Below are positions 1 through 64,000 of a stretch of DNA of 64,000 bases, piece by piece (position 1 is the first letter of the stretch; the number at the start of each line of letters is the position of its first letter). Both the position numbers and the translations under genes were made by a program. The notes beneath the pieces are model-generated. The model ran no database searches, had not been told where the DNA came from, and saw only the letters and a list, made by a program, of their open reading frames with translations. Source of the stretch: Bacteroidota bacterium (GTDB lineage Bacteria > Bacteroidota > Ignavibacteria > Palsa-1295); NCBI GenBank assembly GCA_018266755.1, contig JAFDZW010000005.1:372001-436000 (forward strand), given 5' to 3'.

Positions 1-2
1 AT

Positions 3-281
3 TGGAACGGCGAATTCAGGATGCTTCGGATCGCCGAAACAGCGGTGCTATTCGTGACGGTGACCCTCCTATGGATCTACTCGACGCGGATCACCTCGAG
101 AATGGATGAATTGAAACAGACGATTGGCGATTTCGACCACCCGAGAGAAGAAGTGACCTATGTCCAGGCCAAGGCCGAGTTCGACGATCTGCACAAACTC
201 TACACCAAGCTCGTCGGTGCGAATATGATCCTCATCACATCGGCATTTGTACTGTCGATCGTCAATACCCGGCAAGGCTAG
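3..281 (+). CDS. C-terminal part of a small membrane protein (partial)
   Basis: The reading frame is open to the left edge, so this may be the end of a longer protein; the first ATG inside the window is at 21. From that ATG there are 86 residues: a hydrophobic helix (about residues 7-20), an acidic/basic middle segment, and a second hydrophobic helix near the C-terminus (about 66-82). The arrangement of an LHKLYTKLVGANM stretch leading into a final helix is reminiscent of DUF4149-type membrane proteins, but I cannot confirm this. It ends two bases before the stop of the convergent zinc-ribbon gene. Function unknown. Confidence 0.5.
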   Translation, partial: WNGEFRMLRIAETAVLFVTVTLLWIYSTRITSRMDELKQTIGDFDHPREEVTYVQAKAEFDDLHKLYTKLVGANMILITSAFVLSIVNTRQG

Positions 282-283
282 GC

Positions 284-457
284 TCAGAGTTCGATCTTGA
301 CCGTAAAATCACGGCCACAATTGGAGCACTTGTAGACCACAGTAATCCAATTGTTGAGTTCGTCATACATGAGCTCGTAAAGTTCTCCCCCACAATCTCT
401 ATAAATGCATTTGGCAAGTTCGACGTCGTATTTGCGTTCTGGTAGTTGGTCATTCAT
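284..457 (-). CDS. 57-residue zinc-ribbon protein overlapping the bchH 3' end
   Basis: ATG at 457, stop at 284-286, giving 57 residues. The product has two cysteine pairs: C-x4-C-G-G (residues 17-24, sequence CIYRDCGG) and C-x2-C-G (residues 44-48, CSNCG). They are about 22 residues apart and separated by an acidic/aromatic segment, which is a classic small zinc-ribbon layout. The start codon lies inside the last codons of bchH (ATGAATGA context, 8-base overlap), so the two genes are very probably translationally coupled. A 63-codon ORF in a neighbouring frame (start 453) has no such motif and is its shadow. The role is unknown; its place as last gene of the chelatase operon suggests an accessory or regulatory function. 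Confidence 0.75.
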   Translation of the reverse strand: MNDQLPERKYDVELAKCIYRDCGGELYELMYDELNNWITVVYKCSNCGRDFTVKIEL

Positions 458-3400
458 TGGCAATTCCCTCGATCATGTGTTCAACAGCGTTAGCAGCATC
501 GTCAAGCTGCTGTAGCCGCTCGGCCGATGCATCCCAATATCCTCGGTCATGGGCCTCGAACAAACGCTGCGTCATAGCGTGGAACGAGTCAGGGTTGGCT
601 CGGCGCATGCGTTGCTGCATTTGTTCGTCGGCAACAAAGGTATCATGGACCTCATCGTAAAACCACGACGGGACGGCATTGGCAGTGGCTGACCACCCGT
701 AGTTATAATCCAGACGCTTCTTTATTTCCTCGACGCCTTCATATCCATGAGCGAGCATCGCCTCGTACCATTTCGGATTCAGCGTCTTGGTTCGGGCTTC
801 GAGTTGCACGGTTTCCGGCAATGACCGCACAACGGGCGTTGCTGTCGTCGTGTCGGCAACATATGCCGCCGGCGCGGAGCCTCGTGTGACTGCTGCAAGA
901 TTGGTCAGCCCTCCGAGATACTCGTAGTAATGGTCGACATCGGAAATCCCGATCTCGGACGAGTCCAGGTTCTGATAGGTCATGTCGATGTACGACGCAA
1001 GCGACTGCAGGACAGCCGTCGCAGCAGCCTCATCACGATGCTTCCCGAAACTGTATCCCTTGCGTTTGGCAAAGATGGATGCAAGATCGGATTGCTCGTT
1101 CCAGTTACCCGACATCACCATATAATCGACATTGGTCCCGTACGAACCGCTCGCGTTTGAAAACACTCGATAGGCCGATGCTTCGACATCGGTACCGCGG
1201 GACTGAAGCTCGAGCGTGTGTTTTCGGACAAAGTTTTGATCGATGGGCTCATCAAGTGTTGCGACAAGTCGGACGGCTGCATCGAGCATACCCATGTGAT
1301 GGGCGAACATATCACGGAAAATGCCGCTAACGGTCATGACGACGTCAATGCGTGGGCGCCCGAGTTGTTCGATGGGAATAACGTGCAGTCTGGTCATATT
1401 CCCAAGCGCATCGGGACGGGGTTCGACGCCAAGAAGATGGTAAGCTTGCGCGATGGCCTCGCCGCCGGTTTTGATATTATCGAGCCCCCACAACACAAGG
1501 CCGATACACTCCGGAAGCCTGCCATCATTATCACGGATCGCCCGATCGAGGAGCTGCTTAACCGTCGTAGCGGCCAATGTGATCGCAACCGGCGACGGCA
1601 TCGCAAGAGGGTTTAACGATGTAATATTCCGACCGACCGGTAATGCAGCAGGTACACGGAGCAAGTCACCTCCAGGCCCAGGTGGGGTATACTGGCCGCT
1701 CAGCGCCGCAACGAGAGGCCTGATTTCGTCGGATTCAACAAGGCGGTCAACGACATCCGACAGAAAACGAATGGATGTCGCGACTTCATCCCGGTTACCT
1801 TTTGTCGAGTTCGCCGCCCCAAGCGTTAGTGCGGCGTCACGACCATCGTCGAGCAGGGCTTCGATGATCTGCGGAGCAGTCGGCACAAGATCGTGTAGTG
1901 CGGCGATGCCTAATTCCGGGCGCTCGAACTTTGCCAGTTCTTCCAATAGATCCTGTTGTACAGCTCGCACCGGTGTTTGCCCGATAATACGCAATCCGAG
2001 CGGAATCAGACGATCACGTATTTCCGCGAGTCTGTCTTCAATTGAATCAACCGTATCGTGAAATGGAAGCTCGTTTGAAACGCTAATGTGACATTCATTA
2101 GCCTTTTCTACGATACTCGACCGGATCGAATCGATACGATGCGTATCATTTTTAGCCGCGATACGATACTCATTTATAAGCCCGGATAACTCTTCTAACG
2201 ACTTGTACAGCCCTGCCCGAGCATTGGTTGGTGGTAAATAGCTTACGGTCGTCGCATAGGAACGCCGTTTCGCAATGGCTGCTTCGCTTGGATTGTTGAC
2301 CGAGTATAGATAAACATTTGGCAGATCGTCTACGAGTACCTGGGGCCAGCAGTCGGACGATAATCCGTTATGTTTTCCCGGCATGAACTCGAGGGCTCCG
2401 TGCGTTCCGAAATGCACGACAGCGTCTGCACCAAAGAGATGATTGATATATGCATAGAAGGCGAGAAACCCGTGATGCGGTGTCGCATTCTTTGTGAACA
2501 GCAGCCGCATCGGATCACCTTCGTAGCCAAATCCTGGCTGAACGCCGACGAAGACGTTTCCGTACTGCTTGCCGAACACTACAAGACTCTCTCCGATGGT
2601 ATTGAGTTCGCCCGGTGGCTCGCCCCATTCCTTCGCCGCCAATTTCCATTGCGGGACCAAACGCTTGTATTCGCCAGTCGAAAGTGTTGCCGCAACATGC
2701 AGTGATGCACCCATCGTCGCATTGCCTTCGACCGATGAGCCAAGGATGTCGTTGAGTAATTCTGTCTTATCGGCCGGAAGTTCGACGTCGTAGCCCTCGC
2801 TCGATAAACGAGTCAGGAGTGCATGGAGTGATGCAAAGACGTCCAGATATGCCGCAGTCCCAACTGCCCCACGTGCGGGTGGGAAACAATACAGTACAAT
2901 TGCGAGACGTTTCGAACGATTCTCTTTCTTGCGCAATTCGATCCATTTCGAAACACGGCGCACCAGCAGAGCAGCATTCTCGGCGATGAGTGTTCTCCCC
3001 TTTTCGCCATCGGTTGCAGCAACCACGATCGGTTCGATGGCACCATCCAGTTCGGTTAATGCGATATTTGTCGCTACCTGAACAGGAGGCAGACCTTCAC
3101 GTGACTGTCGCCAATCGTCAAAGCGTTGATGCGTTAAGGTGATCGCAGAGATGTACGGGACACCGATTTCTGAAAGCAACGATGTGGCCGCCTGTGGCTC
3201 ACTACTGACATGTCCGCCGACGAGTGGAAACCCAGTTAGAGAAACAATACAATCGACGATTGGCCGACCGTTGGTATCGCACAAGAACTCTCGAATCGTC
3301 TTGCGGCCATCGAATGTCTCCGCAAAAATGCACAGTGGTTCGATCTCAGCCCGATCGAACAGTTGGGAAAGCTCGACGATGTACGAAATATCATCGGCTG

Positions 3401-4154
3401 TAACGGCCGCTCTCGGGACAAGCAGTCCAACCCGAGGTCGTTGCCCTTGCAGAATGGATGCTGGAATCGATTGAACAACCACGCCGTACCTCCAATCGAA
3501 AATGCCTTCCGAAGGGAAAATTGTTGGGTGCTCGTACGGAAGTTTTTCGAGTCCAGTCTCCGCTACGCGGAGGATGATTGTGAGCAGCGAGATTGTATTT
3601 GCTTCGCTCGGCTCAAGCCAGGCCAGATAGGATTCGAGATAATACCCCAAACCGCGAAGTGATCCGGGGATGAACTTCAGAAGTTTCGGGGCAAGTGACA
3701 TCAGATCCTTGATCCGCTCCGCAAGAGTATCTTCGTCAACGAGTTTCTGCAGTAATGATCTGAGGCCGGCGATTGACTCGCGTCCCTCGTTTGCAGTATT
3801 CGGTTGTTCAAGTGAGATTTGGCCAAGCGAGAACGCACCGATGCGCATTGCTCGCATGAGTCTACCACTTGAAGAGAACGGAAAGAAGTGATAATTACTG
3901 CTTCGTGCAGCGAGGCTGCGAAGGATTGCATCGGCAATATCCTCGTTGAGGATATGACTCGTTAGTATGACATCTGCGTCGTTAATCGCATCCTGCAGAC
4001 CGTCGAGACCCGAGTGGAGAAGATCCGCCTCGATAAGGATTCGCAGATCAATGTGTGGGGTTCCGAGTTCGGCAGTGAGACGAGCAATTGCCCGATCAAG
4101 GATCGGTCTGCGCGTTCGTTCAAGCGAGATAAGAAGAAGCTTCACCACGCCCAT
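450..4154 (-). CDS. bchH: Magnesium chelatase subunit H (BchH/ChlH family)
   Basis: Large porphyrin-binding subunit that would insert Mg2+ into protoporphyrin IX with BchI and BchD, the first committed step of (bacterio)chlorophyll synthesis. About 1,234 residues, normal for BchH (about 1,200-1,300). The N-terminus fits the DUF3479-like region. Diagnostic BchH/CobN segments follow: FPPARGAVGTAAYLDVF (near residue 440), VGVQPGFGYEGDPMRLLF and HFGTHGALEFMPGKH (near 580-620). The N-terminal domain and the VGTAAYLDVF stretch point to BchH rather than CobN. I start it at the ATG at 4154; an upstream ATG at 4187 is also in frame, and either start overlaps the end of bchD. It is the third chelatase gene in the row and overlaps the next small gene. 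Whether the substrate is truly Mg-protoporphyrin cannot be settled here. Confidence 0.88.
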   Translation of the reverse strand: MGVVKLLLISLERTRRPILDRAIARLTAELGTPHIDLRILIEADLLHSGLDGLQDAINDADVILTSHILNEDIADAILRSLAARSSNYHFFPFSSSGRLMRAMRIGAFSLGQISLEQPNTANEGRESIAGLRSLLQKLVDEDTLAERIKDLMSLAPKLLKFIPGSLRGLGYYLESYLAWLEPSEANTISLLTIILRVAETGLEKLPYEHPTIFPSEGIFDWRYGVVVQSIPASILQGQRPRVGLLVPRAAVTADDISYIVELSQLFDRAEIEPLCIFAETFDGRKTIREFLCDTNGRPIVDCIVSLTGFPLVGGHVSSEPQAATSLLSEIGVPYISAITLTHQRFDDWRQSREGLPPVQVATNIALTELDGAIEPIVVAATDGEKGRTLIAENAALLVRRVSKWIELRKKENRSKRLAIVLYCFPPARGAVGTAAYLDVFASLHALLTRLSSEGYDVELPADKTELLNDILGSSVEGNATMGASLHVAATLSTGEYKRLVPQWKLAAKEWGEPPGELNTIGESLVVFGKQYGNVFVGVQPGFGYEGDPMRLLFTKNATPHHGFLAFYAYINHLFGADAVVHFGTHGALEFMPGKHNGLSSDCWPQVLVDDLPNVYLYSVNNPSEAAIAKRRSYATTVSYLPPTNARAGLYKSLEELSGLINEYRIAAKNDTHRIDSIRSSIVEKANECHISVSNELPFHDTVDSIEDRLAEIRDRLIPLGLRIIGQTPVRAVQQDLLEELAKFERPELGIAALHDLVPTAPQIIEALLDDGRDAALTLGAANSTKGNRDEVATSIRFLSDVVDRLVESDEIRPLVAALSGQYTPPGPGGDLLRVPAALPVGRNITSLNPLAMPSPVAITLAATTVKQLLDRAIRDNDGRLPECIGLVLWGLDNIKTGGEAIAQAYHLLGVEPRPDALGNMTRLHVIPIEQLGRPRIDVVMTVSGIFRDMFAHHMGMLDAAVRLVATLDEPIDQNFVRKHTLELQSRGTDVEASAYRVFSNASGSYGTNVDYMVMSGNWNEQSDLASIFAKRKGYSFGKHRDEAAATAVLQSLASYIDMTYQNLDSSEIGISDVDHYYEYLGGLTNLAAVTRGSAPAAYVADTTTATPVVRSLPETVQLEARTKTLNPKWYEAMLAHGYEGVEEIKKRLDYNYGWSATANAVPSWFYDEVHDTFVADEQMQQRMRRANPDSFHAMTQRLFEAHDRGYWDASAERLQQLDDAANAVEHMIEGIANE

Positions 4155-5541
4155 AGAACGCATACCGAGCCCCCAACGTCTCCGCAAAGCGCTGTGCCTG
4201 TTCGCTCTTGCGAATCAGATCAACGATCTCCACCTGAATTCCTTGTTGATGGAACACGTGGGCGAGCGTATTCAGACGCGCTCCATCAGATCCAATGTTC
4301 CCTTTTCCGTCGGTAACAATTATTGTCCGAGTCTCAGACGAACCATTGCGCTTCGTATGCTCCGACGCAACGACGAGTGCTTGTTCAAGCGCAGGAATAA
4401 GAGGGGTCGCGCCACCCGTTGGAAGCGACCGAAGAACCGCGTGCGCACGCGCCACACTTCGCGTCGGTGGCAATGCGATTTGCGCAGAAAGGCCCCGGGC
4501 AATAATAATCGCTACCTCATTGCGGTGCCGATACGATTGACGCAACAGACTATCGACCAGTCCCTTTGCAAATCGTATGCGCGAGGACGCCGCCATACTT
4601 CCACTCGAGTCTATGATGACAATATTGAGCGTTCTGGAAGTCGACTTAAACGGGTAGCGGCGAATGTCATCTGCTTCCAGATACAGAGCCTTCGCAGAAC
4701 TCTCATTCTGTCGACGCACAGTCTGGTACGGGGCAGCAGCCATCATCGTATGATATAATGAAAACCGCCCGCGATTGGTAGCCCGTACTCGTGAACGTTC
4801 GGCCGAGCGCGATACTCTCCCCTGCTTTGCCGGGGCATGACCGGTTGTCCTGCTCCGGATTGGCTTCTGCTCGACTCTTGGGAGAACGCGGAATTCCAAT
4901 GGCAACGATTCAAAGATTTGCTGCAGTGTGTCTTGTGGCGTTGCTGCCTGATCGCTTTCAGCCCCCGAGTTTTGTGCAGAATTCTGATTGGGATTGGACT
5001 GACGGATACCCTGTAGGATTATATGCGGAAGTACGATGTAGCGCATGATATCGGAGTCGTGTACGCCGTTTCGTCTGGCACGCAAGACGGCCGTATCAAC
5101 GGCACTCGATGCAATTCGAGCTCCGAGTTCTTCGGGGTTGATGTCGAATGGGATTTCTACATTCACGATGGATACGTCGAATACCAGATCGATCTTCTTT
5201 GCGTAACCCCGGAGGTATTCGTAGTCCGCAGAACCAACAACAAGCACTGCGTCCGACTCTTGCGATGTACGAACGATGCTACTGAGCATTGCCGATGTGA
5301 TTGCCGAGACGTCGGCGACAACAACGACGTCCCCTGGTGCGACATTCGAGAAAATAGCATCAAGCTCCTGCTCAGTCTGGCTAGGTGAGATACGTTTACT
5401 TCGCCTATGAAGACTCGTTGCTATCTGGTGTGCAAGATCAAGTGTGGCGGATCGTGTATCGGCATCGATCACCACGATCAACCAACCGCGTGATAGTGTA
5501 AGCAGGGAATGTATCTCTGGAGGAAATCCGGCAGCACTCAT
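4120..5541 (-). CDS. bchD: Magnesium chelatase subunit D, short form (BchD)
   Basis: Adaptor subunit that links the BchI AAA+ motor to BchH. It has 473 residues, clearly shorter than usual BchD (about 560-680). The N-terminal ~180 residues look like a degenerate AAA+ module without a recognisable Walker A loop. Residues about 180-265 form a polar, Gln/Asn/Arg-rich linker, and the C-terminal half is a von Willebrand A domain with the metal site DSSGS at 311-315. The stretches leading into it (LEADDIRRYPFKS) and out of it (LPPTRSVARAHAVLRSLPTGGATPL, given here only to mark the region) match BchD well. Its start overlaps the bchI stop by four bases (ATGA), and its 3' end overlaps bchH. Confidence 0.85.
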   Translation of the reverse strand: MSAAGFPPEIHSLLTLSRGWLIVVIDADTRSATLDLAHQIATSLHRRSKRISPSQTEQELDAIFSNVAPGDVVVVADVSAITSAMLSSIVRTSQESDAVLVVGSADYEYLRGYAKKIDLVFDVSIVNVEIPFDINPEELGARIASSAVDTAVLRARRNGVHDSDIMRYIVLPHIILQGIRQSNPNQNSAQNSGAESDQAATPQDTLQQIFESLPLEFRVLPRVEQKPIRSRTTGHAPAKQGRVSRSAERSRVRATNRGRFSLYHTMMAAAPYQTVRRQNESSAKALYLEADDIRRYPFKSTSRTLNIVIIDSSGSMAASSRIRFAKGLVDSLLRQSYRHRNEVAIIIARGLSAQIALPPTRSVARAHAVLRSLPTGGATPLIPALEQALVVASEHTKRNGSSETRTIIVTDGKGNIGSDGARLNTLAHVFHQQGIQVEIVDLIRKSEQAQRFAETLGARYAFYGRGEASSYLA

Positions 5542-6602
5542 AGCGACGCAAGCGCCTCTTCAATCTTGGTCTCTGGCGCGATGGGGTCGAACGGGGCTTT
5601 CCGAAGCCGGTGTAACAGGCACATCACCGCAACGTCGTCGATATCGTCAGGCTCGACGATCGATCGTCCTTCGAATGCCACCAACGCTCGTGCAGCTCGC
5701 ACGAGAGCAAGCTCGCCACGATGACCTTCTAATTGTAGCGTACTGCAAATACGCGACGCTCGTTCTAGGGCGGAATCCGGAAGAACGATAGTTCCAAGCA
5801 GTTGCATCGCTGCGACAATCCGCGAGCGAAGCTCGTCCGTTTGATGGAGGAATCTTGATACAAACTCCGTCGGATCGTCTTCAAAGGCAAGTCTGCGGCG
5901 TACCACTTCAACGCGATCTTCGACCGAATCTTCCTTCTGCAGAAAAACGGCAAGGCCGAAACGATCGAGCAATTGTGGCCGCAACTCACCCTCTTCCGGA
6001 TTACAGGACCCTACAAGAACAATATCAGCCGGATGCTTCACCGAAAGCCCCTCACGCTCGACGATATTTTCCTTGCTTGCGAGCACATCGAGAAGCACAT
6101 CGACGAGCGAATCTTCAAGAAGATTTACCTCATCGATGTATAAAATACCCCGGTGCGCTTTCGCAAGTAATCCCGGATCAAATACCCGCTCGCCGGTCTT
6201 AATCGCCGACTCAAGATGAATTGAACCGAGGAGCCGATCTTCGGTCGCGCCAAGCGGCAGATCGACAAGCGGACGCTGGACCATCACGGTCTTCCCTTCG
6301 CTGCGGAAGGTACAGTTCTCTACAGGACAATTGCCTTCGCCAAGAACACAACCAAACGAACAACCCTCAATGCTTTCTATATCGGGAAGGACTTCGCGCA
6401 GCGAACGCACCGCCGTTGATTTTCCAGTGCCGCGTTCGCCAAAGAGGAGCACCCCGCCGATCCCCGGATCGATCGCCGCGAGGATCAGGGCACGCTTCAT
6501 CGACTCCTGGGCGACAAGTGCAACAAACGGGAAAGTGCTTCGCTTTCGGGGTGGCGTTTGCTTACGGGTGATCGGCGTATTCGATAGCGTTGGTTCGAGC
6601 AT
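5538..6602 (-). CDS. bchI: Magnesium chelatase ATPase subunit I (BchI)
   Basis: AAA+ ATPase that drives Mg insertion. It has 354 residues, typical for the family. Walker A is GERGTGKST at residues 55-63, Walker B is GILYIDEVN, followed by LLEDSLVDVLLDVLAS, the conserved BchI ring interface. The sensor/arginine-finger region SCNPEEGELRPQLLDRFGL is intact. The insert after helix 1 contains four cysteines (C-x3-C-x7-C-x4-C), like the Cys-rich loop of some proteobacterial BchI. It is the first chelatase gene in transcription order, with bchD following in an ATGA overlap. The 38-base gap to the preceding small membrane gene suggests shared transcription with the Rieske/cytochrome b genes. Confidence 0.9.
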   Translation of the reverse strand: MLEPTLSNTPITRKQTPPRKRSTFPFVALVAQESMKRALILAAIDPGIGGVLLFGERGTGKSTAVRSLREVLPDIESIEGCSFGCVLGEGNCPVENCTFRSEGKTVMVQRPLVDLPLGATEDRLLGSIHLESAIKTGERVFDPGLLAKAHRGILYIDEVNLLEDSLVDVLLDVLASKENIVEREGLSVKHPADIVLVGSCNPEEGELRPQLLDRFGLAVFLQKEDSVEDRVEVVRRRLAFEDDPTEFVSRFLHQTDELRSRIVAAMQLLGTIVLPDSALERASRICSTLQLEGHRGELALVRAARALVAFEGRSIVEPDDIDDVAVMCLLHRLRKAPFDPIAPETKIEEALASL

Positions 6603-6640
6603 CGGGGTCTAAACGAATGCTCACGAATGGAAGTGCCATC

Positions 6641-6889
6641 TCAGCTTCTTGCTCGTCTGGCAACGATACTACGACGCCATAGGAATAAGGTGAGAACGAG
6701 AAGGAGGATCGCTGCGAGAAACAAGCACAGGCCAGTGAGATCATCCATGCCGAGCGGCCCCATATGCGGCCCAGCACCGAGCGAATCCGTTACGGAAGTG
6801 GAATCTGAGCCGACGCCGAGCGAATCAGACGCCGATGCAACTACCGGAATAGAAAGCAACGTAAGTATATATGTTATCTTACTTTGCAT
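6641..6889 (-). CDS. Small signal-anchored membrane protein between petB and bchI
   Basis: 82 residues from the ATG at 6889; an in-frame ATG at 6913 would add eight residues. There is a hydrophobic signal-like N-terminus (about residues 5-20, ending VVASA), then a Ser/Asp/Gly-rich stretch with a repeated DSLG element, and one strong C-terminal membrane helix (about 53-72) followed by a basic tail (RRSIVARRARS). This gives a type I topology with a short exported part. It overlaps the end of the cytochrome b gene by 11 bases and precedes bchI by 38. I recognise no family. Its position suggests a small accessory subunit of the cytochrome complex or of the chelatase membrane association; this is inference only. 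Confidence 0.55.
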   Translation of the reverse strand: MQSKITYILTLLSIPVVASASDSLGVGSDSTSVTDSLGAGPHMGPLGMDDLTGLCLFLAAILLLVLTLFLWRRSIVARRARS

Positions 6890-7985
6890 GAGCTGAATCC
6901 GTCGTTGTAGCATGTACCCCTACGGGGGCTTCGACTCTCTCCTGGGAAACCGAGACATATGCCCACGCAGTCATGGCTGTCATGTATACAATGGCTACGA
7001 TTCCAATCCAAGTAAACAACGGGCTGCGTTGTTCACGATCTGCTTTTTTATCGAGCCATGGGATCGTCGTCCAGAACACAGCAACAAGCACGAACCCAAT
7101 CACGACCAACCATTCCGGCAACAACTTCAACGTCTGGAACAGAAACATGAAATACCACTCAGGATGAACACCAGCCGGCGGTTCGCTCGGATTTGCAATG
7201 TCATACGCTTTTCCCAGGCCCCACGGGTAGATCACTGCAATTGCAACCAATATGCCGAAGCCGATCAACCAGACCATCATTTCCTTGATGAGGTAGTCCG
7301 GAAAATACCGCGTCTCCCCTTTGACCTCGGTACCGACAGGCGAACTGCTTCCGAAAAGCAGCATCAAACCAACATGAAGGAGTACGAACAGAATTGATAA
7401 TACTGGGAGTACACCGACATGCAATGCGAACGACCGAGTGAGCGTCGCACCGTTTACATCAGCCGCTCCTTTAATCAACGCAGAAATGATATCACCGACA
7501 AATGGGACCGCCTTGGGCACTTCGGTCCCGATCTTGGTTGCGAAATATGCGGTTTCGTCCCAGGGCAACAAATATCCCGTAAAGCCGAAGCCAAGCATCA
7601 ATGCAAGCAGGATCATCCCAGTGACCCACAGTATTCGTCTCGGTGCGCGATATGCTTTCATCAGCATCGCGCTAAACATGTGAATAAATGCCGTAAGAAC
7701 GAGTGCATTTGCACTCCACGAATGCAGCGAACGGATCAGCCAACCGAACGGCACTTCGTTCACGATACGTGTAATACTCTTATGTGCAGCTTCTACCGTC
7801 GGTTGATAATAGAACAGAAGCAGAACCCCGGTAACGATCTGAACAATAAAGAAGAGGATACACAAGCCGCCCATGTAATACCACACCGACGACTTGTGTT
7901 GCGGCACCACTTTTCGCTTGACAACCTCGAAGGTCTCACGCAGATGCAGCGCGTCGATAAGCGAACGATTGTTCGTCGTACTCAT
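6879..7985 (-). CDS. petB: Cytochrome b of a Rieske/cytochrome b (bc-type) complex
   Basis: Membrane subunit of quinol:cytochrome c oxidoreductase, which binds two b hemes and the quinol. It has 368 residues from the ATG at 7985, which overlaps the Rieske stop by four bases; the longer open frame running back into the Rieske gene is not needed. Heme ligand histidines occur as two pairs (RSLHSW ... AFIHMF and FALHVGV ... VLLHVGL). The Qo-site PEWY motif is present (HPEWYFMFLFQTLK), so the subunit IV part is fused as in green sulfur bacteria. Eight or so hydrophobic helices are visible. No cytochrome c1 gene is adjacent, as in Chlorobi. Confidence 0.93.
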   Translation of the reverse strand: MSTTNNRSLIDALHLRETFEVVKRKVVPQHKSSVWYYMGGLCILFFIVQIVTGVLLLFYYQPTVEAAHKSITRIVNEVPFGWLIRSLHSWSANALVLTAFIHMFSAMLMKAYRAPRRILWVTGMILLALMLGFGFTGYLLPWDETAYFATKIGTEVPKAVPFVGDIISALIKGAADVNGATLTRSFALHVGVLPVLSILFVLLHVGLMLLFGSSSPVGTEVKGETRYFPDYLIKEMMVWLIGFGILVAIAVIYPWGLGKAYDIANPSEPPAGVHPEWYFMFLFQTLKLLPEWLVVIGFVLVAVFWTTIPWLDKKADREQRSPLFTWIGIVAIVYMTAMTAWAYVSVSQERVEAPVGVHATTTDSAHAK

Positions 7986-8452
7986 GACGTTTTCGCCTTC
8001 GGAATTAGTGTAACGTCCAGCTTGCCGTCCTTCTGGACGATTGTCAGCTCGGTCAACGGAGATTTCGGTCTGGTACCGGGTACGTTCACGCCGTTGGCAT
8101 CGTAGCGGCCGTGATGACACTTACAATAAAACCCCGGAACATCGGGTTGGTATGACACCGTACAGCCAAGATGCGTACACTTTGCATCAAATGCACGAAT
8201 GCCGTTGTCCGGTTGAAAAATGACGAGAACAGGTTCGTCGTTGATGTCGAGAAGCTTTGAGGGATGCTCGGCACTTACCTCGTTCGGCTCGATCATGACA
8301 TCCTTTGCTCCACCCGAGCTCTGATATCCGAGATAGCGACCGACGGCATAGAGGATCGGCGCGATCACTGCACTGATACTCACGCCAAGCATCGCCCGAA
8401 TGATCGAGCGACGCTTGGCTTGTGCTTTTGAATTTTGCAACGGCTCACTCAT
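7982..8452 (-). CDS. petC: Rieske 2Fe-2S protein of the quinol oxidoreductase
   Basis: 156 residues. The N-terminal basic segment followed by one membrane helix (about residues 18-42) fits a Tat-type uncleaved anchor, though I see only a loose basic motif. The cluster motifs are CTHLGC and CKCHHG about 20 residues apart, supplying two Cys and two His ligands. The protein carries electrons from quinol at the cytochrome b Qo site to a periplasmic cytochrome c. It directly precedes and overlaps petB (ATGA), and lies 26 bases after the aldehyde dehydrogenase gene, so it may be co-transcribed with the upstream genes. Menaquinone is the likely donor given the quinone genes at 57-60 kb (inference). 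Confidence 0.93.
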   Translation of the reverse strand: MSEPLQNSKAQAKRRSIIRAMLGVSISAVIAPILYAVGRYLGYQSSGGAKDVMIEPNEVSAEHPSKLLDINDEPVLVIFQPDNGIRAFDAKCTHLGCTVSYQPDVPGFYCKCHHGRYDANGVNVPGTRPKSPLTELTIVQKDGKLDVTLIPKAKTS

Positions 8453-8478
8453 CGCAGTGGCGCCGAATGTTGGTGGAC

Positions 8479-9990
8479 TTAATTAAGATCGACGATGACA
8501 CTCTTCGTTTCGGTATAGAGGTCGATCGCGGCACGGCCCAATTCCCTGCCGAAGCCCGATGCTTTGTACCCTCCGAACGGCAGCGCGTTATCGGTCGTGG
8601 AAATCGTGTTGATCCACACCGTACCGGCACGAAGCGAGCGCGCAAGTTTGTGCGCCTTCTTAATATCACGCGTCCAGATCGCAGCGGCAAGTCCGAACTG
8701 CGAGTTATTCGCTTCCTTCACCGCTTCTTCAAGATTTTCGACCTTGATGACCGATGCGACCGGTCCGAATATTTCTTCCTGAGCGACCCGCATCGAGTTG
8801 GTCACATTCTCGAGAACCGTCGGCTTCATGAAGAATCCCTTCGTTCCGATACGATCACCCCCGACTGCAACCTTCGCACCCTCGGCTTTGCCGATATCGA
8901 TATAGCTCAGTACCCGATTCAGGTGTTCGAAGGAGATTAACGCACCGAGACGAGTTTTCGGGTGAAGCGGGTCGCCGGCGACCATTTTGTTCGCACGAGC
9001 AAGGAGCACGGACATGAACTGATCGTACCCCGCTGCTTCGACAAGAATACGCGAGCCAGCAGTACACATTTCTCCTTGATTGAAGAAAATGCCACCGAGC
9101 GCATATTTCGCTGCCGTCTCGAGATCCGAATCGGCCAGCACGATATTTGGTGATTTGCCGCCAAGCTCGAGCGAGACACGCTTCAAGGTTTTGGCAGCAT
9201 TCATCATGATGGTCTTCCCAACTTCAACACTGCCGGTGAAGGCGATCTTATCGACTCCGGGATGATCGACAAGCGCTGCACCTGTGATATGACCGAAACC
9301 GTTCACAACGTTAAACACTCCGGGCGGAATGCCTGCTTCGAGCGTCAGCTCGGCAAATCGCAAAGCGGTAAGGGGCGTCTGCTCTGCCGGCTTTAGTACG
9401 ACGGTATTTCCGCAGGCAAGAGCCGGCGCTACCTTCCAGGAAAGCATCTGCAACGGGAAATTCCACGGGATAATCTGGCCGCATACACCGATCGGCTCAC
9501 GAAGTGTGTACGCAAACGCATCACCACCGTGCGAGATCGGCACCGTGTCTCCGGTAATTTTCGTCACCCATCCGGCGTAATATTCGAAACACTCTGCTGC
9601 CTGCGGGATGTCGAATTTCGCGGATTCGAAAATCGGCTTGCCGGTATCGAGCGTTTCGAGCTCTGCGAGTTCATCTATGTTCAGACGAATGAGATCGGCG
9701 AGCATCAACATGCATCGTTGGCGATCCTGCGGGCTCATCTTGCGCCATGCGCTTCCCTCTTCAAATGCCGCACGAGCAGCATGCACGGCTCGATCGACAT
9801 CGGCTGCATCCCCTTCGGCGACCGCTACGATCACCTCACCAGTTGCCGGATTGATCGTGTTAAACGTCTTCCCGCACACGGAGTCGACGAATTCGCCGTT
9901 GATGAAATGCTTGCCCGCCTTCGGGTTTGCCTTTTGCGGTTTGAGTTCTACCAAAATATCGGTGCTCGTTGTCGTCTCGCTCATGGTCAT
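8479..9990 (-). CDS. NAD(P)-dependent aldehyde dehydrogenase
   Basis: 503 residues, the standard length for the ALDH superfamily. Visible hallmarks are the cofactor-binding segment IPWNFPLQMLSWK, the catalytic Glu motif LELGGKSPN, the nucleophile Cys in FNQGEMCTAGSR, and the C-terminal EEIFGPV and FGGYKASGFGRELG motifs. It closely resembles the ALDH1/2-like and betaine/phenylacetaldehyde dehydrogenase group, so the substrate cannot be assigned. ATG at 9990, with an alternative two codons later. Eight bases separate it from the upstream TPR gene and 26 from the Rieske gene. It oxidises an aldehyde to the acid in the cytoplasm. Confidence 0.92.
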   Translation of the reverse strand: MTMSETTTSTDILVELKPQKANPKAGKHFINGEFVDSVCGKTFNTINPATGEVIVAVAEGDAADVDRAVHAARAAFEEGSAWRKMSPQDRQRCMLMLADLIRLNIDELAELETLDTGKPIFESAKFDIPQAAECFEYYAGWVTKITGDTVPISHGGDAFAYTLREPIGVCGQIIPWNFPLQMLSWKVAPALACGNTVVLKPAEQTPLTALRFAELTLEAGIPPGVFNVVNGFGHITGAALVDHPGVDKIAFTGSVEVGKTIMMNAAKTLKRVSLELGGKSPNIVLADSDLETAAKYALGGIFFNQGEMCTAGSRILVEAAGYDQFMSVLLARANKMVAGDPLHPKTRLGALISFEHLNRVLSYIDIGKAEGAKVAVGGDRIGTKGFFMKPTVLENVTNSMRVAQEEIFGPVASVIKVENLEEAVKEANNSQFGLAAAIWTRDIKKAHKLARSLRAGTVWINTISTTDNALPFGGYKASGFGRELGRAAIDLYTETKSVIVDLN

Positions 9991-9998
9991 TGATCGAA

Positions 9999-11243
9999 TT
10001 AATTTCCGTCGCCGCTTCCGGAAGAGGGTTCTGCCGGTTTCGGTTCTTTGGACTGTTTCAACTGTGCTTTATAAAATTGGAGCCGCTCTTTGAAATAGGA
10101 TTTATCGTCCTTTCCCTTTGCATGAGCGAGTGCATCCTGCGCATCATGCACAGCAGCGTCATACTGTTTGAGCGACCAGTGCGCAAGTGCGCGGGTATCG
10201 TAAAAATCGGCAGAGGTTGGTTTTGCAGCGATCGCTTCGTCCACAAGCTTCAATGCCTCCTCCCAGCGTTTGCTGTGGGTGGCAAGATCCCAAGCGTAAT
10301 TGTTGAGCGTCTCGGGATCCCGGACTCCGGTGAACGCGAAGATTCGATCGTAGCACACGGCGATACTGTCGATCTTCTTGCGCATCTGGTAAAATTCGAG
10401 AAGGTCACGAAGTCCCTGTAATGCGTCCTGGCTATCCTGATCGGACTTGCCGAGCGAAGCGATCCACGTCCGTACAAACTGCGTTTGTCCTTCGACATTC
10501 ATCCGCAGATAGGCGTATTGTTTCGCGGCCTCGCGAGCTTCTGTCAAGTGATCGCGCATTTGGGCAATCACTCCAAGTTGGTACACCACGCTATCGTACT
10601 CCGATCGCTCCGATAGTCGGTCGAGATACAATTTGCGTGCGGCAAAGTTGGTCGTATCGCTCCAGAAACGCTGGCGCAACCGTTCTACCGTGCCGACCCC
10701 ATGCATATACTCTGTGACTCGTGCAATGAACTGATCCCCCGTTAAGAGATTCGGATATGCAATGCGCTCGATCTCGCTCGAATCCGGGCGAAGGAGGATC
10801 GCTGTCGGCCGCACGCCAATGCCATAGCCTTTCTCAAGTCCGTCCAACCGATGACCGAGATTCCGAAGACTATCGAAACCGACAGACGGCGGCGGGTCGA
10901 CCGAAAAGTCGTTAATGGCGCATTCGAAATGCTCGAAGAGATAGACCAGTACCTCTGGATCACGGAGGATTCGGTTACGAAACCCGACACTGGCAGAATC
11001 GGCGAAATCGACGTTGAAGACAATCACCGGCTTGTGCGACTTCTGTGCATGAGCCAGCGCATCATCCCACATGTCAGTAATCGGATACTTCCAACGTCCG
11101 GTCTTTTGCAACTGCGCTATCTTTACGGCAACCGAATCCGTCGTGGATGCTATACGTCCTTGTTTCGGATGAGCCGAACGCTTCTGACCCAGCGCCGGGG
11201 CACTGAGCAGTAGCGAGCAGACGATCAGTACCGTATACTTCAC
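9999..11243 (-). CDS. Exported thioredoxin-fold protein with TPR repeats
   Basis: 414 residues starting at a GTG (11243) that overlaps the fabI stop (GTGA). An N-terminal signal peptide (LIVCSLLLSAPALG) is followed by a thioredoxin-like segment (about residues 50-175: KPVIVFNVDFADS ... VLVYLFEHFECAIND). The usual CxxC active site is absent (FADSASV at that place), so it is unlikely to be a classical disulfide oxidoreductase. The C-terminal half (about 250-390) reads as TPR helices (NNYAWDLATHSKRWEEALKLVDEAIAAKP). The last ~15 residues are Ser/Gly/Pro-rich. Probable periplasmic scaffold or chaperone-like protein; function unknown. Confidence 0.7.
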   Translation of the reverse strand: MKYTVLIVCSLLLSAPALGQKRSAHPKQGRIASTTDSVAVKIAQLQKTGRWKYPITDMWDDALAHAQKSHKPVIVFNVDFADSASVGFRNRILRDPEVLVYLFEHFECAINDFSVDPPPSVGFDSLRNLGHRLDGLEKGYGIGVRPTAILLRPDSSEIERIAYPNLLTGDQFIARVTEYMHGVGTVERLRQRFWSDTTNFAARKLYLDRLSERSEYDSVVYQLGVIAQMRDHLTEAREAAKQYAYLRMNVEGQTQFVRTWIASLGKSDQDSQDALQGLRDLLEFYQMRKKIDSIAVCYDRIFAFTGVRDPETLNNYAWDLATHSKRWEEALKLVDEAIAAKPTSADFYDTRALAHWSLKQYDAAVHDAQDALAHAKGKDDKSYFKERLQFYKAQLKQSKEPKPAEPSSGSGDGN

Positions 11244-12148
11244 GCCTTGTTCTCGTTGCGCTTGATCTGGATCCGCTCGATCTGTTCCGCACTAAAGCCA
11301 GCGGCGCGCATCTTTTCGGGATCGTCAAGAGTGCCATCGAGCAAATGCAACATCGACTGCGAGAGCCCCATCAGGGCAAATCCGCCGTCGTGATACAAGT
11401 TCTGCATCGTGACTTTGCGCGTGAGGTCGCTCAGAAGCGTCACACAGTAGTCGCCGCATTCTTCCGCCGATGCATTCCCGAGTGGAGCGAGCAGGTCTGC
11501 ATAATAGTACATTTTGTCGAAATCTACAATACCGCTTCCTGCGCGGGTCCAGGTCGGAGACTGCGAGACGGTGTTCACACGAATTTTCCGATCCCCCAGG
11601 CGCGAGCCGTAGTTGCGGGCGATCGATTCGAGCACTGCTTTTGCTTCGGCCATATCGGTGTATGTCGTGAACGGACGCTGCGCAGCCATGTGCGTGATGC
11701 CGAGAATGCTGGCATAATCGTTGAGCACATCGTTGGCAAGGGCACCGCTGATAAGGCGGTGAAGCGACAGAGCCGATACATCCAGTGTCTTTTGATACCA
11801 ATCGTAATTGAGCTTATCGTATGACATCCCCTTTCGAATGTTTGTCGACATGCCGACCGAATGGACAAAGAAGTCTACCTTGCCGAACTGCTCCTTTACC
11901 TGCTTCCAGCATGTATCGATCTCCTCTTGATTGGAGGCGTCGCACGGGATGAGTGGTGCATTTCCGCACATTGTGGCAAGCTCTTGCGGTTTGCCGATGC
12001 GCAGAGCCAGAGCCACGTTGCTGATTGCGAGCTTCGCACCCTCACGATACGCTGCCGTCGCAATATGCCAGCCAATGCTCGATTCGTCGAGCGGCCCAAA
12101 AATCACGCCCGTCTTCCCGGAAAGTAAACCGTAGGAACGTTCAGCCAT
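11240..12148 (-). CDS. fabI: Enoyl-[acyl-carrier-protein] reductase (NADH), FabI
   Basis: 302 residues, short-chain dehydrogenase fold, last reductive step of the fatty-acid elongation cycle. The N-terminal nucleotide site reads GKTGVIFGPLDESSIGW. The catalytic pair is Tyr-x6-Lys in TYTDMAEAKAVLES. The conserved NTVSQSPT and VTMQNLYHDGGF segments match the Bacteroidota/Chlorobi FabI branch rather than the E. coli branch. A C-terminal extension of about 30 residues is present. The downstream thioredoxin/TPR gene starts inside its stop codon. The upstream gap to the DUF1015 gene is 67 bases. Confidence 0.93.
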   Translation of the reverse strand: MAERSYGLLSGKTGVIFGPLDESSIGWHIATAAYREGAKLAISNVALALRIGKPQELATMCGNAPLIPCDASNQEEIDTCWKQVKEQFGKVDFFVHSVGMSTNIRKGMSYDKLNYDWYQKTLDVSALSLHRLISGALANDVLNDYASILGITHMAAQRPFTTYTDMAEAKAVLESIARNYGSRLGDRKIRVNTVSQSPTWTRAGSGIVDFDKMYYYADLLAPLGNASAEECGDYCVTLLSDLTRKVTMQNLYHDGGFALMGLSQSMLHLLDGTLDDPEKMRAAGFSAEQIERIQIKRNENKA

Positions 12149-12215
12149 ACGATATTGAAAGAATGTAGAAGTTACTAAACACGAGCAACAGGGGCTCGGT
12201 TGCGAGACACCCGGA

Positions 12216-13469
12216 TTACCGCTGTGCCGACAACTCCTGAAATACCAACCCCGAAAGCAATTTTGGATAGAAATAGGTCGACTTCTGAGGCATGTATGCG
12301 CCCTCTTTCGTCACGTCCATCATCTCGTCTGCGTTCACAGACTTCAATAGAAACGCAGCATTGTAGGCATTCTGCGAAGTCATCGCTTCGAGTTCGTCTA
12401 CCGTATGTGGATACCAAAGGTTCGACTTCGCGTCGATCTGTTCTTGCGTAAGCCCGGCAATTGGCTTGAGAATGCGCTCGTGGAGGCGATACACCGCGAG
12501 TCGCTCGAGTGCCGTTCCCGTTGGCTCGCTTCGCTCACTGACCACAACCCAATACGGTTCGTCCGGGAAACCGATCAGCGTGAGTGCCGACGGCAGCAGC
12601 TCGAATGCGGCGAGCGCAGTATCCCGATGTTCGAACGTCTTCAGCTCGAACTGCTTCTCAATGTTCGCGAGAAACGAATACTGGTCGAACGACGCAAGTG
12701 AATGCAGCACACGGTGCGTCGGAAGTATGATCGTCCCTTCCCCGCGCAGGTTCGAAAGGAAGATCATGATGCCGTCGGCGCCGGGAAGACCATGGTGTGT
12801 CTCGGCGAATGCGACAGCCGTCTCATAGCGGTGATGCCCGTCGGCAATCACGATCTGCTTCGATGCAATGAGCTTCTGCAGACGCGTTACGAGCGGCGGA
12901 TCGGTCAGCTTCCACAAGGTGTGTCGAACATGCGCACCCGTCGGCAGCACTTCGTCAACGTCAGCAAGGGGCGGCATTGCGGTAACGCCATCGACGGTGT
13001 GGTCGAAGACGAGCGCGGAATCGTCGATGAGTCCGAAAATGGGGCTGAACTGCGTACCGGTGGTCTCCAGTAAAGCAAAGCGGTCCTTCTTGGCTTTGGG
13101 TAAGGTTCGCTCGTGAGGAAGAACGTTGCCCTCCGAGTATGGCTTCACCGTTAGCCTACCAAGCACTCCACGACGGGTTACCTGCTCACCGGTCGGAGTG
13201 GAGAATGTCTGGTAGTACACGTAGTACGCCGGAGCATCTTCGGTGACGAGTACCCCTTCTTGCTTCCACGTATCGAAGAATCTCTTCGCACTGGCATACG
13301 GATCGTCATCGCGGTTGAGCTCGAGGCGGATCACGTTATGCGCATCGAGCTCATAAAAGGCATCGCGCTGTTCGGTCGAGATAACATCGTACGGTGGCGA
13401 CACCACATTTGCCATTCGTACCTTCGAGCTATTATAGCGTGTGCCGATAAACGGATCGAACTGATTCAT
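12216..13469 (-). CDS. DUF1015 family protein
   Basis: 417 residues from the ATG at 13469. A TTG at 13484 would overlap the era stop and is also possible; neither has a convincing Shine-Dalgarno sequence. The family signature ADGHHRYETAVAF lies near residue 210, and the N-terminal VVSPPYDVIS and IRLELNRDD segments are typical of DUF1015 (sometimes described as HipA-like kinase related; no activity has been established that I can rely on). It lies between era and fabI on the same strand, with no informative pathway link. Confidence 0.85.
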   Translation of the reverse strand: MNQFDPFIGTRYNSSKVRMANVVSPPYDVISTEQRDAFYELDAHNVIRLELNRDDDPYASAKRFFDTWKQEGVLVTEDAPAYYVYYQTFSTPTGEQVTRRGVLGRLTVKPYSEGNVLPHERTLPKAKKDRFALLETTGTQFSPIFGLIDDSALVFDHTVDGVTAMPPLADVDEVLPTGAHVRHTLWKLTDPPLVTRLQKLIASKQIVIADGHHRYETAVAFAETHHGLPGADGIMIFLSNLRGEGTIILPTHRVLHSLASFDQYSFLANIEKQFELKTFEHRDTALAAFELLPSALTLIGFPDEPYWVVVSERSEPTGTALERLAVYRLHERILKPIAGLTQEQIDAKSNLWYPHTVDELEAMTSQNAYNAAFLLKSVNADEMMDVTKEGAYMPQKSTYFYPKLLSGLVFQELSAQR

Positions 13470-13480
13470 AGTAGTGCAGA

Positions 13481-14386
13481 TCAAACTTGATAACCAAATT
13501 CAGAGAGTGCGGTCTTATCGTTTCGCCAATCCGAGCGCGACTTGACGTGGAGCTCGAGAAACACCGGATGGCCGATGAATTCCTCGATCGCCCGGCGCGA
13601 ATATTGTCCGAGCTGTTTCAACGCTTCGCCGCCTTTACCGATCAGGATGGACTTCTGCGAATCACGCTCGACGAGTATCTGCGCACGGATGAGCCACTTC
13701 CCCTTCTCGCGCTCGGCGTATTCTTCGATAATCACTTCGGTCGAATACGGAATCTCGTCTCGGAATTGCTTGAAGATACATTCGCGAATGAATTCGGAGA
13801 CAAAGAAGCGCTCGTTCTGATCGCTGAGCTGCTCAGGATCATAGAAAGGCACTCCCTTCGGCAGATATTGTGTGATCAGCGGCGCGAAGTTGCGGATATT
13901 GTGTTTGCTCTTTGACGAGAATGGAAATATCTCCGCGAATCGCTTCATGTCCGCATACTGCTGTACCAGCGGCAGGAGTTGATCGCGGTCTTTCACCAGA
14001 TCTATTTTCGACAGCGCAAGGATCATGGGTTTGTCGCCTGCGAGGTCGAGGTATTTCTGCCACTGTTCCGGAAGCGCACGTTCGGGCGATCGATTTGCTT
14101 CGGCAAGTACGACGATCACATCTGCATCATCGAACGATCGCTTGACCTCTTCGAGCAATGCCTTATGATGCAGCGTCGACGGCCGTGGCATGATGCCGGG
14201 GGTATCGAGGAAGATAATCTGTGCAGTGTCGGATGAAAAGATACCGAGTACACGTTTTCGAGTTGTCTGAGGCTTTGCGGAGATGATCGAGAGTTTCGTC
14301 TCGAGTATTGTATTGAGTAGAGTCGACTTTCCCGCATTCGGGATGCCGACAATCGCGCAATATCCTGATCTGAATTCCGATTCCAT
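13481..14386 (-). CDS. era: GTPase Era
   Basis: Ribosome-assembly GTPase binding 16S rRNA. 301 residues, normal length. The G1 loop GIPNAGKST is at residues 14-22, G2 lies in the PQTTRKRV region, G3 is DTPG, and G4 reads SKID instead of the usual NKxD. The C-terminal KH domain carries the GKGGEALKQLG loop and ends with VKSRSDWRND. The neighbouring solute-binding protein gene is separated by 44 bases that contain a perfect 20-bp palindrome. The following DUF1015 gene begins at or near the era stop. Confidence 0.95.
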   Translation of the reverse strand: MESEFRSGYCAIVGIPNAGKSTLLNTILETKLSIISAKPQTTRKRVLGIFSSDTAQIIFLDTPGIMPRPSTLHHKALLEEVKRSFDDADVIVVLAEANRSPERALPEQWQKYLDLAGDKPMILALSKIDLVKDRDQLLPLVQQYADMKRFAEIFPFSSKSKHNIRNFAPLITQYLPKGVPFYDPEQLSDQNERFFVSEFIRECIFKQFRDEIPYSTEVIIEEYAEREKGKWLIRAQILVERDSQKSILIGKGGEALKQLGQYSRRAIEEFIGHPVFLELHVKSRSDWRNDKTALSEFGYQV

Positions 14387-14403
14387 AGTCGTGTGAGATG
14401 ATC

Positions 14404-14423
14404 CGACCGATCATGATCGGTCG
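14404..14423. promoter_or_regulatory. Perfect 20-bp palindrome upstream of era
   Basis: Each half is CGACCGATCA followed directly by its reverse complement, with no spacer. It occupies nearly half of the 44-base gap between the lipoprotein gene stop (14431) and the era start (14386). A spacer-less palindrome forms a poor RNA hairpin, so a DNA-binding site for a dimeric regulator is more likely than a terminator. Confidence 0.45.
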
Positions 14424-14430
14424 CCGCCGT

Positions 14431-15732
14431 TTAGGGCTCTTTCAACATCGACGCAACTCTTGCGTCGCAACTCTGTAACGCTTCGGCAGGCGTCTTCGTC
14501 TTGTAGAGTGCCTGCGCAACTTCGTCTTCCAAGATCGCTTCGATCTCCAGCCACTTCGGATGTACCGGCGTCATTTTTGCTGTTCGAAGCTGTCGTATGA
14601 ATACGTCTCCTTGATCGCGTTTGTAGTAAAAGCTATCGCGTTGCATGAGCGTATCCGCCGGGAAGATATTAAATGCCTTCGCCAAACGCAACTCGATATC
14701 CGGGCGGGTCAGAAATGCGACAAGTTCTTTCGCTTGTGGTTTCATTTGACTGCTCGAATTGACCGCTAAATACTCACCACCGGCAAAGCTAACACCATCC
14801 TTGCCGTCGGGTCCGGGGAAAGGTGTACAATACCAATGAAACGCTGCGTTCTTCAACGGCTTCAGCAGCCATGCGCCACTAAATAGGATCGCGAGTTTCC
14901 CGCGCTTGAACAGATCGTCGAGATTCTTTTGTGATTCCAACACTCCTGCATCGAGCTGTTTCACATAAAACGTGAGGGCTTCGATATTCTTCGCGGAAGC
15001 GAAGCATGGCTTGCCGTTTGAATCGATAATATCCCCGCCATTTGACCAAAACTGCGGCAGGATCTTTTTATAGAGCCGATGAGCATCAGACCCGTTCACC
15101 CCGATTCCGCTCGCCCCGGTCCGCTCTTGAACAGTTTTTGCCATTTGGATCATTTGGTCCCACGATTTGAACAGCGGGAGATTATCCAGGTAGTCAGAAT
15201 CTACGCCGCGAACCAGAAGATCCCGATTCACGAACAACACTCTCGTGTCTACGAACCACGGAACGGCAAAATACCGACCGTTCCATGCTCCGCAGACTCG
15301 TGCGTATGGAGGTGTTGCAAGGATACGCCGTTGCAGCGAGTCGGCCGTTGAGATATCCTCTAATACTCCGCTCGAAGAAAACTCCGGCACCCAATCGCTC
15401 CCGAACTCGATCACATCCGGCGCAGTACGGGCGTTGAAGTTGATCATCAACTTCGTTTTACCATCCCCCCAACTGAGTTCTGATACTTCGACCTTGATGT
15501 CAGGATGTTCGGTAGTGAACTGGGTAATAACCGAATCCATGACGGCACGTTGACCGGGCTCCGACCAAAAGTGTGAGAAACGCAGCACACCGGGTTCGAT
15601 ACCCCGATCGCAGGATGAGAGCAGACCAAGAAGCAGCATCCATACAACAACAACGGATCGTGACTCCTTGGCTGCCCGAGCTGCAAACGGCAGTCGGGAA
15701 AGACAACGAATCACGATCCGCAGGGTATTCAT
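14431..15732 (-). CDS. Extracellular solute-binding lipoprotein (ABC sugar-type)
   Basis: 433 residues. A basic N-terminus and hydrophobic segment end in a lipobox-like LLGLLSSC (Cys near residue 41), so the mature protein is probably lipid-anchored in the periplasm. The rest matches family-1 solute-binding proteins for sugars: PDIKVEVSELSWGDGKTKL, APDVIEFGSDWVPEFSSSG, PWFVDTRVLFVNRDLL, and the C-terminal PVHPKWLEIEAILEDEVAQAL. No permease or ATPase genes are adjacent, so its transporter partners must lie elsewhere. It starts 18 bases after the secA stop. Confidence 0.85.
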   Translation of the reverse strand: MNTLRIVIRCLSRLPFAARAAKESRSVVVVWMLLLGLLSSCDRGIEPGVLRFSHFWSEPGQRAVMDSVITQFTTEHPDIKVEVSELSWGDGKTKLMINFNARTAPDVIEFGSDWVPEFSSSGVLEDISTADSLQRRILATPPYARVCGAWNGRYFAVPWFVDTRVLFVNRDLLVRGVDSDYLDNLPLFKSWDQMIQMAKTVQERTGASGIGVNGSDAHRLYKKILPQFWSNGGDIIDSNGKPCFASAKNIEALTFYVKQLDAGVLESQKNLDDLFKRGKLAILFSGAWLLKPLKNAAFHWYCTPFPGPDGKDGVSFAGGEYLAVNSSSQMKPQAKELVAFLTRPDIELRLAKAFNIFPADTLMQRDSFYYKRDQGDVFIRQLRTAKMTPVHPKWLEIEAILEDEVAQALYKTKTPAEALQSCDARVASMLKEP

Positions 15733-15750
15733 TCGTGCGATAGAAGCGTA

Positions 15751-18700
15751 TTAGGCTTCGACGCCGTGGCAGTTTTTATATTTCTTCCCACTACCACACG
15801 GGCACGGATCGTTTCGCCCGACCTTCGGACCGACACGGATTGGTGCCTTCGGTGCAGCCGATTGTTGTGGCGGCGGAGGCGGCATTTCCGGCCCGCCCGA
15901 TACCGTCGCGCTTTGTGGCATTGCAGAGACCGTCGAATGATAATCCTGCTTTACTGCAACCATTCTCCGTGTCGCTGCCGGTTTGGGCGGTGCGATACGT
16001 TGCGCGGCGGGCTGGCCACCTTGCGGCTCGGTCGGATAGAGCTTAAAGACCATGTCGATGACGCCGTCACGGATGAGTGTGAGCATCTCGGTGAACATAC
16101 GATAGCCTTCTTGCTTGTACTCGATGAGCGGGTCCTTCTGACCATACGCGCGAAGGCCGATTCCCTCTTTGAGCTCGTCCATCTCGCGCAGGTGATCTCT
16201 CCACTTCTCATCGATGACCTGCAGTGTCGCGAAGCGCTCGAGAGCAGCCATGAGATCGTGGCCGAGTTGCTCTTCCTTCCGGTTATAGAAGCCTTTGATC
16301 TCTTCGATCAATAATTCTTCGAGTCCGTGTGCTCCCATCTTAGCCCATGCCTCGCGGTCAACCGGCACGTCCGTCATGTACTTGGTGAGTACTTCGTCAT
16401 GGATTTCGTCATACTGACCTTGGTCGAAGTGAGCGACCACGATCTCACCAACCGCCTGTTCGATCATCTCGAGGATCTCATCTTTGAGGCGTTGACCATA
16501 GAGCGCATGACGGCGGCGGTCATAGATGACCTCGCGCTGCGAGTTCATCACATTATCGTACTCCAACAAGCGCTTTCGAATAGCGAAGTTATTCTCTTCC
16601 ACCTTCTTCTGCGCACGCTCGACTGATTTGGTGATCATCGAATGGTTGATCACTTCCCCTTCTTTCATGCCCATCTTCGACATAATGCCGGAGATGCGCT
16701 CGGATCCGAAGAGGCGCATGAGGTCGTCCTCAAGCGAGATGTAGAACTGCGACGAACCGGGATCGCCCTGACGACCCGCACGACCGCGAAGCTGGCGATC
16801 GATACGACGTGCTTCATGACGTTCGGTGCCCAGGATGTGCAATCCGCCCGCTTCTTTGACGCCGGCACCGAGTTTAATATCGGTACCGCGGCCTGCCATG
16901 TTTGTGGCAATGGTTACGGCTCCCTTGTGGCCAGCGCCCTGTACAATCTCGGCTTCACGGGCGTGCTGCTTTGCATTGAGCACATTGTGTGGGACGTTCA
17001 GTCGCTTGAGCATGCGCGAGAGCGTCTCGGAGACTTCGACGCTTGTCGTGCCGACAAGCACCGGTCGCCCGGCATTGCGCATTTGCTGGACCTCCTCGAT
17101 GATCGCATTGTACTTTTCACGGCGCGAACGATAGACGTTGTCGTTTCGGTCATCGCGGGAGATCGGTCGGTTGGTCGGGATGACGACCACATCAAGCTTA
17201 TAAATCTCGATGAACTCGCCGGCTTCCGTTTCTGCCGTACCGGTCATACCCGCGAGTTTCTTATACAAACGGAAGTAGTTCTGCAGGGTGACGGTCGCGA
17301 GCGTCTGTGTATCGCGTTCGACAACCACACTTTCTTTTGCCTCGATAGCCTGATGCAGCCCTTCGGAGTAGCGACGGCCCGGCAAAATGCGGCCCGTGAA
17401 CTCATCGACAATCATCACCTTCCCGTCCTGCACGACGTACTCTACGTCTTTCTCGTAGAGACAGTACGCACGCAGCAACTGCGAGATCGTATGCAAGCGA
17501 TCCGAACGGTCTGCATAGACACGAGTCAGTTCGTCCTTCTTCGCTTGTTTATCGAGCGGCGACAAATCGCCATGCTCCATCATCGACAGTTCGGTCGCAA
17601 TATCCGGAAGGATGAATAGATCGCGATCCGCACCACCACCGGCGAGGTAATCGCGGCCCTTTTCGGTCAGGTCGATTTGGTGGTTCTTTTCTTCGACGAT
17701 GAAGAACAATTCGTCATCGACAATGTGCATGTTGCGGCTATTGTCGCGCATGTACTCCAGCTCTGTTTGCTGCATGAGTCGCATGGTATCGCCGTCGCCA
17801 AGCAGCTTCATCAAGCGCTTGTTCTTCGGCATGCCATGCTGGGCACGAACAAGCTGCATTCCTGCTTCCTTCCGCCGTTCGGCATCGGTCGACTTCAATC
17901 CTTCTTCCGCTTCGGCTACGAATTTCGCGACCAGCGCCTTTTGCGCATTCACCAGGCGTTCGACCATCGGTTTCATCTCGTCGAACTTATGGTCGCCCGA
18001 CTCCACCGGACCGGAAATAATAAGCGGCGTACGAGCCTCGTCGATCAATACGCTATCGACTTCGTCCACGATGGCGAAGTTGTGCGGACGCTGTACCATA
18101 TCCTCGACCTGCGTCACCATGTTGTCACGCAAATAATCGAAGCCGAACTCGTTGTTTGTACCGTAGGTGATATCGCAGGAATATTCTTTCTTGCGCTCCC
18201 ACGGCTGCATCGACTGCAGAATCTTGCCGATCGTCAGACCGAGGAATTGGAAAATCTGCCCCATCCATTCGGAGTCGCGCTGCGCAAGGTAATCGTTGAC
18301 CGTCACAAGGTGCACGCCTCGACCGGCGAGCGCATTGAGGTAGAGCGGCAAGGTCGCAACCAAGGTCTTTCCTTCACCGGTCGCCATTTCGGCGATCTTT
18401 CCTTGATGCAGCACGATGCCGCCGATCAACTGCACGTCGTACGGGATCATATCCCACGTGACGTTCTGTCCGGCAGCAGTCCAGCTCTTGCCAACATGGC
18501 GGCGACAAGCATCCTTCACGACAGCGAAGGCCTCTGGCAACAAGTCGTCAAGCATCGCGGCAATCTCGGCATCGAGATCTTTCTCAAGCGCATCGATACG
18601 CTCCATGACGCTGAGGCGCTCTTCGTGCGGAAGATCGAGCTTCAGCTGTTCGCGAAGCTCGGTGAGCTCGCGCTCGATGGCTCCGGTGGCCTCCTGAATA

Positions 18701-18855
18701 CGGGCGCGGAATTCGGTCGTCTTGGCCTGGAGTTCGCTATCCGAAAGCGAGGACAACTTGGCGTACTCCTCGTTAATCTGGTCGACGATCGGAAGGAGGC
18801 TCTTCACATCCTTTTCGTTCTTCGATCCGAAAACTTTTTGTAGTAATTTGAGCAT
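15751..18855 (-). CDS. secA: Preprotein translocase ATPase SecA
   Basis: 1,034 residues. Motor of Sec export. Walker A ATGEGKT lies at residues 158-164, about 50 residues later than in E. coli because of a charged insertion at about 58-105. [30 protein letters not shown] and [11 protein letters not shown] helicase motifs are intact. After a Pro/Ala/Gln-rich linker the C-terminus carries the SecB/lipid-binding zinc motif [14 protein letters not shown]. The gene is minus-strand, after ppx/gppA with a 79-base gap. Confidence 0.97.
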
Positions 18856-18934
18856 GATTCTACTGGTAAAGAGCGTCCGGCAGGAATTTCCGTGAACCGG
18901 AGACTCCCCGCCACTTCCTTACGTGGTGATTCGG

Positions 18935-20494
18935 TTATGAAAATCGGACTTCTCGCCCGAAGACTTCCTCAAACAAGGTTTTCTTCCGCTCTGCTCCCCA
19001 TATTTCAAGCGAAGCGTCCCGGCCCATCTCCCGGCGCAATTTGAGGGATATTTCAACCTTGTTCGAGCCAATTCGAGTGTCTACGCCCCGAACAAGCCCC
19101 AGGTTTCCGCGGTCCAGGCCTTCTGCAATACGCAAAATGGCTGCGAGACGACGAACCAGTTCGCGATGTTCGTCTCGCTGCAACTGGACAAACCCCTCAT
19201 GTTTTAGCTTCGGATGCGATTTACGATGGTAACGGGCCACATTTGCGATGACCTGAATCTCTTCGTTGGTGAAGCCAAGTAAGTCGGAATGGCTAATAAT
19301 ATAGTAGCTATGGAGGTGGTGTTCGGAGTGTGAGATGTGGTATCCAACATCATGGAGGAGAGAGGCATAGTATAAGAACTCTCTGGCTTCGGTGCCCATG
19401 CCGTGGAGCCGTTTGGTCTGATCGAAGATCGAGAGCGCAAGCTCGGCGACATGATTGGAATGCTCCGCGTCATAATGACAGAGTTCGGCAAGATGCCGGA
19501 CACTCTGTTCCCGAACATCTATAATCTTTCGGTGGGCAGTCCCATCATTAAATCGGTGATGGCGAAGATGGTCATACAGCACGCCCTCACGAAGCGCATA
19601 AGTACTGGTCATTACTTCACTTGCGCCAAGCAGCTCCATCGATTGTTCAAGGATCAGCGCACCGCCGAGAATGATATCCGCTCGCTTCTCGTCAAGGCCG
19701 GGTATTTTCCGACGCTGTTGGGTCGTCGAACATGCCAAAAGCAAAGAAACAACCTCCCGCACTTCGGCAATATCCATTGTAAAGCTGTTGAGCCGAAGTG
19801 CTCCTGATTTGCCGCTTTGACCACCTCGTAGCGCAGCAACCATGCTGGCAACAGAGAGCGCCGTCCCGCTCGAGACTGCTGCAACGGCGAATCCCCGTTT
19901 CTCGATCTCCTTCGCAGTCTGTGCCAGTTCACCAACGATATGCCTTCGGGCTGCTGAGACCTCCCGCGGAGAAGGACGATCTGAGAGATTAAAGTGTTTC
20001 GTGAGACGTATTGCTCCAAGTTTATGACTTACTATAAACTTGGGGCTACCTCGTTCTCCCAATACGTACTCCGTAGAGCCACCTCCGATATCGAAAACCA
20101 GAGTCTTCTTTGCATACAACGGCAGGGCTTGGAGCACTCCTAAATAGACCAAACGCCCTTCTTCAAATCCGGAAACGACCTCGATGTTGATCCCAAGTAC
20201 TGACTTCACCTTTCGGATGAAGTCATCCTGATTCTCCGCCTCGCGGATGGCACTCGTGGCTATCGCCCGGACGGCCTTCACTTTTCGAGTATCAAGGACG
20301 GTCTTGAACCGACGAAGCGCATCCATACCCCGTTTCATCGCCTCCGGGGTCAGATATTTCATGTCGGCCCCACTTTCGCCGAGACGGACCATCTCTTTGT
20401 CACTCGAAACTATACGGAACGAGCCATTCGGCTTCGTGTCCGCAATCACGAGGTGAAAGGAGTTTGTCCCCAGATCTATCGCCGCAAGTCGCAT
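18935..20494 (-). CDS. Ppx/GppA exopolyphosphatase / pppGpp phosphohydrolase
   Basis: 519 residues. The N-terminal ASKHA fold begins AAIDLGTNSFHLVIAD, with the second phosphate loop FDIGGGSTEYVLG near residue 140. A C-terminal HD-type domain contains LLHDVGYHISHSEHHLHS. The two-domain length matches E. coli-type Ppx/GppA (about 500 residues). It hydrolyses inorganic polyphosphate and/or pppGpp; the two activities cannot be separated from sequence alone. The start codon shares one base with the stop of the preceding BNR-repeat gene (TGATG). Confidence 0.92.
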   Translation of the reverse strand: MRLAAIDLGTNSFHLVIADTKPNGSFRIVSSDKEMVRLGESGADMKYLTPEAMKRGMDALRRFKTVLDTRKVKAVRAIATSAIREAENQDDFIRKVKSVLGINIEVVSGFEEGRLVYLGVLQALPLYAKKTLVFDIGGGSTEYVLGERGSPKFIVSHKLGAIRLTKHFNLSDRPSPREVSAARRHIVGELAQTAKEIEKRGFAVAAVSSGTALSVASMVAALRGGQSGKSGALRLNSFTMDIAEVREVVSLLLACSTTQQRRKIPGLDEKRADIILGGALILEQSMELLGASEVMTSTYALREGVLYDHLRHHRFNDGTAHRKIIDVREQSVRHLAELCHYDAEHSNHVAELALSIFDQTKRLHGMGTEAREFLYYASLLHDVGYHISHSEHHLHSYYIISHSDLLGFTNEEIQVIANVARYHRKSHPKLKHEGFVQLQRDEHRELVRRLAAILRIAEGLDRGNLGLVRGVDTRIGSNKVEISLKLRREMGRDASLEIWGAERKKTLFEEVFGREVRFS

Positions 20495-23400
20495 CAGTTT
20501 GAGATCTCGATCACTGGTTTTCTCAACTTCTCTGCCATCGCATTAAATTGTGGCACCGAGTACTTCTCTACGGCTCGCAGGATTGCAAGTTGCTTGTCTA
20601 CGTCGAAGCCCAGGTCTTCGAACACCTCATAATCCTGGTCGGTCGGACGGGCGTCGGCACTTTTGACGACGTCAAAGAGCATCGAGAATTTATCATTGAG
20701 CTTTACCGGAAACCGTAGCGCATCCTCCCCTGCCTTGATCCGAACCTGAACAAGTTCGTCTTCGACCATTTTAAGCGAATCGAGAAGCGGCTTTGCAATT
20801 GCCTTAAGTGGTTTCGCGGCATTCGAGTCGCTGATGCTTCCAAGAAATCCCTCGACAGCCCCGCGAGTTTTGCGTAGTTGCTTTATGGCACGGTGAATAG
20901 CAGTGATCGTGTCACGGATCTGGAGTGCCAGCTTGAGTTGAACGTCGAGGTCGCTTTGCGTTACTTTGACCTTGGGATATTCAAATACCTCGAAGTCTTT
21001 CGATCCAAGAACGGTGTCACCCCGCAGAAGTTGTACGACATATTTCCCCGGAGCGCATTTGGGGCCGGTAAGGGAGCCCTGAAGTACCATCCCGGGCTCG
21101 GCCTCTTCTGCGTCGGGATAGCGCAGATCCCAAACGAACTGGTTCATCCCCGAATCGGCTCGCAGAATGCCGGGCCGTTTGATATCGGGATCCTGATAGA
21201 ACTCCTTACGAATCTTGATCGGCTCATGCTTCTTGTCCCTGGTGCTTGAATAGCTGATGATCGTATCCCCCTTATCGGTGAGGAATCGGAGTTCAATCTC
21301 GCTCGTCTGTTTCTTATTGAAATAATAGCGGATGATTGCACCGTTTGGTGCATTTTGACCGGATGTGATTGCAGTATCTCCGCCGTATCCTTCCATACGG
21401 ACAGTCTGACGTGGAGCAAACAGATAGGCTGGCGAATGTGCCACCGAGTCTGATAGCTGATACAACGATGTTATGTCGTCCAGGATCCAGAACGAGCGGC
21501 CGTGCGTCGCGATCACGAGATCGTTATCCCGAGCCTGCACTTGTATGTCGTGCACCGGAGTGATCGGCATGTTCAATCGAAGCGATTGCCAGGAAGCACC
21601 GTCATTGAACGAGATATACACTCCCCGTTCCGTCCCACAGTAGAGGATGCCTCGCTTATGTGGATCTTCTCGAATGCACCGGGTAAACGAACCATCTTCG
21701 ATCCCGTCGGTGATCTGCGTCCATGTCTGGCCCATGTCGGTCGTTTTGAACAGATACGGGTGGCGATCATCCCATTTATACCGATGAGCAGCCAAGTAAC
21801 ACGTCGATGCATCGTAATGCGATGGCTCGATGATCGAAATAATTGCCCATTGCGGCAAACCTTTTGGGGTCACTTTTGACCAGTGTTTTCCTTCGTCTGT
21901 TGTGACGTGCACTAACCCATCGTCCGTCCCGGCCCACAGCACGCCTTGTTTTACGGGCGAAGGCGCAAATGCGAAAATGTCAGGGTACGTCTCGGCCCCG
22001 GTGTTGTCCTTGGTGATCGGCCCACCGCTCGAACACATCGTTTCCGGCAGCATGCGCGTCAGGTCGGGACTAATGATCTCCCACGTATATCCGGAATTCG
22101 TGGTCTTGTGTACGAATTGAGAGGTAACATACATCGTCTTCGGATCGAACGGCGAGAATGCGATCGGGTACGTCCACTGAAAACGATATTTCTTCATGCA
22201 TGAACCGTCGCCAAGACCAGACTCGGGGTATGGGGAGATCATTTGGTATTGGTCGGTGGACTTCGTGTACTTGCTCAATTGCCCATCGTATTCGCCGCCA
22301 TACGTAATGTCGGGATTCGTAGGATCCGGCACGATGTATCCGGCCTCTCCGCCGGCTACCCCATACCACTGATCGCGACCGATATCGCCGCCTGTTGTAC
22401 GGCTGGCAATCCGTATCGATCCCCAATCCTGCTGTGCACCGTAGATATTGTACGGGAAATCATTATCGAGATTGACATGATAGAACTGTGCGGTCGAAAA
22501 TCCCGCCGATCCTTTATTCCACGTTTTTGCGGCGTTGAACGTGATTGCAGCACTGCCATCTTCACCGATGATGAAATTATTCGGATCGTTCGGGTTGATC
22601 CACATATCATGGTTATCTCCGTGTTCCTGTCCGATGACGGTGAACGACTGGCCGCCGTTCGTCGAACGCCAGAACTCTACATTCATGACATAGACCAGAT
22701 TCTGGTCCTTCGGGTCGCAAAACACACCGCTGAAATACCACGGGCGCTGCGTGAGGTTATTGTTCGTGTCGAGTTGCTGCCATTTCTTTCCTCCGTCATC
22801 GCTTCGGAACAGCCCCCCATGCTCATTTTCTATCATGGCAAATACACGATCCGGATTCGCAGGCGAGACGGCAATGCATATCTTGCCAAGCATCCCCTTC
22901 GGCATGCCCGGATTCTTCGAGAGCGAGAACCACGTCGATCCGCCATCGACCGATTTATAGAGACCGGACCCATCCCCACCGCTCGTGAGAGACCATGCTG
23001 TCCGGTTGGCCGTCCAAAGAGACGCGTACATCGTCATGGAATTCGATGGATCGAATTCGACATCAACCGCACCGGTACTATCGCTGTGGCTAAGGACAAG
23101 CTGCCATGACGAGCCGCCGTCGGTGGTGCGATAGAGCCCGCGTTCGGGGTTCTTGCCAAAGATCTGGCCCATGACCGCAACGAACGCAATATTCGGATTT
23201 GTGGGGTGGACGATGATGCGGGCGATGGAGTACGATTTATCGAGCCCGATATGCTTCCAGGTCTTTCCGGCATCGGTCGACTTGTACATCCCATCGCCAA
23301 GCGAAATCGTATTGCGAATCGCCGCTTCGCCCATCCCGACATAGATGACATTCGGATCGCTCGGCGCGACGGCCAGCGCACCGACCGAGCTGCTATGAAA

Positions 23401-23667
23401 CGTCGTATCGGAAATAGGATACCACGTATTACCGGCATCTTCGGTACGCCAGACGCCACCGCCCGTTGCTCCCATGTAATAGAGCATCGGTTTCTCTTTG
23501 ACGCCGCAGACACTCAAGCATCGACCGCCTCGAAACGGGCCGATATTCCGCCACTTCATGGCGGAAAAGAGCGAGTGAGGATACCGTTCGCTTACCTGTT
23601 TGGCTGAGACTGTGCCGCTTGCAAGCAATCCGGCAAGTAGCAACGATCGCACGATGAAGTTCTTCAA
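20494..23667 (-). CDS. Exported BNR/Asp-box beta-propeller protein (VPS10-like)
   Basis: 1,057 residues from a TTG start at 23667, supported by an AGGAG nine bases upstream and a TATATTTG promoter element at 23698-23705. A signal peptide (LLLAGLLASGTVSA) is followed by many Asp-box repeats of the type S/T-x-D-x-G-x-x-W (GVWRTEDAGNTW, MYKSTDAGKTW, LYRTTDGGSSW, VHVTTDEGKHW). These build a sortilin-like double propeller over about residues 35-720. The last ~250 residues are charged and helical and lack a T9SS sorting domain. Proteins of this kind are often labelled glycosyl hydrolase, but no catalytic residues can be named here. Confidence 0.8.
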   Translation of the reverse strand: MKNFIVRSLLLAGLLASGTVSAKQVSERYPHSLFSAMKWRNIGPFRGGRCLSVCGVKEKPMLYYMGATGGGVWRTEDAGNTWYPISDTTFHSSSVGALAVAPSDPNVIYVGMGEAAIRNTISLGDGMYKSTDAGKTWKHIGLDKSYSIARIIVHPTNPNIAFVAVMGQIFGKNPERGLYRTTDGGSSWQLVLSHSDSTGAVDVEFDPSNSMTMYASLWTANRTAWSLTSGGDGSGLYKSVDGGSTWFSLSKNPGMPKGMLGKICIAVSPANPDRVFAMIENEHGGLFRSDDGGKKWQQLDTNNNLTQRPWYFSGVFCDPKDQNLVYVMNVEFWRSTNGGQSFTVIGQEHGDNHDMWINPNDPNNFIIGEDGSAAITFNAAKTWNKGSAGFSTAQFYHVNLDNDFPYNIYGAQQDWGSIRIASRTTGGDIGRDQWYGVAGGEAGYIVPDPTNPDITYGGEYDGQLSKYTKSTDQYQMISPYPESGLGDGSCMKKYRFQWTYPIAFSPFDPKTMYVTSQFVHKTTNSGYTWEIISPDLTRMLPETMCSSGGPITKDNTGAETYPDIFAFAPSPVKQGVLWAGTDDGLVHVTTDEGKHWSKVTPKGLPQWAIISIIEPSHYDASTCYLAAHRYKWDDRHPYLFKTTDMGQTWTQITDGIEDGSFTRCIREDPHKRGILYCGTERGVYISFNDGASWQSLRLNMPITPVHDIQVQARDNDLVIATHGRSFWILDDITSLYQLSDSVAHSPAYLFAPRQTVRMEGYGGDTAITSGQNAPNGAIIRYYFNKKQTSEIELRFLTDKGDTIISYSSTRDKKHEPIKIRKEFYQDPDIKRPGILRADSGMNQFVWDLRYPDAEEAEPGMVLQGSLTGPKCAPGKYVVQLLRGDTVLGSKDFEVFEYPKVKVTQSDLDVQLKLALQIRDTITAIHRAIKQLRKTRGAVEGFLGSISDSNAAKPLKAIAKPLLDSLKMVEDELVQVRIKAGEDALRFPVKLNDKFSMLFDVVKSADARPTDQDYEVFEDLGFDVDKQLAILRAVEKYSVPQFNAMAEKLRKPVIEISN

Positions 23668-23697
23668 GTGATCCGCTCCTGGAATGTATTCAGGCTA

Positions 23698-23705
23698 CAA
23701 ATATA
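23698..23705 (-). promoter_or_regulatory. TATATTTG -7 element for the BNR-repeat gene
   Basis: Exact match to the FCB-group TAnnTTTG element on the minus strand, about 30 bases upstream of the TTG start. I find no clear TTG at the -33 position. Confidence 0.5.
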
Positions 23706-23736
23706 CCGGAGCGTTGTCGTTCGTGCGGCGAGGAGG

Positions 23737-25399
<1,663 letters not shown>

Positions 25400-25449
25400 T
25401 TGTAGACCATTACCCACAGCCGATTCACTCACGATAAACGACTGCATAC

Positions 25450-26862
25450 ATGCCGATCAAGTTTGGGACCGACGGATGGCGCGACGTCATTGCCGAAGGG
25501 TATACATTCGAGAATGTTGCCCGTGTATCGCTCGCAACCGCTCGCTATTTCAAATCGCAGCCGAATAGCAAAGCCGGTATCTTTATTGGCTATGATGCGC
25601 GCTTTCTCTCCCGTGAGTTCGCAGAACTTGCTGCCAGAGTGATTGCTTCGACCGGCTTGAAAGTCTATCTTTCATCCGATATTTGTGCAACACCTGCGAC
25701 GTCGCTTGCAATCGTCGAGAAGAAACTTGCCGGTGGCGTAATGATTACAGCCTCACATAATCCGGCCAAATATAACGGCTACAAGATTAAAGGGTCGTAC
25801 GGCGGCGCTGCACTTCCATCGGCTATTGCAAAGATCGAGGACGAATGTGCGAAAGTGATCAAGTCGGTGAATATCGTCGACGTCCTCGACACACTCCCCG
25901 CACTTGCCGAGCTCGAGCACAAGGGAAAGATCTCCGAACTCGATGCGCGAACGATGTACATCAAGAAGCTTGCGAAGCTTGTGAACATCGATCGCATCGA
26001 ACGCTCGGGGCTTGGCTTAGCCTACGACCCAATGTATGGCGCCGGGATAGAAACACTTGAGCGTCTTATGCCGGAAGTTTCTATTCTGCATAATGTCCGC
26101 AATCCAGGTTTTGGCGGCACTCCGCCCGAGCCCCTGCCGCAGAATACGAAAGAGTTTGCACAGTTCGTCGTCGAGGGAGGCTTTACTCTCGGCCTCGTCA
26201 CCGATGGAGATGCAGACCGCATCGGTGCCATCGACGAGAACGGCACGTTCTTTTCATCGCAGATGATCTTGTGCCTCTTGCTAAAGTACCTTGTAGAAGT
26301 AAAGCGCAAACGAGGGAAAGTCGTCGTCAGCCTATCGGTCACCTCGATGATCGATCGTATGTGTGAGCGCTATCGCCTCGACGTGGTCCGAACGCCGGTC
26401 GGATTCAAGTACATCACCGAATACATGCTCAAAGGCGGCGTACTAATTGGCGGAGAGGAGTCCGGTGGAATCGGTATTCCCTCTGTACATATTCCCGAGC
26501 GTGACGGTCTTTTCAACGGCTTGTTGCTCGCCGAAATCTGCGCGTACTACGAACAGTCGTTGGCCGAGCTTGTCGAAGACCTTGAAAAAGACTACGGCGT
26601 CCATTCCTACGACCGATTCGATTTCCATACAACCGACGCGCGGAAAAAGAAGGTACTGAAGAAAGCCTCCACGGGGTTCAAGACAATCGCTGGTAAGCAG
26701 GTCACCAATACGATCACGACTGACGGATACAAATTCGAGCTTGCCGACGGCAGTTGGCTCATGATCCGCTCTTCGGGTACCGAGCCTCTGCTTCGGTACT
26801 ATGCAGAGTCGTCGTCGCCGGCGATGGTGAAGAAGCTGCTCGCCTTCGCGAAAGCGCTGTAG
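25450..26862 (+). CDS. Phosphoglucomutase/phosphomannomutase
   Basis: 470 residues, alpha-D-phosphohexomutase family. The four active-site loops are visible: the phosphoserine loop TASHNPAKYNGYK (near residue 100), the Mg loop DGDADRIG, the sugar loop GEESGGIG, and the phosphate loop RSSGTEPLLRYY near the C-terminus. It probably interconverts hexose 1- and 6-phosphates, but whether glucose, mannose or glucosamine is preferred cannot be told. The last 104 bases overlap the 3' end of the convergent membrane-protein gene. Confidence 0.92.
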   Translation: MPIKFGTDGWRDVIAEGYTFENVARVSLATARYFKSQPNSKAGIFIGYDARFLSREFAELAARVIASTGLKVYLSSDICATPATSLAIVEKKLAGGVMITASHNPAKYNGYKIKGSYGGAALPSAIAKIEDECAKVIKSVNIVDVLDTLPALAELEHKGKISELDARTMYIKKLAKLVNIDRIERSGLGLAYDPMYGAGIETLERLMPEVSILHNVRNPGFGGTPPEPLPQNTKEFAQFVVEGGFTLGLVTDGDADRIGAIDENGTFFSSQMILCLLLKYLVEVKRKRGKVVVSLSVTSMIDRMCERYRLDVVRTPVGFKYITEYMLKGGVLIGGEESGGIGIPSVHIPERDGLFNGLLLAEICAYYEQSLAELVEDLEKDYGVHSYDRFDFHTTDARKKKVLKKASTGFKTIAGKQVTNTITTDGYKFELADGSWLMIRSSGTEPLLRYYAESSSPAMVKKLLAFAKAL

Positions 26863-28522
26863 CGGCTCCAAGGCCGACCAGGGCGATCAATCCGAAAGCG
26901 GATATCCACGCCCCAACTCTTTCGGAGTTCTGTTTGACGATCCGAAGTTGGTAACTCCGCTTCCCTTCTGTGATGGTGGCTACGATGCGCCCGAGTGAAT
27001 CCGACCGAACAGGATACTCGACTCCACGGTCGTCCTTCAAATGCCACGTCGGGAAATACGCATGATCGAAGAGTAAGTCTGCCGAGGCGCTTGTCTGGTC
27101 CACTTCGAATGTTGTAGTCGTCGCCCCACGCTCGATCCGGCCGATCGAAGTGGAGCCTCTTGTAATACGGATCTCCCGATCGTTTGTGTGTTTGGCAAAG
27201 AATCGCATCGCAGCCTCGGGTTTGTCTGCGACCACTTCTGGCAAGTACTCCGGTGCATCCATTGTCGCATCGGCAATAGGCGCAAAACCAATGGATTGAT
27301 CGGTTGCATTACGTGAGAAGATCCATAGTGCTCCTGCGCTTAAGACAAGCATTAACACAACGCCTACTGCAGCAAATTGCATATTCATCTTCGATTCGAA
27401 TATGCGTACGATCAATATCGAAAGACCCATTGTGATCCAGACATCCCACCGCCACGTAAACTGTACAATATCCATGAATGGAAGTATCTTCCAGATCGGA
27501 TACAGCACGTACGGTACTTGAACTGCAATTGCAACGATGAGTGCGAATTGAGTTGCACGGTCAAAACTGTTTAGCGTATCCCGCAACGTGGAACGTCGGA
27601 CGTAGACAAAACCTATCGTCACAATCAGCAAAGCATCGAGTAGCACATAGAGAGTCTTGATCTTCTGGCTCACCATCGAATCGAGGAGTGCATATCCGGT
27701 CGAATGATTTGCTTCGATCGCCAGGTTCACTCCACCCATTGCCTGTGTTGAGATCGCATCCTTCAAATCGGATACAGGCATCACATACACTGCACTCACT
27801 GCCAATGCAAGCAGCATCCCAGCAATCTGCGACAATAGTAGCCACCGGCGCTCACCTACCCAGACTTTCCCAACGATCCAATAAATGAGCGTCACATACA
27901 GTAGAACGATCGTTGCAGGAACATTAGAGAGCAACAGCCCGGACCACCCGATCGCCGACCAGAGTGCAGCCCGCAGCATACTCTGCCTGTCCGTATTCCC
28001 ATGTTGGAGCGTATAGAGTGAGAGGAGCACAATCGGCACGAATGCGAACGCCGCATGCTCACCGAGCGCATTCCTCAGGAACAAATCCGCACACCGGTAT
28101 GGGAATACACAGTAGAAGAGAGCCCCAAAGCCCGCAGCCATTCTCGATGACGAGACCGCTCGTAACAACAGATAACTACTAATACTCGAGACCAATAAGA
28201 ACAGTACGCTCACCACGGTGAAACGGTTCGCCTCCGTTGCAACTCCGATCAACGATACGATTCCTCCTACCCAATATGGCAATGGTGGGTAGTAGTAGAA
28301 TGCCGGCGATCCGAAGCCTGCAAACGAATCCGGCATCCATCGCGGATACCAATGTCCTTCCGCGAAAAGATCACCGAATTGTCGAAGCCAATTCAAATGG
28401 ATCCACCCATCGGAACCTAGAATCGGATAGAACAAAAGGAGGCCCAGCATCATCAACGCGGAAACGATCAGCACCATTTGCACCAATCGAAGGTATCCAC
28501 GGTATGATGATTCGGCACTCAC
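26759..28522 (-). CDS. Polytopic membrane protein, PTPS-related / GT-C-like
   Basis: 587 residues with about 12 hydrophobic helices. The first loop holds GSDGWIHLNWLRQFGD and GHWYPRWMPDSFAGFG, then FYYYPPLPYW. This matches the 6-pyruvoyl-tetrahydropterin-synthase-related membrane domain (PF10131-like), which resembles lipid-linked-sugar glycosyltransferases of the GT-C fold. A periplasmic beta-rich region (about 400-520) precedes the final helix and an Arg/Ser/Ala tail. Its 3' end overlaps the convergent phosphoglucomutase gene by 104 bases. The start overlaps the thioesterase stop (ATGA). Confidence 0.75.
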   Translation of the reverse strand: MSAESSYRGYLRLVQMVLIVSALMMLGLLLFYPILGSDGWIHLNWLRQFGDLFAEGHWYPRWMPDSFAGFGSPAFYYYPPLPYWVGGIVSLIGVATEANRFTVVSVLFLLVSSISSYLLLRAVSSSRMAAGFGALFYCVFPYRCADLFLRNALGEHAAFAFVPIVLLSLYTLQHGNTDRQSMLRAALWSAIGWSGLLLSNVPATIVLLYVTLIYWIVGKVWVGERRWLLLSQIAGMLLALAVSAVYVMPVSDLKDAISTQAMGGVNLAIEANHSTGYALLDSMVSQKIKTLYVLLDALLIVTIGFVYVRRSTLRDTLNSFDRATQFALIVAIAVQVPYVLYPIWKILPFMDIVQFTWRWDVWITMGLSILIVRIFESKMNMQFAAVGVVLMLVLSAGALWIFSRNATDQSIGFAPIADATMDAPEYLPEVVADKPEAAMRFFAKHTNDREIRITRGSTSIGRIERGATTTTFEVDQTSASADLLFDHAYFPTWHLKDDRGVEYPVRSDSLGRIVATITEGKRSYQLRIVKQNSERVGAWISAFGLIALVGLGAATALSRRRAASSPSPATTTLHSTEAEARYPKSGS

Positions 28523-28953
28523 TGCTGCAATAATCGGGAGCGAAGTGTCGCATCAAGTTCCTTCGGTCGGTCTGTCGTCTCATCGACTGAAACCATGACG
28601 GATTCACACTCGAGGATTCGTCTGCCAGAAGATTCCAGATTCATGATCTGCTCGAGTGCAATGCTCGTCTTGCCGAGATTCGACACTCTTGTATAGATCA
28701 CGAGTTCATCGTCGAATTGCGCCGGCGAGAAATAATTGAGCGCATTCCGGACAAAGAAAAACTTATGGTGCTGCGCGAAGGTCCCGTGATCCATCGGAAT
28801 ACCGGCCACGTCACGACAGAATTCAATCCGAGCGACTTCCAGCATTTCCAGATACCGCGAGTTATGGACTACCCCCTGCCGATCGCATTCGTGCGAGCGA
28901 ACCCGATATCGTGTCGAATAGGAGTAGTCAGATTCTCTGTACTGTGTATCCAT
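28519..28953 (-). CDS. Acyl-CoA thioesterase (4HBT/YbgC-like hotdog fold)
   Basis: 144 residues, single hotdog domain. The catalytic region reads CDRQGVVHNSRYLEMLEVARIEF, with the Asp in the place used by 4-hydroxybenzoyl-CoA thioesterases. The substrate is unknown; YbgC relatives act on acyl-CoA or acyl-ACP. It is two bases downstream of the threonine aldolase gene and overlaps the next membrane-protein start, so the three form one transcription unit. Confidence 0.85.
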   Translation of the reverse strand: MDTQYRESDYSYSTRYRVRSHECDRQGVVHNSRYLEMLEVARIEFCRDVAGIPMDHGTFAQHHKFFFVRNALNYFSPAQFDDELVIYTRVSNLGKTSIALEQIMNLESSGRRILECESVMVSVDETTDRPKELDATLRSRLLQQ

Positions 28954-28955
28954 CG

Positions 28956-29987
28956 TTACGAAAAATACTCAGCGATGACTTGCGCTGCCGATGCACAGTC
29001 GATCGAAGAAACATCGAGATGTGTAACGGCACGAAGCGTCCCTGGTTTTCCGTGCGAGAGTCGTACGCCGCGTTTCTCAAGTTCTGCAATGTGGTCGTCC
29101 ATTGAAACGCTAACATCCAGCGGTTGCATCAGGACGATGTTGCTCTGTACCGAATCAAGATCGATATGCACGGACGTTGCATGTTTCGCGATATACTCCG
29201 CAAAGGATCTCGCATGCGCATTATCTTCGGCAACCCTGGTACGATTATTGCGCAGCGCGAACAGCGCTCCGGCTGCAATGATACCAACCTGCCGCATTCC
29301 GCCACCCCACATCTTGCGGAAGCGTCGTGCTTTCTCGATATGCTCTCGTGTCCCACAGATCGCACTGCCGACCGGCGCACCGAGGCCTTTCGAAAAACAG
29401 ATAGAAACCGTATCGAAATGAGCAGCATACTCGATCGGTTCGTGGCCTATGGCAGCACATGCATTCCATAACCGCGCTCCGTCAAGATGCATGCCGATCC
29501 CCTTCTCCCTGGCAACATGCGAGATTTCGGCGATGCGCTCCATCGGATAGATGGTGCCTCCGGCTCGGTTATGCGTATTCTCCAGGGCAATCAGACGAGT
29601 GACAGGCATATAGTATGCCTTGTCGCGAACTGCCGAGGCTACTTCGCCCGCACTCAGGATCCCCTTGTCCTGCGCTTTGACGGGATGAAGCTGAATACGC
29701 GAAAGAAAGCTTGCCGCTGTTGTCTCGTAATTGTAGATATGGGAATCTTCCTCGACAATCACCTCGTCTCCTTCGGTCGTATGCACCTTCAGCGCCAACT
29801 GGTTCGTCATGCAACCCGTGGGGCAATACAAGGCCGCTTCTTTCCCCACGATAGCGGCCGCCTCTGCCTCCAGAAGCTGCACCGTCGGATCTTCGGAAAA
29901 TACATCGTCGCCCACCGACGCGTTCGCCATAGCAAAGCGCATTGCTTCCGAGGGTTTGGTCACGGTATCGGACCGCAGGTCGATCAT
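28956..29987 (-). CDS. ltaE: Low-specificity L-threonine aldolase
   Basis: 343 residues, PLP fold type I. Begins DLRSDTVTKPSEAMR, a hallmark of threonine aldolases. The PLP-phosphate region is CPTGCMTNQLAL, the Asp/His pair lies in GMHLDGARLWN, and the Schiff-base Lys is in CFSKGLGAPVGS. Cleaves L-threonine/allo-threonine to glycine and acetaldehyde. AAGG lies upstream of the ATG. It is divergent from the Lrp-type regulator gene, which could control both. Confidence 0.92.
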   Translation of the reverse strand: MIDLRSDTVTKPSEAMRFAMANASVGDDVFSEDPTVQLLEAEAAAIVGKEAALYCPTGCMTNQLALKVHTTEGDEVIVEEDSHIYNYETTAASFLSRIQLHPVKAQDKGILSAGEVASAVRDKAYYMPVTRLIALENTHNRAGGTIYPMERIAEISHVAREKGIGMHLDGARLWNACAAIGHEPIEYAAHFDTVSICFSKGLGAPVGSAICGTREHIEKARRFRKMWGGGMRQVGIIAAGALFALRNNRTRVAEDNAHARSFAEYIAKHATSVHIDLDSVQSNIVLMQPLDVSVSMDDHIAELEKRGVRLSHGKPGTLRAVTHLDVSSIDCASAAQVIAEYFS

Positions 29988-30014
29988 AGTGGTTACCTTA
30001 TTTATTAAAGTAAT

Positions 30015-30028
30015 GGTTTTTAGAAACC
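30015..30028. promoter_or_regulatory. Inverted repeat between threonine aldolase and the Lrp gene
   Basis: GGTTT-ttag-AAACC, placed in the divergent intergenic region about 17 bases upstream of the TATATTTG element of the regulator. A plausible operator for autoregulation; too short to be sure. Confidence 0.3.
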
Positions 30029-30044
30029 TTAATTAGTTTTGTCG

Positions 30045-30052
30045 TATATTTG
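30045..30052 (+). promoter_or_regulatory. TATATTTG -7 element for the Lrp-type regulator
   Basis: Exact TAnnTTTG element 31 bases before the GTG start at 30084. It rules out the in-frame TTG at 30039 as the start. Confidence 0.5.
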
Positions 30053-30083
30053 CACTGCGTTACTAATCAACCGTAGGCAACCA

Positions 30084-30608
30084 GTGGCAAATCCGAAACG
30101 AATCGAGCGACCGACCCCTGCTCCGTCCCATTTGGGACTGGACGAGATCGACCTCGATCTGGTCATTGCACTGCAAAAGTACGGACGCCGCAAGCGCAAC
30201 GAGCTCGCCGAGGAGATCGGCCTCTCGCTGCCGGCGATCAGTGAACGGCTCCGAAAGCTCGAAGAAGAACGCGGTATCATTAAAGAATACCGTGCCGTTC
30301 TCGACCCCAAACGCCTCGGGCTCGATGTTGCCGCCTTCATTTTCGTGACCGTCGAATCGAGCACGTTGTACCAGAACTTCCTTGAGCATGCGGCGAAGCA
30401 TCCCGAAATTTTGGAGGTCCATGCCATCACCGGCGACGGATCCCATTTGTTAAAAATCCGGACGTGGAATACATCGACGCTCGAGCAACTCCTGTCCGAG
30501 ATCCAATCCTGGAAAGGCGTCAAACAGACCCGGACCAATATCGTGCTTTCGTCTCCGAAAGAGACGACTGCGCTCCCGATCGAAGAACTCAAGACTAAAC
30601 ACAAATAA
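30084..30608 (+). CDS. Lrp/AsnC family transcriptional regulator
   Basis: 174 residues from GTG 30084. N-terminal winged helix-turn-helix (LDLVIALQKYGRRKRNELAEEIG ... SERLRKLEEERGIIKEYRAVLD region, about residues 20-75), then the RAM ligand-binding/oligomerisation domain (about 80-155, with VHAITGDGSHLLKIRT). Probably senses an amino acid. glnA starts 26 bases downstream and threonine aldolase is divergent, so nitrogen or amino-acid control of glutamine synthetase is the natural guess. This is context only. Confidence 0.88.
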   Translation: MANPKRIERPTPAPSHLGLDEIDLDLVIALQKYGRRKRNELAEEIGLSLPAISERLRKLEEERGIIKEYRAVLDPKRLGLDVAAFIFVTVESSTLYQNFLEHAAKHPEILEVHAITGDGSHLLKIRTWNTSTLEQLLSEIQSWKGVKQTRTNIVLSSPKETTALPIEELKTKHK

Positions 30609-30634
30609 TTTTCACCAAACACCACTTCTGACCA

Positions 30635-31972
30635 ATGACGAAACAACAAGTACTTGCTCTTGCAAAGCAGAATAAAGTCGAATTCATTAATGTGCTCTTT
30701 ACCGATATCCTCGGTATCATGAAGGGCATCACGATTCCGGCTTCGAAGCTTTCCGACGCCATCGATTCCAACGTATGGTTCGACGGCTCGTCGGTCGAAG
30801 GCTTCGCCCGCATCTCGGAGTCGGATATGTACCTCAAACTCGACCTCGACACCTTCAAAGTGGTGCCCTGGACGAAGAACACCCGCGGCGTCACGGCGCT
30901 CATTATCGCCGACGTGTTCATGCCGGACGGCAGCCCGTTCGAAGGTGATCCGCGTGGGATTCTGAAGCGTCAGCTCGCCCGTGCCGACAAAGCAGGGTAT
31001 GTGTTCAATACCGGCCCGGAGCTTGAGTTCTTCTTGTTCAAGAAGGGCGAAGACGGATCGTTGCAGCCGATGCCGCACGATACCGCCGGCTACTTCGACC
31101 AGGCCACCGACCTCGGCACCGAGATCCGCAAGGAAATGACGTTTGCGTTGCACGAGTTCGGCATCGATGTCGAAGCGTTGCACCACGAAGTCGCCATTGG
31201 TCAGCACGAGATCGACTTCAAGTACGACGGTGCCCTGCGTTGTGCCGACATCGTCATGGTCATGAAGTACACCCTCAAGTCCATTGCCGCACAGCATGGC
31301 TTGCATTGTACGTTCATGCCGAAGCCGATCGGTGGCATCAATGGCTCGGGCATGCACGTTCACCAGTCGTTCTTCTCGAAGGACGGCAAGAAGAACCTCT
31401 TCCACGATCCGAAGGGTACGTACCAACTTTCTGACATCGCAAAGCAGTACATCGCCGGACAGCTCGTGCACATCCGCGCGATGAATGCTATCCTGAACCC
31501 GACGGTGAACTCGTACAAGCGCCTCGTCGTCGGCTACGAAGCACCGGTGTATGTTGCATGGGGTCAGCGTAACCGTTCGGCACTCATCCGCATCCCGCGC
31601 ATCACTGCCGGCCGCGAAAAGGCAGTGCGCGCCGAGCTCCGTTGCCCGGATCCGGCTGCGAACCCATACCTCGCATTCGCGGTGATGCTCGCTGCCGGTC
31701 TCGACGGCATCGAGAAGAAGATGAAGGTACCGGCACCGGTCGAAGAGAATATTTTCGAATTCACCGACGAGGCCGCTGCCGCTCGTGGAATCACCACCGT
31801 TGCGAAGAACCTCATGGAAGCCCTTGACGAACTCAGAAACGACAAGGTCATCCGTGCAGCACTCGGCGAATTCTGCGTCGAGAAGCTCATCGAAGCGAAG
31901 ACCGCCGAGTGGGACAGCTTCCGCATGTCCGTCACCCAGTGGGAGCTCGATCGCTACCTCGAACAGTATTGA
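30635..31972 (+). CDS. glnA: Glutamine synthetase, type I (short, unadenylylated form)
   Basis: 445 residues. Forms glutamine from glutamate, ammonia and ATP. Visible elements: WFDGSSVEGFARISESDMYL at the subunit interface, ELEFFLF, the metal and ammonia site HHEVAIGQHEIDF, NGSGMHVHQSFF, and the RIPRI...ELRCPDPAANPYLAF segment. The length and the absence of the NLYDLP-type adenylylation loop place it in the GSI-alpha group. Co-transcribed with the preceding Lrp gene, and closed by a strong terminator. Confidence 0.96.
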   Translation: MTKQQVLALAKQNKVEFINVLFTDILGIMKGITIPASKLSDAIDSNVWFDGSSVEGFARISESDMYLKLDLDTFKVVPWTKNTRGVTALIIADVFMPDGSPFEGDPRGILKRQLARADKAGYVFNTGPELEFFLFKKGEDGSLQPMPHDTAGYFDQATDLGTEIRKEMTFALHEFGIDVEALHHEVAIGQHEIDFKYDGALRCADIVMVMKYTLKSIAAQHGLHCTFMPKPIGGINGSGMHVHQSFFSKDGKKNLFHDPKGTYQLSDIAKQYIAGQLVHIRAMNAILNPTVNSYKRLVVGYEAPVYVAWGQRNRSALIRIPRITAGREKAVRAELRCPDPAANPYLAFAVMLAAGLDGIEKKMKVPAPVEENIFEFTDEAAAARGITTVAKNLMEALDELRNDKVIRAALGEFCVEKLIEAKTAEWDSFRMSVTQWELDRYLEQY

Positions 31973-31992
31973 TCGTTTCTTAGCCTCATTTC

Positions 31993-32030
31993 AAGCCCCT
32001 GTTCGTTTCGACGAGGAGGGGCTTTTTATT
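31993..32030 (+). terminator. Rho-independent terminator after glnA
   Basis: 8-bp stem AAGCCCCT/AGGGGCTT (31993-32000 with 32017-32024) followed by TTTATT. Confidence 0.85.
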
Positions 32031-32100
32031 TCCTGATGTTGGACACAGTACATCTCTCCTTTTATAGAGTAATGTACACCTCAGAGAAGCTGTCTTAGAG

Positions 32101-32769
32101 TTATGTTATAACGGCCTCGAACACATTTTGAAACCCAAGCAGCCGTGGGAAACAACGGATGAGAGCAGGCGGAAGTGTAAACCCGCTGATCTCATGACGT
32201 GTAATACGATAGCCGGCTTCTTCAATCAGTGTGCGAGCGCTGCTTGCCGTAAAGAACTTTAGGTGTGTTCGATCGAGAATACCGGAGTCGGTGTAGTCGA
32301 AATTACCCCGCAGGAGTCCGAGCCGTATGCGCCAATACGCAATATTCGGCAGACTTACGATAATATTTCCGCGGGGTGCAAGCAATGTACGGGCTGCACG
32401 TAGCACACGATCGGGGTGTGGTGTGTGTTCGAGAACATCGCCGAAGATGATCGTGTCGAACCGCGTCCAGCCCATTGCCTCGACCTCTGCTTCCCAACCC
32501 GGCTGCCAAAGATCGACGAGCGCAACGCCTGCCAACCGTTTCGCTGCCTGCGCCAGCGCTACGGAATCTGCATCGATACCGATGACGTGCGCCTGTTTAT
32601 GCTGTGCGAGCGCCTCACCGAGAATACCGGTATGGCATCCGACATCAAGCACCCGCGCATATTCGGGTACCATATCGAATTCAAGGCGATGCACATTGAT
32701 CGGATTCGCAAGTTGCAATTGAAATTCGTATCGTGTGTGGGCCAGCGGACGATCCAGTTCGAGGAGCAT
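32101..32769 (-). CDS. Class I SAM-dependent methyltransferase
   Basis: 222 residues. Motif I VLDVGCHTGILGEAL near residue 40, an acidic residue for the ribose in GIDAD, and motif IV FDTIIFGDVLEHTPHPD. Matches the Methyltransf_23/MetW-like group. The substrate cannot be inferred; no sugar or polyketide genes are next to it. It is transcribed toward the glnA terminator, and hairpins lie just upstream at 32771-32835. Confidence 0.85.
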   Translation of the reverse strand: MLLELDRPLAHTRYEFQLQLANPINVHRLEFDMVPEYARVLDVGCHTGILGEALAQHKQAHVIGIDADSVALAQAAKRLAGVALVDLWQPGWEAEVEAMGWTRFDTIIFGDVLEHTPHPDRVLRAARTLLAPRGNIIVSLPNIAYWRIRLGLLRGNFDYTDSGILDRTHLKFFTASSARTLIEEAGYRITRHEISGFTLPPALIRCFPRLLGFQNVFEAVIT

Positions 32770-32800
32770 AGGAGTAGTGTTTGTGTACTCCTAACGGACA

Positions 32801-32835
32801 CCCGAACTCCGCATATCATAAGCGTGGAGTTCGGG
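32801..32835 (-). terminator. Hairpin between the HMA/MauE gene and the methyltransferase gene
   Basis: 10-bp perfect stem CCCGAACTCC/GGAGTTCGGG (32801-32810 and 32826-32835). There is no U-run, so termination would have to be of the weak or factor-assisted type. A second small hairpin (GGAGTA/TACTCC) lies at 32771-32791. Confidence 0.5.
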
Positions 32836-32860
32836 CATTAATCGTTGACCTACTCACTGC

Positions 32861-33625
32861 TCAGAGCAGTCGCATCGCGATCATCGCCACCGACATCACG
32901 ATCATAAGCCCATCTTCGAGAATTGTGATCGTTCCCATCGGTAGGTTGAACACTGTCCCGAGACACGCACATTTGATCGTACGTTTGTTCGTCACCGACT
33001 CGATGACTCCGACGATACTCACCGACATCACCGCAAGCGAGGCTGAATAGAGCCACAGTGTTTGCGGAAAGAACAGGAAGCCGATTCCAAAGCCAAGTTC
33101 GATGAATGGATAGATATACCCAAATCCGAGCCAGCGTTTGGTAATGATATCGTACGACGAATATGATGCCGCAAACCCACGAAGATCGAGCAGTTTGAAG
33201 AACGAGAAGGACAGAAAGAATCCGCCCATGAAGTCACTCATGAGACGCTCGGCCGAGTATCCGCGTACTACCTGCTGCAACAGAACTATTCCAATGATAT
33301 AGCCGAGCACAAGTCCGAGTGGATAGTATGCACGAAGTCCGGCCGGTGTCTCCGCTTGTGGAAAGTCGATGTTAATTGGCATTGTCGCAGGTGCCTGGTG
33401 CACCGCCGAATGGCTCCCCTCTTCTGTCAAGCGATACGCACCGGCCGTGCTCAGAGCCTCATTGAGACGTTCGGTATCTATATGACGGCGCATCGTGATC
33501 GTCGCACGAGGTGGATCTTGTGTTACATCAGCGCGTTCGACGTCCTCCAGCGTTTCGACCGCCTTCTGTACGCGGGCGGCACATGAGCCGCAATGCATGC
33601 CAGTTATGGAATATGTATGTGTCAT
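32861..33625 (-). CDS. HMA-domain plus MauE-like membrane protein
   Basis: 254 residues. An N-terminal heavy-metal-associated domain (residues 1-65) has the GMHCGSC motif with Cys12 and Cys15. A linker is followed by four or five hydrophobic helices (about 95-254) of MauE/DoxX-like character with a second Cys pair (CAC, about residue 218). Such fusions occur in Bacteroidota metal-handling loci and may move Cu or another soft metal, or electrons, across the membrane. The divergently placed direct repeats and the adjacent metal-sensing AraC-type gene support co-regulation. Confidence 0.78.
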   Translation of the reverse strand: MTHTYSITGMHCGSCAARVQKAVETLEDVERADVTQDPPRATITMRRHIDTERLNEALSTAGAYRLTEEGSHSAVHQAPATMPINIDFPQAETPAGLRAYYPLGLVLGYIIGIVLLQQVVRGYSAERLMSDFMGGFFLSFSFFKLLDLRGFAASYSSYDIITKRWLGFGYIYPFIELGFGIGFLFFPQTLWLYSASLAVMSVSIVGVIESVTNKRTIKCACLGTVFNLPMGTITILEDGLMIVMSVAMIAMRLL

Positions 33626-33680
33626 GGAATGAATCGTGAATATATCTATTCTCGATTCATCCTACTCGGAAGCGTATTAC

Positions 33681-33701
33681 ACAGTTACCACGAACAGTTA
33701 C
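33681..33701. promoter_or_regulatory. Direct repeat ACAGTTAC x2, candidate AraC-type operator
   Basis: Two exact 8-mers ACAGTTAC at 33681-33688 and 33694-33701, spaced 13 bases start to start (a little more than one helical turn), about 55-75 bases upstream of the HMA/MauE start codon and just after the regulator gene. AraC-family proteins usually bind direct repeats. A related ACAGTTGG occurs at 34319-34326 upstream of the regulator itself. Confidence 0.45.
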
Positions 33702-33707
33702 AGGATT

Positions 33708-34295
33708 TTATGGCTGAGTCACCGCATCGATTGCCGTTCGTTTTTCGCCTTTGAGGATCTTAAAGTATGATGGCGTGAGCCCGGTGACCTTCTTGAACTG
33801 GTTCGAGAGATGCGCCGTACTGCTATACCCGACCTTCCGAGCTATCGCAGCGAGCGTAAGTTCATCATATACGATCAGCTCTTTTACATATTCCACCCGC
33901 TGCAGGATCGCGTATTGTTCGATCGTGATATTCTCAGTTGCCGAGAAGAGTGCGCTCAGGTATGTGTACTCCCTGCCGAGTTGCTTAGCAATATGATCGG
34001 ACAAATTTCCTCGGACGCGATTTGGATCGCGAACCGCGTCGATCACAATATGTTTGATCTGCTCGATCAGCCGCGAACGGTGGTCCTCGAGCAGTTCGAA
34101 CCCGTTGCGACCCATAGCCTCGGCAAGCGCATCATACTCGTCGTTGCGTACGGGGCGTTCGAGGGTTACTTCGCCAAGTGCAATAGACGCAATTGGAACT
34201 CCAAGCCGAGTTATCTCCTCTCGTACGACCCGAATACATCGGTCGCAGACCATATTCTTGACGTATATGACGGTATGGGGGGTGGATGACGGCAT
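33708..34295 (-). CDS. AraC-family regulator with N-terminal CxxC (HMA-like) sensor
   Basis: 195 residues. The N-terminal ~75 residues begin VIYVKNMVCDRC (Cys17, Cys20) and have the length and alternation of an HMA-like metal-binding fold. The C-terminal AraC helix-turn-helix pair follows (about 100-185: LTLAAIARKVGYSSTAHLSNQFKKVTG). This compact sensor-regulator type is common beside copper-handling genes in Bacteroidota. The 82-base gap to the HMA/MauE gene holds the direct repeats at 33681-33701. Metal identity is not proven. Confidence 0.82.
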   Translation of the reverse strand: MPSSTPHTVIYVKNMVCDRCIRVVREEITRLGVPIASIALGEVTLERPVRNDEYDALAEAMGRNGFELLEDHRSRLIEQIKHIVIDAVRDPNRVRGNLSDHIAKQLGREYTYLSALFSATENITIEQYAILQRVEYVKELIVYDELTLAAIARKVGYSSTAHLSNQFKKVTGLTPSYFKILKGEKRTAIDAVTQP

Positions 34296-34465
34296 GTAAA
34301 ATTGCTCTATTCCAAATTAACAGTTGGACATGCCCATTTGTTTTCTCGTCACAATGCTTGTATTCAACACCCATTATTGCATAAGATCGCCGCTTCGCCG
34401 ATAGGAATTATTCCGACGGACTCGGTGCTCTTCGGTAGTTCATCATTATTACGATCATCCACTTC

Positions 34466-35485
34466 ATGAATCATCTCTATCCTTCGAAGATTGTCCGATG
34501 GGTGTTACTATGCTGCCTGATATCAACAGCCATCGGCTGCGGATACATCATTGATCCACCCAAACCATACTCCGGTTGGACGATGAACACGCTCTGCTGG
34601 AGTACCGATGGGACTAAGCTCTTTGTGTCCGGCACACAATCTGACACGTCGTATGAGAGCAATTTAGGCATCTACGATAGTACCGGTACGCTTATTCAAG
34701 AGTTCGACTCCCTGTCATTTGCAACTGGGTACTACAGTCAATCCGCAGCCAGCTCCGATCCTCAGTCACTATTATTTCAACAAGGTAGTTTAAATCCGTT
34801 CGTCATGCGGTACTTCCCGTTGTCGGATTCTACCTCAATCATCGCAGGCGGCTATATGTATGCAATTTCCCCCGATAGGCGCCTTTTATTGCTCGGACCA
34901 ACATCGTATAACAATACAAGAGCTCGGATGCTGGTGGTTGATGTGAGCGGCCCGACACCACGAACCGTCTTAAGTTGGGACGAGGATATTGGTCCGAGTC
35001 GTAGTATTGGTGTGTGGCTGTCTTCGACACGATTCGCATATCCATCGCACAATTCGCTGAACCTCGAACATCTTGTGATCCGCGATACCTCAGGTGCAAT
35101 TCTCGATTCGATCGAGTTTACTCACAGTCCGTTCGATCCGGGGTCGATGCCTGCCAACGTGTGTTTTGCACAGGGGACGTTCTTCTTTAGTACTAGTGCT
35201 GGCGTGACAAGAGTCGATTCGGCCACGAAGCAAATATCCACCATCTCGGCCGATGTCAGTTCGAATATGCAGATCGCTCAAGATGCATCGTTCGTCGTGT
35301 ACCGCAGCTCCACCAACTATCAGGTGTCGATCCTCAATTTAAAGACTGGTCGTATCCAGTCGTTGGGAATATCTCCGAGCTTCTTCGTTCTTAGTCCGGA
35401 CTCACGGCACCTTGCAGTGTCGTCGAGATCGTCTTCAAAGACTCTGCCTAAAACTCTTGATATTCGTTCGGTGAGTGCACCGTAA
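34466..35485 (+). CDS. Putative lipoprotein with beta-propeller-like repeats
   Basis: 339 residues. The signal sequence ends LISTAIGC (Cys25), an acceptable but not ideal lipobox. The body has repeated segments of the kind found in WD40/TolB-like propellers: TLCWSTDGTKLFVSG, AISPDRRLLLLGP, FFVLSPDSRHLAVSS. It is probably a surface or periplasmic lipoprotein; no enzyme motif is visible. It stands alone on the plus strand, closed by the bidirectional hairpin at 35515-35551. Confidence 0.65.
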   Translation: MNHLYPSKIVRWVLLCCLISTAIGCGYIIDPPKPYSGWTMNTLCWSTDGTKLFVSGTQSDTSYESNLGIYDSTGTLIQEFDSLSFATGYYSQSAASSDPQSLLFQQGSLNPFVMRYFPLSDSTSIIAGGYMYAISPDRRLLLLGPTSYNNTRARMLVVDVSGPTPRTVLSWDEDIGPSRSIGVWLSSTRFAYPSHNSLNLEHLVIRDTSGAILDSIEFTHSPFDPGSMPANVCFAQGTFFFSTSAGVTRVDSATKQISTISADVSSNMQIAQDASFVVYRSSTNYQVSILNLKTGRIQSLGISPSFFVLSPDSRHLAVSSRSSSKTLPKTLDIRSVSAP

Positions 35486-35514
35486 TCGAACACATATCTA
35501 CAGACTGATAACAA

Positions 35515-35551
35515 AACGCCACTGCTTCCCTTAGACGGGAGCAGTGGCGTT
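35515..35551 (-). terminator. Bidirectional hairpin terminator
   Basis: 12-bp stem AACGCCACTGCT/AGCAGTGGCGTT (35515-35526, 35540-35551). On the minus strand it is followed by TTGTTAT, so it terminates the 97-residue gene. On the plus strand it closes the lipoprotein gene without a U-run. Confidence 0.7.
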
Positions 35552-35581
35552 CGCATTCAGATATTCGGCTGATGGAAACCC

Positions 35582-35875
35582 TTAGTTTCCGAACCGGCCG
35601 AGGATCTGTGCTTCACTGGCAGCAGTGTATGCCCGAATGACCATTGAACGATCGACTTTGTGGAAGTCGTTGTCGGGGTCGAGATCCAGCAATACAGCAC
35701 CCGCAGCAATGATGCCGATGTGTTCGGCGTCTGAGCCGCGCGAGAAGTTCGGCGCTTCAACTGCGAGCATCGAACGCGGTATCTCCACCGTATGGTGGCG
35801 ATGCCGTTCGTCGGAAACGGTACAGCGGAAGTAATCCGGCCCTTCCTGCCACTTCACCAGTGTGACATTGACCAT
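35582..35875 (-). CDS. Conserved-looking small protein of unknown function
   Basis: 97 residues from the ATG at 35875, chosen because a textbook AAAGGAGG lies eight to nine bases upstream; an open frame runs further upstream without a ribosome site. The product is soluble and mixed alpha/beta, with no Cys pair, membrane segment or known motif. Segments HHTVEIPRSMLAV and AAGAVLLDLDPDNDFHKVD give it a compact, acidic character. It is monocistronic, between a terminator and a divergent di-heme peroxidase gene. Family not recognised. Confidence 0.6.
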   Translation of the reverse strand: MVNVTLVKWQEGPDYFRCTVSDERHRHHTVEIPRSMLAVEAPNFSRGSDAEHIGIIAAGAVLLDLDPDNDFHKVDRSMVIRAYTAASEAQILGRFGN

Positions 35876-36128
35876 GCGTGTATCCTCCTTTGTTACTCTT
35901 GATGAGAAATGATCGGACTCTTGCCCAACCTCTCGCCTATTCCAAAGGTTCATCCTCGAAGGTTATCCGTTCGTGATATTTTCTTAGCAGGATCATTAAC
36001 GCCGAACGGCTGAAAATGAGAAAAGTCTCATGAACCTTTATTAAGACTTAATCTTTATTACTGACGTCAATACGCAAGGATGACGGGGCGGGTATGTGGG
36101 CCGAGGTTCACTTTCCATCATCTGCGCT

Positions 36129-37247
36129 ATGTATCTCAATCCTACAATCAAATTACTTGCTATTCTTGGAGTGGCAAGCGTCGTATCGTCGTGCAAGAGT
36201 ACTTCCGAACCTGAGACCTCGGTAGAGGCGAAGAAGATAGAAGTGGGAAGAAATATATTCTTCGATACGAAATTATCAAACCCTGTCGGTCAATCGTGCG
36301 CAAGTTGTCACTCCGCGTCGACAGGCTTCAGTGATCCGAACCATGCGATCGTCTCTGAAGGAGCGGTGAGCGGATTATTCGGCAATCGAAATGCACCGTC
36401 CATCGGATATGCATCTTTCACTCCGCTGCTTCACTATGATACTACCGATTCCACCTGGGTCGGCGGTCTCTTCCTCGACGGCAGGGTCAATACGCTCGAA
36501 GAGCAGGCCAAAAAGCCGTTTCTCAACCACCTCGAGATGAATAATACCTCTGTTGCGATGTTGGCGAGCAAGCTACGGGCAGCATCGTACTATCCTCTCT
36601 TTGCAGAAGTATTCGGGACAACCGCTTCGGATGATTCCGTGTACGAATATATCGCGCAGGCAATTGCCGCATTCGAACGTACTTCGGCGTTCGCGCAATT
36701 CACATCGAAGTACGACTACTACCTCAAAGGAATGGCGACGCTCTCCGAACAGGAAATGCGCGGACTTCGGCTCTTCGAAGATACAGCCAAGGGGATGTGT
36801 GCAAATTGCCATATTACAACTCCCGATGCGACAAGCGGGAAGGTACTCTTTACAGACTTCACCTACGATAACATCGGCGTCCCCAAAAATCCGAACAACC
36901 CATACTACACGCTAAGTGCGAACGAGAATCCGAGCGGCAATAATTATATCGACCGAGGACTTGGTCCGATCGTCGGGCAGAGCGAGTCCGACGGTCAGTT
37001 CAAAGTACCGTCCCTTCGCAATGCGGCCGTATCCGGTCCATACTTTCATAACGGATATTTCTCGACGCTTGAAGAAGTGGTTCACTGGTACAACGTTCGC
37101 GACTCAGCGACTGCCGCAGGTGGCTTCCCTCCCCCGGAAATCGAAGGGAATGTCAATCATGAAGAGTTGGGTCATCTACACCTCAGTCCTCAGGAAGAAG
37201 CGGATATCGTTGCATTCATAAAGACACTGACGGACGGATACAAATAA
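36129..37247 (+). CDS. Di-heme cytochrome c peroxidase (MauG/CCP family) lipoprotein
   Basis: 372 residues from the ATG at 36129. Lipobox-like ...SVVSSC with Cys22. Two c-type heme sites are seen: CASCH (residues 57-61) and CANCH (about residue 230), in the two-domain arrangement of bacterial cytochrome c peroxidase. VGGLFLDGRVNTLEEQAKKPFLNHLEMNN and PSLRNAAVSGPYFHNG are family hallmarks (spans marked by first and last residues). It reduces H2O2 with electrons from a small cytochrome, which itself could be fed by the Rieske/cytochrome b complex. It stands alone on its strand, followed by a hairpin at 37269-37302. Confidence 0.9.
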   Translation: MYLNPTIKLLAILGVASVVSSCKSTSEPETSVEAKKIEVGRNIFFDTKLSNPVGQSCASCHSASTGFSDPNHAIVSEGAVSGLFGNRNAPSIGYASFTPLLHYDTTDSTWVGGLFLDGRVNTLEEQAKKPFLNHLEMNNTSVAMLASKLRAASYYPLFAEVFGTTASDDSVYEYIAQAIAAFERTSAFAQFTSKYDYYLKGMATLSEQEMRGLRLFEDTAKGMCANCHITTPDATSGKVLFTDFTYDNIGVPKNPNNPYYTLSANENPSGNNYIDRGLGPIVGQSESDGQFKVPSLRNAAVSGPYFHNGYFSTLEEVVHWYNVRDSATAAGGFPPPEIEGNVNHEELGHLHLSPQEEADIVAFIKTLTDGYK

Positions 37248-37268
37248 GTCGTCGCTGTCGCCGTGGGA

Positions 37269-37302
37269 AGTGGCTCAGTGTGTGGCGTCTACCTGAGCCA
37301 CT
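37269..37302 (+). terminator. Hairpin after the di-heme peroxidase gene
   Basis: 10-bp stem AGTGGCTCAG/CTGAGCCACT (37269-37278, 37293-37302), no U-run. Confidence 0.5.
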
Positions 37303-37379
37303 GTTCGGCATCGAAACCGGATGCGTACTTCGCTGACAAAACGGGGCCAAAATCGACCGGATCTGTGTTCCTATTGCCA

Positions 37380-39128
37380 ATGAAATCGCTCCTACAGCTC
37401 ATACCTTATTTCAAGCGCCATCGTTGGAAGTACGTTTGGGGACTCCTGTTCACGATCCTCTCGGCACTTGCGACCGCATTTCTGCCTCGATACGTCGGTC
37501 ATGCCATCGATTCGCTTCAGGCGGGCACGGCAACGACAGCTTCGCTGCTTCGCGACGCAGGTATCGTGATCGCGACAGCGGTAGCCTCCGGATATCTGTT
37601 CTATTTGGTGCGCCAAAATACGATCGTGGCAAGCCGCGAGATCGAGTACGATCTGCGCAACGATTTCTTGCGTCACCTTCTGAAGCTCTCGATGCGATAC
37701 TTCCAGAACACCCCCCAGGGTGAAGTGATGGCATACGCGACGAACGACATCAATGCAGTGCGAAACTTCGTCGGACCGGCGATCATGTATGCCGGTGATA
37801 CGATCTCGACATTCGTATTCACCTTGTTTTTCATGATTACGATCAGCCCGAGGCTCTCACTGATCACGCTTGCGCCGCTGCCGCTGATGTCGGTTGCCGT
37901 GTATCTGATCGGCAGAAAATCGCATCCCCTGTTCGACGCCGTACAAGCGCACTACTCGGATATTACCGCTCATGCGACGGAATCGATCAGCGGCACGAAA
38001 GTCGTCAAAGCATATGTCCGCGAAGAGTACGAATCGAAGGTGTTCGATGAACTGAGCTACGGGTACTATCTCAAGAACATGCGTCTCGTCAAGCTCCAAG
38101 GCTTGATGATGCCTGCAATCTTTGGTTTTGTTGGGCTTTCTATCGTCTTACTTCTCTTGTTTGCCGCACCGAACATCATGTCCGGCCAGATGAAGTTGGG
38201 CGAAGTAACGCAGTTCATCATCTACCTTGGCATGCTCACATGGCCGTTCATTGGCATCGGCATCATCACAAATATGGTGCAGCGTGCGGCGGCCTCGATG
38301 ACCAGGCTCGATAAGGTGATGACGCTTGTGCCCGATATTGCCAATGGTGCATCTGTTGATCCGTCGATCAATTCAATTGACGGTGAAATCGAGTTTCGTA
38401 ACGTGCGCTTCCGCTATCGCGAAGAACTGCCGGAGGTATTACGCGGGATCTCACTGAAGATCCGGCGCGGACAAACACTCGCCATCATCGGAAAAACCGG
38501 CAGCGGCAAATCGTCATTCGTTCAGCTCATCCCGCGCCTCTACGACATAACGGCCGGACAACTACTCGTCGATGGGCACGACATCAAAACGATCCCAATC
38601 GAGGTACTGCGCGAACACATCGGCGTCGTGCAACAGGAGTCGTTTCTCTTTAGCGAGACGATTCGTGAGAATATTGCATATGGTCTCGACAACCCTCGTT
38701 CTCCACGCGTCGAAGAAGCAGCTCGATCGGCGGAGATCTATCAGGACATCGCAGATTTCCCGAACGGCTTCGAGACGATCGTGGGTGAACGCGGTATTAC
38801 ACTCTCCGGCGGACAGAAGCAGCGTACGGCGCTCTCGCGTGCCATCGCTCGCGACCCGAAGATCCTAATCCTCGACGATGCAATGAGCGCGGTCGATACA
38901 CACACCGAAGAGCGAATCCTCTCGAACATGCGTTCGGTGATGAACGGCCGGACCAGCATTATTATCAGTCACCGAATCTCTACTGTCAAGGATGCGGATA
39001 TGATCATCGTCCTCGACGACGGGCTCATCGCCGAACAAGGTACCCATGAAGAATTATTGAATCTCAGGGGACAGTATCACGATCTTTACCGGAAGCAACT
39101 GCTGGAGGAAGCGTTGCAGAACGCGTAG
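37380..39128 (+). CDS. ABC exporter, fused membrane and ATPase domains (MsbA/MdlB type)
   Basis: 582 residues from the ATG at 37380. Six membrane helices (about 10-310) are followed by the nucleotide-binding domain with Walker A GKTGSGKSS, signature LSGGQKQR and Walker B ILILDDAMSAVD. One half-transporter, expected to work as a homodimer or with another half. It exports lipids, peptides or drugs; substrate unknown. The in-frame codons upstream of 37380 are non-conserved and overlap the hairpin region. Confidence 0.9.
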   Translation: MKSLLQLIPYFKRHRWKYVWGLLFTILSALATAFLPRYVGHAIDSLQAGTATTASLLRDAGIVIATAVASGYLFYLVRQNTIVASREIEYDLRNDFLRHLLKLSMRYFQNTPQGEVMAYATNDINAVRNFVGPAIMYAGDTISTFVFTLFFMITISPRLSLITLAPLPLMSVAVYLIGRKSHPLFDAVQAHYSDITAHATESISGTKVVKAYVREEYESKVFDELSYGYYLKNMRLVKLQGLMMPAIFGFVGLSIVLLLLFAAPNIMSGQMKLGEVTQFIIYLGMLTWPFIGIGIITNMVQRAAASMTRLDKVMTLVPDIANGASVDPSINSIDGEIEFRNVRFRYREELPEVLRGISLKIRRGQTLAIIGKTGSGKSSFVQLIPRLYDITAGQLLVDGHDIKTIPIEVLREHIGVVQQESFLFSETIRENIAYGLDNPRSPRVEEAARSAEIYQDIADFPNGFETIVGERGITLSGGQKQRTALSRAIARDPKILILDDAMSAVDTHTEERILSNMRSVMNGRTSIIISHRISTVKDADMIIVLDDGLIAEQGTHEELLNLRGQYHDLYRKQLLEEALQNA

Positions 39129-39168
39129 AGCATCATTCCCTCGGGAACAGAACGCAAATATCGTTGCC

Positions 39169-39534
39169 CTACTCTTCGAAATCGGGCAGCATGAGCTTTT
39201 CGATCATTCGCCCGATCTTCTCTGTCTTTTCGAAGAGGGGCTTGATCTCAACCTCGGGGACATACTTAAATCTGGCGGCGAGTTCAAGGTGCGTCTGCAA
39301 CATCCCAAGTGTTGCAAGCGCGTAGGCGTAGAACCGGAATTCCATCCCTTTGCGCCCGCACGAATACCCTGCGCCGATCTTCGCAGGTATCTTAATTGCG
39401 ACATTTCTCATCTGCCGAATCAGCACCGCTTCTTCGTTCGACGGGAATCGATCGCTGATGGCGTACACTTCTTGCACTAATTCCATCGCAGAATGCCATA
39501 CGTCAAGATCCTCGAATGCTTTGATGTTCTTCAT
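39169..39534 (-). CDS. Four-helix bundle protein (S23-type)
   Basis: 121 residues from the ATG at 39534. Begins AFEDLDVWHSAMELVQEVY and continues with ...FPSNEEAVLIRQMRNVAIKIPAKIGAG. This is the known family first found in 23S rRNA intervening sequences and frequent as free genes in Bacteroidota. It forms small helical bundles; the cellular role is unclear. It lies convergent to the ABC exporter and downstream of a GC-rich hairpin. Confidence 0.85.
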   Translation of the reverse strand: MKNIKAFEDLDVWHSAMELVQEVYAISDRFPSNEEAVLIRQMRNVAIKIPAKIGAGYSCGRKGMEFRFYAYALATLGMLQTHLELAARFKYVPEVEIKPLFEKTEKIGRMIEKLMLPDFEE

Positions 39535-39582
39535 TGGGATGGGATGAATGGGTTGTGAATGCTGAACGACACTCGTGATCGC

Positions 39583-39615
39583 GACCGCCGCGGCACAGGG
39601 TGCTCCGCGGCGGTC
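39583..39615 (-). terminator. GC-rich hairpin downstream of isocitrate dehydrogenase
   Basis: 11-bp stem GACCGCCGCGG/CCGCGGCGGTC (39583-39593, 39605-39615). GATC lies outside each arm and extends the pairing after a two-base mismatch. It has no U-run. Confidence 0.55.
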
Positions 39616-39642
39616 AGGATCGAACAATACCCTACCGATGCA

Positions 39643-41088
39643 TTATCCGTGCAATGCGGAATAGCCGGCCTCGCCGTCGAAGCTCGAAAGATTCTCGGTC
39701 TTCACGACGTCATAGCCTGCCTTGCTGATGCCGGTGATCACATCTACCACCTGCTGATACGAACACGTACCGTTCTCTGCGGCAAGGAACCGGGCACGCC
39801 AGAAATCGGTGTAGGATGCAACCGGCTGTGCATTCGGATACACCTTCACGCCTTTGTTCTCGATGATCGAAAGCTTGAGATTGCCGGACGACACTTTCTC
39901 GATATCGGCCCCGATCTTTTGCGGTTCACCACCGCTATAGTCAAGAAAAATATCCACGCCGTGCAATTCCTTTTTGGCCTTGTACGACGACTTCGGCGTG
40001 ACGCCAAGCTTCATCGCTTCATTGGCCTTGCTATAGTCAGCCACTTTCAAGAGCTGCGGCTTTTGGCCAATGCGAGCGATGACTGCTTCAGCGAACTGCT
40101 TCGTCCCGACCTTCTGCTTGCTGACACCATCTTTGAAGATGTCGTAGGTGTGCACTCCGTCCTCAAGTGTGCGAAGCCATGCGTTATGCACCTTCTCAGC
40201 CACATCGTTCTGTCCGATATGCACGAGCATCATCACGCTGCCGAGCAATAAGCCCGACGGGTTCGCAAGGTTCTGGCCTGCACGCCGGGGCGCCGAACCG
40301 TGAATCGCTTCGAACATCGACGCGGTCTCGCCAATATTGGACGAGCCAGCCAAACCCACCGAACCGGCGATCTGCGCAGCAACATCGGAAAGTATATCAC
40401 CGTAAAGGTTCGGCATCACGATGACATCGAAATTTTCCGGCGTGTCGGCAAGTTTTGCCGCGCCGATGTCTACGATCCAGTTCTCATTGATGATGTCCGG
40501 ATACTCCGTCGCGATCTCGTCGAACACTTTATGGAACAGGCCATCGGTCAGCTTCATGATATTATCCTTCATGAACACCGTAACCTTCTTGCGGCCATTC
40601 GTGCGAGCGTACTCGAACGCATACCGGATAATCTTCTCCGAACCCGGACGCGAGATAAGCTTCAGCGCCTGATAAACCTGATTGGTCTGGCGGTGTTCGA
40701 TGCCGGCATAGAGGTCTTCTTCGTTCTCACGCACGATCACAACATCCATTACCGGATGCTTCGTACCCACAAACGGGTGATAACTCACGCACGGACGAAC
40801 GTTCGCATACAGACCAAGTACTTTGCGGGCCGTCACATTCAGGCTCTTGTAGCCGCCGCCCTGCGGCGTCGTGATCGGCGCTTTCAAAAAGACTTTCGTG
40901 CGGCGCAGCGAATCCCAGGCGCCGGGTTCGATCCCGGTGTTGATTCCTTTGAGATAAAGCTGTTCGCCGATTTCGATCTCTTCGATATCGAGTTGTGCGC
41001 CTGCTGCGAGGATAATATCGAGCGTCGCTTGCATGATCTCCGGTCCGATACCGTCTCCGCGTGCGACCGTAATTGGGGTCTTGGCCAT
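39643..41088 (-). CDS. icd: Isocitrate dehydrogenase with C-terminal extension (Thermus-like type)
   Basis: 481 residues: an isocitrate/isopropylmalate dehydrogenase core (residues 1-330; VARGDGIGPEIM at the start, RENEEDLYAGIEHR in the substrate site, NLYGDILSDVAAQIAGSVG, EAIHGSAPRRAGQNLANPSG). It is followed by an extra domain of about 140 residues, as in Thermus thermophilus and Rickettsia IDH. Oxidises isocitrate to 2-oxoglutarate in the TCA cycle; the cofactor (NADP+ or NAD+) is not decided here. It is convergent with nothing and lies between hairpins at 39583 and 41161. Confidence 0.92.
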   Translation of the reverse strand: MAKTPITVARGDGIGPEIMQATLDIILAAGAQLDIEEIEIGEQLYLKGINTGIEPGAWDSLRRTKVFLKAPITTPQGGGYKSLNVTARKVLGLYANVRPCVSYHPFVGTKHPVMDVVIVRENEEDLYAGIEHRQTNQVYQALKLISRPGSEKIIRYAFEYARTNGRKKVTVFMKDNIMKLTDGLFHKVFDEIATEYPDIINENWIVDIGAAKLADTPENFDVIVMPNLYGDILSDVAAQIAGSVGLAGSSNIGETASMFEAIHGSAPRRAGQNLANPSGLLLGSVMMLVHIGQNDVAEKVHNAWLRTLEDGVHTYDIFKDGVSKQKVGTKQFAEAVIARIGQKPQLLKVADYSKANEAMKLGVTPKSSYKAKKELHGVDIFLDYSGGEPQKIGADIEKVSSGNLKLSIIENKGVKVYPNAQPVASYTDFWRARFLAAENGTCSYQQVVDVITGISKAGYDVVKTENLSSFDGEAGYSALHG

Positions 41089-41160
41089 AATAGAATCGTA
41101 TTCGTTATACGTTAGATGATAGAGATGCCTGCTTCACGTGCACGATGCGTTCCTGAGGGG

Positions 41161-41180
41161 CCGTGACCGCAGAGTCACGG
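41161..41180. terminator. Hairpin between Sua5 and isocitrate dehydrogenase genes
   Basis: 7-bp stem CCGTGAC/GTCACGG with a six-base loop, no U-run. It sits after the Sua5 stop. Confidence 0.4.
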
Positions 41181-41215
41181 AAGGTGCCTGACGTGATGTA
41201 TCCAGACTTACAAAA

Positions 41216-42178
41216 TTACGACGATTCCGCGACGCGGTCCGCACTTGCACGTCTGAGCCGGTCATTAATCGCACGACCAAGTCCGCGCTCAGGTACCAAC
41301 TCGGCATAAATGACATCGACATCGAGTTGGTCGAGTTCTCGTAGTGCAGCGAAGACAGCCCGAGCGGCCTCTCGCAGGTCTGCTTTTTCTGAAAGAATAC
41401 GTTGATTCTCCGGAGGAAGATAAGGAGATGTAGCCGAGAAACCCAAATACCCCGTCCGACTATCACAGTTGGTCGGTGGCGCGGCGATCACTACACTTTT
41501 ATGCGGTGCGTAATGCGACGCAAGCATGCCCGGGCCAACCGGCAAACTATCGGAGCCCGGCCTCACGTCCAGTGTGCCGAGATATGGCTCGAGCTGCTCC
41601 AACGCAACCCCCCCTAATCTGAATACTGACGACCGTCCTTCTAACTCACCGACGATCGTCGACTCCACACCGACCCTGCATTCCCCTCCATCGAGAATGT
41701 AGTCCACCGTATCGGCCAGCTGATCGGCAACATGCTGCGCTGATGTCGGACTGATATATCCAAACGGGTTCGCGCTCGGCGCCGCAAGCGGGAACGGTAA
41801 TTGTTCGAGCAATTCTAGCGTCAATGCGTGATTCGGCACCCGCACGCCGACGGTGTCCAACCCCGCAGTCACAATGTCTGGGATAATCTGGCGTTTCGGC
41901 AATACGACCGTGAGCGGACCGGGCCAGAAATGTTCGCTCAGCACCTGTGCCCAATCCGGCACAGACCGCACAACCGAAGCGAGGGTGTCCGCCGAAGCAA
42001 TGTGCACGATGAGCGGATCGAATGTCGGGCGATTCTTCACCTCGAATATGCGAGCGACTGCAGCGGCATCGAAGGCGTTTGCGGCAAGTCCGTACACGGT
42101 TTCGGTCGGGATCGCCACGATCCCCCCCGAACGGAGTATGGCTGCAGCTTTTTGAACGTCTGTTCCGATAATGTTCAT
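41216..42178 (-). CDS. L-threonylcarbamoyladenylate synthase, Sua5 type
   Basis: 320 residues: a TsaC/YrdC domain (about 1-195; PTETVYGLAANA, KNRPTFDPLIVHI, AAPSANPFGYISPT) plus the C-terminal Sua5 domain joined by the linker GPGMLASHYAPH. Makes threonylcarbamoyl-AMP for the t6A37 modification of ANN-decoding tRNAs. Divergent from YihY with a 95-base gap. Confidence 0.93.
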   Translation of the reverse strand: MNIIGTDVQKAAAILRSGGIVAIPTETVYGLAANAFDAAAVARIFEVKNRPTFDPLIVHIASADTLASVVRSVPDWAQVLSEHFWPGPLTVVLPKRQIIPDIVTAGLDTVGVRVPNHALTLELLEQLPFPLAAPSANPFGYISPTSAQHVADQLADTVDYILDGGECRVGVESTIVGELEGRSSVFRLGGVALEQLEPYLGTLDVRPGSDSLPVGPGMLASHYAPHKSVVIAAPPTNCDSRTGYLGFSATSPYLPPENQRILSEKADLREAARAVFAALRELDQLDVDVIYAELVPERGLGRAINDRLRRASADRVAESS

Positions 42179-42258
42179 CGTTGCTACGAATATACCATTG
42201 GATCGAGCCCCCCACTATCTAATACGACGAGATTTCAAAATACCACCGACGGGGTGAG

Positions 42259-42266
42259 TATTTTTG
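42259..42266 (+). promoter_or_regulatory. TATTTTTG -7 element touching the YihY start
   Basis: Matches TAnnTTTG. Its end is only seven bases before the ATG at 42274, so a transcript starting at the normal distance would begin at or near the start codon (leaderless). Confidence 0.45.
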
Positions 42267-42273
42267 TAATGAA

Positions 42274-43146
42274 ATGAATGCTTTCAGCCGTACCCGCTTC
42301 CCCGAAGCCGTAAAGTACTATGCCCTCGGCCTCTGGAATGGGCTCGATGAAGATCACTGCTTCATTTTCGCCTCCGGCATCGCGTTCAATGTGCTGCTCT
42401 GTATCATTCCCCTCTCGCTCATCTTGTTTCAGGTCTTCTCCATCATCATTCAGAATGATGAGACCGCTAAGCAAGCGGTGATTCAATACATCCAGAAAAG
42501 CCTGCCGATCGAACAATACGGCACCGTACTCCAGGATTGGGTACAGACTCAGTTTTCCTATTTTTCAAATGCGTCACTCATTCCGGGCATTATTGCGATC
42601 GTGGTTCTCATTTGGCTTGCAAGCGCTTTGTTTTCGTCGTTGCGCTCGGCGGTGAATGGTATATTCCATATCAAGACGCGGCATAATATGGCCCTGTTGA
42701 AATTGAAGGATATCTGGATGATCTTTGTTGTATCGTTCTTTCTGTTAGTCACCGTCCTGATTAATCCGCTGATCGGAACCCTGCAAAAAATAAGCGACGA
42801 CCTGCTGCCGCCAATTATCTCCGGCCTCGTTCACAATACAGTGGTCACGATCATCCCGATCGCATTGATGGTCGTGCTATTTCTCTATCTCTACAAAACA
42901 TTGCCGCACCAACGCATTCCGTGGCGCGTGGCCGCACTTTCGACAGCGATCACGGTAGTATTGGTCGAACTGATGCGTTACGTCTTTATCTTCTATCTCG
43001 AACGCATCTCGAGCCTCGGCGCAGTCTACGGGACATATGCCTTTATCGCTGTCGTCGCGTTGTGGGCATATTACGTCGCATTGGTGTTTACGATCGGCGC
43101 GCTCTCGGGCAAACTTTATTATGCGCGGATCGCTGCAAAACACTGA
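42274..43146 (+). CDS. YihY/BrkB family membrane protein
   Basis: 290 residues with six hydrophobic helices. The family signature lies around DEDHCFIFASGIAFNVLLCIIPLSLILF and ALFSSLRSAVNGIFH (regions near 30-60 and 120-135; cited only as markers). The C-terminal YGTYAFIAVVALWAYYVALVFTIGA is typical. Inner-membrane protein once annotated as RNase BN; true function unclear. The -7 element lies almost at its start codon. Confidence 0.88.
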   Translation: MNAFSRTRFPEAVKYYALGLWNGLDEDHCFIFASGIAFNVLLCIIPLSLILFQVFSIIIQNDETAKQAVIQYIQKSLPIEQYGTVLQDWVQTQFSYFSNASLIPGIIAIVVLIWLASALFSSLRSAVNGIFHIKTRHNMALLKLKDIWMIFVVSFFLLVTVLINPLIGTLQKISDDLLPPIISGLVHNTVVTIIPIALMVVLFLYLYKTLPHQRIPWRVAALSTAITVVLVELMRYVFIFYLERISSLGAVYGTYAFIAVVALWAYYVALVFTIGALSGKLYYARIAAKH

Positions 43147-43332
43147 GTCGACGCCTCCCCGGTACTTCATTCGTATATTCGTATTGGATTCTTGAAGCGA
43201 ATTGACCTGCAGGTTTCCCCGCCTGCACCCAGCTGCCTCATATTGTGTGCCCCCGCCTCAATAGAGCAACATCCCCCCCAGGTCCCCGCCTGGTGAATGC
43301 ATCAAGACCAAAACCCTAAACCAAACTGAATC

Positions 43333-43461
43333 ATGTATTCCCTGGACGAACAATCGATCCGACCGCAGTCAACCAAATTTGGCAGTGGTTTCATGACCGA
43401 CCAAGGGCGTCGTCCGGGTGTCGTATTTCACACATCGACCGACACGAAGTTATTGATATAA
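43333..43461 (+). CDS. Possible 42-residue peptide
   Basis: ATG 43333, TAA 43459-43461. The leader just upstream (CCCTAAACCAAAC before the ATG) resembles the leaders of the two following T9SS genes (CCCTAAACTCAC and CCTAAACCAACC). This hints that it is translated from a related leader or is the decayed start of another family member. The product is polar, without signal peptide or motif. No ribosome site or promoter is evident, so this is weak. Confidence 0.25.
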   Translation: MYSLDEQSIRPQSTKFGSGFMTDQGRRPGVVFHTSTDTKLLI

Positions 43462-43540
43462 TATAAGGTTGCTCGCATATCGTCCTCGCCTGCACTACGC
43501 AGATATATTCTGCAGTGGGTTTTTATTTTCTTGTTTTTTG

Positions 43541-43570
43541 TTGTATGGTCCCAAAAGTATATTATATTTG
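43541..43570 (+). promoter_or_regulatory. Promoter of the first T9SS surface protein gene
   Basis: TTG at 43541-43543, 19 bases, then TATATTTG at 43563-43570: a full match to the FCB-group -33/-7 consensus. The following bases (CCCCCATCGTGTAG) are nearly repeated after the second copy's promoter. Confidence 0.75.
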
Positions 43571-43684
43571 CCCCCATCGTGTAGCGTTATGTGCTATGCG
43601 GAAACACACGAAGACTTCATCTCTCTTCATCCGCGACAGCACGAACGGGATACTGTAACTTCATCGATCAACCCTAAACTCACT

Positions 43685-46681
43685 ATGAAATCCAACTTTC
43701 GTGTGTGGAAGCGAGGCGTCATGGTGCTTGTCATTACGTCGGTAATCACAGCGCTTTGTGGACTTTCTTCAAACTCTCTTGCTCAGAATGCGGGCCGCGT
43801 GAATAACTATGGCCTGCTAACATTCTCCGGAGGCTTCACCGATGTCACCAGTAGCGGGACTCCCCTCTACCAGTATTGCGGTAGTTACTCATACGCCTTC
43901 GGCAGCAATGTCGGCTCTGTCAGCATGCCGTTCGCATTCAATTATGACAGTGTGAACTACGCCGCCGGATCGCCGCTCTATCTGCGTTGGGATGCGACTA
44001 TGGGCTTCCAGCAGACATACAATTCGAATTACGGCGGTGGTATGACTAACGGCTCGATGCCGAACCAGATTATGATGTGGTCGCAGGCATACAACGGCTT
44101 CATTGGCTGCTATTCACCACGCTCAGGCGTGTACTACCAGACCGTCGGTACCGCGCCGAACCGTGTCTTTATCGTTGAATATGCCAACGTTGCCTTTTAC
44201 TGCTACTATGGGTATAACTATGGCTACTATGTATCCGAAGAGGTGAAGTTCTACGAAACCTCGAACTACATCGACATACTATATTCACAGAACGGCAAGT
44301 ATATGTACTATGCGTACAAAGGCAATATCGGTCTTACCGGCCGTACTTCGCCGAGCTACGTGTATAAAGCAGCACAATCAAGTAGTGATTTCAGCGGATT
44401 CCAAACATGGAGCACGCCGACGTCAAACTATCGCTTTAGCTGCCCGCAGGTTCGGTTTGACCGAAACATGTCGACTACCCCGAAAGTCGTGACCTTCTCG
44501 AACACGATGGTCGGCGACTCATTGACACAATACGTAACGGTTAGTCATGTGGGCACCGAACAGAACCTTACCGTCAGCAGTGCAACAACCGTCGGTTCGG
44601 CAGATTTTTCTGTCGTATCTATCCCCGGTCCCATTGCCCCGGGCGGATCCGATGTGATTGCTTTGCAGTTCAAACCCACAATCACCGGCAACCAGACGGC
44701 GACACTCACGATCGTATCGGACGGCCGAGACAGCGGAACGCAGTCGATCGTACTCAACGGGACAGGACTTGCCCCATTAATTACGGTGGATACGAACATT
44801 CTGTTCAAGAAGACACTCACAAAAATGGGACAATCCCAAATGCGACGTTTGATCATAAAGAATGTCGGCAGTGGTGTCATGTATTGGAATTCGTTTACCT
44901 TTACCGGCATCGATGCTGATCAATACAGCATCGCACAGTATCCGACAAATAATCCGATCGCAATCGGCGATATGGATAGCGTTTTTGTAGCCTACACCCC
45001 GACACGCGAGGGCCGTCATACGTCGACGATGTATATCAACACGAATGCGCTGAACAATCCGTCGGTGCCGATCCAGTTGATCGGGACGGGTATCCTGCCG
45101 CATATCGTGGTGACACCGAGTGTGATCCGGTTCGATTCGACCTACGAAGGCGATACGGCCCGTCAGTCGCTGACGGTGTACAACCCGGGCTCGGACACGC
45201 TGATCATCAAGCAGAACATGCTCGTGAGCAACGACGCCGATTTCGGTATCAACGTGCTCACCGGTACGGATGCGATCATCCCGCCGGATAAGAGCCGCAC
45301 GATGACCGTCACGTTCGTCCCGAAGCAGATGGGTGCACGTCAGGGCCGCTACGTGCTCAAGACGAACATCATCCCGACGTTCGAACAACCGAGCCGCGAT
45401 ACGGCCGGCACCATCACGGTCGATTTCGCCGGGACGGGCGTCCCCTTCGGCGTGCTTGCGCAGAGCATCGGCGGTGCCACCCACGATACCACGATCAAAG
45501 GCACGCAGGTCTGCCGCATGGATACGCTCAGCAATAACGGCGATGCCGATATCATGCTCACCGGCTGGAACATCTCCGGCTCCAATGCTACCGACTTCAC
45601 CGCGTCGGGCATCACCTTCCCCTATCTGTTGAAGGCTCGCTCGTCGGTCGTCGTGAACATCTGTGGTACGCCAAGCGACTTCGGTCTGCGCTCGGCAAAG
45701 CTCACCGTCAACGGCACCTCGAACAAGAAGGCCGTTGCGGTCAACGTGACCCTCAACGTCTACGGCTTGAAGGTCTGCGCCTCGGCCGACCCGTCGGGTC
45801 TCTTCAACGGTGCGTACGTCCTCGAGAATACCGACTCGAGCGAGTGTGTCACCGTGACCAACTGCGGCGAGCTCGCAGCGGTCTACACCGTGAAGCTCTC
45901 GAACAACGCCGATTACTCGGTGACCCCGAGCCAGTCGGCCTCGATCCCGGCAGGCGGCACGACCACCTTCTGCGTGAAGTTCCATCCGGCAGCCTACGGT
46001 GCATCGAACGCATCGCTGACCGTCTCGACGCCGAACGTCAACGACATCGTCGTCCCGATCACGGGTATCGGTGCCTGTGCGAACGTCAGTGCTCCGCAGC
46101 CGGCGATTGCATCGACCGGAAAGGACGGACACCAGCCGTTCTCCGTCACGATCACCAATGCGGGTAACTACACCTGGACCCCGGGGACCGAGACGATCAC
46201 GCCGAACGACGGTGTGTTCGCCATCACCGGCTTCACGCCGGTCACCGGCAACAACGGACAGGTCGTCGTCAACGGCACGTTCAACCCAACCGAGATCAAC
46301 AAGACCTACTCGGCGCAGGTCACCTTCCCGCAGGCCGCTCCGGCTTGCGCGTCGGCTCTGACGATAAACCTCTCGGCACAAAGCACCAGTGCTTCGGTAC
46401 CGACGGTCGTCGAGCAGGCCGGCTTCAGCCTCGGACAGAACTATCCGAATCCGTTCGCTGCTTCGACGAGCTTCCGCTACACCACGCCGACCGAAGCACC
46501 GGTCTCGATCACGATCAGCGACCTTACCGGTCACCTCGTGAGCACGATCGCCAGTGGCCGTGTCAGCGCCGGGGAGCATCTCGTCAGCTTCGATGCTTCC
46601 GAGCTCGCTAGCGGGACATACGTCATCAGCCTCAAGAGCGGAAGTATCTCCCTCGCACGGCAGATCGTCGTCACCAAGTAA
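43685..46681 (+). CDS. T9SS-secreted surface protein with choice-of-anchor D / HYDIN-like repeats, copy 1
   Basis: 998 residues from the ATG at 43685. A signal peptide ends near SNSLA-QNAG. An aromatic, Tyr/Gly/Asn-rich N-terminal domain (about 40-260; repeated YGYY elements) is followed by Ig-like ASPM/HYDIN-type repeats (about 265 on; TPKVVTFSNTMVGDS ... FKPTITGNQTATLTIVS). The protein ends with a type A sorting domain (LGQNYPNPFAASTSF ... ISLARQIVV) that directs export through the type IX system and anchoring to the surface. Probably an adhesin or surface-layer-like protein; no enzyme motif. It is a tandem duplicate of the next gene, followed by a strong terminator. Confidence 0.85.
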   Translation: MKSNFRVWKRGVMVLVITSVITALCGLSSNSLAQNAGRVNNYGLLTFSGGFTDVTSSGTPLYQYCGSYSYAFGSNVGSVSMPFAFNYDSVNYAAGSPLYLRWDATMGFQQTYNSNYGGGMTNGSMPNQIMMWSQAYNGFIGCYSPRSGVYYQTVGTAPNRVFIVEYANVAFYCYYGYNYGYYVSEEVKFYETSNYIDILYSQNGKYMYYAYKGNIGLTGRTSPSYVYKAAQSSSDFSGFQTWSTPTSNYRFSCPQVRFDRNMSTTPKVVTFSNTMVGDSLTQYVTVSHVGTEQNLTVSSATTVGSADFSVVSIPGPIAPGGSDVIALQFKPTITGNQTATLTIVSDGRDSGTQSIVLNGTGLAPLITVDTNILFKKTLTKMGQSQMRRLIIKNVGSGVMYWNSFTFTGIDADQYSIAQYPTNNPIAIGDMDSVFVAYTPTREGRHTSTMYINTNALNNPSVPIQLIGTGILPHIVVTPSVIRFDSTYEGDTARQSLTVYNPGSDTLIIKQNMLVSNDADFGINVLTGTDAIIPPDKSRTMTVTFVPKQMGARQGRYVLKTNIIPTFEQPSRDTAGTITVDFAGTGVPFGVLAQSIGGATHDTTIKGTQVCRMDTLSNNGDADIMLTGWNISGSNATDFTASGITFPYLLKARSSVVVNICGTPSDFGLRSAKLTVNGTSNKKAVAVNVTLNVYGLKVCASADPSGLFNGAYVLENTDSSECVTVTNCGELAAVYTVKLSNNADYSVTPSQSASIPAGGTTTFCVKFHPAAYGASNASLTVSTPNVNDIVVPITGIGACANVSAPQPAIASTGKDGHQPFSVTITNAGNYTWTPGTETITPNDGVFAITGFTPVTGNNGQVVVNGTFNPTEINKTYSAQVTFPQAAPACASALTINLSAQSTSASVPTVVEQAGFSLGQNYPNPFAASTSFRYTTPTEAPVSITISDLTGHLVSTIASGRVSAGEHLVSFDASELASGTYVISLKSGSISLARQIVVTK

Positions 46682-46711
46682 TAAAGCATACTACACAGAG
46701 GTCCTAATTAC
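44887..46711 (+). repeat. Duplicated 1,825-bp block, copy 1
   Basis: From GGAATTCGTTTACC inside the gene to TACTACACAGAGGTCC after the stop. It pairs with 48231-50055 at a constant offset of 3,344 bases, so there is no net insertion or deletion. I count about 18 amino-acid differences over the shared coding part. Confidence 0.9.
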
Positions 46712-46726
46712 ACACACACGGATAGC

Positions 46727-46758
46727 CGGGACGTGTTGCTTCCGGGCAACACGTCCCG
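46727..46758. repeat. 13-bp hairpin after the first T9SS gene
   Basis: CGGGACGTGTTGC (46727-46739) pairs with GCAACACGTCCCG (46746-46758), loop of six bases. No U-run, so it may protect the mRNA end or be a dispersed palindrome rather than a terminator. Confidence 0.6.
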
Positions 46759-46792
46759 AATCCGCTTGATATCCCAGATTTCTTCTATGTAG

Positions 46793-46830
46793 AAATAACC
46801 ACCCGCAATGCGGGTGGTTATTTTTTTTTG
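46793..46830 (+). terminator. Strong Rho-independent terminator
   Basis: 14-bp perfect stem AAATAACCACCCGC/GCGGGTGGTTATTT (46793-46806, 46810-46823), three-base loop, then a run of Ts to 46829. Confidence 0.92.
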
Positions 46831-46859
46831 TTGAGGAAATTTTTTTTGTATTATATTTG
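46831..46859 (+). promoter_or_regulatory. Promoter of the second T9SS surface protein gene
   Basis: TTG 46831-46833, 18 bases, TATATTTG 46852-46859. It abuts the T-run of the preceding terminator. The bases after it (ACCCACTGTGTAG) resemble those after the first copy's promoter. Confidence 0.7.
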
Positions 46860-47025
46860 TACCCACTGTGTAGTTTTGTGTGTGATTGGCGCAATTGGAC
46901 CATCGCTCGTTCGTTGCGTCGGTACTATGAGACCCGGGACATAACTAAACCCCTGAAAGATACTGGCAGCGTACCCGGCATCAGTGTGTGTGTTTCAATT
47001 AACAACCTAAACCAACCAACTCTAT

Positions 47026-50025
47026 ATGAACACCAGGTATATTTACCTACCTCTTGTCATTGGATTGTTGTTACTTGCCTGTCTGGCTCCTACTGTCCAG
47101 ACCGTGCATGCGCAACCTTCCCCGAACGGTTATGCGGCCCGAGTGAACAACTACGGCCTGGTGAGCTTCACCGGTGGTTACACCGAGATCTCGTCGACCG
47201 GTACACCGCTCTACCAGTACTGCGGTTCATACAGCTATTCGTACGGCAATAATGTCGGTTCGATCAGCATGCCGTTTGCATTCAATTATGACAGCGTGAA
47301 CTACGCCGCCGGCTCACCGCTCTATGTTCGGTGGGACAATACGGTTGGTTTCTCGCAGAATTACAATGCCAACTACGATGGTACCGGTATCCAGACCGGC
47401 AGCTTCCCGAACCAGATCATGATCTGGAATCAGGCGTACATGGCATTTCAGGGATGCAGCTACCCGTACTCTGGTGTGTACTATCAAACCGTTGGTACGG
47501 CCCCGAACCGTTCACTCATTGTCGAGTACTATAATATCGCCTATTACGGATATTATGGATACTACTATGGATATACGGTTTCCGAAGAAGTAAAATTGTA
47601 CGAAGCCAATAATAACATTGAGCTTCTGTACTCGTCGAATAATCGCTACATGTACTACTGCTACAAGGGGTCGATCGGCCTCTGCGGCAACTCGTCTCCG
47701 ACATACGTGTATAATGCAGCACAGACCACGACGAGCTACAACTTCGGTACATGGTACACGCCGACAAACAATATCCGCTTTGTCTGCCCGTTGATCAATT
47801 ACAACCGAAACATGTCTGCAACGCCGAAGGTCGTGAACTTCTCGAACACGATGGTTGGCACGCTGTCCACTGCGAACATCACGATCAAGCATGTTGGCAC
47901 CGAGCAGAATCTCGCGATCCAATCGACCACACTAGCCGGTTCGGCAGACTTTTCGATCCTCTCCGCACCGACTTCCCTGTCGCCAGGGCAAAGCGGGACG
48001 CTTACCGTTCAATTCAAGCCGACGATCTTCGGCAGCCAGACCGCGACGCTCACGATCGTATCCAACGGTCGAGACAGTGGAACGCAGTCGATCGTGCTCA
48101 ACGGTACCGGCCTCGCTCCGCTTATTGTCGTGGATACGAATATCCTCTTCAAGAAGACGCTAACCAAGATGGGCCAAGGCTCCACCAAGCGCCTACTCAT
48201 TAGCAATACGGGTACCGGCGCTATGATATGGAATTCGTTTACCTTCACCGGCATCGATGCTGATCAATACAGCATCGCACAGTACCCGACGAATAATCCG
48301 ATTCCCATCGGTACGACCGACAGTGTATTTGTGACCTACACTCCAACCCGCGAGGGGCGTCATACATCGACGATGTACATCAACACGAATGCGCTGAACA
48401 ATCCGTCGGTGCCGATTCAGTTGATCGGTACGGGCATCCTGCCGCATATCGTAGTGACGCCGAGTGTGATCCGGTTCGATTCGACCTACGAAGGCGATAC
48501 AGCCCGTCAGTCGCTGACGGTATATAACCCGGGTTCGGACACGCTGATCATCAAGCAGAACATGCTCGTGAGCAACGACGCCGATTTCAGCATCAACGTG
48601 CTCACCGGTACGGATGCGATCATCCCGCCGGATAAGAGCCGCACGATGACCGTCACGTTCGTCCCGAAGCAGATGGGTGCACGTCAGGGCCGCTACGTGC
48701 TCAAGACGAACATCATCCCGACGTTCGAACAACCGAGCCGCGATACGGCCGGTACCATCACGGTCGATTTCGCCGGTACCGGCGTTCCCTTCGGCGTGCT
48801 GGCTCAGAGCATCGGCGGTGCTACGTACGACACCACGATCAAAGGTACGCAGGTCTGCCGCATGGATACCCTGATGAATAACGGCGACGCCGATATCATG
48901 CTCACCGGCTGGAACATCAGCGGCTCCAACGCTGCTGACTTCTCCGCCTCGGGCATCACCTTCCCCTATCTGTTGAAGGCTCGCTCGTCGGTCGTCGTGA
49001 ACATCTGCGGTACACCGAGCGACTTCGGTCTGCACTCGGCAAAGCTCACCGTCAACGGGACGTCCAACAAGAAGGCCGTCGCCGTCAACGTGACCCTCAA
49101 CGTCTACGGCCTGAAGGTCTGCGCCTCGGCCGATCCGTCGGGTCTCTTCACGGGTGAGTACGTCCTCGAGAATACCGACTCGAGCGAGTGCGTCACCGTG
49201 ACCAACTGCGGCGAACTCGCAGCCGTCTACACCGTGAAGCTCTCGAACAATGCGGATTACTCGGTGACCCCGAGCCAGTCGGCATCGATCCCGGCAGGCG
49301 GCGCGACCACGTTCTGCGTGAAGTTCCATCCGGCAGCCTACGGTGCATCGAACGCATCGCTGACCGTCTCGACGCCGAACGTCAACGACATCGTCGTCCC
49401 GATCACGGGTATCGGTGCATGTGCGAACGTCAGTGCTCCGCAGCCGGCGATTGCACCGACCGGCAAGGACGGACACCAGCCGTTCTCCGTCACGATCACC
49501 AATGCGGGTAACTACACCTGGACCCCGGGGACCGAGACGATCACGCCGAACGACGGTGTGTTCCTGATCACCGGCTTCACGCCGGTCGCCGGCAACAACG
49601 GACAGGTCGTCGTCAACGGCACGTTCAACCCGACCGATCTCAATAAGACCTACTCGGCGCAGGTCACCTTCCCGCAGGCCGCTCCGGCTTGCGCGTCGGC
49701 CCTGACGATCAACCTCTCGGCACAGAGCACCAGTGCGTCGGTACCGACGGTCGTCGAGCAGGCTGGCTTCAGCCTCGGTCAGAACTATCCGAATCCGTTC
49801 GCTGCATCGACGAGCTTCAGCTACACCACGCCGACCGAAGCGCCGGTCTCGATCACGATCTGCGACCTCACCGGTCACCTCGTGAGCACGATCGCTAACG
49901 GCAGAGTCAGCGCCGGTGAGCATCTCGTCAGCTTCGATGCATCCGAGCTCGCTAGCGGTACGTACGTCATCAGCCTCAAGAGCGGAAGTATCTCCCTCGC
50001 ACGGCAGATCGTCGTTACCAAGTAA
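47026..50025 (+). CDS. T9SS-secreted surface protein with choice-of-anchor D / HYDIN-like repeats, copy 2
   Basis: 999 residues. The signal peptide ends near VHA-QPS. Same architecture as the preceding gene: Tyr/Asn-rich N-terminal domain, HYDIN-type Ig repeats, and the same C-terminal sorting domain (LGQNYPNPFAASTSF). The N-terminal third is clearly diverged from copy 1, while the last ~575 residues are nearly identical. The duplicated unit includes the promoter-leader and the 3' untranslated start. Likely displayed on the cell surface; the pair could provide antigenic or binding variation (inference). Confidence 0.85.
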   Translation: MNTRYIYLPLVIGLLLLACLAPTVQTVHAQPSPNGYAARVNNYGLVSFTGGYTEISSTGTPLYQYCGSYSYSYGNNVGSISMPFAFNYDSVNYAAGSPLYVRWDNTVGFSQNYNANYDGTGIQTGSFPNQIMIWNQAYMAFQGCSYPYSGVYYQTVGTAPNRSLIVEYYNIAYYGYYGYYYGYTVSEEVKLYEANNNIELLYSSNNRYMYYCYKGSIGLCGNSSPTYVYNAAQTTTSYNFGTWYTPTNNIRFVCPLINYNRNMSATPKVVNFSNTMVGTLSTANITIKHVGTEQNLAIQSTTLAGSADFSILSAPTSLSPGQSGTLTVQFKPTIFGSQTATLTIVSNGRDSGTQSIVLNGTGLAPLIVVDTNILFKKTLTKMGQGSTKRLLISNTGTGAMIWNSFTFTGIDADQYSIAQYPTNNPIPIGTTDSVFVTYTPTREGRHTSTMYINTNALNNPSVPIQLIGTGILPHIVVTPSVIRFDSTYEGDTARQSLTVYNPGSDTLIIKQNMLVSNDADFSINVLTGTDAIIPPDKSRTMTVTFVPKQMGARQGRYVLKTNIIPTFEQPSRDTAGTITVDFAGTGVPFGVLAQSIGGATYDTTIKGTQVCRMDTLMNNGDADIMLTGWNISGSNAADFSASGITFPYLLKARSSVVVNICGTPSDFGLHSAKLTVNGTSNKKAVAVNVTLNVYGLKVCASADPSGLFTGEYVLENTDSSECVTVTNCGELAAVYTVKLSNNADYSVTPSQSASIPAGGATTFCVKFHPAAYGASNASLTVSTPNVNDIVVPITGIGACANVSAPQPAIAPTGKDGHQPFSVTITNAGNYTWTPGTETITPNDGVFLITGFTPVAGNNGQVVVNGTFNPTDLNKTYSAQVTFPQAAPACASALTINLSAQSTSASVPTVVEQAGFSLGQNYPNPFAASTSFSYTTPTEAPVSITICDLTGHLVSTIANGRVSAGEHLVSFDASELASGTYVISLKSGSISLARQIVVTK

Positions 50026-50055
50026 ACAAGCGTACTACACAGAGGTCCTAATTAC
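48231..50055 (+). repeat. Duplicated 1,825-bp block, copy 2
   Basis: Partner of 44887-46711, at a constant offset of 3,344 bases. High identity stops abruptly upstream, where copies fall to moderate similarity. Confidence 0.9.
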
Positions 50056-50059
50056 TCGT

Positions 50060-50087
50060 AAGGGGCCCGCCGCAAGGCGGGCCTTTT
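50060..50087 (+). terminator. Terminator after the second T9SS gene
   Basis: 8-bp GC stem GGCCCGCC/GGCGGGCC (50064-50071, 50076-50083) with a GCAA tetraloop, then TTTT. Confidence 0.85.
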
Positions 50088-50228
50088 GCGTTATGACAAG
50101 TCCATTCGCTCCGTCAGCCTGACACTTCCCTGCCAACCTGTCCGCCACTTCGTCCGTCGTGCGCCGTTCTGTCAGTCCGGAAATCCGACTCTCCCTCGTT
50201 TTTCGCGTGTATTCGACGTTCTCGAGTT

Positions 50229-50274
50229 TGGCACGCTTTTTCAATTAGTGTCCATCAGAATTTAATAACTAATT
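50229..50274 (+). promoter_or_regulatory. hsp20 leader: -24-like box and inverted repeat
   Basis: TGGCACG at 50229-50235 fits a sigma-54 -24 element, but the -12 position reads TTCAA instead of TTGCW. It is followed by an inverted repeat AATTAGT (50243-50249)/ACTAATT (50268-50274) that ends just before the start codons. The repeat could be an operator or an RNA structure over the ribosome site. No TAnnTTTG element is seen here. Confidence 0.3.
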
Positions 50275-50284
50275 GATGAGAATC

Positions 50285-50731
50285 ATGACAAAGATCATTG
50301 CAAGACCCCGTAACGAATTCGATGTATTCCCCCGCTACTTCCGCCACATGTTCGAGGACATCAACCGCGAGCTCGGCGCTGTCGCACCGACCGGTTCGTA
50401 TGTCCCCCGCGTGAACATCTCCGAGGATGCGCAGAACATCTACGTCGCCGCCGAACTTCCGGGCATGACGAAAGAGGACGTGAAGATCACCGTGACCGAA
50501 GGCGTGCTCACGATCCGTGGCGAGAAGAAGAGCGAAGCAAAGCAGGAAGGCCGCAACTACCATCGCATTGAGCGCCGCTTTGGCGAGTTCGTGCGCCAGT
50601 TCACGCTCCCGGACAACGTGCAGGAAGAGAACGTCCACGCTTCGTTCAAAGATGGCGTCCTTGAGGTCGTCGTTCCGAAGAAGGAGCCGGCAAAGCCGAA
50701 GGAGCGCCAGATCGAGATCAGTGTCAACTAA
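50285..50731 (+). CDS. Hsp20-family small heat-shock protein
   Basis: 148 residues from the ATG at 50285; a further ATG three codons upstream (50276) is possible. The alpha-crystallin domain covers about 43-140, with LPGMTKEDVKITVTEGVLTIRGEKK and the terminal FKDGVLEVVVPK, closed by the short IEISV dimer-bridging tail. ATP-independent holdase that keeps unfolded proteins soluble. It opens a chaperone cluster with a 28-residue peptide gene and dnaK. Confidence 0.93.
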   Translation: MTKIIARPRNEFDVFPRYFRHMFEDINRELGAVAPTGSYVPRVNISEDAQNIYVAAELPGMTKEDVKITVTEGVLTIRGEKKSEAKQEGRNYHRIERRFGEFVRQFTLPDNVQEENVHASFKDGVLEVVVPKKEPAKPKERQIEISVN

Positions 50732-50820
50732 GAGACACGATAGTGTTCGCATGCAGAACGTGGTCGGGCCTCGAACGCCCGGTCACGTATCTGCGTGTGC
50801 AAGAGATTGAATTCAACCAC

Positions 50821-50846
50821 CGGGGCCACTGTTACAGGCGGCCCCG
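50821..50846 (+). other. Hairpin between hsp20 and the 28-residue peptide gene
   Basis: 7-bp GC stem CGGGGCC/GGCCCCG (50821-50827, 50840-50846), no U-run. It could be a processing or partial-termination signal between the genes. Confidence 0.4.
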
Positions 50847-50871
50847 AACCTCGCAGAAAGGACGAACGGCT

Positions 50872-50958
50872 ATGTTCATCAAGATCGTAATCTGGATCAT
50901 TGTCGTGCTGGTGGCGGGACTGACCGGCGCCCAGTTCATTGCGAAGCCGAAGCGCTAA
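50872..50958 (+). CDS. 28-residue single-helix membrane peptide
   Basis: ATG at 50872 preceded by AGAAAGGA at a good distance, stop at 50956-50958. Product: short start, one long hydrophobic helix (IKIVIWIIVVLVAGLTGAQ), then a basic end (KPKR), i.e. a small inner-membrane protein with a cytoplasmic positive tail. It sits between hsp20 and dnaK, so a stress-linked role is possible; no family recognised. Confidence 0.55.
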   Translation: MFIKIVIWIIVVLVAGLTGAQFIAKPKR

Positions 50959-51006
50959 GCGCATCGGACGAACAAAGTGTATTAAACAGAAAGGTATCAG
51001 AACAGT

Positions 51007-52911
<1,905 letters not shown>

Positions 52912-52933
52912 TTCGTGGATAGACCGAATTCGC

Positions 52934-52962
52934 AAAAGGCGGGCAGCAGTGCCCGCCTTTTT
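52934..52962 (+). terminator. Terminator after dnaK
   Basis: Stem AAAAGGCGGGCA/TGCCCGCCTTTT (52934-52945, 52950-52961) with GCAG loop, followed by T. Confidence 0.9.
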
Positions 52963-52989
52963 CTTTTGCGCTAAGGCCCAACCACAGTA

Positions 52990-53010
52990 GGACGGACTCT
53001 TAGTCCGTCC
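52990..53010. repeat. 9-bp palindromic hairpin near the island left edge
   Basis: GGACGGACT-ctt-AGTCCGTCC. It contains CGGACTCTT (52993-53001), which recurs inside the 22-bp palindrome on the other side of the island (55471-55479). Looks like a dispersed REP-type palindrome. Confidence 0.55.
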
Positions 53011-53118
53011 CGAAGCGATGCGAAGCGAGCGAGGCGGTGATTCCGAAACGGCGCAGCATTCCCGAAGGCCAGCTATTAGGCTACTTCAAGATGGAACGAA
53101 ATCCTATGGGGGGTCACT

Positions 53119-53126
53119 TATATTTG
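53119..53126 (+). promoter_or_regulatory. TATATTTG -7 element upstream of the island genes
   Basis: Exact TAnnTTTG match, about 150 bases before the HNH start; no clear TTG at -33. Confidence 0.4.
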
Positions 53127-53164
53127 AGTGAAGACTAATGCAATCTAAGAATTTCTTGTAGTAA

Positions 53165-53193
53165 GTCTGTCAAGCACTTCTTGGCTGACAGAC
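53165..53193. promoter_or_regulatory. Inverted repeat in the island leader
   Basis: 8-bp arms GTCTGTCA (53165-53172) and TGACAGAC (53186-53193) around 13 bases. Placed between the -7 element and the first gene, so it may be an operator or leader hairpin. Confidence 0.4.
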
Positions 53194-53274
53194 CAATTCA
53201 ACTTGTTGCCATCACACTTATTTAATTAGCCATTGTGACAGTTGCGCTGGCAAAACTATCAAGCCGTAACCGTA

Positions 53275-53982
53275 ATGAGCAAGTATAAATTTATTGTTGC
53301 TGAGAGGTATGCAATTTGGAAGGTTCTAGGGCCGCAGTGCAGATGGTGCAATCAGCCCGTGGAGTACTCTGAGTGCCACATTGATCATATCATACCAGAA
53401 AGGCTTCTAGAAAGGGGTCGGGAGAACGAGAAGCTTGAGGTACTGTCAAAATATGGACTCGACACTTCATTTGAAATCAACTCCTTTGCCAACTGGATCC
53501 CAGTTCACTCCTCTTGTAATTTGAGTAAACAGGGGAAAGTGATTGAAGCTGCCCCAATTTTCCTCGATTTACTAAATGAGGTCAAGCAGAAATCAAGTGA
53601 CACAGCAGCTCTCTCCGAAAAATGGAAGAAGGAGAACAAAAGTGCGAAGCTCCTAGCCACGATTGAAAGAGGAGCTGAATTAGGCTCCATCAGCATACAA
53701 ACTGTTACGCGAATCTTCGCTGGGATTAATGATAACCAATCGCCCATCGCGGGGCTAACTGGCAGTACGATCAACAACTCTGTTTTCTTCGTCCCAAACA
53801 ACCAAGTTTGGCAAGTTCTGTCGACCGAAGACGGCTTTTATACTTTGCAGAAGGATGGGATGGTAGGCCTTTCGCCAGTGGACCCATCTGCTGATCCGAA
53901 GTGGCTTTGTACACACTGTATGAATTACGGACCTTGGGATGGAAACCAGTGTCTAATCTGTGGCAAGTTTTCATTTGACTAA
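53275..53982 (+). CDS. HNH endonuclease with C-terminal zinc ribbon
   Basis: 235 residues from the ATG at 53275. The N-terminal HNH/zinc-finger core has Cys22 and Cys25 (CRWC), the catalytic His pair in HIDHIIPE (35-42), and NWIPVHSSCNLSKQGK (73-88) closing the metal site. The middle (about 100-170) is helical and Lys/Glu-rich, and the C-terminus (about 212-235) has a second Cys pair (CTHC, CLIC). It probably cuts DNA or RNA. First gene of an AT-richer cassette, 14 bases before a DUF5343 gene. HNH proteins with such tails occur in defence islands; specificity unknown. Confidence 0.82.
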   Translation: MSKYKFIVAERYAIWKVLGPQCRWCNQPVEYSECHIDHIIPERLLERGRENEKLEVLSKYGLDTSFEINSFANWIPVHSSCNLSKQGKVIEAAPIFLDLLNEVKQKSSDTAALSEKWKKENKSAKLLATIERGAELGSISIQTVTRIFAGINDNQSPIAGLTGSTINNSVFFVPNNQVWQVLSTEDGFYTLQKDGMVGLSPVDPSADPKWLCTHCMNYGPWDGNQCLICGKFSFD

Positions 53983-53996
53983 TTCTAACTACGAAC

Positions 53997-54635
53997 ATGG
54001 CAGAGAAGAAGATTCCCTACTTCGCGGTCCCAGGGACTATCACGAAGATATTAGAGAAGATCAAGACAGCGGCCACCCCTGAGAATTTTAACGGCGACTT
54101 TCTTGAAAACACACTTTTATTCAAAGGAGGCAACTATAAAACATTCATTCAGTGGGGAAAGAAAGTCGGCTTGATAAATAGCGATGGGACCCCGACTGCA
54201 CTTTATAAGAAATTCAGAAATCCAACCACGTCAAGGAGCAGCTTGGGAGAGGCTCTACGGACAGGCTATGCTGATATTTTCGCAATGGACGAGAATGCTG
54301 ACAAGCTTGAGAAGTCGAAATTCAAAGCTTTGGTAATGGAGGCGACGGGTGAGGCTCATGATTCCAAAGTTTTGGAGTTGATGGTTAACACATTTTGGAA
54401 TGCAAAAGCTTTGGCGGATTTTGATTCGAGCACAAGCAAGAGTGAGCAGGATGTCGAAGAGGCGAACACCAATGTTAACGACAAGGCACGGATTCACCAA
54501 GAATACAAGCAACAATCCAGCGGGGTCAAACTTGGATTAAGCTATACCATCAATTTAGTTCTGCCCAAAACAGACGATCCTGCTATCTTCAATGCAATCT
54601 TCAAGTCATTAAGAGATAACCTCCTCAATGGATAA
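53997..54635 (+). CDS. DUF5343 family protein
   Basis: 212 residues. The N-terminal two thirds (YFAVPGTITKILEKIKTAATPENF ... LYKKFRNPTTSRSSLGEALRTGYADIF, about 8-95, shown only as end markers) is characteristic of DUF5343, a putative winged-helix-like domain of unknown activity. The C-terminus (about 180-212, LSYTINLVLPKTDDPAIF) resembles the end segment of the same family. No catalytic motif is visible, so it may sense or bind nucleic acid or partner proteins. It is the middle gene of the cassette and overlaps the HEPN gene by eight bases. Confidence 0.75.
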   Translation: MAEKKIPYFAVPGTITKILEKIKTAATPENFNGDFLENTLLFKGGNYKTFIQWGKKVGLINSDGTPTALYKKFRNPTTSRSSLGEALRTGYADIFAMDENADKLEKSKFKALVMEATGEAHDSKVLELMVNTFWNAKALADFDSSTSKSEQDVEEANTNVNDKARIHQEYKQQSSGVKLGLSYTINLVLPKTDDPAIFNAIFKSLRDNLLNG

Positions 54636-55215
54636 GTACGAAATAGAGTCAAAGGTTAGGTTGTTTTCGCTTGCAAATTCTTTAGCCGAAAACAGCTTGG
54701 ACAAACTCGAGGTAGACCTGAATCTGGACCTCGGTAGAAAGGTACCTGTAGAGACACAACAAAAGGACTATTATTTGCAGTTTAGCCATTCCTTTCGTCA
54801 AGAAGCCCGGGAGATGGCCGTGCATTATGAAGTGTTTTACTGTCTAGAGAAGTCAATTCGAAGTCTAATAATGCAGTTGATGCAAGAGAAATATGGCTCT
54901 GACTGGTGGGAAGAAAAGGTTGACCCAACAATTCAAAAGAACGTTGAGGATAATATTAAGCGAGAGGAGGATTCTGGGTTTACACAACGATCTGAGCTGA
55001 AAATAGACTATACTACTTTCGGCGAGCTAAGTCAGATCGTGAATGCCAAGTGGGAAGCGTTTTCAGACTTATTTCGAAATCAAAGGGCGTTTCAGAAGAT
55101 TATGTCAAGTCTAAACCAGCTTCGAGGACCAATCGCGCATTGTTGCCCCCTAGCGGCTGACGAGGTGGTCAGACTAGAAATTACGGTGAAGGACTGGTTT
55201 CGTCTCATGGAATAA
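54628..55215 (+). CDS. Swt1-like HEPN domain protein with R-x4-H
   Basis: 195 residues. The helical core YEVFYCLEKSIRSLIMQ (about 68-84), the WW pair near 93-94, then FGELSQIVNAKWEAFSDLF and the motif R166-GPIA-H171 reproduce the layout of Swt1-type HEPN proteins. R-x4-6-H is the RNase motif of active HEPN toxins, so a ribonuclease activity is plausible but not shown. The start codon lies inside the stop region of the DUF5343 gene, so both are surely co-expressed. Confidence 0.72.
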   Translation: MDKYEIESKVRLFSLANSLAENSLDKLEVDLNLDLGRKVPVETQQKDYYLQFSHSFRQEAREMAVHYEVFYCLEKSIRSLIMQLMQEKYGSDWWEEKVDPTIQKNVEDNIKREEDSGFTQRSELKIDYTTFGELSQIVNAKWEAFSDLFRNQRAFQKIMSSLNQLRGPIAHCCPLAADEVVRLEITVKDWFRLME

Positions 55216-55382
55216 TTGTTTCGGGCTCCACTCGACATGGAATAGTCTCGACTGAAGTCAGTTGGATTGACCCCGCTTGCTTGGAACAGTAGGATACCTG
55301 ATAAGTGGTGCGCCAATGCGACGTATCATTTTCGCACATAGGTGCCCGTAATGTTAAATTTTAAAACAAACAACTTACCCTC

Positions 55383-55413
55383 TTTGCAAAGACGACAACT
55401 TACCGTACATTTG
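55383..55413 (+). promoter_or_regulatory. Promoter in front of the palindrome
   Basis: TTTG 55383-55386, 19 bases, TACATTTG 55406-55413: near-perfect FCB-group promoter. A transcript from about 55420 would meet the palindrome at 55457-55478 within some 40 bases. Confidence 0.65.
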
Positions 55414-55419
55414 CAGGAG

Positions 55420-55487
55420 TATGATTTGGCAAAGTAACAGCACCCGATCTTCGAACAGAGTCCGCCATGGCGGACTCTTCGGTTTTA
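55420..55487 (+). ncRNA. Candidate short RNA or attenuated leader
   Basis: Predicted from position only: strong promoter, about 40 bases, then a hairpin with GC-rich arms and TTCGGTTTT. Either an sRNA of about 60-70 nt or an attenuator for the downstream sigma-factor gene. No known RNA family is recognised. Confidence 0.3.
55457..55478. terminator. Perfect 22-bp palindrome followed by TTCGGTTTT
   Basis: Each half is AGAGTCCGCCA followed by its reverse complement. As RNA it makes a GC-rich stem; the TTTT after it (55483-55486) would support termination. Confidence 0.55.
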
Positions 55488-55712
55488 AAGGGTGGGGTGA
55501 GTTTGTGCATATTCATATTGTTGATATTATAGGGGTTGCAGGTACGGGTGCTCGTAATGTATTGAGGTTACGGGTAGCCGAGGACGGACGCACGGAAGGC
55601 TCTGTCACCCTGTATTTGGCCGTTGTCCCGGATTCCTCCCTTCGGTCGGAATGACAGTTGCGGGGTGGGTACTACGGAACGATGGCCGTATCTTTCTTCT
55701 TGTAGCGCGAAA

Positions 55713-55720
55713 TAAGTTTG
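55713..55720 (+). promoter_or_regulatory. TAAGTTTG -7 element for the ECF sigma gene
   Basis: Matches TAnnTTTG, 33 bases before the ATG at 55754. No -33 TTG at the right spacing. Confidence 0.35.
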
Positions 55721-55753
55721 TCGGGTATTCGTCTAACCATACAGACGGAGACA

Positions 55754-56329
55754 ATGACGACGCAATTAGCATTGAGCCCTGCACAGCGACACCAGGCGAC
55801 CAGCGAGGCGATCAGGATTGAGCGGCGAAAGCTGCTCGACTTCATACGCCGTCGCGTCCCGAGCGAAGCCGATGCGGAAGACATTCTGCAGGATGTCTTC
55901 TATCAGTTCGCGAACGCAATGCAGGACGGCGTTATCACCCAAACAACCGCCTGGCTCTACCGTGTTGCGGGAAACCGGATCATCGACTGGTACCGCAAAA
56001 AGAAGACCGAGAACTTCTCGCAGGTGAATGCCGCAATGGGCGGCAGCGAAGACGGAGAATTCGACATCGAAGACATGATCTTCGACCTCGAGGACGGACC
56101 TGAAGCAGTGCTCGAACGCGAGCTGATCTGGGACGAAATCACCGCTGCGCTCGACGAGTTGCCGACCGAACAACGCGAGGCCTTCGTCCAACAGGAAATG
56201 CAAGGCCGCAGCTTCCGCGAGATGTCTGCCGAAACCGGCACACCCATTAATACCCTCATTTCACGCAAACGCTACGCCGTGCTTTTCTTGCGCGAGCGGT
56301 TGCAAGATCTCTACGACAATCTGTTTTGA
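55754..56329 (+). CDS. ECF-family RNA polymerase sigma factor
   Basis: 191 residues from the ATG at 55754, with GGAG just upstream. Region 2 (about 25-90) contains VPSEADAEDILQDVFYQFANAMQ and TTAWLYRVAGNRIIDWYRK; region 4 (about 130-185) contains LDELPTEQREAFVQQEMQGRSFREMSA. An acidic spacer of about 35 residues lies between. Directs transcription of an unknown regulon. The next gene, 15 bases on, encodes a two-TM protein that is its likely membrane partner. Confidence 0.92.
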   Translation: MTTQLALSPAQRHQATSEAIRIERRKLLDFIRRRVPSEADAEDILQDVFYQFANAMQDGVITQTTAWLYRVAGNRIIDWYRKKKTENFSQVNAAMGGSEDGEFDIEDMIFDLEDGPEAVLERELIWDEITAALDELPTEQREAFVQQEMQGRSFREMSAETGTPINTLISRKRYAVLFLRERLQDLYDNLF

Positions 56330-56344
56330 AAGAAAGGAAAGGTT

Positions 56345-56995
56345 ATGTTTACTCATGATATGAACGACCGCAACAAGTGGATGAAAGTCCCGATGGCGAT
56401 CCTCTTCGGAGCCCTAGCGGTTGGTGTCTTCGGGTGGGTCGCGATGTCGCTGTGGAATTTCACGGTGCCCGACCTCTTCCACGGCCCGGTCCTCTCCTAT
56501 TGGCAGGCGGTTGCACTGCTGATCTTGTCGAAGATATTCTTCGGCGGATTCCATGGCAGGCATCGCCACCGCGGCGGGCATCATGGCCCTCAATGCGGCA
56601 GCGACACGATGCCGAACGACTTGCACAACGAGTCGGACAAGAAGGAATGGTCACGCTACCTGCTTCGGATGATGTGGATGAAGCAGATGCACAAGATCTA
56701 CTGGATGAAGCATCTCACTCCCCAGGAGCGCGAGAATCTGACGGAAGAGTGGAAACGCGGGTGGACCGAACCCTACAAGCCGTGGGAGGACATGCCGGGT
56801 GATTGGCTCAATCAATCGGAAAAGGAGGAATGGTCGCGGTACGTCTTGCGCATGCTGTGGCTCAAGCAGATGCATAAGATCTACTGGATGAAGAACCTCA
56901 CCCCGGAGCAACGTGAGCAGATGCGAGAAGAGTGGAAACGTAATTGGACCGAAGACTTCAAACCGTGGGAAGAAGAGACGAAACCGAATCCGTGA
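56345..56995 (+). CDS. Two-TM protein with a duplicated cytoplasmic domain, partner of the ECF sigma
   Basis: 216 residues. Two helices (about 17-37 and 48-66) share the pattern WNFTVPDLFHGPVLSYWQA-LLILSKIFFGGF, a small membrane module often found just after ECF sigma genes. A His/Gly-rich stretch (HGRHRHRGGHHG) follows, which could bind metal. The rest is two tandem copies of a ~55-residue domain: EWSRYLLRMMWMKQMHKIYW...PWED (about 99-147) and EWSRYVLRMLWLKQMHKIYW...PWEE (about 160-210). Unlike an ordinary zinc-type anti-sigma factor, there is no HxxxCxxC motif. Could sense a metal or envelope stress; unproven. Confidence 0.7.
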   Translation: MFTHDMNDRNKWMKVPMAILFGALAVGVFGWVAMSLWNFTVPDLFHGPVLSYWQAVALLILSKIFFGGFHGRHRHRGGHHGPQCGSDTMPNDLHNESDKKEWSRYLLRMMWMKQMHKIYWMKHLTPQERENLTEEWKRGWTEPYKPWEDMPGDWLNQSEKEEWSRYVLRMLWLKQMHKIYWMKNLTPEQREQMREEWKRNWTEDFKPWEEETKPNP

Positions 56996-57003
56996 AATTG
57001 CAT

Positions 57004-57104
57004 GTCATTCTGACCCTGAACGAAGTGAAGGGGAAGAATCTCTTCAGGCGTGTACGAAGCCCGGAGGCAATCCGAAAGGGATTCTTCGCTTTGCTCAGAA
57101 TGAC
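57004..57104. repeat. Dispersed inverted-repeat element (REP/MITE-like)
   Basis: 101 bases with 10-bp inverted ends GTCATTCTGA (57004-57013) and TCAGAATGAC (57095-57104). GAAGAATCTC-type halves lie inside. This kind of element is widely dispersed in bacterial genomes. It lies between two convergent genes, so it may also act as a terminator or mRNA-end structure. A related fragment sits near 55,625-55,660. Confidence 0.75.
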
Positions 57105-57117
57105 GTGATGAGGAGAA

Positions 57118-58998
57118 TCAGAATCCGAATTCCTTCCAACGTTCATTGACACGGGAGACGATCACCGGATCCATGATGCACGGATTCGGATACCCTGTCT
57201 TCCACGTGGCATCGATGCCCATGATGCCTCGATAGATCGGGACGGTCCGTTCAAGGTGCGACGACGTAAAGAATACATCACGCGCCGCATCGAAGCGGGT
57301 GAAGATGCCCCAGAGGACTTCAAGATCGGAGTTAAGGTCAACGTCCTCGCTAACCGCCGCGACGATCTTTGTGCCGCGAGGCAAGTAGCGGACAGCATCG
57401 ACAGAGATAAGCTTCTTGACGACTTCGCTTCCTACCGTCTCCTGCGGCGCAGCAAACTCAGCCTCGGTCTTCTTCGCCGCATTCTCAGCCGTAGAGAACG
57501 GGCCTCGTACTTTGACAACCAACAGCGTATCCTCAATGAGGCGAGAGCCGACGATTCGACCGTCGATGTTCGAGAGCTCAGCGGAAGCCGTCCCCGTCAT
57601 CCCAACGAATTCGTTAACCTCACGGGCAGGATATGCTCCCCCGCTCGCCGACGCCGAGAATTTCCTCGTTGCATCGAGGATCATCTTCGAGCCGAGGTTC
57701 ATCGTGTAGGACGTGAAGTCGAGCGTATCGAGCGGGACGCGGGGAATGATGATCAAATCGTAGTGCGGATCGAAATTCTCGCCGATGGCACGAATGAGGG
57801 CACGATGATCTCGATTCTTGACGTCATGATCGACAACGACAGCACATTTCGTCAGCGAAAGCTGACCGTCGGCAACGAGCGACAAGGCGGTCTTCATCGC
57901 CTCTTTTCCGTAGCGTTGCTGCATTGCGATTCCGAGCAAGTTATGGAATCCGGCCTCAAAGAATGCCCAGATGTCGCTGACTTCGGGGTGCATGAGTCGG
58001 GCCAACGGACTTAAGATCCGTTGCGTGGCGTCGCCAAGCCACTTGTCTTCCATCGGTGGCTTTCCGACAACGGTTGCTGCGAAGATCGGATTTTCGCGGG
58101 TAGTGATCTTCTTGACGTTGAAGACCGGAAACATCCCCGCATGAGAGTAGTGACCGAAGTGATCACCGAACGGGCCCTCGAGCCGACGCGTCACGCGCGG
58201 CACGATGCCTTCGAGGACGAACTCGGCATCGGCGGGTACTTGGATGCTGACCGACTTCCCTCTCGTCATCCGAGTCGCCTCGCCGCGAAGAAAGCCGGCG
58301 AACATGACCTCGTCGATCCCCTCGGGCAGCGGCGCGATTGTCGCAAGCAGCATTGCAGGGTCGGTCCCAACGGCAATGGCGATCTCGAGGTCGCGGTTCA
58401 TCGACTCGGCAACGCGGTAATGAAAGCCGCCGCCCTTCTGGATCTGCCAGTGAATGCCCGTCGTCTGCTCGTCGAAGACTTGGACACGGTACATCCCCAC
58501 GTTTCGTTTGCCGGTACGCGGGTCGTAGGTAAAGACTTCGGGCAACGTGATAAACTTGCCGGCGTCGTCCTGCCAGGTTTGCAGGATCGGAAGATCCGAC
58601 AGCTTCGTCGCAATATCAAGCCTCGGCGTGGCAGTCGCCTTGGCACGGGCGGCAACAATGCGACGGCCGAGCGACATGGCCGACTCGTAGATCGCCTTTG
58701 GCTTCGGGGGCATCAGTTGCTCGGCGACGTGAATGAGTTGCTGACCCAAGGCATCGGGCGACGTACCGATCGCAAGTTCGACCCGACGGTCGCTTGCGAG
58801 GATGTTCATTGCAAGCGGATATTTCGAGCCTATGACATTCTCGAACAGAAGGGCTTTGCGTCCTTCGCGCATCGCACGGACGGCGATCTCGCTGGTTTCG
58901 AGAAAAGGGTCTACCGGAGCACTGATCCGCAGAAGCTCTCCTTCGGCGTCGAGAACTCGAAGAAAATCACGAAGCGTATGGATCGGAGCGCGGCGCAT
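57118..58998 (-). CDS. UbiD-family decarboxylase (prFMN-dependent), probable menaquinone pathway
   Basis: 626 residues, longer than many UbiD (about 490) but normal for the menaquinone-associated group. Key stretches: RRAPIHTLRDFLR at the start, HWQIQKGGGFHYR near the cofactor site, AEFVLEGIVPR, GPFGDHFGHYSH, and the Glu/Arg-rich middle. It needs prenylated FMN made by UbiX, encoded three bases upstream. With the UbiA gene it would remove the carboxyl group from a prenylated naphthoate (MqnL role) or hydroxybenzoate; the futalosine route is an inference from context. Confidence 0.85.
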   Translation of the reverse strand: MRRAPIHTLRDFLRVLDAEGELLRISAPVDPFLETSEIAVRAMREGRKALLFENVIGSKYPLAMNILASDRRVELAIGTSPDALGQQLIHVAEQLMPPKPKAIYESAMSLGRRIVAARAKATATPRLDIATKLSDLPILQTWQDDAGKFITLPEVFTYDPRTGKRNVGMYRVQVFDEQTTGIHWQIQKGGGFHYRVAESMNRDLEIAIAVGTDPAMLLATIAPLPEGIDEVMFAGFLRGEATRMTRGKSVSIQVPADAEFVLEGIVPRVTRRLEGPFGDHFGHYSHAGMFPVFNVKKITTRENPIFAATVVGKPPMEDKWLGDATQRILSPLARLMHPEVSDIWAFFEAGFHNLLGIAMQQRYGKEAMKTALSLVADGQLSLTKCAVVVDHDVKNRDHRALIRAIGENFDPHYDLIIIPRVPLDTLDFTSYTMNLGSKMILDATRKFSASASGGAYPAREVNEFVGMTGTASAELSNIDGRIVGSRLIEDTLLVVKVRGPFSTAENAAKKTEAEFAAPQETVGSEVVKKLISVDAVRYLPRGTKIVAAVSEDVDLNSDLEVLWGIFTRFDAARDVFFTSSHLERTVPIYRGIMGIDATWKTGYPNPCIMDPVIVSRVNERWKEFGF

Positions 58999-59001
58999 GG
59001 G

Positions 59002-59586
59002 TTATTCGAGGTCCTCGCTTCGCCAGCCGCCGCCGACATCGACGCCGCAGTGTTGCAGGACTTTGTCGACAAACCCCTGGACGTACTTCTCCACTGTATC
59101 AGGCACATAGTACAGTGGAGGGCTGATCGGCATAACAATGACGCCTTCACGAGAAAGCATCGCAAGCTGTTCGAGCGTGATGGTCGAAAGCGGCGTCTCG
59201 CGAACGCAGATGATCATCTTCGTCCGCTCCTTCAGGCAGACGGCTGCCGTTCGCGTGATAAGCGTATCACCAATTCCCGCGGCGATCTTGCCGATCGTCG
59301 AGGTCGACGCGGGGATGATGACGTATGCGTCGATGCGGTTCGTGCCTGAGGCTAGAGGCGCTGTCAGGTCAGTATCGGCAAAGGCACGCTTGTAGTAGGG
59401 CGCAAGCTGCTTTTCAGGATCGGCGAGGCCAAGTTCGTCCTTGGCAACAGCCTTTCCCCACTTACTCATGACGACGAACTTGTCACCCGGGCAGCGTTTC
59501 AGAAAATCCTGAGCATACACACTACCGCTCGAGCCGGTAATCCCGACGGCAATGCGAAGCGGCTTTGGTGCGGCGATTTCACTCAT
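59002..59586 (-). CDS. ubiX: UbiX flavin prenyltransferase
   Basis: 194 residues. Flavodoxin-like Rossmann start with RIAVGITGSSGSVYAQDFL; IIPASTSTIGKIAAGIGDTLITRTAAVCLKE is the phosphate/FMN-binding region (marked by its ends). Prenylates FMN with dimethylallyl phosphate to give the UbiD cofactor. It overlaps the UbiA stop (ATGA) and precedes the UbiD gene by three bases, so cofactor maker and user are coupled. Confidence 0.93.
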   Translation of the reverse strand: MSEIAAPKPLRIAVGITGSSGSVYAQDFLKRCPGDKFVVMSKWGKAVAKDELGLADPEKQLAPYYKRAFADTDLTAPLASGTNRIDAYVIIPASTSTIGKIAAGIGDTLITRTAAVCLKERTKMIICVRETPLSTITLEQLAMLSREGVIVMPISPPLYYVPDTVEKYVQGFVDKVLQHCGVDVGGGWRSEDLE

Positions 59587-60461
59587 GGCAACGCAAGCTC
59601 CACACCGGTGAGAACGAAACTGAAGACGACAAAGCCAAGCAACGCATTGATCTTGAAGAATGCAAGTTCGACATCTTCCGCTTTCGCCTGTTCGAGATAC
59701 AGCAGGTATCCTGCGGCGATCAGCAGGATGGCAACAACGATGCTCCCTGCGAAGGCAGAAAGATAAACACCAGCCAACAGTAGGAAGGCGAGCACATGAA
59801 TGAAGCCGGAATAACGCAATGCGCGCTTCTTGCCAAAACGAGCTGGGAACGAGAACAGGCCCTCCTTCTTGTCGAACTCTTCGTCGGCAGTAGCATAGAT
59901 GATATCAAAGCCTGCCACCCAACACCACGTAAAGAGGAAGAGACAGGCTGCGGGCAAGATTCGCATGTCAACCATGGGGTTAACCGCGAAATAACCGCCG
60001 AGCGAGCCTAGTGCGAGCGAGAGGCCCACGCCAAAATGCGCGAGCACCGTGAATCGTTTGAGAAACGGATACAAGCCGAACACCAGCAGTGGGATCGGAG
60101 AGAGCGCAAAGCATAGCGAGTTGATCTGCGACGCGGCGATGAGATAGATGACAATACCCGCCGCAAGGACACTGTATCCTTGTGACAGTGTCATTCTACC
60201 ACTCGGGAGATCACGTGTCGCAGTACGAGGATTCTTCGCATCAATGTGGCGATCCACGATACGATTCATCGCGAAGCCGGTCGTGCGGGCTCCGGTCGCG
60301 GCAACGAGCACCAATACCCCAAGCTTAATGAGCTCGAACGTGCTCGGCACAGGCTGATGTGCGTTCGAAAGCGCAAAGTAGCCGAGCGCCATACCCGAGT
60401 AGATCATCGGGAGCGAAAAGAGCGTATGCTCGATCTTGACGAATGAAAAATACTTGTTCAC
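59583..60461 (-). CDS. UbiA-family aromatic prenyltransferase, MqnP-like
   Basis: 292 residues with seven to nine hydrophobic helices. First Asp motif in NRIVDRHIDAKN, second in DIIYATADEEFDKKEG. UbiA family. In this operon with UbiX and UbiD it most likely prenylates 1,4-dihydroxy-6-naphthoate (MqnP); 4-hydroxybenzoate prenylation cannot be excluded. ATGA overlaps tie it to aroQ upstream and ubiX downstream. Confidence 0.85.
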   Translation of the reverse strand: MNKYFSFVKIEHTLFSLPMIYSGMALGYFALSNAHQPVPSTFELIKLGVLVLVAATGARTTGFAMNRIVDRHIDAKNPRTATRDLPSGRMTLSQGYSVLAAGIVIYLIAASQINSLCFALSPIPLLVFGLYPFLKRFTVLAHFGVGLSLALGSLGGYFAVNPMVDMRILPAACLFLFTWCWVAGFDIIYATADEEFDKKEGLFSFPARFGKKRALRYSGFIHVLAFLLLAGVYLSAFAGSIVVAILLIAAGYLLYLEQAKAEDVELAFFKINALLGFVVFSFVLTGVELALP

Positions 60462-60892
60462 GATATCGTTGCAGCGAGTGTCCGAAGCGCCTCTTCATAC
60501 CCGGCGGCTCCCTTGCCCATGATACGCGTCACATTGGGCAGCCCCTCAAACACCGATCGCTGCCGAAAACTTTCACGTTTCGACAGGTCGGAAAGATGCA
60601 CTTCGGTCAAGGGTTTAGCGAACGCTGCAATCGCGTCACGCAGCGCATACGAGTAATGTGTATATGCCCCCGGATTCATGATGATGGCATCCGCCCACTT
60701 GCGAAATTGATGAATCAGGTCCACGAGCACCCCCTCATGATTCGACTGGAATGCTCGGACGCCAACACCCAGCTCGGCCGCAATACGGTACAAGCGTTCG
60801 TTAATATCAGCGAGCGTATCGTGTCCGTACACTTCCGGCTCACGTTCGCCGAGCAAGTTCAGATTCGGGCCGTGCAAGATGAGAATATTCAT
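60458..60892 (-). CDS. aroQ: Type II 3-dehydroquinate dehydratase
   Basis: 144 residues, the size of type II enzymes. Signature HGPNLNLLGEREPEVYG at the start (with the catalytic Tyr), NPGAYTHYSYALRDAI, and the VHLSDL/FRQRSV end. Dehydrates 3-dehydroquinate to 3-dehydroshikimate. It overlaps aroKB upstream and the UbiA gene downstream by ATGA. Confidence 0.95.
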   Translation of the reverse strand: MNILILHGPNLNLLGEREPEVYGHDTLADINERLYRIAAELGVGVRAFQSNHEGVLVDLIHQFRKWADAIIMNPGAYTHYSYALRDAIAAFAKPLTEVHLSDLSKRESFRQRSVFEGLPNVTRIMGKGAAGYEEALRTLAATIS

Positions 60893-62592
60893 ACTACCGA
60901 AAGGGCGAATGCGATCGCGCGTTTGATCGCGGATGTGTCAACATCGTTGACCGCCACTGCTCTACCGATACGCTCCAGCAGGATCAACCGGTTTGCTCCA
61001 CGACTACTCTTCTTGTCCGAACGCATGTGCGAGTATACCTCATCTACGGTGCAATCGACCGACGGCACCGGCAAACGACCAAGCACCACTTCGATCTGTT
61101 GCCAATCGTCCTCGGGAAGCATCCCTTCCTCCATCGACAACCACGCGGCAGCTCGCATCCCGAGCGCAACGGCCTCGCCATGAAGCAGTGAAGTAAACCC
61201 GGTGGCAGACTCGAACGCATGAGCGAACGTGTGGCCGAAGTTCAGCAGCTCCCGCACGCCGGACTTTCGTTCGAACTCGTCGGAGTCGGTGTAGCGAAGC
61301 TTTTCCTTGACTGCATCACGGATCAGTACCTCGTATCCGGGATCGATGCCCCGCAGCAAGCGTCGGATGGACTTGGAGAGTCGAGCCCATAATTCCTCGT
61401 TACCGATCAACGCATACTTTAGGAGTTCAGAGAGACCGGACTGCAATTCGCGTTTGGGAAGCGTCTGTAGGTAGAGCGGATCAACGATCACACGTCGCGG
61501 TGGATAGAACGCTCCGAGCATATTCTTGCCCCCCTCGAAATCGATCCCTGTCTTGCCTCCGATCGAAGCATCGATCTGACCGATCAAGCTTGTCGGAACG
61601 TGAACCAACGGGATTCCCCGTTTATAGATACTTGCAGCGAAGCCAACCAGATCCGTTACCACACCACCTCCGAGGGCGACTACGAGATCGTCCTTACGCG
61701 ACACTCCAAGCGTCGAGAACTCCCGGAGCAGTTCAAAAAGCTGCGTCTCGTTCTTGTGTGTCTCACCGGCATCCACAGTAATTTGATGGATCGACAGCAA
61801 GTCGCGCGTTTCTTTGGCCAGCGATTGTGTGAGTTTCTTCAGATGGAGCGGAGCGACATTTGAATCGGTCACGAGCACGATGCGGCTCGCGGCGAAATCC
61901 CACGCTGAGCGCGCAAGTTCGACCGCTGTGATACCGCTACCGACGGAGACCGGATAGTCGCCGAATGCAGAGCGTGCGATCAGCGATTCAAAGCGCGGAC
62001 GAAGTTTGACGCGCCGCGACATCTGCTCGAGTGCCTTCATCAACTCTTGCGCCAGGTCCTCTGCATCGCGCTCCCCTTCGCTCTGGAAGCGGGCGACAAA
62101 GTGAAGCGTAGCCTGCTCGTAAAACTTCTGACGTGCGTTGTATAGCTCACGCAACTTCGTCGTAAGCTCTTCAACGGAGTTCGAGCGTAACAGCGGCCGC
62201 ATAGTCCCGGAGAGGACACCGGCAACAACATTCTTCGCGGCTTGACGCACTGTCACGTCGATCCATACGACCACGCCGCTCCCACGCATGATCTGGCGGT
62301 TGAGCGAACTGACAGGAGTACCGCCTCCCGTTGCGATCACGTACGGCTTCTGATGAAAGTTCTGATCGGCAAGCTCGGCCAGCACATTCGTCTCAAACGC
62401 TCGAAAGGCCTCTTCGCCACCACTGTCGAAGATCTCACTGATCGTTCGTCCCGCGCGCCGTTCGATCTCCGAGTCGAGATCGATGAACGAATAGCCGCTC
62501 TTCGAGAGCTCGGAAGCAAGCGCGCGGCCGATACTTGTCTTGCCGGCACCGGGAAGGCCGGTCAGATAGATATGTCGTCCGCGCCACGTCAC
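60889..62592 (-). CDS. aroKB: Shikimate kinase / 3-dehydroquinate synthase fusion
   Basis: 567 residues: an N-terminal shikimate kinase (about 1-175; P-loop GLPGAGKTS at 12-20, DLDSEIERRAGRTISEIF, ATGGGTPV) joined by a ~25-residue linker to 3-dehydroquinate synthase (about 200-567; ALGGGVVTDLVGFAASIYKRG, PTSLIGQIDASIGGKTG, NFGHTFAHAFE). One protein thus carries steps 2 and 5 of the shikimate pathway. The fusion is known in some bacteria. Overlaps aroC by ATGA. Confidence 0.95.
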   Translation of the reverse strand: MTWRGRHIYLTGLPGAGKTSIGRALASELSKSGYSFIDLDSEIERRAGRTISEIFDSGGEEAFRAFETNVLAELADQNFHQKPYVIATGGGTPVSSLNRQIMRGSGVVVWIDVTVRQAAKNVVAGVLSGTMRPLLRSNSVEELTTKLRELYNARQKFYEQATLHFVARFQSEGERDAEDLAQELMKALEQMSRRVKLRPRFESLIARSAFGDYPVSVGSGITAVELARSAWDFAASRIVLVTDSNVAPLHLKKLTQSLAKETRDLLSIHQITVDAGETHKNETQLFELLREFSTLGVSRKDDLVVALGGGVVTDLVGFAASIYKRGIPLVHVPTSLIGQIDASIGGKTGIDFEGGKNMLGAFYPPRRVIVDPLYLQTLPKRELQSGLSELLKYALIGNEELWARLSKSIRRLLRGIDPGYEVLIRDAVKEKLRYTDSDEFERKSGVRELLNFGHTFAHAFESATGFTSLLHGEAVALGMRAAAWLSMEEGMLPEDDWQQIEVVLGRLPVPSVDCTVDEVYSHMRSDKKSSRGANRLILLERIGRAVAVNDVDTSAIKRAIAFALSVV

Positions 62593-63764
62593 GATCTCCG
62601 CACCTCCTTCGCCCGGCGTGCATCGATTCGCTGCTGTAACTCAGCGAGGGTGTCGCCGCCGAATGTGTCGAGGATGGCGGCAGCAAGGGTGGTAGCAACG
62701 ACCTGTTCCACAATGATCGCGAGTGCGGGCACCGCACACACGTCACTGCGTTCGATATGGGCGGCCACGGGCTCACCACTTGAAAGATCGACCGAGCGCA
62801 GCGGACGCATCAGCGTCGAGATCGGCTTCATCGCCGCACGAACGATGAGTGGCATGCCGTTGGTCATTCCCCCTTCAAGCCCGCCTGCGTGATTCGACGC
62901 TCGAGTAAGTCTGCCATCTTGCAATAGGATCTCATCGTGGTCTGCAGACCCGGGGTTCATCGCCAGCGAGATGCCGTCTCCGATCTCCACAGCCTTCACT
63001 GCCTGAATGCTCATCACCGACTGCGCGAGTAGCCCGTCGAGCTTGCGATCCCACTGGACGTGGCTCCCAATACCGATCGGCAGACCGTAGAACTCGGTCT
63101 GTACGATGCCGCCGAGGGTGTCGCCATCCTTCTTTGCTTGGTCGATCAACGCGCATGCGGATTCCGTCGCGGCCGCATCGAACATCCTGACGGCCGATGA
63201 CGAAACCGTCGAACGCAGGTCATCGACTGATGCCGGTCGCCTGTGTTCGTCAACAACAACTGGTCCGATAGAACGCACGAATGACACAGAACCGATGCCG
63301 ACTTCCGAAAGAAGCTTCGAACACACGGCACCGAGCGCCACTCTCATCGCGGTTTCGCGTGCACTCGCTCGTTCGAGGACGTTTCTCAGATCATCAGTGT
63401 GATCGTACTTGATGGCACCGGCAAGATCCGCATGGCCGGGGCGAGGAACGGTCACTCGAGCGACGTCAGTCTCAGTCGGAGTGACGGACATTTTCTCTGT
63501 CCAATTCTTCCAATCTTTGTTCTTGATGCGAACGGCGATCGGTGCACCTGTCGTAACGCCAAAGCGAACGCCGCTGAGTATTTCCGCCTTGTCGGATTCG
63601 ATCGTTTGCCTGTGTGAGCGGCCGTAGCCCTTCTGACGCTCGGCAAGTACAGGATCGATGTCACGATCTGCCACGAGCGACAGCCCAGATGGCAGCCCCT
63701 CGACGATGCCAATAAGCGCCTCGCCGTGCGACTCGCCTGCGGTCAGTATGCGGAGCGTGGCCAT
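62589..63764 (-). CDS. aroC: Chorismate synthase
   Basis: 391 residues. Begins RILTAGESHGEALIGIVEGLPSG; GYGRSHRQTIESDKAEILSGV and RASARETAMRVALGA follow, with the GIVQ and MNPGSADHDE elements later on. FMN-dependent last step of the shikimate pathway. Start shares one base with the aroE stop (TGATG); its stop overlaps the aroKB start. Confidence 0.96.
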   Translation of the reverse strand: MATLRILTAGESHGEALIGIVEGLPSGLSLVADRDIDPVLAERQKGYGRSHRQTIESDKAEILSGVRFGVTTGAPIAVRIKNKDWKNWTEKMSVTPTETDVARVTVPRPGHADLAGAIKYDHTDDLRNVLERASARETAMRVALGAVCSKLLSEVGIGSVSFVRSIGPVVVDEHRRPASVDDLRSTVSSSAVRMFDAAATESACALIDQAKKDGDTLGGIVQTEFYGLPIGIGSHVQWDRKLDGLLAQSVMSIQAVKAVEIGDGISLAMNPGSADHDEILLQDGRLTRASNHAGGLEGGMTNGMPLIVRAAMKPISTLMRPLRSVDLSSGEPVAAHIERSDVCAVPALAIIVEQVVATTLAAAILDTFGGDTLAELQQRIDARRAKEVRRS

Positions 63765-64000
63765 CAGTCTGCGAGGTGCTTCGTGAATTTCTCCTTGAGC
63801 GAACGGTACTCGTCGTTCGTCAACGGTGACGTAGCCGGGATCATCCCATTTTGCCAGAACACCTGCGAGAGCGCAGCTTGCTCGATGAGCATCCCAAGTC
63901 CGTTCATGGTCTTTGCACCGGCGCTCGCAGCTGCGGCAAGGATAGGTGTCTGCGTAGGATTGTAGACAAGATCGATGGCCATGTCGCGGTCAGTCCATGC
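63764..64000 (-). CDS. aroE: Shikimate dehydrogenase, C-terminal part (cut by the window edge)
   Basis: About 79 residues of the C-terminus; the frame is open to the right edge. DLVYNPTQTPILAAAASAGAKTMNGLGMLIEQA is the AroE C-terminal hallmark (span marked by ends, includes the dinucleotide/substrate loop). Reduces 3-dehydroshikimate to shikimate. First visible gene of the operon; its stop overlaps the aroC start by one base. Confidence 0.88.
   Translation of the reverse strand, partial: AWTDRDMAIDLVYNPTQTPILAAAASAGAKTMNGLGMLIEQAALSQVFWQNGMIPATSPLTNDEYRSLKEKFTKHLAD

Follow-up and report, generated by a model that had tools for sequence, protein, structure and literature searches.

Probable concerted evolution, by gene conversion, of the stalk and sorting part of a type IX-secreted, adhesin-like protein family beneath older heads

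In Helicobacter pylori, the paralogous outer-membrane adhesin genes babA/babB and homA/homB have been described as evolving in concert. Their 5' and middle segments are like those found in other strains, whereas their 3' segments resemble the same-strain paralogue, and RecA-dependent intragenomic conversion is given as the cause (review, PMC3960876). Amongst substrates of the type IX secretion system (T9SS), rgpA, kgp and hagA of Porphyromonas gingivalis are described as having different N-terminal parts and near-identical shared modules that break assemblies (PMC5266723). Here, a tandem pair of genes, wA and wB, is compared with these systems. The pair lies in a stretch of 64,000 nucleotides from a genome of the Bacteroidota (contig JAFDZW010000005.1, positions 372,001 to 436,000), which as a whole is referred to as the window, and its features are the following, in window coordinates.

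43558-43586, + strand: promoter-like element 5' of wA (ATTATATTTG..CCC....GTGTAG), common to wB, recognised by eye
43685-46681, + strand: gene wA, 998 aa, with a signal-peptide-like start, a type I head, an ASH/Ig-like stalk and a T9SS type A sorting domain
43760-44467, + strand: type I head region of wA, the stretch entered into the head profile (18 heads)
44885-44940, + strand: short patch of near-identity in wA, 5' of the main break, delimited by the positions of differences
45035-46711, + strand: homogenised block of wA, from the synonymous-site break at 45035 to about 30 bp beyond the stop
46442-46672, + strand: T9SS type A sorting domain of wA (TIGR04183, 34.4 bits)
46791-46825, + strand: terminator-like hairpin between wA and wB, a 16-pair stem followed by a T run
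46848-46873, + strand: promoter-like element 5' of wB, the counterpart of that of wA, recognised by eye
47026-50025, + strand: gene wB, 999 aa, with the same architecture as wA
47113-47811, + strand: type I head region of wB, belonging to the type I head set (profile of 18 heads)
48379-50055, + strand: homogenised block of wB, at an offset of 3344 from that of wA
49786-50016, + strand: T9SS type A sorting domain of wB (TIGR04183, 37.1 bits)

Both sorting domains score above the curated cut-off of 23 bits, several ASH / choice-of-anchor-D Ig-like domains were found in both proteins by Pfam search, and the N-terminus of wB is hydrophobic as judged by eye. The genome also encodes the SprA translocon (TIGR04189, 793 bits, C5:273910-278742). 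Accordingly, wA and wB are probably type IX-secreted surface proteins in which a head at the N-terminus is followed by an Ig-like (ASH) stalk and, at the C-terminus, by the sorting domain. The terminator-like hairpin between the genes and the promoter-like element before each of them, which we take to resemble the TAnnTTTG box of the Bacteroidota, suggest that the two may be transcribed separately.

The locus is shared with the congener G001, YihY preceding and Hsp20-DnaK following the pair in gene order. Further downstream, between dnaK and ubiD, the window holds a possible anti-phage cluster (53242-55215, + strand) made up of an HNH-looking ORF, recognised by eye and lacking a Pfam match, a DUF5343 protein with a match to PDC-M34A (2.7e-50) and a Swt1-like HEPN protein with a match to PDC-M34B (3.3e-40). 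Since the dnaK and ubiD orthologues are only about 90 bp apart in G001, this cluster was apparently inserted in a single lineage.

With respect to the comparison of wA with wB, the initial annotation had proposed an identical block, 44887-46711 against 48231-50055, with about 18 amino-acid changes. The two stretches are indeed collinear at an offset of 3344 with no indel, but they are near-identical rather than identical (114 of 1825 bases differ, i.e., 93.8% identity), and the changes, though few, amount to 21 residues in the coding part. Identity per 50 bases climbs from roughly 54-90% to roughly 86-100% near 45000 and ends abruptly past the stops, about 30 bp beyond them, so that the block takes in the sorting domain and the start of the 3' region as had been claimed. 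The break is likewise abrupt, but the best single breakpoint lies slightly further in than the proposed edge, at wA residue 451 (window 45035). Amongst codons encoding the same residue in both genes, the proportion that differs falls from 46% to 12% at residue 451, and the likelihood-ratio statistic for this synonymous break (116.6) far exceeds the maximum reached in 5000 permutations (20.9; 0/5000). When silent and replacement changes are counted separately in both halves (NG86), it is the silent sites that carry the step: dS is 1.53 over residues 1-260 and 1.36 over residues 260-400, and 0.21 over residues 401-998. As the 5' values are near saturation, this contrast is a lower bound.

The corresponding dN/dS ratios are about 0.22, 0.20 and 0.10, and front and rear thus both look under purifying selection, which lends no support to the earlier view of an N-terminal half that is free to vary; in addition, the heads look like old types that are found in several genomes. 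The lower ratio in the rear is what would be expected if the two genes were old duplicates whose stalk and sorting parts had stayed similar through strong purifying selection, without any recombination. However, because the step is present at synonymous sites, protein constraint alone is insufficient to explain the rear identity and is refuted as the sole cause. Moreover, the rear of wA and wB shares only 33-70% protein identity with a paralogue from the same genome (a2, see below) and is thus not intrinsically slow, which leaves selection without recombination with a next to negligible probability.

Upstream of the main block of wA, the short near-identical patch at 44885-44940 is followed by a diverged stretch up to ~45000. 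A second breakpoint inside the block is unsupported (p 0.54), and several conversion events within it were therefore rejected. The longest identical run nevertheless comprises 68 codons, longer than expected (p 0.0055), and for this reason one younger conversion patch around 45248-45408 is possible.

The family was sought in 41 genomes, from which 52 rows were assembled. Full-length-type matches came mainly from 13 genomes of one family (G000-G012, with G000 being the window's genome), the others mostly matching the sorting domain. The window's genome has six members in three tandem pairs, namely wA/wB, a2/a1 where contig C5 begins, and e2/e1 at about C5:1.59 Mb. A synonymous step test of 15 within-genome pairs with 1000 permutations each showed a step reached by none of the permutations in seven pairs, and weak steps in G007 C6/C191 (14/1000) and in e1/e2 (8/1000, at residue 218). 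The remaining six pairs, including a1/a2 over the available part, showed no step, and recent conversion is therefore non-universal. Homogenised 3' tracts are nonetheless present in the second tandem pair of the window's genome as well as in pairs of three relatives.

In that second pair, the first 148 bp of contig C6 are identical to the 3' end of a2, including the stop and the 17 bp that follow it, and contig C5 opens with 63 bp that are 95% identical to a2, while the upstream bins of a1/a2 have a DNA identity of 31-61%; the assembly break between C5 and C6 thus falls where the two copies converge. In G007, the contigs of the C6/C191 pair both begin at residue 821 and are 93-100% identical. 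In G008 there are four copies in two tandem pairs located 411 kb apart, and four copy combinations break at residues 484-642, each with a step reached by 0/1000 permutations. One of these steps joins a type I head gene and the neighbouring type II head gene, with a dS of 0.34 over residues 690-850. Over the same residues the copies 411 kb apart are 88-94% identical, and homogenisation is therefore not limited to tandem neighbours. Finally, in G001, C28b and C28c have a dS of 2-3 before residue 681 and of 0 after it, just short of the contig end, and C203 hardly differs from C28b until residue 903 but is diverged thereafter, a second break in the opposite direction. As the flank of C203 carries Hsp20 and DnaK like the region downstream of wB, C203 is taken from gene order as the continuation of C28c, and the G001 tract would then appear to be internal, extending from ~681 to 903 and leaving out the sorting domain. 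This weakens the earlier proposal that conversion serves to keep the anchor constant.

Most of these assemblies are fragmented, with many family copies cut by contig ends, and contigs break inside these genes in several of them, C5/C6 included, as would also be seen if the similarity of wA and wB were due to a false duplication or a chimera. An assembly error, which the initial annotation had itself considered, is very improbable, though, given that the 114 differences are scattered over the block, that the flanks of the two copies are different and their fronts diverged, and that the gene order around the pair is common to G001. In turn, as short-read assemblies tend to break or collapse where copies converge, current counts probably understate how many of these proteins there are and how varied they are.

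A further line of evidence comes from phylogenetic comparison of front and rear. In the front tree (residues 25-350), same-genome clades were rejected in all seven sets. Because this region includes heads that are incomparable between types, the test was repeated with type I heads alone, and a same-genome clade was rejected in three of four sets, the three heads of G008 being the exception (p 0.085). In the rear tree (residues 690-1000), G008, G004 and G005 form clades with a support of 97-100, and so do G011 (three rows) and G003_C16a/b with a support of 89-91 (no star), and head-based groupings were rejected in four of five cases (p 0.24 in the fifth). The number of genome-label changes is 26 in the front tree (shuffled mean 29.0) and 18 in the rear tree (shuffled mean 26.5), and the nearest neighbour resides in the same genome for 8 of 39 genes at residues 25-140 and for 27 of 42 at residues 850-915. 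Over residues 350-690, a1 and a2 are not mutual closest relatives, their union not being rejected (p 0.366). It is thus evident that front trees do not group the genes by genome and that rear trees largely do.

A step like that of wA/wB would also arise in a single pair if a recent whole-gene duplication (dS ~0.2) had been followed by the replacement of one 5' half with that of another paralogue, and in G008, in G001 and in the a-pair the heads on similar rears do differ in type. However, the heads of wA and wB are mutual closest relatives amongst the heads compared (SH-aLRT 99), so that replacement would require a close paralogue, as yet unseen, as its donor. Head replacement also predicts no internal tract, yet the G001 tract appears diverged on both sides, and in G008 both of the pairs 411 kb apart hold copies with similar rears. 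Replacement is therefore considered unlikely.

With the synonymous step, its recurrence in other pairs and the incongruent trees, the gene conversion suggested by the initial annotation is well supported. The best explanation, to which we assign a probability of about 0.83 as a whole, the surface-protein architecture included, is that the stalk and sorting part of a T9SS adhesin-like family evolves in concert through gene conversion, beneath heads that are older. Old paralogues would recombine inside a genome, presumably by ordinary homologous (RecA-type) conversion, so that the stalk and sorting part would be overwritten repeatedly and remain alike within the genome, and conversion would halt before heads that are too diverged or unrelated, which would hence persist as older types. 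The limits of the tracts may reflect where homology remains, there being none in the heads and none past the gene end, where the flanks differ. Exchange limited by homology would have tracts stop near the stop codons, as seen in the window pair, the a-pair and G007, and vary at their 5' edges, which lie at residues 452, 484-642, 681 and about 690. Remaining homology thus most simply explains the tract positions without selection on the anchor, and selection for an exchangeable rear part is possible. A more tentative and on balance doubtful extension is that of a head-exchange system, in which the near-identical stalk and sorting parts of tandem and distant loci, in some cases beneath unrelated heads, serve as long homology arms for trading, losing or amplifying heads. 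If so, the genomes would hold a standing, recombining repertoire of surface heads, and homogenisation would be kept since it permits head turnover and not for a constant anchor.

Third-position GC climbs at the edge of the homogenised part, from 0.54 to 0.81 in wA, and also does so in a2 (G000:C5:2342-5173). Over 690 gene-bins the effect is 0.048 overall (48 of 1000 shuffles were as high) and 0.012 without G000, and the slope of third-position GC on identity, although higher than in all 1000 shuffles, is confounded by base composition. GC-biased conversion is therefore not claimed, as the effect rests on the window's genome and is unclear in others.

The heads of the family belong to type I (18 rows), type II (18 rows) or type III (2 rows), and all four type I heads of the window's genome sit in the window pair and the a-pair. 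The type I head comprises about 235 residues and matches no Pfam or NCBIfam family, and no lectin family was reported in wA or wB by Pfam search. The profile of 18 type I heads does match residues 22-219 of the Flavobacterium johnsoniae chain 8gl6_D, deposited as RemA (E 5.5e-20). By profile similarity, the window's head is thus a relative of the domain at the N-terminus of a RemA-family protein from Flavobacterium, and for this reason a surface-adhesin role is the best guess for wA and wB, whose heads would then bind something outside the cell. Gliding is not indicated, as the GldJ model had no match in the window's genome; the GldM model had none either, and likewise gave none in the controls. 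An AlphaFold2 model of the head from four sequences reached a mean pLDDT of 43.3, with residues 1-240 below 50. The type I profile also has matches deep within other large ORFs of the unrelated records L086, L127, L128 and L074 (E 3.9e-6 to 3.3e-12), and the domain therefore extends beyond this family.

Between type I and type II, the probability from profile comparison was 0.1 out of 100, i.e., no detectable relation, so that near-identical rear parts bear heads that are unrelated to each other by this measure. The type II profile has weak Reelin and mannanase matches only amongst PDB chains (E 0.039 and up) and nothing firm in Pfam; a resemblance to a MAM or cleaved-adhesin domain might be presumed, but was unsupported by the searches. 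In G003 and G011 the stalk is the same but carries a type III head (L018:4064-4714, L138:1511-2176), one of the two having a weak ThuA match (E 0.0027).

Word searches of a limited literature collection returned no report of concerted evolution in such a T9SS family. Its rear part would evolve in concert within genomes across an uncultured bacterial family, beneath three unrelated-looking head types, and such loci offer a natural test of whether paralogue homology is retained for the exchange of exposed domains. Like Flavobacterium johnsoniae RemA and RemZ, wA and wB are T9SS type A substrates; an N-terminal domain homologous to theirs is present in RemA, the likeness being confined to the head. 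With rgpA, kgp and hagA (PMC5266723) they have in common that T9SS substrates with differing fronts share near-identical parts. However, what the P. gingivalis proteins share, behind their protease domains, is DUF2436 and repeated cleaved adhesin domains, neither of which had a Pfam match in wA or wB, and the present family shares an ASH/Ig-like stalk and a sorting domain. In pattern the family resembles babA/babB and homA/homB (PMC3960876), with an abrupt step in silent divergence in wA/wB and with rears that group by genome and fronts that do not. In contrast to babA/babB, the family belongs to another protein class with another secretion route, is compared between genera of an uncultured family and not between strains of one species, and has near-identical rears under unrelated-looking heads and exchange across 411 kb. 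What is added over the known cases is the recurrence across an uncultured family, distant as well as tandem exchange, and near-identical rears beneath heads that look unrelated.
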